From Myxococcales bacterium (lineage in GTDB: Bacteria; Myxococcota; Myxococcia; Myxococcales; Myxococcaceae), in contig JACPVI010000038.1 in the NCBI GenBank assembly GCA_016191815.1, positions 1 to 32,454 of the forward strand: DNA of 32,454 nucleotides, written 5' to 3'. This document shows positions 1 to 32,454 of this stretch, one piece after another. The notes below the pieces were generated by a model, which ran no database searches, was not told the DNA's origin, and saw only the letters and a program-made list of their open reading frames with translations. The number at the start of each line of letters is the position of its first letter. Position 1 is the first letter of the stretch. Both the position numbers and the translations under genes were made by a program.

Positions 1-228
1 GATGTTGACCGGATTCTCTCGCATGCCCTCCCCAGACCATACGCGGATGCCCCTCATCAACGAGTCGAGGAAGGGCTCGATCAGCTCCGGCGAACATCTC
101 GATCAGCATCGCTTATCCGCGATGAGGGGATCCCTCAGGGCGCAGACACCACCGGGCGGAATCCAAGTCCCGTCGGAGTTCCGGTCCCAAAAGGCGAGGA
201 AGTTCGATCACTTGTATGCCTCCGCTAA
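1..228. other. Left edge, no supported gene
   Basis: I see no convincing coding region here. The frame that carries the downstream cyclase-like fragment is closed by a TAA at 226-228. The other open frames give low-complexity, Arg/Ser-rich translations without a recognisable motif. It may be the decayed upstream part of the cyclase-like gene. Confidence 0.4.
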
Positions 229-564
229 CCGATCACGCATGCTCCGGAGGACAGATGCGTCGAGGCGGTGGACGCCGCCGCCGAGCTGCAGAGGGCCACC
301 AGCGAGGTGAGGGCCAAGCACCGGCTGAAGGTCGAGCTGGGAGCAAACCTCCACCTGGCCGTGGTGGCTGAGGGGGAATTCGGCCCGGACGACGACCGCC
401 GCTACGACGTGCTCGGGAGCGGGGTGAACCATCTCTTTCTGATGGGCGGTGGGGCCGGCATCCGCATCAGCGAGCCGGTCTACCGGCAGCTCCCCAACGA
501 ACGACGAAAGGGCTGGAGGAAGAACCGGCCACCGGCCACCTACACCTTCTCTCCGCTGCACTGA
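229..564 (+). pseudogene. Cyclase-homology-domain fragment (class III nucleotide cyclase-like), 5' truncated
   Basis: The translation resembles only the C-terminal half of a class III adenylate/guanylate cyclase domain. It has a strand like the KVGIHTGxVVxGxxG segment (KVELGANLHLAVVAEGEFG), then RRYDVLGSGVN, matching the family signature xxDxxGxxVNxAxRL, then GIRISEPVYRQL, matching the ISxxxxxxL end. The first metal-binding Asp block is absent because the frame is closed upstream by TAA at 226-228. The transition-state Arg is not visible: after VN comes HLFLMGGG instead of xAxRL. A GTG at 268 is a possible start, giving 98 residues. I infer a remnant or a non-catalytic cyclase-like domain. 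A short regulatory protein is possible but less likely. Confidence 0.5.
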
Positions 565-630
565 GCGTCTTTCACCGCCCGCCAGCAGGGCCCCCAAGCG
601 CCGCCCTTGCCTCCCGTGGTGGTTGAAGCT

Positions 631-648
631 GCTAGACTTGCACGCGTG
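631..648 (+). promoter_or_regulatory. Possible leaderless promoter -10 region for the coiled-coil gene
   Basis: TAGACT at 633-638 lies 7 bases before a GTG codon (646-648) that opens the coiled-coil reading frame. No Shine-Dalgarno-like sequence precedes the GTG, so a leaderless transcript is plausible. The call is an inference from spacing only. Confidence 0.3.
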
Positions 649-870
649 GCACAGGGCAACGGGATACAGCAGATTCTCGAACTGCTACGGGGAGTCAGCG
701 CGCGAATCGATCGCCTCGAACAGACGGACCTGAGGCTCGAGGCGAAGCTCGATGCGCTTCGCGAGGACTTCCACCAGCGGCTCGACAATCTCGTCTTCAC
801 CATGGGCGGTCGCGTGAGGACGATCGAGGATCGGCTCGCCAAGCTGGAGACGAAGGGCAAGCGCAGCTGA
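646..870 (+). CDS. Small coiled-coil protein of unknown function
   Basis: Seventy-four residues if translation begins at GTG 646; an upstream in-frame start at 607 would add 13 residues. The protein is almost entirely predicted amphipathic helix, with hydrophobic residues at heptad spacing (IQQILELL, IDRLEQTDLRLEAKLDAL, IEDRLAKLE) and charged residues between, so it probably forms a coiled-coil oligomer. It has no signal peptide, membrane segment or catalytic motif. I chose GTG 646 because a TAGACT -10-like box lies just upstream and the residues before it are not helical. It stands alone between two decayed genes. The function is unknown; a scaffold or small regulatory subunit are possibilities, but nothing decides. 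Confidence 0.5.
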   Translation: MAQGNGIQQILELLRGVSARIDRLEQTDLRLEAKLDALREDFHQRLDNLVFTMGGRVRTIEDRLAKLETKGKRS

Positions 871-876
871 ACCCCA

Positions 877-939
877 AGCGACCTGCCGCAACGGCACGAG
901 CTCTCTTCGACCGCCGCGTTCGGGGCGCTGTCTTCCGGC
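877..939 (+). repeat. Imperfect direct repeat, copy A (promoter-like)
   Basis: This stretch of about 63 bp matches 2627-2690 at a constant offset of 1750 bp, with six or seven substitutions and one 1-base indel. It contains TTCGAC, then 17 bases, then TGTCTT, which could be a weak -35/-10 pair. It lies upstream of the truncated unknown gene, while copy B lies upstream of the DTW-domain gene. Confidence 0.6.
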
Positions 940-1407
940 CGCCGCGCTGCAGGGCCAGGACCTCGAAGTCTCTTTCGACGGCGGCGAGCCGACCCTCTTT
1001 TCGCGGGCGGGGAAGGGGCGGCCCGCGGGAGAAAGGCCTCCGGGCGGAGTCGCGGCGACCGCTCCACCCGCCAGTCCGGCGAAGGGGCAGACCTACCGCT
1101 CCGAGGCGGAGGGCTGGGAAGTCCGCGCCCCCCATGCCTGGAAGTACGGGCTTCGGGGTACCAGGGTACTGTTCGGCAGCGCCACCGAGGCGGGGATGAT
1201 CGTGGCCTGGATGGGTCCACCCAAGTCCTACGAGGAGTTTGAGCAAATCGCCGCCGACGGCTACCAGGAGCAGGGAATCTCGCTTACCCCGCCCGGGCCG
1301 GTAGGAGTGCCGGCCGGCAAGGCGGTGGGAGTGGAACTGGAAGGAGTCGCCGCCGACGGAGCCACGGTGCGCGCCCGCGCGGTGGGAAGCGAACCTGGCG
1401 CCCGTGG
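890..1407 (+). pseudogene. Unknown gene, truncated at the 3' end by the ATPase gene
   Basis: One frame is open from about 890 to 1504 without an ATG before 1196. It reads as a plausible globular protein: a short N-terminal part (EVSFDGGEPTLFSRAGKG), an Ala/Pro linker, then a domain with EGWEVRAPHAWKYG, VLFGSATEAGMIVAWM, YEEFEQIAADGYQEQGI and GVELEGVAADGATVRARAVG. The last protein-like residues fall near 1390. After that the frame runs into antisense sequence of the ATPase gene, whose stop codon is at 1408-1410, so the C-terminal part appears lost. No family name could be assigned. The inner ATG at 1196 would give only a fragment. I consider it a pseudogene created when the ATPase segment arrived or when a deletion occurred. 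Confidence 0.45.
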
Positions 1408-2565
1408 TCAGGACAGAATCTCTCCCGCTTCGAGCGCGCGGAGGAAGCTCGCCAGCGGCAGCACCTCCACCCGCTCGTCCTTGAGGGGCGTGGAGCCGAG
1501 GTAGACCGCGATCGGGCGAACCCGAGCGACCGAGGCGGCAAGCTCCTTCAGGCTTCTGGACTCCTGCTCGCGCCAGCGTTCGGAGGCCCTCACCTCGATG
1601 GCCACGTGCCGTCCCCCGCGGGACCAGATGAAATCCACCTCCGAGCCTGACGGCGTGCGCCAGTAGGAGAGCTCTCCGCCAATCCCCGAGTCGTTGACGT
1701 AGGCGCGCAACTCGTGGAGGAGGTAGGTCTCGAGCAGCGGCCCGCGCTCGGTGGGTGCGAGCGGCTCGCGGAGTCGCCGGGCCAGGCTGCGAACGACGCC
1801 CGAGTCGAAGAAGAAAAACTTCGGGTGGACGACCTCCTTCACCCGGGCGCGAGGCCGGAATGCGGGGAGCCAGGATGCGATGAACGTGTCCACCAGCACC
1901 TCGAAGAAGCCTTGTACCGTCGGCCGTGCCACACCCGCATCGCGCGAGATGGAGGAAACGTTGGTCACCTGTCCGTTCATCAGCGCCGCTACTTCGAGGA
2001 AGCGAACGAAGGGGGCGAGGTTCTTGACCAGCGCTTCCGCCCGCACCTCCTCGGTGAGATAGGTCGTGCCGTACGCGTCGAGCAGGTCGATTCGCTCCGT
2101 TGCGACGGTCTCCTCCCGTACCTGGGGAAGGCAGCCGAAGGCGAGGAGGTCGTCCACCTCGAAGTCGAAGCCGAACTCGGCGGCCACCAGTGGGAAGAAC
2201 GCGCGCGTGACTGCCCGCCCGGCGAGCAAGTTCGCCTGCCCCCGCCGGAGCTTCCTCGCGCTCGAGCCGGTCAACGCGAAGCGGATCTCCAAGGTGGGGC
2301 GCGAGAGGATCTCATGGACGTCATCGAGGAGCGCCGGCAGCTTCTGGACCTCGTCGACCACGACCCACGAACCTTTTCGCAGCGCTGCCACCTCGCGCCG
2401 GAACTGGTCGCGATCGCGCAAGAGCCTGACAAGCTCGCTTTCCAGGAGAAGGTTGTACCAGCGGGCATTCGGCAACCGCTCGCGGAGCCAGGTCGTCTTG
2501 CCGGTCGCCCTGGGGCCGAAGAGGAAGAAGGACCGCGACGGCAGCTTCAATCTCCGTGCAAACAT
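1408..2565 (-). CDS. AAA+ ATPase with C-terminal DUF4143 domain
   Basis: A 385-residue protein of the widespread bacterial/archaeal AAA+ ATPase family that ends in DUF4143, a region related to PD-(D/E)XK nucleases. The Walker A motif is GPRATGKT at residues 17-24 and the Walker B motif is VVVDE at about 68-72. TGSSARKLRRG follows at the sensor-1 position. The C-terminal region carries the nuclease-like pattern of the family: LLETYLLHELRAY, then YWRTPSGSEVDFI, then HVAIEVRAS, which supplies Glu, Asp and Glu-x-Lys-like positions, with Arg in place of the usual Lys. The biological role of this family is not settled. I chose ATG 2565 over the TTG at 2586 because the family begins about 15 residues before Walker A. 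A perfect palindrome abuts this ATG. The gene lies opposite to its neighbours and interrupts an older gene, which suggests acquisition. Confidence 0.85.
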   Translation of the reverse strand: MFARRLKLPSRSFFLFGPRATGKTTWLRERLPNARWYNLLLESELVRLLRDRDQFRREVAALRKGSWVVVDEVQKLPALLDDVHEILSRPTLEIRFALTGSSARKLRRGQANLLAGRAVTRAFFPLVAAEFGFDFEVDDLLAFGCLPQVREETVATERIDLLDAYGTTYLTEEVRAEALVKNLAPFVRFLEVAALMNGQVTNVSSISRDAGVARPTVQGFFEVLVDTFIASWLPAFRPRARVKEVVHPKFFFFDSGVVRSLARRLREPLAPTERGPLLETYLLHELRAYVNDSGIGGELSYWRTPSGSEVDFIWSRGGRHVAIEVRASERWREQESRSLKELAASVARVRPIAVYLGSTPLKDERVEVLPLASFLRALEAGEILS

Positions 2566-2596
2566 CGCCAGCAATTTTACCGTCAAATTGCTGGCG
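2566..2596. promoter_or_regulatory. Perfect 12-bp inverted repeat abutting the ATPase start codon
   Basis: The arms CGCCAGCAATTT (2566-2577) and AAATTGCTGGCG (2585-2596) are exact reverse complements around a 7-base spacer. The ATPase ATG (2563-2565 on the minus strand) follows at once, leaving no room for a Shine-Dalgarno site. It could be an operator for autoregulation or an RNA hairpin that hides or exposes the start codon. The sequence is direct observation; the roles are inference. Confidence 0.65.
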
Positions 2597-2626
2597 GTCT
2601 ATCCAGTCTTCTACCATCTCTTCCAG

Positions 2627-2690
2627 AGCGACCTGCCGCCACGGCACGGGCTCACTTCGACCGCCGCGCGCGGGGCGGCTATCTTCCGGC
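2627..2690 (+). repeat. Imperfect direct repeat, copy B (promoter-like, before DTW gene)
   Basis: This is the second copy of the 63-64 bp repeat at 877-939. It contains TTCGAC, an 18-base spacer and TATCTT (about 2679-2684), a possible weak sigma-70-type promoter. Its -10 lies roughly 17 bases before the ATG at 2702, so the transcript leader would be very short. Confidence 0.6.
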
Positions 2691-2701
2691 TCCCCAGCGC
2701 C

Positions 2702-3376
2702 ATGCGCCACCGCACCGAGTCCCACCTGCCCGGCCGCTGCAAGCGATGCTGGCTCATCCAGCGCTACTGCCTCTGCGCCGAGCTGCCATGCATCCGGACG
2801 CACACCCGCATCCTCCTCCTGCGGCACGGAAGGGAGGCCGAGAAGTCCACCAACTCCGCGCGCATCGCCGCCCTGGCGCTCGAAGGCTCCACCCTCGTCG
2901 ACTACGCCCCCTACCAGCCCTCGGGCCCAAGGGGCGACGCCTGCGCCAAAGCCCTCGAGGAGGCCCTCTCCCGAATGACCGCGCCGGTCCTCCTCTTCCC
3001 CGGCGGGGCCGAATCGCCTCCCGAGCCCTCTCACCTCATCGTCCTCGACGGAACCTGGCGGCAGGCGAGGAAGATGCTGAGGCAGATTCCCGCCCTGGCC
3101 AACTTGCCGAGGTTGTCTCTTCCTCCGCCCGCGATGGCTCCTCCCCGCCTCCGTCGCTCTCCCTTCGCCGAGAACATGACGACCCTGGAGGCCATCGCCT
3201 CCGCCGTGGCCCGCCTCGAAGGCGCCGAGAAGGCCGCCCCGCTCTTCGAGCTGCATGCGAAACTGGTGGAGCGCGTGCTCAAGGGACGAGGGGCCTTGCG
3301 CAGCGCGGACGAGGCGTGGCGGTGCTCCGCTACGAGAAGCGCACCCGGGAGCACGCCACCAAGCTCGCGGCGATGA
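2702..3376 (+). CDS. DTW domain protein, tRNA-uridine aminocarboxypropyltransferase family, with read-through tail
   Basis: This belongs to the DTW-domain family (TapT-like enzymes), which transfers the 3-amino-3-carboxypropyl group of S-adenosylmethionine to a tRNA uridine. The N-terminal zinc-type cluster has Cys at residues 13, 16, 23 and 25 (CKRCWLIQRYCLC). The signature is DGTW at 116-119 followed by RQARKM, and a TLEA element appears near residue 162. The family domain is essentially complete by residue 200. The remaining 24 residues (after GRGALRSADEA) look out of frame: they are the hydrolase sequence next door read in another frame until the stop at 3374-3376. The native stop was probably lost in a deletion that joined the two genes. 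The enzyme may still work with the extra tail. Confidence 0.8.
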   Translation: MRHRTESHLPGRCKRCWLIQRYCLCAELPCIRTHTRILLLRHGREAEKSTNSARIAALALEGSTLVDYAPYQPSGPRGDACAKALEEALSRMTAPVLLFPGGAESPPEPSHLIVLDGTWRQARKMLRQIPALANLPRLSLPPPAMAPPRLRRSPFAENMTTLEAIASAVARLEGAEKAAPLFELHAKLVERVLKGRGALRSADEAWRCSATRSAPGSTPPSSRR

Positions 3377-4020
3377 AAAGCCTCACCATCAAGGAAGAGG
3401 CAGTGGACGACGCAATCCTGGCGGTGGCGCTCCTCCGCTCGCGCCCGGAGGTGGAGGCCCACCGCGTCTTCCTCCTCGGCCACAGCCTGGGAGGAAGCCT
3501 GGCCCCGCGGATCAGCGCGGCGGACCCGGCCATCGCCGGCCTGGTGCTGCTGGCCGCCTCCGCCCGCCCGATGGAGGACGCCATCGTCGGGCAGACCCGC
3601 TACCTCCACTCGCTGGACGGCAAGCTGAGCGAGGAAGAGAAGGCCCAGCTCGAGGAGCTGTCCGCGCAAGCGGCGATGGTTAAGAGCCCGGAGCTGCCCG
3701 CCGACGACACCGTGCTCGGCGTTCCCGGCAGCTACTGGCTGGACTTGCGCGGCTACGATGGGCCGAAGCTCGCCGCCTCGCTAGGGATGCCGATGCTGGT
3801 GCTCCAGGGAGGGCGCGACTATCAGGTGACCGAGTCCGAGCACGCCACTTGGAAGCAGGCCCTCTCCTCGAGGAAGGACGTCACCTTCAAGGTGTATCCG
3901 GAGCTGAACCACCTCTTCGTCCGCGGCCAGGGGAAGTCCACCCCCCAGGAGTACTCCCAGCCGGGAAAGGTGGAGGAGGCGGTGCTCGAGGACGTGGCCT
4001 CCTTCGTGAAGTCGCACTGA
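3310..4020 (+). pseudogene. Alpha/beta hydrolase lacking its N-terminal part
   Basis: The frame reads RGVAVLRYEKRT, VDDAILAVALLRSR and VFLLGHSLGGSLAPRI, then a lid-like region, then MLVLQGGRDYQV and YPELNHLF. These correspond to the nucleophile elbow (GHSLGG, Ser), the acid (GGRD, Asp) and the catalytic His (NHLF) of a serine alpha/beta hydrolase of the acyl-esterase or dienelactone-hydrolase type. In such proteins a signal peptide, often an extra domain and the first beta strands with the oxyanion region precede RGVAVLRYEKRT. Here that part is replaced by the end of the DTW gene. The only starts are internal (GTG 3316, ATG 3373), giving a protein without a complete fold. Although the whole triad remains, the product is probably inactive. 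Confidence 0.7.
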
Positions 4021-4164
4021 GGGCGGCCCGCGCGCCGACCCGGCTGCGACAGGCTCTCCGGCGGTGGAGTGGGGCCGCGTGCGCGTCGCCGGCCCGAAGC
4101 GGACCCCGGCCGCGGCGCAGAATGGAGTCGCCGCGGCAATCGCGCCCTCATGATGAAGCTCGGG

Positions 4165-4791
4165 CTACTGGGCTGGGGCAGGAGGGGCGGCGGCGTCGGC
4201 GGGAGCAGCGGCTGCCTCGGCCGCCTTCTTCGCCGCCTCGGTCTCGGCGAGTTGCTTTTTTTGCTCGGCCTCCGCGAGCGCCTTGAGGTTGGCGAGGCCC
4301 TGCTCGAAGTCCTTGCCCATCATCTGGTCCATGTCCATGAAGAGGGTCATGGCCTTGCCCATGAAGTCGTTGTTGCCGTTCACCGCCCAGGTGACCTGGG
4401 TGCCGGCCTGCTCCGGCTTGAAGAGGAACTCCACCGAGTTAGTGGCCTGCCAGGGCCGGATGAACTCGAGCTTGATGTCGATGCGCTCGGAAGGCTTGAG
4501 GGCGGTGATGGTCATCTTTCCTTCGCCCACCTGGTCGTTGCCGGACCAGTGGTGGCTCGCGCCCACGCCCGCCTCCGGCCCTTCGAAGGTCTTCTTCTGG
4601 TTGGGGTCCAGCTTCTCCCAAGGAGACCAGGCCGCCCACTTGTGGAAGTCGGAGACCTGGGCGAACACCAGCTCCGGCGGGGTGGAGATGGCAGCCGAGC
4701 GCTCCACGCGATAGGTGGACGGGCGAGTGGCGATCACCGCGACCAGCACCACCACCAAGAGCGCGACGAGGATGAGAAGCTTCTTCAACAT
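4165..4791 (-). CDS. Membrane-anchored SRPBCC (START-like) family protein
   Basis: A 208-residue protein. Residues 4-22 (KLLILVALLVVVLVAVIA) form a single hydrophobic anchor. They are followed by YRVERSAAISTPPELVFAQVSDFHKWAAWSPWEKLD, the classic opening of polyketide-cyclase/SRPBCC domains, and the fold continues to about residue 160. The last 45 residues are a Lys/Glu then Ala/Pro-rich tail (AEAEQKKQLAETEAAKKAAE). This family binds hydrophobic ligands in a helix-grip pocket; the ligand here cannot be told. The ATG at 4791 is preceded by a purine-rich AAGGGGG about 7 bases upstream. The N-terminus faces the hsdM fragment, and the 3' end converges with the hydrolase remnant across 144 gene-free bases. 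Confidence 0.85.
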   Translation of the reverse strand: MLKKLLILVALLVVVLVAVIATRPSTYRVERSAAISTPPELVFAQVSDFHKWAAWSPWEKLDPNQKKTFEGPEAGVGASHHWSGNDQVGEGKMTITALKPSERIDIKLEFIRPWQATNSVEFLFKPEQAGTQVTWAVNGNNDFMGKAMTLFMDMDQMMGKDFEQGLANLKALAEAEQKKQLAETEAAKKAAEAAAAPADAAAPPAPAQ

Positions 4792-5992
4792 GAGCAGCCC
4801 CCCTTCTGGGTTTCCGCGTGTCTATCGCGCGGCTCGCCCGCGAACAAGCAGCGATAGCGCCACAGCTGTTCCGAGCGAGAGCCTGCTACGGCGCCTTCTC
4901 GAGGACCTCCTGGACAAGGTCGTCGCCAACGACGGCGTGGCGACCAGACGCGAGGAACAGCTGAATCAGATCTGCAACCTGCTTCTGCTCAAGCTCGATT
5001 GCGACCGGCGTGCGCATTCGACCGATGATCCGCCAATCTTTTGCCCGCGCTCTTCGCCCTCGCACACCGCTCGGGAGGTGCGGCGGGCCTTCCTGAAGCT
5101 GGCCAGGGCATCGCCCTCCGTCTTCCTCGAGGACTCGGATCGGGAGCTCCGCTTGAGCGACGAGACCATCGCTCTCGCCGTGGAGCGGCTGGCCCCCTAT
5201 CGCCTCATGGATGTCGGCGTGGCCTCGATGGCGGTGGCGTTTCAGGTGCTCCGCGCCGCCACGCTCAAACAGGGCGAGGGCCAGTTCTTCACGCCCCAGC
5301 AGGTCATCCAGGCCGGCGTTCGACTGCTCCAGGTGGGCTGGGACGACCTCGTCATCGATCCGGCCTGCGGCACCGGCGGATTCCTGGTCGAGGTGCTGCT
5401 CGAAATGCAGCGGAAGTATCCGGGCCATGAGCAGGACCTCTCGCGATGGGCGCGGGAGCACGTCTGCGGCATCGACAAGGATGGGATCGCGGTGAAGCTC
5501 ACCAAGGCGGTGATGCAGATCGCCGGGGACGGGTCGGCGAGCTGCGTTCGCGGTGACTCGGTCCGCACTCACCTGTGGTCCACCGGATACCGGCAGCTGC
5601 TAGGAGGCTGCTACCAAGACGGGCGCTTCTCGGTGGTGCTGACCAACCCTCCGTTCGGGGTGAACCTCAAGGTCTCCGCCGCCGACGCCCAGCAGGCGGG
5701 CCTCGACATCGCCAAGTGCGGAGGCGCCGAGTTTCAGGACCTGGAGATCGGCCTCGTCTTCCTCCAGCGGGCGCATCAACTGCTCCGGGTGGGCGGCCGC
5801 CTCGGCATCATCCTCCCGGAGACCTACTTCTTCTCGGAGAACTACAAGTTCGTGCTCGAGTGGCTCCGGCCCCGGCTCAAGCCCGAAGTGGTCCTCAACG
5901 TCCCCATGGAGGCCTTCCAGGGCTTCTGCCGCGCGAAGACCAACTTCTACGTCTTCCGGAAGATTGCCGGCGAGGAGCAGGTCAATGGATGA
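4790..5992 (+). CDS. hsdM: Type I restriction-modification DNA methyltransferase subunit (HsdM-like), N-terminus abnormal
   Basis: An N6-adenine DNA methyltransferase. The SAM-binding motif I is DPACGTGGF at about residue 190 and the catalytic NPPF lies at about 286. The segments QGEGQFFTP and LPETYFFSENY are typical of HsdM. The convincing family sequence begins only at LLRRLLEDLLDKVVANDGV (about 4883). Before that, the in-frame ATG at 4790 lies on the start codon of the divergent SRPBCC gene, and its first 30 residues look non-biological. Relatives known to me carry a further N-terminal domain, so this copy is probably 5' truncated. Other possible starts are CTG 4883 and GTG 4937. It overlaps hsdS by 8 bases. 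No hsdR is present in the window, so restriction activity is not supported. Confidence 0.75.
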   Translation: MSSPPSGFPRVYRAARPRTSSDSATAVPSESLLRRLLEDLLDKVVANDGVATRREEQLNQICNLLLLKLDCDRRAHSTDDPPIFCPRSSPSHTAREVRRAFLKLARASPSVFLEDSDRELRLSDETIALAVERLAPYRLMDVGVASMAVAFQVLRAATLKQGEGQFFTPQQVIQAGVRLLQVGWDDLVIDPACGTGGFLVEVLLEMQRKYPGHEQDLSRWAREHVCGIDKDGIAVKLTKAVMQIAGDGSASCVRGDSVRTHLWSTGYRQLLGGCYQDGRFSVVLTNPPFGVNLKVSAADAQQAGLDIAKCGGAEFQDLEIGLVFLQRAHQLLRVGGRLGIILPETYFFSENYKFVLEWLRPRLKPEVVLNVPMEAFQGFCRAKTNFYVFRKIAGEEQVNG

Positions 5993-6923
5993 GGTCGTCC
6001 TCCTCAACCCCGCCACCTGCGGCATCTACAAGGACGGCGGCGGCCGCTACAAGGTGGACTCCACGACTGGCGAGCGCACTGGCGAACTGGACAACGAGAT
6101 GGCCGAGCAGGTCGAGGCCTACCTCTCCGGAAAGCCGGTGCCCGGCATGGCGCGCGTGCCTCTTGCCCAGGTGTACGCCGGGCGGATCCTGGTGCCTCGC
6201 TACTACGACTCGAGATGGGGAGAGCCCTTCGCCAAGCTGTGCGAGGTCGAGGGTTGGTCGGCGGTCAGCCTCGGCAAGCTGGAGGACGATGGAATCATCC
6301 AAGTCCGCGGCGGCCACGGCAGCCCGAGCAACGACAGGCGGCGCGGCCACATCCCCTACATCAAGGTGAGCGACATCCGGAGCCTCCGGGTCAACGTCAA
6401 CCCCACCAACCTGGTCTCCGAGGCAGTCGCGCGCTCCTTCTGGCGCGGGGCGACGAGCGGACTGGAGGCCTGGGACCTCATCAGCCCCAACCGCGCCAGC
6501 TCCAACATCGGCGAGTTCGCCATCCTCCTGCCCGGCGAGGAGCAGATGGTCCTCACCAAGGAAGTCTTCGTCATCCGCATGGCCGCCGGCGAAAGGCAGG
6601 GCTGGTCGCCGTTCTTCCTCTTCTGGGCCCTCTGCCTCAAGGCGGTGCGCCTCCAGTGGCAGCGGGTGGCCCTGATGCAGACCAACCGCGAGGACGTGGG
6701 AAAGCGGTACCGGGAGATTCTCGTTCCCCAACCCAAGAGCAAGGACTGGGCGGAGAAGGCCTGCGGCGCCTTCCGCCAGTACTTCACCACCCTCGCCGGC
6801 GCGCGCTCGGACTTCTGCACGCGGCTGCGCGGCTCCCGCCTGGAGTACATCGCCAGCGCGCTCTCCGCCGTGCCTCCTCCCGTCTCTGACAGCTCCGAGC
6901 CGGACGATTCCGAGCCGGGTTGA
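5985..6923 (+). CDS. hsdS: Type I restriction-modification specificity-like subunit (HsdS)
   Basis: 312 residues from the ATG at 5985, which overlaps the hsdM stop in ATGGATGA and implies translational coupling. An N-terminal part (VVLLNPATCGIYKDGGGRYK) looks like a continuation of methyltransferase sequence. It is followed by a single target-recognition-like domain: WSAVSLGKLEDDGII, GRGHIPYIKVSDIR-like text, SSNIGEFAILLPGEE and ALMQTNREDVGKRYREILVP, which matches the typical ending of a specificity half. Standard HsdS has two target-recognition domains, whereas this protein has one, so it may act as a dimer or recognise a half site. It may also once have been part of one chain with hsdM. The acidic C-terminus ends at 6923. 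Confidence 0.7.
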   Translation: MDEVVLLNPATCGIYKDGGGRYKVDSTTGERTGELDNEMAEQVEAYLSGKPVPGMARVPLAQVYAGRILVPRYYDSRWGEPFAKLCEVEGWSAVSLGKLEDDGIIQVRGGHGSPSNDRRRGHIPYIKVSDIRSLRVNVNPTNLVSEAVARSFWRGATSGLEAWDLISPNRASSNIGEFAILLPGEEQMVLTKEVFVIRMAAGERQGWSPFFLFWALCLKAVRLQWQRVALMQTNREDVGKRYREILVPQPKSKDWAEKACGAFRQYFTTLAGARSDFCTRLRGSRLEYIASALSAVPPPVSDSSEPDDSEPG

Positions 6924-7012
6924 CCAAGCGGCTCACCGCGGGGGAGGGGATCCGCTTGCCGGCCACCGCCCTCCGGCGATACTCGGCCGCCGGACCCTTT
7001 CGCCGAGTACTC

Positions 7013-7957
7013 GTGCCCACGCTCCCGGCAGCTCTGGCGCTGCTCTTGTCCCAGACCGGGACGCCGATGCTCAGGGTCCAACCCGAAGCGATTCCCCCTT
7101 GCGCGCACGGCATCGCCCTCCTCGAGGCCATCCGCACCCGCTCTCCCGGCGTGCTGGTGGCGGTCGGCCAGCCGACCGGCGACGACTTGTCCGTGGCCGT
7201 CAAATCCGAGGGCGCCTCCTGGATGCTCACCGTCCAGCGCCCCGGCGGGGACTTGGCCATGCAACGGCAACTCGATGCCGCCGGCCTCTCCTGCGAGCAG
7301 CTCTCCGACATCGCCGCCCTCATCCTCGACCGCTTCCTCCTCCAAATCGAATGGAAGGGCCGGCCGGAGGAACTGCCCCCCTTGCCGCCCCCTCCGCTCC
7401 CTGAGCCCCCCGTCTCGCCGCCGCCGCTCTTCACCGGCCTCGAGGCCTCGCTCGGCCCCGCGCTCAGGGCCGGCCTCCCAATCAGCGCCGAGCCGTTCGG
7501 CTCTCTCGAGGTGGGCACGCGCTCGGGCGCCTACCGCGCCTCCCTGGCGCTTTGGGGCGGCCTTTCCTCCCGTACCCCGGTGGAGGCGGACGGCGCTTCC
7601 CGCGGAGTCTTCCGCCGCCAGTCCTTCCTCGGCCTCGCCGCGCTCGGCTACTGCGCCCCGCTGGCAGGGATGGACGGCTGCGCCGGACTGACCGCGGGAC
7701 TCGAATTGGCCACCGCCGACGCTCAGGGCCAGTACCTCTACCGGCGAAACCCGCAAGCCCAGTGGCTCCCCTCCGCCGGAGGAATGGGGCGCCTCTGCCA
7801 GCCTCTCCCTTTCTGGGGGCTTTTCCTCTCCGCCGACCTCGCCTTTCTCTTCTCCCTCGGCTCCTCCCGCCTGGAAGTCGAAGGGACCGGTGTCGGATAC
7901 TCCCCTCCATCCGTGGGGGCGCTCGCCTCGCTGCGGCTGGGCCGGAGATTTTTTTGA
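7013..7957 (+). CDS. Predicted outer-membrane beta-barrel protein of the sigma/FecR locus
   Basis: Unknown myxobacterial-type envelope protein of about 314 residues. GTG 7013 gives a short signal sequence (VPTLPAALALLLSQTGTP). A TTG at 6920 would extend it by 31 residues, including two Arg pairs, and cannot be excluded. An N-terminal periplasmic-type domain of about 100 residues is followed by a Pro-rich linker (PPLPPPPLPEPPVSPPP). The remaining 190 residues alternate small and hydrophobic residues with Gly and aromatics and end in RRFF, the terminal Phe typical of beta-barrels. It lies directly before an ECF sigma gene, and the promoter-like element of that gene overlaps its stop codon. Its function is unknown; a role as sensor or cargo of the envelope regulon is an inference. 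Confidence 0.6.
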   Translation: MPTLPAALALLLSQTGTPMLRVQPEAIPPCAHGIALLEAIRTRSPGVLVAVGQPTGDDLSVAVKSEGASWMLTVQRPGGDLAMQRQLDAAGLSCEQLSDIAALILDRFLLQIEWKGRPEELPPLPPPPLPEPPVSPPPLFTGLEASLGPALRAGLPISAEPFGSLEVGTRSGAYRASLALWGGLSSRTPVEADGASRGVFRRQSFLGLAALGYCAPLAGMDGCAGLTAGLELATADAQGQYLYRRNPQAQWLPSAGGMGRLCQPLPFWGLFLSADLAFLFSLGSSRLEVEGTGVGYSPPSVGALASLRLGRRFF

Positions 7958-7984
7958 AGGCTGCAACGGGGTCGAGCCATTCAC
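7949..7984 (+). promoter_or_regulatory. Promoter-like element before the ECF sigma gene (copy 1)
   Basis: Seven T followed by GAAG (7949-7959), then 17 bases, then CCATTCAC (7977-7984). The same two blocks, with a 16-base spacer, stand before the lipoprotein gene at 10414-10448. The two-block layout and spacing fit a bacterial promoter read by one sigma factor. The element overlaps the 3' end of the preceding gene. Recognition by the ECF factor encoded next to it is an inference. Confidence 0.5.
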
Positions 7985-8040
7985 TGTCTTCGGAGGCGCC
8001 CCGCCCGCGGCGCGAGTATGCAGACGATGGGGAAACCGAG

Positions 8041-8586
8041 GTGGAATCCGAGCTGCTCGCGCGCTGCAGGGACGGCGACGAGGTGGCCTGGCGCGAGCTT
8101 TACCGCGCCCACTTCCCCTTCGTGTGGCGGGTGGCTCGCAGGCTGGGCATCCCTGACTCCGAGCGCGGCGACGTCTGCCAGGAAGTCTTCCTGGTCGCCT
8201 TCCGGAAGCTGGGCGCTTTCCGGCAAGGGCGGCTCTCCACCTGGCTGTACCGCATCGCGGCCAACGTCTGCTCGGACCGGCACCGGAGGCGGCGGCTCCG
8301 CGAGGCGCTGCTCTCGCTCTGGGGGGAGCGCCCCGCCGAGAAAGTCGCCCCGCGCACTCCGCTCACCGACTACGAGTCTCGCGAAGCGGAGGCCGCAGTG
8401 GGCGAGGTGCTCTCCCGCATGGCTCCCAAGAAGCGGGAGGTGTTCGCCCTCTACGAGCTGGAGCGGCTCTCCGCCGAGGAAATCGCCGAGAGGGTGGGCT
8501 GCAAGCTCAAGACGGTGTGGACCCGCCTGCACTACGCGCGGAAGGACTTCGAGCGCATCGCGAGGAAGCGGGGCTGCGTCCCTTAA
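8041..8586 (+). CDS. ECF-type RNA polymerase sigma factor
   Basis: 181 residues from GTG 8041, which follows a GGGG tract. Region 2 is ELLARCRDGDEVAWRELYRAHFPFVWRVARRLG, then DVCQEVFLVAFRKL and LSTWLYRIAANVCSDRHRRRR, the core-binding and -10-recognition helices. Region 4 is LSRMAPKKREVFALYELERLSAEEIAERVGCKLKTVWTRLHYARKDF, a -35-binding helix-turn-helix. No region 3 is present, as is normal for the extracytoplasmic-function class. It directs RNA polymerase to a small regulon in response to an envelope signal. The FecR-domain gene starts 3 bases after its stop, indicating co-transcription and a likely anti-sigma partner. A promoter-like element upstream recurs before the lipoprotein gene, which suggests autoregulation. 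Confidence 0.9.
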   Translation: MESELLARCRDGDEVAWRELYRAHFPFVWRVARRLGIPDSERGDVCQEVFLVAFRKLGAFRQGRLSTWLYRIAANVCSDRHRRRRLREALLSLWGERPAEKVAPRTPLTDYESREAEAAVGEVLSRMAPKKREVFALYELERLSAEEIAERVGCKLKTVWTRLHYARKDFERIARKRGCVP

Positions 8587-8589
8587 GAG

Positions 8590-10404
8590 ATGAGTCGCGA
8601 CGGACACAAGGAGCCTGCGAGGCTCGCCGACGGCGGTGGCACGGAGCCCCTGTCGCGCCTGTTGTCCGCGGTGGGCGAGGCGGAGCCACCCCTCGGGCTG
8701 GAGGAGGCGGTGTGGCGGAAGGTGCTCGAGGCTCGCCGCCCCCGTCCGCGCCGCTGGCTGTGGGCCGCGCTGGCGGTGCCGGCGTTGGCCTCCCTGGCGC
8801 TCGTCTTGGCTTGGCCTTCCAACCGCGAAGAGCCGGTGGCGGTGCTGGCCCTCGCCTCGGGAGAGGTCCGCCTCTTGAGGCCAGAGTCTGGCTGGTCCGA
8901 GGCGACGGTGGGCGAGAGGCTTGCGGCTGGCTCGCGGCTCTCCACCGCAAGAGAAAGCCGCGCCCTCTTGCGCATCGGCGGCACCGTCGCCCTGTTGGAG
9001 GAGAACGGCCGCGCCTCGGTGCAGCGGGGGAGCGGCGGACTCGCGGTGCTCTTGGAGGAGGGAGAGGTGGCGGTGCTCGACCGCCATCCGGGCACCACCC
9101 TGGCGCTTTTGGTGTCCGCCGGCGACTACGCCGTGGAGGCGGAGGGCACCTTCTACTCGGTGAAGGTGGCGGCGGACCGCGCGGTGGCGGTTCGGGTCCA
9201 CGAGGGAGTGGTGCGGGTGCGAGGGCCCTCCACCGACGTCCGGCTGCGCGGCGGGGAGGCGTGGGTCAGCGCGGGCCAGGCGGCATTCCGCACCGGCCAG
9301 CGGGAGCGGGCCCTGGCGATGTCGGTCTCCAGCGTGGAGACCGACGAGTCGAGCCTCCGCATCGAAGGGGAGCCGGACTTCGAGGTGGAGGTGGACGGAG
9401 TCTTCGTGGGCCGCCCGCCGGTGCGGATGCTGGTGGAGACCGGCAAGCGCTCGGTCATCGGCCGGCGGGAGCGGGCCGAGGTGCGCGGCGAGGCCACGGT
9501 GGATTGGGGGAGGGTGGCCGTCTACCGGCTCCAGCCCCCGGAGCTTCCGGCGCCTGAGGTTGGCTCGTGGCAGCCGTCGAAGGGCAAGACGGTTGCCGCC
9601 GCCGCTCCGGCCGGGCGCGCTGCGACCGGCATTTCACCGCCGCTTCCGGCCGCGGCGCCGGTTGACCGCTCCACGACCTTTGACATCGCGCCCGGCGCGC
9701 CGCCGGCGGTCCGGAGCCAACCGGGAAACGCCGACACCCCGGAGATTCCGCGCCGGACTCCCCCGGCGGATCCGCTGGAGTCGCTGGAAGCCCGCCTCGC
9801 TTCCGCCGCGCCGGAGGAGCGCGAAGAGCTGAGCTACCAGCTCGCCACCGCCCTCACCCGGAGGGGGCGTTACGGCGAAGCAGTGCGCCTCTACGAGTCC
9901 CTGGCCCGGGGCGGAGGCCGCCACGCCGAGCTCTCCGCCTACGAGGTGGGCCGGCTCAAGAAGCGCTACCTCGGCGACCGGGCCGGGGCCGTCGCCGCCT
10001 TCGCCGACTACCGCGCCCGCTTCCCCCGCGGCGCCCTCCGGCCGGAGGTGGACCTGAGCCTCATCGAGGCCCACCTCGAGGCCGGCTCCTTCTCCGCGGC
10101 ACTCGCGGAGATGGACTCCTTCCTCGCCACTCACCCCTCCAGCGAGCGCCGCGGCGAAGTGCTGCTCCTTCGCGCCAACGTCCTGAGAGAGCGCGGCGAG
10201 CACGAGCGCGCGCTGGCCGACTACCTCGAGCTGGTGGAGGTGCCCGGGACGCTGGGCGACGACGCCAGCTACTTCGCCGCCTCCTGCGAGCGGGCCACCG
10301 GGAGGCTGGAGGCCGCCCGGGCGAGGCTCGAGCACTACCTCTCGCGCTACCCGACCGGCCGCCACCGCCTCGAGGCGGAGCGGAATTTGGGAGCAGCGCG
10401 ATGA
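8590..10404 (+). CDS. FecR-domain transmembrane protein with PEGA-like and TPR regions (likely anti-sigma factor)
   Basis: 604 residues. The cytosolic N-terminus is about 55 residues and includes LSRLLSAVGEAEPPLGLEEAVWRKVLEARRP. One membrane segment follows (WLWAALAVPALASLALVLAW, about 56-75), then a periplasmic FecR domain (about 80-235; SGEVRLLRPESGW, LAAGSRLSTARESRALLRI, VEAEGTFYSVKV). A PEGA-like segment lies near 260-300 (FEVEVDGVFVGRPPVRM), then an Ala/Pro linker and a C-terminal repeat region of tetratricopeptide type (about 395-604; GRYGEAVRLYESLARGGG, AVAAFADYRARFPRG). FecR proteins pass envelope signals to a partner sigma factor. The gene starts three bases after the ECF sigma stop (ATG 8590, purine-rich AAGAG upstream). 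The TPR tail suggests assembly of a periplasmic complex. The anti-sigma role is inferred from position and topology. Confidence 0.85.
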   Translation: MSRDGHKEPARLADGGGTEPLSRLLSAVGEAEPPLGLEEAVWRKVLEARRPRPRRWLWAALAVPALASLALVLAWPSNREEPVAVLALASGEVRLLRPESGWSEATVGERLAAGSRLSTARESRALLRIGGTVALLEENGRASVQRGSGGLAVLLEEGEVAVLDRHPGTTLALLVSAGDYAVEAEGTFYSVKVAADRAVAVRVHEGVVRVRGPSTDVRLRGGEAWVSAGQAAFRTGQRERALAMSVSSVETDESSLRIEGEPDFEVEVDGVFVGRPPVRMLVETGKRSVIGRRERAEVRGEATVDWGRVAVYRLQPPELPAPEVGSWQPSKGKTVAAAAPAGRAATGISPPLPAAAPVDRSTTFDIAPGAPPAVRSQPGNADTPEIPRRTPPADPLESLEARLASAAPEEREELSYQLATALTRRGRYGEAVRLYESLARGGGRHAELSAYEVGRLKKRYLGDRAGAVAAFADYRARFPRGALRPEVDLSLIEAHLEAGSFSAALAEMDSFLATHPSSERRGEVLLLRANVLRERGEHERALADYLELVEVPGTLGDDASYFAASCERATGRLEAARARLEHYLSRYPTGRHRLEAERNLGAAR

Positions 10405-10413
10405 GCGGCGAAA

Positions 10414-10448
10414 TTTTTTTGAAGTGGGCGCCCCCTCGCCCCATTCAC
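10414..10448 (+). promoter_or_regulatory. Promoter-like element before the MopE-type lipoprotein gene (copy 2)
   Basis: Seven T followed by GAAG (10414-10424), a 16-base spacer and CCATTCAC (10441-10448). It is the same pair of blocks as at 7949-7984, and it lies just after the FecR gene stop. The start codon it would serve is the ATG at 10503, about 45-50 bases downstream. Confidence 0.5.
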
Positions 10449-10502
10449 CAGCCGATGGCGCGGGAGGGAGCCGGACTCCCCCGCGAGACTCGGAGAAATG
10501 AC

Positions 10503-11747
10503 ATGAAGCCATTCAGTGCGTTGCGCCTGCTCGGCGCGCTCTCGCTGGCGGCCTTGGGCTGTAGCGTCAACAACGGGCCGGTGGCGTCGAGGTACGTGAA
10601 GTCCGTCCCGGTGACCGCCTCACAGGGGGCCACCATCACCGTGAGCGCGGAGGAGAGCCCCGAGCTTGCCGGAGCCACCCTGGCCATTCCGCCCGGCGCC
10701 CTGGAGCGCGACCTCCGCATCACCCTGGAGCTGGGGCTGGAGCCGGTGGTGGCTGGGGTGGACCAGTCCGTGGGCCCGGTGGCGGTGTGGGGCCCGGCGG
10801 GGACCAAGTTCGCCCAGGAAGCGGAGATGACCCTCCCCTTCGCCCTCGCCGCGGAAGACCTCGCCTTGGACCTCTTCGTCCAGGTGCAGGAGGAAGACGG
10901 CACCCGCTCGGAAATCGCCAACGACCGCCTCACCATCGATGAGCAGGGAAAGCTGTTGCGCTTCAAGGTGTCGGGCTTCACCTCCTACCAGTCCGGCTCC
11001 CATGGTTGCTCGGGCAACCACCATTGCTCCTCCACCAAGGTTTGCCACAACGGCAAGTGCCGCCCGGCCAGTTGCACTCCCTCCGCGGAGGTGTGCGACG
11101 GGGTGGACAACGACTGCGACGGCGCGGTGGACGAGGGCTGCAACTCCGCCTGCAGCGCGGGCTCGGCCTGCCCGCCCGGCCACACCTGCGTCAACGGAGC
11201 CTGCCAGCCCTGCACCACCTCCAACTGCGGCCCCTACGACGCCGGGACGCCGATTGTTTGTGGAAACACCACCTGCGCCTCCGGCACCACCTGCTGCAAC
11301 GCGAGCTGCGGAGTCTGCGCCCCTGCCGGTGGAAGCTGCACCCAGCAAGTCTGCTGCAGCTCCGCCTACCCTTGCCCTTCCGGCCAGGCCTGCGTCAACG
11401 GCGCCTGCCAGCCCTCCTGCACTCCGTCGGCCGAGGTGTGCGACGGGGTGGACAACGACTGCGACGGCCAGGTGGATGAAGGGTGCACCATGCAATGCGG
11501 TCCGGGGACGGCCTGCCCCGCCGGCCACGTCTGCCTCAACGGGCAGTGCACTCCCTGCTCCAGCGGCGGCTACTGCCCCACCGACGGAGGCAGCAACACC
11601 ACCGACGGAGGAAGCTCCGCCACCTGCGGCGGCAGCGCCGCCTGCGCCACCGGGCAGGTCTGCCTGAACGGCAAGTGCCACTACAGCTGCAGCGCCGGCT
11701 CGGCTTGCCCCAACGGGCAGCAGTGCTACCAGGGGATTTGCTACTAG
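10503..11747 (+). CDS. Cys-rich lipoprotein with MopE-type metal-binding motifs
   Basis: 414 residues. The lipoprotein signal is MKPFSALRLLGALSLAALGC, with the lipidated Cys at residue 20. A beta-rich domain (about 35-160; ASQGATITVSAEESPELAGA, LAIPPGALERDLRI) resembles the ZU5-like domains found on bacterial surface proteins. The C-terminal 250 residues are very Cys-rich. They contain two almost identical 23-residue putative metal-binding motifs (11073-11141 and 11418-11486; core VCDGVDNDCDG, then VDEGC) and several GxxCxxGxxCxNGxC-like units. MopE-type motifs of this kind were named after a Methylococcus copper-binding surface protein; metal binding here is by analogy. The start ATG 10503 has GGAG 8 bases upstream. 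A promoter-like element and a strong terminator frame the gene, so it may be expressed separately from the sigma operon. Confidence 0.8.
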   Translation: MKPFSALRLLGALSLAALGCSVNNGPVASRYVKSVPVTASQGATITVSAEESPELAGATLAIPPGALERDLRITLELGLEPVVAGVDQSVGPVAVWGPAGTKFAQEAEMTLPFALAAEDLALDLFVQVQEEDGTRSEIANDRLTIDEQGKLLRFKVSGFTSYQSGSHGCSGNHHCSSTKVCHNGKCRPASCTPSAEVCDGVDNDCDGAVDEGCNSACSAGSACPPGHTCVNGACQPCTTSNCGPYDAGTPIVCGNTTCASGTTCCNASCGVCAPAGGSCTQQVCCSSAYPCPSGQACVNGACQPSCTPSAEVCDGVDNDCDGQVDEGCTMQCGPGTACPAGHVCLNGQCTPCSSGGYCPTDGGSNTTDGGSSATCGGSAACATGQVCLNGKCHYSCSAGSACPNGQQCYQGICY

Positions 11748-11770
11748 CTTAGGTTTTCTCCCCTCACCCT

Positions 11771-11808
11771 GCCCTCTCCCCCGTCTTTTGGGGGGAGGGC
11801 TCTTTTTT
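11771..11808 (+). terminator. Rho-independent terminator, formed by a dispersed palindromic repeat (R1)
   Basis: GCCCTCTCCCC pairs with GGGGGGAGGGC around a short loop and is followed by TCTTTTTT (11801-11808). It lies 24 bases after the lipoprotein stop. Together with the preceding CCCCTCACCCT it matches the window's dispersed repeat family (see 23820-23856). The run of T is on the plus strand, so it serves the lipoprotein gene rather than the convergent cyclase gene. Confidence 0.75.
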
Positions 11809-13697
11809 CAGCGGGCCTCGCCCAGGACACGGTAGGGCGTCACCTCTTTGGTCTTCCCGCGCAAGAGCACCGGCGGGAGCGGCATCGCCAAGAAGGAGCC
11901 CTTCGCCGCCTGGAGGGTGGACTGGGAGACGATGACCTGATCCGCCTCGGCCATGTCGCAAAGCCTGGAGGCGATATTCACCACGTCTCCGATGGCGGTC
12001 AAATCCAGCCGGCGGGAAGCCCCGATGGCCCCGAACACCACCATCCCGGTGTTGATGCCGATGCCCACCTCGAGCACCTCTCGGCCCTGCTGCCGCCGCA
12101 CCTGGTTCATCTCCGACACCCTCCGGAGCATCTCCAGCGCCGCAGTCAAGGAGCGAGCCGAGTCGTCCTCGCGCCGGGTCGGCACTCCCCACAGGGCCAT
12201 CAAGGCGTCGCCCACGAACTTGTCCAGGATGCCTCCGTGCTTGAACAGCACCTCCACCATCGCCTCGAAGTGCTCGTTCAAGAGCGCCACCACCTCCTTG
12301 GGCGAGAGCCGCTCGGAGAGCGAGGTGAAGCCGCGGATGTCGGCGAACAGCACGGTCGCTTCCTGCTGCTCGCCGGACTCGCCCAGCTCCAGGGCCCCGC
12401 TGGTGGCCATCTCCACCAGCGCCGGCGACATGAAGCGCGAGAGCCGCTCCCGCTTGGCGAGGTCGGAGGTGAGCCGCCGGTTGAGCATCACGTTCTCCAC
12501 CGCCACCGCGGTCTGGGTGGCGATGGCGGACAACAGCTCCAAGTCCGGAGGTCCGAAGGCGCCCACCCGGCTCCGGGTGGAGAGCGCCAGGATGCCCCTC
12601 ACCTCCCCCTCCACGATGAGCGGGACTCCCATCGCCGAGCGCAGCCGGGAGAGCACCACCGTCTGCGAGTGGCGGAAGCGGGGGTCGAACACCGCGTCCG
12701 CGGTGAGCACTCCCTGGCGGGAAGACTGCACCTCCTTGAGGAGGGTGGCCGAAACCTGCACCTCGCTCTGACCTCCCTCCTGCGTCCGCACCGCTACCGG
12801 CACGAATTGCCCGGTGGACTCGTCGCGCAGGAGCAAGACGCCCTCGTCGGCGGGGAGGTTGTCGAAGGCGAAAGCCAGGACCCGGTGGAAAATCTCCGAG
12901 ATGTTCCGGTCGCGCGCCAAATGGTGCATCAGCGCGTTGGCCACCATGAGCAGCTTGTTCTGCCGCTGCTGCTGCTCCAGCGTCTCGTACAGCTTCAGCA
13001 CCGCCTGGGGAGTCTGGCTGCCGGCCGCCGCGGAAGGGGCGGGGACGGAGAGGGGCTCTGCGGGAGGGGGAGCTTGGGCTGCAGGCGCCGCCCACCCTGG
13101 GATGACCGGGGTGCCCTGGGCAGGAGTGGCCATGCCCGGGACCGAAGGAGAGCCGGAGGAGGGCGTTCCTGACCTCGCCACCACCTGGGTCTCCGACTCC
13201 GCCACCATCGCCTTGGCCCCGGTCTGCAGCGCCGCGAAGGCGTAGATGTCGGCGTAGTAGAAGCGGCTGATGCCCGCCCGCACCGCGGCACGGGTGGCCA
13301 AGACCGGGTGCACATGGGTGGCGCCGGAAACCTCGCGCACCTGATCCACCAGCGACGGCTCCGCCTCGGGCATCGCCACGTGCAAGGCGTCGCTCACCGA
13401 GTCATAGCGGATGGGCAGCACCGTCAGCTGCTCGGCCTTGCGCACCGGCACCTTCTCCAGCACCGGGTCGTCGAGCTTGAGCCGGGAGAGCGAGTCGGCG
13501 GTGATGAACTGTGCTCCGGAGCGCTCTCCGTTGAAGCGCAAGAGCACGTTCTCATCGATGAGGCCGTGCTGCACCAGCACGTCTCCCAGGTAGCCGCCCT
13601 CGCTCTTCTGGATGGACAGCCCGGCGCTGAGCTTCTCCTCGGAGATGAGCCCCGCGGCGACCAGCTCCTCGCCGAGGCGGCTCCGTTTCTGGCTCAC
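11808..13697 (-). CDS. Adenylate cyclase with N-terminal MshEN/GspE-N-like domain and GAF domain
   Basis: 629 residues. Residues about 1-160 (RLGEELVAAGLISEEKLSAGLSIQ, GYLGDVLVQHGLIDENVL, LPIRYDSVSDALHVAMPEAE) resemble the MshEN/type II secretion ATPase N-terminal domain, some members of which bind cyclic di-GMP. A Pro/Ala linker (about 170-235), a short helix and a GAF domain (about 255-405) follow. The C-terminus is a class III cyclase (about 430-625): FADIRGFTSL holds the first metal Asp, DKFVGDALMALWG the second Asp and the purine-selecting Lys, and LTAIGDVVNIASRL the Thr plus the transition-state Asn and Arg. The Lys/Thr pair points to ATP, so cyclic AMP is the likely product. GTG 13697 has GGAG 8 bases upstream. 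All catalytic residues seem intact. No membrane segment is seen, so it is probably a cytosolic sensor. Confidence 0.88.
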   Translation of the reverse strand: MSQKRSRLGEELVAAGLISEEKLSAGLSIQKSEGGYLGDVLVQHGLIDENVLLRFNGERSGAQFITADSLSRLKLDDPVLEKVPVRKAEQLTVLPIRYDSVSDALHVAMPEAEPSLVDQVREVSGATHVHPVLATRAAVRAGISRFYYADIYAFAALQTGAKAMVAESETQVVARSGTPSSGSPSVPGMATPAQGTPVIPGWAAPAAQAPPPAEPLSVPAPSAAAGSQTPQAVLKLYETLEQQQRQNKLLMVANALMHHLARDRNISEIFHRVLAFAFDNLPADEGVLLLRDESTGQFVPVAVRTQEGGQSEVQVSATLLKEVQSSRQGVLTADAVFDPRFRHSQTVVLSRLRSAMGVPLIVEGEVRGILALSTRSRVGAFGPPDLELLSAIATQTAVAVENVMLNRRLTSDLAKRERLSRFMSPALVEMATSGALELGESGEQQEATVLFADIRGFTSLSERLSPKEVVALLNEHFEAMVEVLFKHGGILDKFVGDALMALWGVPTRREDDSARSLTAALEMLRRVSEMNQVRRQQGREVLEVGIGINTGMVVFGAIGASRRLDLTAIGDVVNIASRLCDMAEADQVIVSQSTLQAAKGSFLAMPLPPVLLRGKTKEVTPYRVLGEAR

Positions 13698-13733
13698 CTG
13701 AGGCTCCCCGAAGGGCGGTCTCTCATCACTGGC

Positions 13734-13761
13734 ATTATCGTCCGAGTGTTTTCGCCGACAA
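13734..13761 (-). promoter_or_regulatory. Possible sigma-70-type promoter of the cyclase gene
   Basis: Read on the minus strand, TTGTCG (13756-13761) and GATAAT (13734-13739) are separated by 16 bases. The GATAAT box is about 37 bases upstream of the GTG at 13697. The -10 match is good (5 of 6) and the -35 match is moderate. It lies in the divergent region shared with the TonB-dependent receptor. Confidence 0.4.
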
Positions 13762-13818
13762 ACAACTCTGCCGCCGTCCTTCTGCGGCCGCCCAGGGTGG
13801 GCTAGGAAGAGGACGAGC

Positions 13819-16404
13819 TTGGCAGCGCACCTTCTTCTAGCCCTCCTCGCGCTCGAGCCGCCGACGCTGCTCGCCGACTCGCCGGCGCGCTACCCGGAGG
13901 CCTGCCTCTCGGGGCGCCACCAGGGCGAGGTGAGGCTCGAGCTGTTGATCGACGAGCGGGGAGAGGTGGCCTCGGCGGAGGTGGTGTCCGGCTGGGACGC
14001 CGACTTCCAGGAGGCGGCGCTGCACGCCTCGGTGGGGCTCCGCTTCACCCCGGCGGAGCTCGAAGGCGTGGCGGTGCCGGTGAGGATGCTCTTCTCCTAC
14101 TTCTTCGAGCCGCCTCCGGAGCCGAAGAGGCCGCCCACCTCGCTGCTCCGAGGAGTGGTCCGCTCGAAGGGAAACCGCCGTCCCATCCCTGGCGCGAAGG
14201 TGAAGAGCAGCCTCGGTCCGGCTGCGGAGACCGGCCCCGATGGCCAATTCACTCTCGAGCTGCCGCCGATCGGCCAGCTGCTCGACGTCGGCGCTCCGGG
14301 ATTCAAGCCGTGGGTCTTCCGGGAGGATTTGGCCCGCGCGGGCGCGCTGGAGGTCATCTACTCGCTCGAGCCATTGGAGCTGAACCCCTACGAGACCATC
14401 GTCCACGGGGAGCGAGAGCGCACCGAGGTGGCGAGGGTGAGCCTCCAGGAGCAGGAAATCCGCGAGGTGCCGGGGACGATGGGGGACCCGTTCCGGGTGG
14501 TGATGCTCCTCCCTGGGGTTTCCAGCATCCTCTCCGGGGTGGCCTATCCGGTGGTGCGCGGCTCCAGCCCGGCGTCCACCGGGTACTTTTTGGACGGCAT
14601 CCGGGTGCCGCTGCTCTTCCACCTCTTTTTGGGCCCGGCGGTGGTGCACCCGGACTTCATCGACGGCATCGACTTCTACCCGGGCGGAGTGCCGGTGCGG
14701 TACGGGAGGCTTCTGGGCGGCGTCATCGACGGGCGGGTTTCCCGGCCGAGGGAGAAGGGGCCGCACGCCACCGCCTACGCCGACTTGATCAACGCCGGCG
14801 GCTTCGCCGAGTACACGGTGGAGAACACCGGCACCAACTTCACCCTGGCCGGGAGGCTCAGCTACACGCCCTGGCTGATCGCCCTGGCGGCCAACTCCTT
14901 CGCCCCGGAGTCGCCGCAGAAGGTGGTGATGGACTTCTCCGACTACCAGGCGCGGGTGGAGCAGCGGCTCTCCGCGGGCCGGCTCCGGCTACTCGCCTTC
15001 GGGAGCGCGGACGTGGTGGGGACGGTTCCCAAGGAGGGCCAGAGCGGGGGCGCGCTGTCGACCATCGCCTTCCATCGAGTGGACCTGCGCTACCGCCGGC
15101 CGCTCACGGTGGGCGATGCCGAGCTGGGCGTCACCTACGGGCTGGACCGCTTCAAGGTGGAGTCCACCGAGTCCCTTGGGAGGGCCGAGTTCGTGGTGGA
15201 CCAGCAGGACTTCGTGGCGCGCGCCGGCTGGTCGGGGAAGCTGGCCGAGGGCATCGAGGCCTCGGTGGGCGCCGACCTGGACCACAAGCGGGCCGACTTG
15301 TTGATTAGCTACGCCAGCGGCCCGGACGTGCAGCCCCAGGTCGCCACCACCGCAAGGGCGCCCTTGGCCATCGGCACCTTCTTCGGAGCGTACGGAGAGC
15401 TCTTGTGGAAGCGCGAGCCCCGCTGGACCTGGGTGCCCGGGGTGCGCTTCGACAACTACCACCTGGTTCCGGGCATCGACCATTGGTCGGTGGAGCCGAG
15501 AGTGACGGCGCGCTATCAGCTCCTCGAGGAGCTGGTGCTCAAGGGCGCCTTCGGCTTCTTCCACCAGCAGCCGACCCTGCTCATCCAGCTCCCGGTGGTG
15601 GACATCGCCTCGCTCCGCTACGGCTTGCAGGAAGGAGTGCAGGCCTCGGTGGGCGCCGAGTGGCGCGCGCTGAGGAACATCGAGGTGACCGCCGAGCTGT
15701 ACGTCAACCCGTTGCTCCGGACGATGGAAATCACCTTCCTCGACGACGAGCAGAGGCCTCCCCCCCAGGGCGGCGAGCCAGACCCCTTCTCGGTGGCGCT
15801 CCCGGGGAGGGCGGAGGACTACTCCTCGCACGGCTACGCCTACGGCTTCGAGCTGATGGTTCGCCACCCTTTGGGGGAGAACTGGTTCGGCTGGATTTCC
15901 TACTCGCTCCAGCACAGCGCGCGCTGGGGCGAGTACGCGCACTACAACGAGCACGGCGAACGGGTGGCCACCTACCGCGGTTACTTGCCTTTCCTCTTCG
16001 ACCAGACGCACGTCTTCAACGCGGTCTTGAGCTACCGCTTCCGCTCGGGCTGGACCGCAGGCGGAGTGCTCCACTTCAACACCGGTCGCCCGGAGATGGG
16101 CGGCCTCACCTCGCACACCCAGGTAGTCGGAACGGACCGCGCCGGCTGGCCCAGGTGGGTGCGCCTCGACAAGGACCGGGTCGATCGCCTCCCGCCGTTC
16201 TTCCGGGTGGATTTCCGAGTGGCGAAGTCCTGGGCCTTCGACACCTTCACCCTGGATGCCTACCTGGATTTCCTCAACGCCTCGATCAGCCAGGAAGTGG
16301 TCGCCTTCTCCTACGGCTTCGAGGAGCGCGCCGGGGTCCTGAAGAAGGAGGCTCAGGGCGTCGCCATCCCCCTCCCGATCCTCGGGGTGAAGGGGACTTA
16401 TTAG
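13819..16404 (+). CDS. TonB-dependent outer-membrane receptor with its own N-terminal TonB C-terminal-like domain
   Basis: 861 residues from TTG 13819, which is preceded by a strong Shine-Dalgarno (AGGAAGAGGA). A short signal sequence (LLLALLALEPPTLLA) comes first. Residues about 25-98 (GEVRLELLIDERGEVASAEV, FQEAALHASVGLRFTPA, VPVRMLFSYFFE) match the TonB C-terminal energy-transducer fold. A carboxypeptidase-regulatory-like domain (about 110-180; SLLRGVVRSKGNRRPIPGAK) is followed by a plug domain (about 205-310; VPGTMGDPFRVVMLLPGVS, YFLDGIRVP, PGGVPVRYGRLLGG). The rest, 320-861, is a 22-strand-type barrel. Such receptors import large or scarce ligands using the proton motive force; the ligand is unknown. 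It stands alone, divergent from the cyclase gene. The TonB-like domain is the oddity: it normally sits on a separate inner-membrane protein. Confidence 0.85.
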   Translation: MAAHLLLALLALEPPTLLADSPARYPEACLSGRHQGEVRLELLIDERGEVASAEVVSGWDADFQEAALHASVGLRFTPAELEGVAVPVRMLFSYFFEPPPEPKRPPTSLLRGVVRSKGNRRPIPGAKVKSSLGPAAETGPDGQFTLELPPIGQLLDVGAPGFKPWVFREDLARAGALEVIYSLEPLELNPYETIVHGERERTEVARVSLQEQEIREVPGTMGDPFRVVMLLPGVSSILSGVAYPVVRGSSPASTGYFLDGIRVPLLFHLFLGPAVVHPDFIDGIDFYPGGVPVRYGRLLGGVIDGRVSRPREKGPHATAYADLINAGGFAEYTVENTGTNFTLAGRLSYTPWLIALAANSFAPESPQKVVMDFSDYQARVEQRLSAGRLRLLAFGSADVVGTVPKEGQSGGALSTIAFHRVDLRYRRPLTVGDAELGVTYGLDRFKVESTESLGRAEFVVDQQDFVARAGWSGKLAEGIEASVGADLDHKRADLLISYASGPDVQPQVATTARAPLAIGTFFGAYGELLWKREPRWTWVPGVRFDNYHLVPGIDHWSVEPRVTARYQLLEELVLKGAFGFFHQQPTLLIQLPVVDIASLRYGLQEGVQASVGAEWRALRNIEVTAELYVNPLLRTMEITFLDDEQRPPPQGGEPDPFSVALPGRAEDYSSHGYAYGFELMVRHPLGENWFGWISYSLQHSARWGEYAHYNEHGERVATYRGYLPFLFDQTHVFNAVLSYRFRSGWTAGGVLHFNTGRPEMGGLTSHTQVVGTDRAGWPRWVRLDKDRVDRLPPFFRVDFRVAKSWAFDTFTLDAYLDFLNASISQEVVAFSYGFEERAGVLKKEAQGVAIPLPILGVKGTY

Positions 16405-16408
16405 TAGT

Positions 16409-16433
16409 CCCTCTCCCGCTCGCGGGAGAGGGG
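16409..16433. terminator. Palindromic hairpin between convergent genes (dispersed repeat R2)
   Basis: CCCTCTCCCG pairs perfectly with CGGGAGAGGG around CTCG, just after the receptor stop (16404) and just before the VapC stop (16438). No T tract follows, so it may be a bidirectional barrier or transcript-end stabiliser. The core equals that of the dispersed repeat at 23820-23856. Confidence 0.55.
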
Positions 16434-16437
16434 CGCT

Positions 16438-16854
16438 TCACTCCTCGCCGGCCCATGGGTTGAAGACCGCAGCTCCGGTTCGCTCCAGCCCCTTGGTGTT
16501 TCGAGTCACCAGCGTGAGTCCGTTCACCCGCGCCGTCGCTGCCATGAGTCCGTCGGTCACCGGAAGCGGATCCGGGACGGACATTCGTCCCCACTCCTCG
16601 GCGACCTCCTCGGTGACCGGGAGGATCCGCTCCGCGTAGCCCGCTTTCACCGAAGCGAGCCACGGATCGAACAGCGCGGCCTGCCCCGGGTCCCTCCTCC
16701 GGAGCAGCTCGACGCCGCGACGAATCTCGCCCAGCACCAGCACGCTCAGAAACAGGTCTTCCTCTTGCACGGACTCGAACCACTGCTTCACGCCGCGGTC
16801 CGCTTTCGGCTTCCGCAACTCGGAGATCACGTTGGTGTCGAGCAGGAAGCTCAT
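16438..16854 (-). CDS. vapC: VapC-type PIN-domain ribonuclease toxin
   Basis: A 138-residue PIN-domain protein. The N-terminal SFLLDTNVISELRKP supplies the first acidic residues (Asp6 and a nearby Glu). LGEIRRGVELL supplies the central Glu, PVTDGLMAATA the third Asp, and GLTLVTRNTKGLERTG the C-terminal TRNxxxF-like segment. VapC toxins cleave tRNA or rRNA using a metal ion held by these acidic residues. The ATG overlaps the stop of the upstream antitoxin in ATGA (16851-16854), the classic coupled order antitoxin then toxin. The gene ends within a few bases of a hairpin that separates it from the receptor gene. The catalytic set looks complete, so the pair is probably active. Confidence 0.9.
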   Translation of the reverse strand: MSFLLDTNVISELRKPKADRGVKQWFESVQEEDLFLSVLVLGEIRRGVELLRRRDPGQAALFDPWLASVKAGYAERILPVTEEVAEEWGRMSVPDPLPVTDGLMAATARVNGLTLVTRNTKGLERTGAAVFNPWAGEE

Positions 16855-17093
16855 AGCTCCACGTCTCGGGGGAGATCCTTCCTTCGCTCTAGCTCCAGGG
16901 CGGAGAGGTCGGGACCGCGGAGGAGAAACTCTTTGAAGCTCCGTTTTCGCTTTCGAAGCCGCCGGTACTCCCGCATGGACATGATGACCGCGACCTCCTC
17001 CCCACGCCGGGTCACGATCTGAGGTCCATCGTTGAGAGCTCGTTCGACCACCTCGCTGAACTTCTGCTTCGCTTCCTGAAGCTGCCACGGCAT
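16851..17093 (-). CDS. Phd/YefM-family antitoxin of the VapC toxin
   Basis: An 80-residue antitoxin beginning MPWQLQEAKQKFSEVVERAL, the standard opening of Phd/YefM proteins. It continues GPQIVTRRGEEVAVIMSMREYRRL, the beta-rich DNA-binding and dimerisation half. The C-terminal 30 residues (FKEFLLRGPDLSALELERRK) are the likely toxin-wrapping tail. It neutralises the PIN toxin encoded downstream and, with it, represses the promoter. The ATG lies 12 bases from a tandem TCTAGACA operator. Confidence 0.9.
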   Translation of the reverse strand: MPWQLQEAKQKFSEVVERALNDGPQIVTRRGEEVAVIMSMREYRRLRKRKRSFKEFLLRGPDLSALELERRKDLPRDVEL

Positions 17094-17105
17094 GAGGTAG
17101 GCTCC

Positions 17106-17125
17106 TGTCTAGACAATCTAGACAT
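17106..17125. promoter_or_regulatory. Probable Phd/VapC operator: tandem TCTAGACA
   Basis: TGTCTAGACA (17106-17115) is a perfect 10-bp palindrome. The core TCTAGACA recurs at 17117-17124, 9 bases further on, nearly one helical turn. It lies 13 bases upstream of the antitoxin start. Phd/YefM antitoxins characteristically bind short palindromes in this position, so I infer an autoregulatory operator. Confidence 0.6.
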
Positions 17126-17185
17126 TAACCTCCCGGCGGGGCGCCGGCAATTGGTAGTTATTTCGGCCGGTTGTGTGGTGTCAGG

Positions 17186-18313
17186 TCAGGGTTCCTCTGG
17201 CGCGGCGAGGGCCTCCACCGCCCGGTCGGCTATTTCCCCCAGGGCCTCTCGGAGCGGCCTCTGGGCGGCCGCCGCCGGCAGGAGGAGGTCCTCCGCCACA
17301 TCGATGAGGTGCGGCTGGCTGGCCCGCTCGATGAAAGCCTCCACCTGCTCGAACAGCTCCGGCGGATCCGCCAGCGCGGCGGGGACTGTCCTCCCCCGCA
17401 GGGCCTCGAGAAGCGAAGAGGCCAGCTGCTCCTCGGGAGCTTCGTCTCGCTCCCGAAGTTGGGTGAGCGAGAGAGCCAGCCCCTCCCAGAAGCCTCGCTC
17501 CTCCTCGGCGATGGCGTCCTCCAACGGCCCGCCGAGCAGGGCCTGGGCCCGCTCCTCCAGCTTCTCGAAGGCGGAGCCCGGTCCTTGGCTCTCGCCCTTG
17601 GCCTCGTACAGGCGAGCAGCGTGCTCGAGGAATAGGTTGACGAAGGCATGGGTCGGAGCGCCGTCCGCCTCGGCGTAGCGTTCCAGGTGCTCCAGCGACT
17701 CGTTGAGCAGCAGCTCGCTCCGGGCCAGCTCGCCGCGGGAGAGGTAGCCCCCGCACAGCTCCAGGCACACCGCGGAGAGGTCCGCTTGCGCCGGCGGCTC
17801 GTTGGGCGCGCGCTTCAAGAGGAGGGAATGGCAGCGCCGCAAGAGCGGCTCGGCTCCGGCGAAATCGCCCGCGCTCGAGTGGACCCGGGCGAGCCCGCGC
17901 AGCGGCCGGGACACCGAAGGATCCTCCGCTCCGTGGGCGCGCTCCAAGGCGGAGAGCGCGCGCTCGTACAGCGGCTTCGCCTCGCGGAGCTTCCCCAGCG
18001 CGTGGCAGGCCGCGCCGAGGTGGAAAAGCACATCCGCCAGCTCGTCGCCGCCGGGCGGCAAGGCAGCCTCGCCCATGAAGAGCGCCCGCCGCAGGAGCTT
18101 CTCCGCCTGTGAAGCGTCGCCCCCGCGCAGGTAGGCGGCGCCGAGCAGGCACAGGCACTGGGCCACGCTCGGGTGTCTCTCTCCGTGCTGGCGGATCGCC
18201 TCCTCGAGGGCCTGGTGCCCGGCGGCGACTGCCTCTTCGAAGCGGGATTCGCTGCACAGGCCCTGGCAACGCTCCAGGTGTCTGTGCCAATCGGGGCCGC
18301 TCTGCTCGGGCAT
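17186..18313 (-). CDS. Tetratricopeptide-repeat protein
   Basis: 375 residues from ATG 18313; an upstream in-frame start at 18388 would add 25 residues of poor quality that overlap the cytochrome start. The protein is helical, with several TPR units of the longer 42-residue kind: SRFEEAVAAGHQALEEAI, GDASQAEKLLRRALFMGE, GKLREAKPLYERALSALE, GDFAGAEPLLRRCHSLLL and ELARSELLLNESLEHLER. The final third is more acidic and less repetitive. No signal peptide or membrane helix is seen, so it is probably cytosolic. TPRs bind peptides or partner proteins; the partner here is unknown. It is divergent from the decaheme cytochrome gene, which may only be chance. Confidence 0.8.
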   Translation of the reverse strand: MPEQSGPDWHRHLERCQGLCSESRFEEAVAAGHQALEEAIRQHGERHPSVAQCLCLLGAAYLRGGDASQAEKLLRRALFMGEAALPPGGDELADVLFHLGAACHALGKLREAKPLYERALSALERAHGAEDPSVSRPLRGLARVHSSAGDFAGAEPLLRRCHSLLLKRAPNEPPAQADLSAVCLELCGGYLSRGELARSELLLNESLEHLERYAEADGAPTHAFVNLFLEHAARLYEAKGESQGPGSAFEKLEERAQALLGGPLEDAIAEEERGFWEGLALSLTQLRERDEAPEEQLASSLLEALRGRTVPAALADPPELFEQVEAFIERASQPHLIDVAEDLLLPAAAAQRPLREALGEIADRAVEALAAPEEP

Positions 18314-18331
18314 GGGCCGGCAAATAGCACA

Positions 18332-18360
18332 TTGACGACTTTCCAACAGTCGGCAAACAT
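18332..18360 (+). promoter_or_regulatory. Possible promoter of the cytochrome gene with an overlapping 5-bp inverted repeat
   Basis: TTGACG (18332-18337), a 17-base spacer and AAACAT (18355-18360) make a plausible -35 with a weak -10. CGACT and AGTCG (18336-18340 and 18348-18352) form a small inverted repeat inside the spacer. The region is shared with the divergent TPR gene. Confidence 0.3.
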
Positions 18361-18402
18361 CCCCCTCGCGCCGGACTGGACCGGCCAATGGGGGTTCTCC
18401 GA

Positions 18403-21400
18403 ATGTCGCGCCTTCGAAGCCTCGCGGCTGTTCTGATCACTGCGCTCGCGATTGGATGCAAGGAAGGGCCGCGCGGACCTGCCGGCAATGACGGTATCCC
18501 CGGCGAGCCGGGACCGCAGGGAGAATCAGGCGACGCCGGAGAGAAGGGCGACCCCGGCCAGCTCGGCCCGCCGGGCTCAGGCCTGACCACCATCACCAGG
18601 TACGACCCGCTGCCGGGGATCGTCGCCGAGATCACCTCGGTCACCGGCGGCACCGGGACGAACGGCAGCCTCAAGGCAGGCGACACCATTTCGGTGACCT
18701 ACACGGTGAAGAAGCCCACCGGCGACTCCTACGCGCCGGTGGAGCTCACCAGTGGCGGCATCCAGATGTCCGGGCCGGTGACGCACGGTATGCAGCGCGT
18801 CCTCGTGCAGCAGACCGACTTGGTGACCGCCTCGAAGGTCAACCCCGACGGCAGCTTCACCTACACCTTCACTTCGGCCATCCCTGACAAGTACGAGCCT
18901 CCGTACAACGACAGCCCCTCCTTCGGGATGGAGGACGACGAGATGACCGGGATGCCCCTGGAGGACGGCACCTACCGGGTGGCGTTGGAGATCCAGAAGG
19001 TCTACACCCTCAACGGCCGCCGGTTCACCGACCCTGCGTCGGCGACCAAGGACGTCCTGTTCGGAAACGCCGCCAGCGTCGTCGTGCACCAGGCGGTCGG
19101 CAACGACAACTGCGACGCCTGCCATGTGAGGCTGGCCGCGCACGGAGGCCGGCGGCCTGACGTGAGGTACTGCCCGACCTGCCACACCCCGGGCGCGGAG
19201 GACATGAACGTCGCCACCGTGGAGAACGGGACCCCGGGAGTGAGCGTCGAGTTCGGGGTGCTGATGCACCGGATCCACAACGGAAGCCACCTCCCCTCGG
19301 TGGTGGGGGTGGGGACCAAGTCCGACGGCACCCGCGACTACACCGTGGCTCCCAAGCCGCTCAAGCTCGTCCAGAGCTTCCAGAACCGGGTGAAGGACTA
19401 CTCGAAGAGCTCCTCGCCGATGATGCCAGGCGCCTACGCCGCGGCCCTGCTCACCCCAGACGGCGGCACCTATACCGGCATGGCGGGCAACGGACCGATG
19501 CCCCGCGACGTGGGCTACTCGGCGCTCGCGGCGGGGGACAAGCGCAAGGAAGACGAGGTCCGCACCGGCCTGGTGACCTGCGAGAAGTGTCACGGCGACC
19601 CAGACGGGGCGGGTCCGCTCACCGCGCCCCCGGGCGGCGACATGTACAAGGACGAGCCGGGCAAGCGCATGTGCGGGGCCTGCCACGACGATGTGGACTG
19701 GACCAAGCCCTACACCGAGAACGGCGCTACCCATCAGGCTCAAGCCGACGACACCAAGTGCGCCGACGCGCTCTGCCACACAGCGTCGGGAACGCCGATC
19801 TCGGTGGTAGATGCCCACACCCACCCGCTCAAGAACCCCGCGCTCAACTCAGGGGTGAACGTCAGCATCACCTCGGTCGGCGGCGGGACCGGCACCGGCG
19901 GAAAGCACAAGGCCGGTGACCCGATTCAGGTGACCTTCGAGCTCAAGGACGACAAGGGCACCGCCATCGCGCTCCACCCGCTCACCCGGTTCCAACTCAT
20001 CGTCACCGGGCCGACCACCAACCCGCAGTTCATCTTGCCGAACATCAACCTCTTCGACTTCTCCTGGCGAAAAGCGCCCGGGTTCGTGGGGAACGGGAAA
20101 ATCAGCAACCCGACCATCGCCCCCACCGCCACCAAGCAGACCCTCTGGGTGGTGTTCGGCGCGGGAGGGATGTTCGACGTGGACGGCTCCTCCACCGGCG
20201 CCCTCACCGGGCAGATGATCGGGGCGGCCAGCGGCTCGACCGCCACCGTCACCAACTACAACGGGGTGACCTTCACCATCACCCAGGGCAGCACTGCCTT
20301 CGCCGACGGCGACCGCTTCTACTTCGAGGTGATTCCCCCGGCGACCAGCTACACGGTGGAGATTCCGGTGGACATCACCATGGAGCGGGTGGGGGTCGCC
20401 ACCGGAGGCGCCGACATGCTGATGGTCGCCAACACGCCGCTCTATTGGGGCCGCGAGTCGGTCTTCGAGCGGACCGCCATCAACGCCGGCACCGTGCTCG
20501 GGGCGACTTCGGCCAAATTGGGGCGCTACGTGGTGGTGGACAAGACCGCCCTGGATGCAGCCCTCATCGCCAACGGCGACAAGGTGATCCTGGACGATGG
20601 GACCGCCAACGAGGAGTACTTGACCATCGCCCGCATCCAGACGACCGACGACTTCACCCTGCAGGACCTCGGCACGGCGGACCGGGTGTGGTTCTCCACT
20701 CCGCTCAGGTACGCGCACGCGGCGGGGGCGGCCATCCAGGAGGTGACGCTCTCCACGCGCCGCGAGGGAATTGCCTACAACGTCACCAACGCCGCGATGG
20801 GAGAAATCACCCTGGTCGCCGGGGCCTTCACCGCGGGCAACCCGGTGGTGGTGAGCTACCGCAGCCACGGGAGGTTCGGCTGGGTCCCGGCTCCCGGCGC
20901 CGCGCTCGACACCAGCTTCCCCGCGCCGCCGGCCGACTCGGACGACATCGACGTCTCCTGGGGCGACTGGAAGGGACTGCCGATCCTCGACGGCACCTAC
21001 ACCGTGGGTGCCTGGGCGAACAAGGACATCACGGTCGGTCCGGACGGCACCCTCAAGACCATCGAAGCATGGAACAACAGCGCCTCCGACAACACCACCT
21101 ACCGGAGCATCTCCCCGCCGGCGACCAAGACCTTCCTCTACGGCGCGGCCACCAAGCTGGAGCCCCGGGCGGTGGTCAGCTCGGGCGCGGCCTGTGACCG
21201 ATGCCACCAGGACCTCCAGGCCCACGGTTTCGGCCGAAGGGGCCTGGACACCTGCTTGGTGTGCCACGCGGTGAGCGGCACCGAGGACGGGCCCAAGTAC
21301 CAGTTCGGCTCCTGGTACGTGGGGGCCACTCCTGGCGCGGCGATGGAGTTCCGCTCGCTCCTCCACAAGGTCCACATGGGCAAGCTGGCCTCCAAGGCGA

Positions 21401-21723
21401 CCAAGTTCACCGTGAACGGCGTCTTCTTGGGCGTCCCCTATCCGGTCAACTTCTCTTCCATCAACGGCGAGATGGCGCGGGCCAAGGACTGCACCGGCTG
21501 CCACGGCGCCACCAACACCGCCTGGCAGCAGCCGGCGGCGCGCAAGCACCCGGCCAACCCGACCCCCACCCGAGCGTGGAGGTCCGCCTGCGGCTCCTGC
21601 CACGACTCCGATGCGGCGGGGGCGCACGTCGACCTCAACACCTTCCAGGGCGTCGAGGCCTGCCCGGTGTGCCATGCGCCGGGCAAGGAGTCCTCGGTCG
21701 CCACCGCGCACATCATTCGCTGA
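18403..21723 (+). CDS. OmcA/MtrC-type decaheme c-type cytochrome lipoprotein with collagen-like stalk
   Basis: 1106 residues. MSRLRSLAAVLITALAIGC is a lipoprotein signal with the lipidated Cys at 19; ATG 18388 is an alternative start five codons upstream. About thirteen Gly-X-Y triplets follow (18466-18580), then the four-domain layout of outer-surface decaheme cytochromes: beta domain, five hemes, beta domain, five hemes. Heme sites lie at 19111 (CDACH), 19171 (CPTCH), 19579 (CEKCH), 19672 (CGACH), 19759 (CADALCH, a CX4CH site), 21193 (CDRCH), 21253 (CLVCH), 21490 (CTGCH), 21589 (CGSCH) and 21661 (CPVCH). Relatives carry electrons across the cell surface to metals or other partners. No MtrA/MtrB-like partner lies in the window, so the electron route is unknown. 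Confidence 0.92.
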   Translation: MSRLRSLAAVLITALAIGCKEGPRGPAGNDGIPGEPGPQGESGDAGEKGDPGQLGPPGSGLTTITRYDPLPGIVAEITSVTGGTGTNGSLKAGDTISVTYTVKKPTGDSYAPVELTSGGIQMSGPVTHGMQRVLVQQTDLVTASKVNPDGSFTYTFTSAIPDKYEPPYNDSPSFGMEDDEMTGMPLEDGTYRVALEIQKVYTLNGRRFTDPASATKDVLFGNAASVVVHQAVGNDNCDACHVRLAAHGGRRPDVRYCPTCHTPGAEDMNVATVENGTPGVSVEFGVLMHRIHNGSHLPSVVGVGTKSDGTRDYTVAPKPLKLVQSFQNRVKDYSKSSSPMMPGAYAAALLTPDGGTYTGMAGNGPMPRDVGYSALAAGDKRKEDEVRTGLVTCEKCHGDPDGAGPLTAPPGGDMYKDEPGKRMCGACHDDVDWTKPYTENGATHQAQADDTKCADALCHTASGTPISVVDAHTHPLKNPALNSGVNVSITSVGGGTGTGGKHKAGDPIQVTFELKDDKGTAIALHPLTRFQLIVTGPTTNPQFILPNINLFDFSWRKAPGFVGNGKISNPTIAPTATKQTLWVVFGAGGMFDVDGSSTGALTGQMIGAASGSTATVTNYNGVTFTITQGSTAFADGDRFYFEVIPPATSYTVEIPVDITMERVGVATGGADMLMVANTPLYWGRESVFERTAINAGTVLGATSAKLGRYVVVDKTALDAALIANGDKVILDDGTANEEYLTIARIQTTDDFTLQDLGTADRVWFSTPLRYAHAAGAAIQEVTLSTRREGIAYNVTNAAMGEITLVAGAFTAGNPVVVSYRSHGRFGWVPAPGAALDTSFPAPPADSDDIDVSWGDWKGLPILDGTYTVGAWANKDITVGPDGTLKTIEAWNNSASDNTTYRSISPPATKTFLYGAATKLEPRAVVSSGAACDRCHQDLQAHGFGRRGLDTCLVCHAVSGTEDGPKYQFGSWYVGATPGAAMEFRSLLHKVHMGKLASKATKFTVNGVFLGVPYPVNFSSINGEMARAKDCTGCHGATNTAWQQPAARKHPANPTPTRAWRSACGSCHDSDAAGAHVDLNTFQGVEACPVCHAPGKESSVATAHIIR

Positions 21724-21726
21724 AAT

Positions 21727-21748
21727 CCTCACCCTTTCCCTCTCCCCA
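21727..21748 (+). repeat. Partial dispersed palindromic repeat (R3)
   Basis: CCTCACCCTTTCCCTCTCCCC shares the left half of the repeat family seen in full at 23820-23856 (opposite orientation) and near 11765-11800. The right half of the palindrome is missing. It lies 4 bases after the cytochrome stop. Confidence 0.5.
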
Positions 21749-21846
21749 CAAGGCTTGTTCCTGATGCCGGAGACCTTCCTCGCGTTGGCCCGCCGGAAAG
21801 ACGCCGAGGCAAGCCTGAGCTGAGATTCGCCGCCCAGGCGGCTCGC

Positions 21847-22518
21847 TTGCCCGCTGATGACACGGATGTTATCCATCGCGTGGTGGATGCCGGGTTCAAC
21901 TCCAGAGTCGCCGAGCGGATTACCGGCCTCAGCTACCGCCAGCTCGTCCACTGGGACGAGACCAAGCTCATTCGCCCCTCGGTCCGCCAGGCGAGCGGGC
22001 GTGGCACCCGCCGGGTGTACTCGTTCGAGGATCTGCTCGAGCTGCGCGTGGTCGCGACGCTCCGCCAGCGAGGCGTAAGCCTTCAATCGGTGCGCAAGAC
22101 GGTGGCGTACCTTCGCAGGCATCACCCCGAGCTGAGGCGACCGCTGGCCAATCTGACCTTCGTCACGGATGGGGCCTCCATCTTCGCGCTGACGGACGAT
22201 CCCGGAAGGGTGATCGATCTCACCGCGAGGGGCGAGGTGGTGATCGCGATGGCCGTTCGCCCGATGATCGAGAATCTGGAGGCCAAGGTGGCGGCGATGG
22301 CCGCGCCGCTTGAGGTCCAGGTGCCGGTGCGCGGGAAGAGGTACCGCGCCGTGCTCCACCCCGACCTCGGGGCGGGCGGCTACTGGATCGAGGTCCCGGA
22401 GCTGCCCGGTTGCCTGACCGAGGCCGATTCGGTAGCCGAGGCGCGCGCGATGCTTCGCGAGGTCATCGGTCTGTGGCTCGACGCCGAGGCCGACCGCGCC
22501 GCGAGCATCGCGAAGTAG
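21847..22518 (+). CDS. MerR-type HTH fused to a HicB-like antitoxin domain
   Basis: 223 residues from TTG 21847, with AGGCGG upstream. Residues about 15-85 form a MerR-like winged helix (SRVAERITGLSYRQLVHWDE, GTRRVYSFEDLLELRVVATL, RQRGVSLQSVRKTVAYLR). A central beta segment (about 98-130) of the kind found in stand-alone MerR-like regulators follows, then a linker. Residues about 155-215 match HicB: YRAVLHPDLGAGGYWIEVPELPGCLTEADSVAEARAMLRE is the usual pattern of the truncated RNase-H-like antitoxin domain. HicB normally neutralises HicA and carries a C-terminal ribbon-helix-helix or HTH; here the DNA-binding part is N-terminal and MerR-like. The HicA gene begins 5 bases downstream. The protein is probably antitoxin and autorepressor in one. 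Confidence 0.8.
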   Translation: MPADDTDVIHRVVDAGFNSRVAERITGLSYRQLVHWDETKLIRPSVRQASGRGTRRVYSFEDLLELRVVATLRQRGVSLQSVRKTVAYLRRHHPELRRPLANLTFVTDGASIFALTDDPGRVIDLTARGEVVIAMAVRPMIENLEAKVAAMAAPLEVQVPVRGKRYRAVLHPDLGAGGYWIEVPELPGCLTEADSVAEARAMLREVIGLWLDAEADRAASIAK

Positions 22519-22523
22519 TCGAG

Positions 22524-22745
22524 ATGGGCCGCATGTCCCAGGTCGAGGCTCGCAGGCTGCTGCGAGTGCTGCTCCGCCTGGGCTGGGCCGTTGTGCGCAC
22601 AAGCGGGCGTCACCAGGTGCTCAGCAAGCCGGGTCATTCGCCGCTGGCGATCCCCGTGCATCCTGGCTGCCTGAAGGAGGGGACTGCGCGGGCAATCCTC
22701 AAGCAGGCGGGTCTGACCGAGGAGGAGTTCTTCGCCGAATACTGA
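22524..22745 (+). CDS. hicA: HicA-family mRNA interferase toxin
   Basis: 73 residues from ATG 22524; ATG 22533 is possible. It follows the HicA double-stranded RNA-binding-like fold: EARRLLRVLLRLGWAVVRTSGRHQVLS, then AIPVHPGCLKEGTARAILKQAGLTEEEF. The His in SGRHQV is at the position of the catalytic His of the GSHH motif. Such toxins cut mRNAs in a translation-independent way. It comes 5 bases after the HicB-fusion gene, so the two form an operon, with the order antitoxin then toxin instead of the more frequent toxin first. The size and motifs are normal for the family. Confidence 0.85.
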   Translation: MGRMSQVEARRLLRVLLRLGWAVVRTSGRHQVLSKPGHSPLAIPVHPGCLKEGTARAILKQAGLTEEEFFAEY

Positions 22746-22781
22746 GCCTGCGCGGGGAACCCCCCATCGGGAAGAGATTCT

Positions 22782-22964
22782 TCAGCCGCCCACCAGCGCG
22801 CTCCGGAGGTGCGGCGTCTCGGTGCGCGGCCCGAGCCAGATGGAAAAGAGCGCGTCGGCGAAGTCCTTTCCTGGGATGACCGCCCGGGTGAGCGAGCCTT
22901 CCTGCAGCAGCGTCCTGGTGCCGGGCAGGTAGGTGAGCCTGAGCTCGTCGCGCTTCTTCAGTGC
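22782..22964 (-). pseudogene. C-terminal remnant of a chalcone-isomerase-like protein
   Basis: The last 60 residues of a minus-strand frame (LKKRDELRLTYLPGTRTLL, TRAVIPGKDFADALFSIWLG, TETPHLRSALVGG) read like the end of the bacterial chalcone-isomerase-like family (GxDFAxALxxIWLG, then a leucine-rich end). The upstream part of this gene is missing. The sequence just before it belongs, in another frame, to superoxide dismutase. No start codon with a signal or the N-terminal fold is available, so it is a fragment. Confidence 0.6.
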
Positions 22965-23617
22965 GGCAGGCGCGCCTCCTCGCCGGGAGCCTCCACCGCC
23001 ATTGCGAGGACGGGGTCGAGCTTCTGCGCCCCCTCCAACCGGGCGGCCGCGTCGTCCCAGTTCCACAGGTTCCAGATGGCCTCGAAGTAGCGCGCCTTGT
23101 CCGCCCCGTACTGGAGGTACCAGGCGTGCTCCCAGGCGTCGAGCACCAGGAGGGGAACGCTCCCCTGGGTGACTTCGCCCTGGTGGTCCTTGATCTGGGT
23201 GGTCCCCAGCCGGCAGGAGACCGGCTCCCAGACCAGGGCCGCCCAGCCGGAGCCCATGATGGTGGCGGCCACCCGGGTGAGCTGCTTCTTGAAGGCGTCG
23301 AAGCTGCCGAAGTCGCGGTCGATGGCCTGGGCAAGCGCGCGGGTGGGCCGGCCTCCCCCCTCCGGCGAGAGGTTCTGCCAGTAGATGCTGTGCAGCACAT
23401 GCCCGGAGACGTTGAAGGCGAGCGCCCGCTGGATGGCGGCGATGTGCTGGAAGTCGTCCCTGCGCCGGGCTTCGATCAACTCCTCCACCGCCCGGTTGGC
23501 GCCGTCCACGTACAGGCGGTGGTGTCGGCCGTGGTGCAGCTCGATGATTTTTCCGGAGAGATGGGGCTCGAGTGCCCCGAAGTCGTAGCGAAGCTCCGGC
23601 AAGACGTACCTGGTCAC
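22958..23617 (-). CDS. sodA/sodB-like: Superoxide dismutase, Fe/Mn family, with altered C-terminus
   Basis: 219 residues. GTG 23617 is preceded by AAAAGGAG at ideal spacing and gives the expected N-terminus MTRYVLPELRYDFGALEPHL; ATG 23650 is an alternative that adds 11 residues. The four metal ligands are present: His28 (ELHHGRHH), His76 (HVLHSIYW), Asp160 and His164 (LDAWEHAWYL). A Gln is found in KDHQGEV, near the position that favours manganese in relatives, so the metal may be Mn or either. The enzyme converts superoxide to hydrogen peroxide and oxygen. Conserved sequence ends around LEGAQKLD. The last 20 residues are unlike the family and overlap the chalcone-isomerase remnant, so the original 3' end was probably lost. 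The enzyme should still be active. Confidence 0.9.
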   Translation of the reverse strand: MTRYVLPELRYDFGALEPHLSGKIIELHHGRHHRLYVDGANRAVEELIEARRRDDFQHIAAIQRALAFNVSGHVLHSIYWQNLSPEGGGRPTRALAQAIDRDFGSFDAFKKQLTRVAATIMGSGWAALVWEPVSCRLGTTQIKDHQGEVTQGSVPLLVLDAWEHAWYLQYGADKARYFEAIWNLWNWDDAAARLEGAQKLDPVLAMAVEAPGEEARLPH

Positions 23618-23819
23618 GGCTGGGCTCCTTTTGTTGGGGTTGAAGCTCATCACTTCGCCGGCCGCTGGCACGGCCAGCCGCTGGTATGCCACACAGACCG
23701 GCACCGCGCCGCTGCCCCGGCCGCCCATTCGTCGAAGAGGAAACCAAGCGCCCGTTGATGGTTGAATGGCGGACCCATGCGCTCCACTCCCCAAGTGCCG
23801 CCCTCGTCCTCGCCGCTTC

Positions 23820-23848
23820 CCCTCTCCCGCGAGCGGAAGAGGGTCAGG

Positions 23849-23856
<8 letters not shown>
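23820..23856 (-). repeat. Complete dispersed palindromic repeat (R4) inside the start region of the amidohydrolase gene
   Basis: CCCTCTCCCGC pairs with GCGGAAGAGGG (one mismatch) and is followed by TCAGGGTGAGGG. The reverse complement reads CCCTCACCCTGACCCTCTTC and matches the copy near 11765-11800. Relatives of this sequence type occur between genes in many GC-rich proteobacterial genomes. Here it overlaps the beginning of a long coding frame and contains the GTG codons at 23849 and 23855. Confidence 0.6.
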
Positions 23857-27856
<4,000 letters not shown>

Positions 27857-27872
27857 AGCGGCGCCCGACCTC

Positions 27873-27923
27873 CATTCTTTGCTCATTAAACCGTACTGGG
27901 TGCGGTCCTATGAGCAAAGAATG
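27873..27923. terminator. Long perfect inverted repeat between convergent genes
   Basis: CATTCTTTGCTCAT (27873-27886) and ATGAGCAAAGAATG (27910-27923) are exact reverse complements with a 23-base loop that itself has short ACCG/CGGT arms. It lies 16 bases after the amidohydrolase stop and 35 bases before the TetR stop, and is much more A/T-rich than its surroundings. No T tract follows. It is placed as a bidirectional terminator, but other roles are possible. Confidence 0.5.
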
Positions 27924-27958
27924 AGTGGAGGGGGTGGGCCGGCGCGAAGCCGATGTCG

Positions 27959-28603
27959 TCAGCCCGCGCCTTTCGGCCTTATTCCGTCCACTACGAGCTG
28001 GTCGAGCGCGTTCATGATGGGGTCGTAGTGGACGGTGTCCCGGAACAGGTGGTGGTGGACGATCATCCCCATGTGGGCGCCCATCAGGGCGTGGGCGAGG
28101 GTCTGCGGATCGAGGTCGCGGCGGAACTCTCCGGTCTTGTTCTGTCCGTGCTTGATGATGCCGGCTACCACTTGGGTGTAGGTGAGCAGCGCGTCCCTCA
28201 GCGCGGCGGCCACCCGCTCGTTGGTCTCCGCCGCCTCCGCCGCCACCATGCCGAAGAAGATGCCGTATTCACGGTGGTAGCGGAGGAAGCTCTGCGTCCG
28301 CTCGAAGAAACCCTCCAGCTGCTGCCTCGCCGGCAGCTTCCGGCCCTCTGAGAGGAGGTCCACGAACTCGCGGATGTAGCGCTGGTGCAGCTCCTCGATC
28401 GCCGAGAGCAGCAGGTCTTCCTTGGTGGGGAAGTGCCAGTAGAGAGCCCCCGGCGTCATCCGGATCGCCTTCGCCAGCTCGGACATCGTCGTCGCCAGGA
28501 TGCCCCGACGCGCGAAGAGCTTGATCGCCGCCTCGAGGATTTCTTCCCGGGTGCGGGCCGCCCGCTCTTGCTTGATCTCCCGCTTCACCGGTCCCTTCCC
28601 CAT
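27959..28603 (-). CDS. TetR-family transcriptional regulator
   Basis: 214 residues. The N-terminal DNA-binding domain is typical: TREEILEAAIKLFARRGILATTMSELAKAIRMTPGALYWHFPTKEDLL, a helix-turn-helix at about residues 34-62. The remaining 150 residues form the helical ligand-binding and dimerisation part (FFERTQSFLRYHREYGIFF, HALMGAHMGMIVHHHLF). The ligand and targets are not evident. It is convergent with the amidohydrolase gene. Upstream, on its left-facing side, the metallophosphoesterase operon ends 72 bases away and runs in the same direction, so read-through is possible. The start ATG 28603 follows a modest purine run. Confidence 0.9.
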   Translation of the reverse strand: MGKGPVKREIKQERAARTREEILEAAIKLFARRGILATTMSELAKAIRMTPGALYWHFPTKEDLLLSAIEELHQRYIREFVDLLSEGRKLPARQQLEGFFERTQSFLRYHREYGIFFGMVAAEAAETNERVAAALRDALLTYTQVVAGIIKHGQNKTGEFRRDLDPQTLAHALMGAHMGMIVHHHLFRDTVHYDPIMNALDQLVVDGIRPKGAG

Positions 28604-28612
28604 GCAGGCGAA

Positions 28613-28630
28613 ACATTACCGCAAAAATGT
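28613..28630. promoter_or_regulatory. Weak inverted repeat upstream of the TetR gene
   Basis: ACATT (28613-28617) and AATGT (28626-28630) face each other across 8 bases, just upstream of the TetR start. TetR proteins often bind such palindromes in their own promoters. The arms are short, so this is only a candidate operator. Confidence 0.25.
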
Positions 28631-28674
28631 GCTCCTCTCTGCTCCGTGGTGATCGCGCGCAAGGTGGTCAGCGC

Positions 28675-29838
28675 TCACGCCAAGAGCACCACCTTGACGA
28701 TCTCCGCCGGGCTCCCGATGCGGATGGGAGGGCCCCAGTAGCCGGTGCCGCGGCTCACGTAGAGGTGAGAGGCGCCCTGGGTGTAGTGGCCCGCGTGGTA
28801 GCGGAACACCAGCGGGGCGAAGAGCGTGGCGGGGAAGAACTGGCCTCCGTGGGTGTGCCCGGAGAGCTGCAGCCCCACCCCTCGCTCGGCCACCGCCTCG
28901 AAGTTCGACGGTTGATGGGCGAGCAGCACCGAGGCGCGCGAGGGGTCTCTGCCGGCCAGGGCCGCGTCGAGGTCGTACCCGTCTGTGCGGCCGCGGCTGT
29001 GCCAGTCGTCCACCCCGATGAGGTCGAAGGAGGCGCCCACCTCGCCAACCTCCACCCGCCGGTTTCGAAGCACGGAGATTCCCATCTTCGGGAGCGCCGA
29101 AGTCCACGGGCCGACCCCCGAGTAGTACTCGTGGTTGCCGGTGACGAAGTAGGTCCCATGGCGGCTGTGGAGCCCTCGAAGCGCGGCCACCACCGGCCCC
29201 AGCGTGTCCACCTCTCCATCGACCAGGTCGCCGGTGATTGCCACCAGATCTGGCCTCAAGGGGTTGCACCGGCGCACCAGCTCGGTGAGGAACTTCTGGT
29301 CCACGAAGCCGCCGGCGTGGATGTCGCTCACCTGCGCGATGGTGAAGCCATCCAGCGCCTTGGGCAGGCCGGGGAGCTTGAGCGGAAGCTCGGTCACCTC
29401 GGGAGGAGCGTGGGCCCGATGAAACCCGTAGGCCATCGAGCCGCCTGAGGCGAGCAGGGCCGCGCCAGCCGCGGTCCGCGAGACGAACAGCCGCCGCGCC
29501 ACGTCCACCGGCGGAGTCGCCCGTTGCGATGGCCTCGGCCAAAGTCGCCGCAGCTCGAAGGCGCCGAGGAAGAGAAAAAGGTAGAGCGATAGACCCATCC
29601 ACAACATGGACGCGTCCGCGAAGGCCCGCACCAACGGCCCCGGGGCAACCCGGAAGAGCAGCCTCCCCGAAAACATCGAGGTCGCAGCGATCGCCACCGC
29701 CAAGAGCCCCGCGCGCCTGAGCCACTTCGACCTGGCGGTGTCCCGCACCAGCCGGCGGTAGAGGTAGAGGTGTTGCGCGGCCAGGACGCCCAGCGCCGGG
29801 ACCAGGAAGAGAATCCAGCGAAGCTCCACGTACCCCAA
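28675..29838 (-). CDS. Membrane-anchored metallophosphoesterase
   Basis: 387 residues. About four N-terminal hydrophobic segments lie in residues 5-105 (ILFLVPALGVLAAQHLYLY, LLAVAIAATSMF, MLWMGLSLYLFLFLGAFEL), and a further hydrophobic stretch lies at about 120-138. The calcineurin-like metallophosphoesterase domain follows: SDIHAG, ITGDLVDG, VTGNHEY, LAHQP and SGHTHGGQ hold the two-metal ligands. The order and the GHTHGGQ signature match the YkuE/YaeI-like group; the substrate cannot be predicted. TTG 29838 follows the stop of the upstream gene directly and has GGGAGG about 4 bases before it. GTG 29829 is an alternative. The gene forms a probable operon with the TIGR01777 gene. Confidence 0.85.
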   Translation of the reverse strand: MGYVELRWILFLVPALGVLAAQHLYLYRRLVRDTARSKWLRRAGLLAVAIAATSMFSGRLLFRVAPGPLVRAFADASMLWMGLSLYLFLFLGAFELRRLWPRPSQRATPPVDVARRLFVSRTAAGAALLASGGSMAYGFHRAHAPPEVTELPLKLPGLPKALDGFTIAQVSDIHAGGFVDQKFLTELVRRCNPLRPDLVAITGDLVDGEVDTLGPVVAALRGLHSRHGTYFVTGNHEYYSGVGPWTSALPKMGISVLRNRRVEVGEVGASFDLIGVDDWHSRGRTDGYDLDAALAGRDPSRASVLLAHQPSNFEAVAERGVGLQLSGHTHGGQFFPATLFAPLVFRYHAGHYTQGASHLYVSRGTGYWGPPIRIGSPAEIVKVVLLA

Positions 29839-30768
29839 TTAGCCTCCCGCCGGCCGGGGCTCAACCGCCTCTTGCAAGAGCGCCGAGAGGGCTTCGGGAA
29901 GCTGGGGGTGCTCGAAACGGAAGCCTCTCTCCAGCGCTTTCGCCGGAAGAACCCGCTGGCCGGTGAGAAGCATCGAGGCCATCTCGCCCAAGGCCAGCTT
30001 CAACGCGAGGCTCGGCGCCCGAATGAGCGACGGCCTCCCCAGGGCGCGGCCCAGCTCGCGGGCGAAGTCTCGGTTGGTCACCGGGTTGGGGGAAGTCGCG
30101 TTCAGGGGGCCACTCAGTCCGCCGCGCTCGAGGCAGAACCGCATCAGCGAGATGAGGTCGCCGCGGTGGATCCAGCTCACGTACTGCCGCCCTGAGCCGA
30201 ACGGGCCGCCCAGGCCGAGCCGGAAGGCGGGCAGCATCCGGGCCAGCGCCCCGCCCCCGGGGTGAAGCACGAGGCCGATCCGCAGGAGCACCACGCGCGC
30301 CTTGGCTTCGGTCGCCGGCGCGGTGGCCGCCTCCCAGGCGATGCACACTCGGGCGAGGAAGTCGTCTCCGGCGGCGTCTTCTTCGGTGATGGGCTCCGCC
30401 GCTCGCGGTCCGTAGTAGCCGACGCCCGAGGCGGAGAGCAGCACCTTCACCCCGGCGGCCGCCGCCACTCGCGAGATGGCCTCGGTACCTTCGACTCGGC
30501 TGGAGAGGATTCGCCGCTTCCGCTCCTCGGTCCACCGCCGGCCGATGTTCTCCCCAGCCAGGTGCACCACCGCATCCACCCCCCGGAGGAGCTCCGGCCG
30601 CACGCTCTCCCCGACGCTGAAGCGGTCGACCCGGGCACCGGCGGGCCACCGCGAGGCCTCCGCCTCGGGGAAGCGGGAAAGCGCGAGCACTCTGTGGCCA
30701 TGGGCGAGCAGGTCGTGCACCAGCGGCCGCCCGATGAAGCCGGTGCTGCCCGTGATTGCGACTTCCAC
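29839..30768 (-). CDS. TIGR01777-family epimerase (SDR fold, DUF1731 C-terminus)
   Basis: 309 residues from GTG 30768, with GGAGG upstream. The N-terminal VEVAITGSTGFIGRPLVHDLLAHGH contains the NAD(P)-binding GxTGFIG motif. DAVVHLAGENIGRRWTEERKRRILSSR is diagnostic for the TIGR01777/SulA-like family, followed by SASGVGYYG, LLRIGLVLHPGGGALARM, YVSWIHRGDLI and LNATSPNPVTNRDFARELGRAL. The C-terminal DUF1731 region ends LPEALSALLQEA. The enzyme's substrate is unknown; members are predicted sugar-nucleotide epimerases. The stop TAA (29839-29841) is immediately followed by the metallophosphoesterase start. Translation in the same frame further upstream would add unrelated sequence and is not supported. 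Confidence 0.9.
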   Translation of the reverse strand: MEVAITGSTGFIGRPLVHDLLAHGHRVLALSRFPEAEASRWPAGARVDRFSVGESVRPELLRGVDAVVHLAGENIGRRWTEERKRRILSSRVEGTEAISRVAAAAGVKVLLSASGVGYYGPRAAEPITEEDAAGDDFLARVCIAWEAATAPATEAKARVVLLRIGLVLHPGGGALARMLPAFRLGLGGPFGSGRQYVSWIHRGDLISLMRFCLERGGLSGPLNATSPNPVTNRDFARELGRALGRPSLIRAPSLALKLALGEMASMLLTGQRVLPAKALERGFRFEHPQLPEALSALLQEAVEPRPAGG

Positions 30769-31786
30769 CTGCGCTCCTCCACCGGCGCACGCAGCCGAAA
30801 AGCGCCGTTTCGCCCTCTTCCCCGTTTTCGCGCTGCCGCCCGTCGCGCCGAGCGCGCTCCCGCGGGAGGATACCCGCAGACCGAGCCCGCACGTCCAAGC
30901 GACACTCGCAGGCCATGGGGGGCTCGTCTGACCCACTCCCTTCGCGAGATTCTTCGGCCCGATCGACGCGGGAGTCCACCCGTCCCCGTCCAAGCGGCTT
31001 GGCGCCGATGATCCAGCCGGCGGCATCGCCGGGTCCACTCGCGCACGGGAGGAGCGCGTCAGGCTCTTTGGCCGGGTGTGGATCTGATCCTGAGCACTCC
31101 CGGCTTCGACTCGGCTGAGGGCGCACCACGACCTGGCTCGGTGCGGTGCCGCGCCGCGCGAGGCGAACGGATGGCATCGGCTCGTTTGCGGCGGCGGGCT
31201 CCTGTGGCGGAGGGCATGGGCTGTCAGCAATGCACTTGCTCGAGGCCCGGCCCCCAGCTCGGCGCCGGCTCGACTCGACGGGGCTCGCGGTGCGGTGCCG
31301 CGCCGCGCGAGGCGAACGGATGGCATCGATTCGCTCGCGGCGGCGGGCTCCTGTGGCGGAGGCTGTCAGCAATGCACTTGATCGAGGCCCGCGGCCCGGC
31401 CTCCAGCCCGGGGCCGGCTCCACTGGACGCGATGTCGTGCCCTGCAGACGCCTCCGTACCCACGCCCGATGCTCTTCTTGGAATTCACGGCGGTGTGACG
31501 GCCCGAACCAATCCGACCCTTCGGGCCTGGGCCGCACACCGCCGCGAATTCGGAGGCACCCAGAAAAAATGCATCGGCCGTACGAATTCAGTTGACGCCC
31601 CCCGCCCGAGGTTGCCGGCGACGAGACTGACGCACCCGGAAGCACCTCCCTCGCGCTCCGGGCCGCTCGCTGCTCGACGAAGTCGGCTTCCCTCCCGCGT
31701 CGCGGCCTCCACGCTGCGGACTTCGCCCCTCGGAGCCCCCAGGGCCCTCGAAACCGCCCCGAAAAACTCGTGGTAGTGGCTGCGTC
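30769..31786. other. About 1 kb without a recognised gene
   Basis: The long open frames here are an effect of high GC content: translations are Arg/Pro/Ser-rich and none shows a domain. The stretch contains the tandem repeat at 31135-31429. The 350 bases before the HNH gene are less repetitive and contain scattered A/T-rich spots (31559-31590), possibly its promoter region, but no clear -35/-10 pair. Confidence 0.5.
31135..31429. repeat. Tandem direct repeat, about 149-bp unit, two copies
   Basis: Copy 1 runs 31135-31281 and copy 2 runs 31282-31429. A block of 39 bases starting GTGCGGTGCC is identical in both (31141 and 31290), as are CGGCGGGCTCCTGTGGCGGAG and GCTGTCAGCAATGCACTTG. Copy 1 has a 7-base insertion after GGCGGAG. 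A fragment CGGCTTCGACTCGG near 31100 resembles the end of copy 1 and may be a trace of a third copy. No coding role is evident. Confidence 0.8.
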
Positions 31787-32454
31787 ATGAATCCTCGCCT
31801 CGATGAATTGTCCTCGCTGTCCTCCGACGTCCTCGACGCCCGGCTCCATCAGATGGTGGCCCGGGAGCGTGCCTCCCTCGTCGACTTCCTCTGGCACCTC
31901 GCCGAAGTCCAGCGGCGCCATCTCGACGCACAGCTCGGCTACGAGTCGGCCTTCGCCTACTGCAACCAGCACCTCCGCATGTCCAAGGCCAGCTCCTTCC
32001 GCCGCACCGCCGCCTCCCGACTCCTCGTGCGCTTCCCCCTCATCGCCGACTACCTCGCCGACGGCCGGCTCTGCCTGACGACGCTCGTCGAGCTGCGCGA
32101 CGCCTTGAGCGCCGGCAATTGCCGAGAAGTCCTGGAGCTCGCCTCCGGCCGGACGGAGGACGAGGTGAAGCTGCTCGCCGCGACGCTGCGGCCCAAAGAC
32201 GACGTCGCCGACAGCATCCGCAGAGTCTCCGTGCGTCCCCTCGAAGTCCCCTCGCCCCTGTCCCTCCCGGCGCCCGTCGACGAGCAGGCCTCGGGTGCTG
32301 CCACCGGCGAGCCGGGGACGGCCACCTCCCTCGTCGTGCCCCCGCCCAGGCCGCCCACCCTCGAGCCACTCAACGCAGAGCGGTATGCGCTGCGGATGAG
32401 CGTCGGCCCCGAATTCAAGCAGAGGCTGGAGGAGGTGAAGTCCGCGTTGAGCCA
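31787..32454 (+). CDS. HNH endonuclease family protein, N-terminal part (runs off the window)
   Basis: The frame opens at ATG 31787 and stays open to the last base: 222 complete codons. It begins MNPRLDELSSLSSDVLDARL, continues VDFLWHLAEVQRRHLDAQLG, SAFAYCNQHLRMSKASSFRR, and LIADYLADGRLCLTTLVELR, then a Pro-rich linker and EFKQRLEEVKSALS. This is the N-terminal helical region of a family common in myxobacteria, whose members end in an HNH nuclease domain; that domain would lie beyond the window. The biological role of these paralogues is not established. No strong Shine-Dalgarno is visible before the ATG. Confidence 0.75.
   Translation, partial: MNPRLDELSSLSSDVLDARLHQMVARERASLVDFLWHLAEVQRRHLDAQLGYESAFAYCNQHLRMSKASSFRRTAASRLLVRFPLIADYLADGRLCLTTLVELRDALSAGNCREVLELASGRTEDEVKLLAATLRPKDDVADSIRRVSVRPLEVPSPLSLPAPVDEQASGAATGEPGTATSLVVPPPRPPTLEPLNAERYALRMSVGPEFKQRLEEVKSALS

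Follow-up and report, generated by a model that had tools for sequence, protein, structure and literature searches.

A putative autoregulated two-promoter regulon of a myxobacterial ECF sigma factor with an AAG-type -35 box

The DNA analyzed here, hereafter the window, is the whole stretch of 32,454 nucleotides of contig JACPVI010000038.1 from a Myxococcales bacterium (assembly GCA_016191815.1). It carries a locus of four genes, all on the + strand, coding an outer-membrane-protein-like (OMP-like) product, an ECF sigma factor, a FecR/TPR protein and a MopE-type lipoprotein. Two putative promoters, P1 and P2, precede the ECF and the lipoprotein genes, respectively. The order of features is the following.

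6920 to 7957, + strand: OMP-like gene, a conserved member of the locus; its product ends in RRFF and its stop codon TGA lies within the P1 -35 box.
7949 to 7984, + strand: P1, putative promoter of the ECF operon; T-run 7949-7955, -35 box TGAAGG 7955-7960, 17-base spacer 7961-7977, -10 box CATTCA 7978-7983.
8041 to 8586, + strand: ECF sigma factor gene with GTG start, 181 residues; Sigma70_r2, Sigma70_r4_2 and TIGR02937 (sigma70-ECF) domains; orthologues align from this start.
8518 to 8520, + strand: codon for W160, which belongs to the -35 recognition helix TVWTRLHYAR and aligns with sigmaE Arg171.
8590 to 10404, + strand: FecR/TPR membrane protein gene, putative anti-sigma factor; transmembrane helix at about residues 57-75, FecR domain and TPR repeats.
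10414 to 10448, + strand: P2, putative promoter of the lipoprotein gene; T-run 10414-10420, -35 box TGAAGT 10420-10425, 16-base spacer 10426-10441, -10 box CATTCA 10442-10447.
10503 to 11747, + strand: lipoprotein gene, candidate P2 target; lipobox LAALGC and MopE metal-binding motifs (PF11617 Cu-binding_MopE, 1.4e-11).

The 181-residue sigma factor has the sigma2 and sigma4 domains only, joined by a short linker, as defines ECF (group IV) proteins (PF04542 at residues 20-85, PF08281 at 119-168; TIGR02937 above its cut-off). The FecR/TPR gene starts three bases past the ECF stop codon in the window, overlaps the ECF gene by four bases in most orthologues, and is probably co-transcribed with it. 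Its product features a short amino terminus, which carries an ERVW/ERVWR-type motif in many orthologues, then a single hydrophobic helix near residues 57-75 followed by the FecR and TPR parts; the PF04773 FecR match scores 21.6 bits, the curated cut-off being 24. This is the build of a putative transmembrane anti-sigma factor with a cytoplasmic amino terminus, and at the gene level the protein has the attributes of membrane anti-sigma factors (adjacent, probably co-transcribed and single-pass, with the amino terminus in the cytoplasm). The lipoprotein gene starts 55 bases downstream of the P2 -10 box, and the MopE motifs of its product suggest metal binding. For the OMP-like gene (6920-7957) neither a Pfam match nor a promoter site of its own was found.

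P1 is composed of TTTTTTTGAAG (7949-7959) and CCATTCAC (7977-7984) spaced by 17 bases, and P2 of TTTTTTTGAAG (10414-10424) and CCATTCAC (10441-10448) spaced by 16 bases, both on the + strand, giving T7GAAG-N17-CCATTCAC and T7GAAG-N16-CCATTCAC. The preliminary description of this DNA located the two-block elements exactly and was right that both blocks are identical; its count of nineteen shared bases rises to 20 with the A that precedes both T-runs. From base composition, about 2e-8 such elements are expected in the window by chance. Both CCATTCAC and TTTTTTTGAAG occur there only twice, and the looser pattern GAAG-N14-19-CCATTCAC has two matches against 0.04 in shuffled sequences. The genome-wide search that the same description had proposed, carried out over 6.77 Mb in 89 contigs, returned P1 and P2, both on the + strand, as the sole matches of TTTTTGAAG-N14-19-CCATTCAC. 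They were again the only ones for the trimmed pattern TTTGAAG-N14-19-CCATTCA, and a reversed-pattern control gave no match in the whole genome.

The position of the elements relative to stop codons differs from what was first described, namely that both immediately follow one. This holds for P2, where the preceding TGA (10402-10404) lies nine bases upstream of the T-run. At P1 the stop is inside the element: the TGA that ends the OMP-like gene (7955-7957) is the TGA of the -35 box TGAAGG, which explains why a stop codon was noticed there, and the T-run doubles as coding sequence at the end of the terminal RRFF. Promoter and upstream gene end are fused through this shared TGA in orthologous loci as well. 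Under a strict coding test, at least 15 of 25 P1-type sites have the TGA of TGAAGG or TGAACG as the in-frame stop of the preceding gene, four further loci resembling this pattern just below the threshold of the test; for P2-type sites the number is at least 6 of 21.

Orthologues of the sigma factor (44-65% identity) were identified by protein search in 17 of the 145 genomes of the order, the genome of the window included, and additional ones are present in other orders of the phylum. The DNA around them was compared in 17 loci besides the window and later in 16 more. The gene order OMP, ECF, FecR/TPR, MopE-type lipoprotein recurs across these loci, with the OMP gene unrecognized in several of them, mostly in a sister clade (clade B), and with some contigs ending early. 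A bipartite element is found ahead of both the ECF gene and the lipoprotein gene. TGAA[G/C]G-N16/17-CATTCA forms its conserved core; a T-run is frequent among loci yet not general, and is optional relative to the core. The preliminary description had named beforehand the lack of both blocks in orthologous loci as one refuting outcome: P1 and P2 are instead both kept in 16 loci from several families, and the blocks are present as well in loci of other orders of the phylum that had been held out. The blocks persist at 45-65% sigma factor identity while the spacer sequence does not. The P1 spacer is 17 bases long in 16 of 17 core loci and the P2 spacer has 16 bases in nine loci and 17 in seven. 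The recognition site first proposed is thereby retained as a two-block site without its T-run, its core being TGAAGG-N16/17-CATTCA (TGAACG in the sister clade).

The motif was also recovered when none was defined in advance. In a count of all tetramer pairs at spacings of 14-22, the top dyad of the P1 regions was TGAA-N20/21-TTCA (13 of 18 sequences), and the TGAA/TTCA dyad was again first in the P2 regions counted separately (14 of 16), shuffled sets reaching 5 at most. With matrices built by leaving out one locus at a time, P1 and P2 ranked first and second among all positions of both strands in 13 of 16 loci, and a matrix made from P1 sites alone placed P2 first in 15 of 16. Later loci that were outside motif training and bear the motif are L267, L268, L270, L271, L272 and L277. 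The leading matrix matches in the later loci included P2 in L267, P1 in L268, L276 and L277, and both sites in L270, L271 and L272; the same search found no site in L274 and L275, and no convincing P2 was found in L273. Note that the sites of the distant loci L181, L269, L273, L276 and L278-L282 were picked by eye.

The two sites of a locus share one variant, being either TGAAG-type twice or TGAACG twice. The clade of the window has TGAAG at both sites, and the sister clade B (L178, L179, L180, L207, L208 and L209) has TGAACG at both. Altered -10 boxes are likewise common to both sites: CCTTCA in L179, GTTGG in L176 and GCGGTGT in L269. The genome G144 codes two paralogues, of which the one on C104 has TGAAGG at both sites and the one on C103 has TGAACG at both. 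The simplest explanation for sites that vary jointly within a locus, yet differ from those of another locus in the same cell, is that the local sigma factor reads them. P1 and P2 co-vary not only with each other but also with the recognition helix of the neighboring ECF protein.

In sigmaE numbering, the variable G/C base of the -35 box is at position -31. In the crystal structure of sigmaE sigma4 with -35 DNA, the base of G'-31 bonds Arg171, and residues S172/T169 and R173/R176 contact -34 and -35 (PMC6713349). Met181 of Mycobacterium tuberculosis SigH contacts the equivalent part, and its substitution M181A relaxes specificity at -31 and -30 (PMC6411747). When the sigma factor of the window is aligned by phmmer to the sigma-H chain 6in7_B (AlgU type, GTVRSRIFRAR), its W160 (TVWTRLHYAR) falls on sigmaE/AlgU Arg171. 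Trp is found at position 160 in all 25 loci assigned TGAAG-type (or AAG-type), L181 having been read by eye, and the seven TGAAC-type loci all have Arg or Ala, Ala belonging to one distant TGAACG locus. The tree needs just two base changes at -31, hence two concordant Trp/Arg switches, which are too few for significance in a phylogenetic sign test. We infer that Trp160 itself may read base -31. Three ECF relatives (L280, L281 and L282) have TVWVWL instead of TVWTRL in the recognition helix; by eye, TAAGG(TT) replaces TGAAGG at both P1 and P2 in the first two, and AAAGGTT is found at P1 of the third. These sequences suggest that -35 specificity changed a second time, at -34/-35, and the occurrence of TVWVWL with TAAGG at both sites is in line with the sigmaE contact map. 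In the family f9 loci, whose -10 box is GTT-type, region 2.3/2.4 reads xHW[VI]HRI or AWLHRI versus TWLYRI elsewhere; that this change tracks the -10 box is only suggestive, f9 being one lineage.

The outer four bases of the blocks form inverted repeats (weakly inverted half-sites, TGAAnG/CATTCA) and TGAA/TTCA is the top dyad, as would also be expected of a dimeric operator, TGAA-N19/20-TTCA, through which a separate transcription factor controls both genes. We consider such an operator improbable and reject it as the main reading because its halves vary independently: clade B has TGAACG with CATTCA unchanged, and in L176 and L177 the second half is GTTGG/GTTTGG with the first still TGAAGG. Moreover, P1 and P2 differ in spacing by one base, all 33 core sites have the same orientation with the TGAA[GC]G half distal to the gene, and the variation tracks residues of the sigma factor.

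With dozens of ECF candidates per genome, the sites might instead be read by another cellular sigma factor, by cross-talk or as the primary one, the local ECF protein having other targets. This is more improbable still. The strict motif has 18 matches in the 145 genomes of the order, and those at P1/P2 positions are in orthologue-bearing loci; each G144 paralogue adjoins a pair of sites of its own variant; residue 160 of the neighboring sigma factor agrees with the variable base at -31; and no sigma70-like promoter or hexamers were found in 7800-10650. Least probable of all is that T-run and GAAG are a non-regulatory by-product of the upstream gene end or of duplication, since, even though TTTTTTTGA of P1 encodes the two Phe residues and stop of the OMP-like protein and the -35 TGA is a stop codon in most P1 loci, the identical blocks of P2 lie in non-coding DNA in the window, many loci retain TGAAGG and CATTCA without T-run or terminal Phe pair, and the unrelated spacers speak against recent duplication.

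The reading that we favor, with a probability of roughly 0.9, is that the neighboring ECF sigma factor recognizes P1 and P2 as promoters, which would constitute an autoregulated local regulon of two promoters with an unusual AAG in the -35 box, the product of 8041-8586 being their likely reader. A cognate motif precedes both the sigma factor gene and its candidate target, as in autoregulated ECF systems. Autoregulation had been proposed in the preliminary description, and conservation at both positions together with joint variation with the ECF helix supports it; the lipoprotein, also put forward there as a direct target, is a predicted one in view of the conserved, co-varying P2 ahead of its gene. 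Where canonical ECF -35 boxes have AAC, the window and the TGAAG-type loci have AAG; AAC is found only in the TGAACG sister clade, and CATTCA occupies the -10 box instead of a sequence with CGT.

In the mechanism proposed, the FecR/TPR protein coded by the same operon would tether the sigma factor to the inner membrane and release it in response to an envelope signal. The freed sigma factor would bind RNA polymerase, its region 4 reading TGAAG(G) and its region 2 opening CATTCA. Transcription from P1 would yield more sigma factor and anti-sigma factor, a positive autoregulation with built-in shut-off, and P2 would direct production of the MopE-type lipoprotein. Trp160 would replace the sigmaE Arg that contacts the -31 base pair and accompany G instead of C at that position.

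Beyond these loci, most matches to TGAA[GC]G-N16/17-CATTCA fall within coding sequence, or are convergent or lack a plausible downstream gene; the regulon in this genome thus looks like essentially two promoters, P1 and P2. A match in G000:C53 was rejected as an extra target because it falls at the end of an XRE-type gene in convergent orientation, and 55 scattered matches in a scan of viral contigs were taken as chance in a far larger collection. Possible extra members were observed in two other genomes. L268 (G193:C512) has at position 3601, with the ECF gene on the + strand, a third strong site, TTTTTTTGAAGG-N17-CATCCA, before a NAD-dependent epimerase-like gene and 2.8 kb upstream of the ECF gene. 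In the clade B genome of L242 (G012:C799), an apparently non-coding TGAACG-N16-CATTCA at position 1501 precedes a small gene beginning MAIGKAAGNTGITGG.

The logic followed here is shared with earlier classifications of ECF groups, which rely on a motif before an autoregulated sigma factor gene and on residue-to-base rules. Promoters of autoregulated groups were reportedly predicted by Todor et al. in 2020 from conserved upstream motifs with rules linking residues to bases, and Casas-Pastor et al. in 2021 are said to have predicted ECF group promoters from conserved motifs upstream of autoregulated sigma factor genes. As hallmarks of ECF systems, a review (PMC8103513) lists a -35 box with AAC, a -10 box with CGT, positive autoregulation and an anti-sigma factor that is co-transcribed; it notes later relaxations and refers to the code of Todor et al. 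that links residues to bases. The present system appears to fit autoregulation and co-transcription and to depart from the AAC and CGT hallmarks quoted there.

It shares with Escherichia coli sigmaE and Pseudomonas aeruginosa AlgU the sigma2-sigma4 architecture, an operon with a membrane anti-sigma factor and an autoregulated promoter (features deduced here from sequence), as well as GAA in the -35 box, a similar -35/-10 spacing and the sigma4 helix TV-x-[ST]R. It differs in the -35 box (TGAAGG with G at -31 versus GGAACTT), in its CATTCA -10 box, in Trp versus Arg171, in a FecR/TPR-like protein in place of RseA and in a regulon of apparently two promoters. With FecI-FecR it has in common an ECF gene that is followed by one for a membrane protein with a FecR domain and that lies close to a gene for an outer-membrane protein. 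However, FecI-type systems are said to lack autoregulation (PMC8103513), whereas P1 precedes the sigma factor gene here, and the unit has no TonB receptor, the predicted target being a MopE-type lipoprotein. With an OMP-like neighbor that has no Pfam match, the locus does not correspond to FecI/FecR/TonB-receptor surface signaling. In SigW of Bacillus subtilis and SigH of M. tuberculosis the residue at the W160 position contacts the -31 (or -31/-30) base pair; it is Lys/Arg in SigW and Met in SigH, with C in the -35 box, and Trp here. No case of Trp at the equivalent position was found in the articles on sigma4/-35 contacts consulted here.

ECF autoregulation is ordinary; the interest lies in the Trp/AAG variant and in the paired covariation. 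We lean towards the view that this is a myxobacterial ECF family with AAG for AAC in the -35 box and Trp for Arg in the helix, whose sister clades, and even paralogues of the same cell, use both versions as insulated channels, both promoters of a locus switching together. The family, on which no experiments were found, would have both its recognition site and its target defined. It offers a natural, testable case of sigma factor and promoter co-evolution, in which W160 and base -31 predict promoter choice and G144, having both versions, provides a built-in control for cross-talk. MopE-type lipoproteins, whose regulation in these bacteria was not found described, gain a candidate regulator.

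Other coding regions of the window have distinctive compositions. Upstream of the locus, an N-6 DNA methylase ORF precedes an ORF that has no Pfam match and may be a specificity-like partner (4715-6923). Downstream are a TonB-dependent receptor-like barrel with a TonB carboxyl-terminal domain at the start of the same chain (13819-16404), a large lipoprotein-like multihaem protein with MtrC/MtrF-type domains (PF22113), probably an outer-membrane cytochrome (18388-21723), and a MerR-type HTH fused to a HicB-like antitoxin domain in one ORF and followed by a HicA toxin (21847-22745). Finally, region 23762-27856 codes for a secreted protein that combines DUF4215 repeats, a partial amidohydrolase domain, thrombospondin-3 repeats and a lamin-tail domain.
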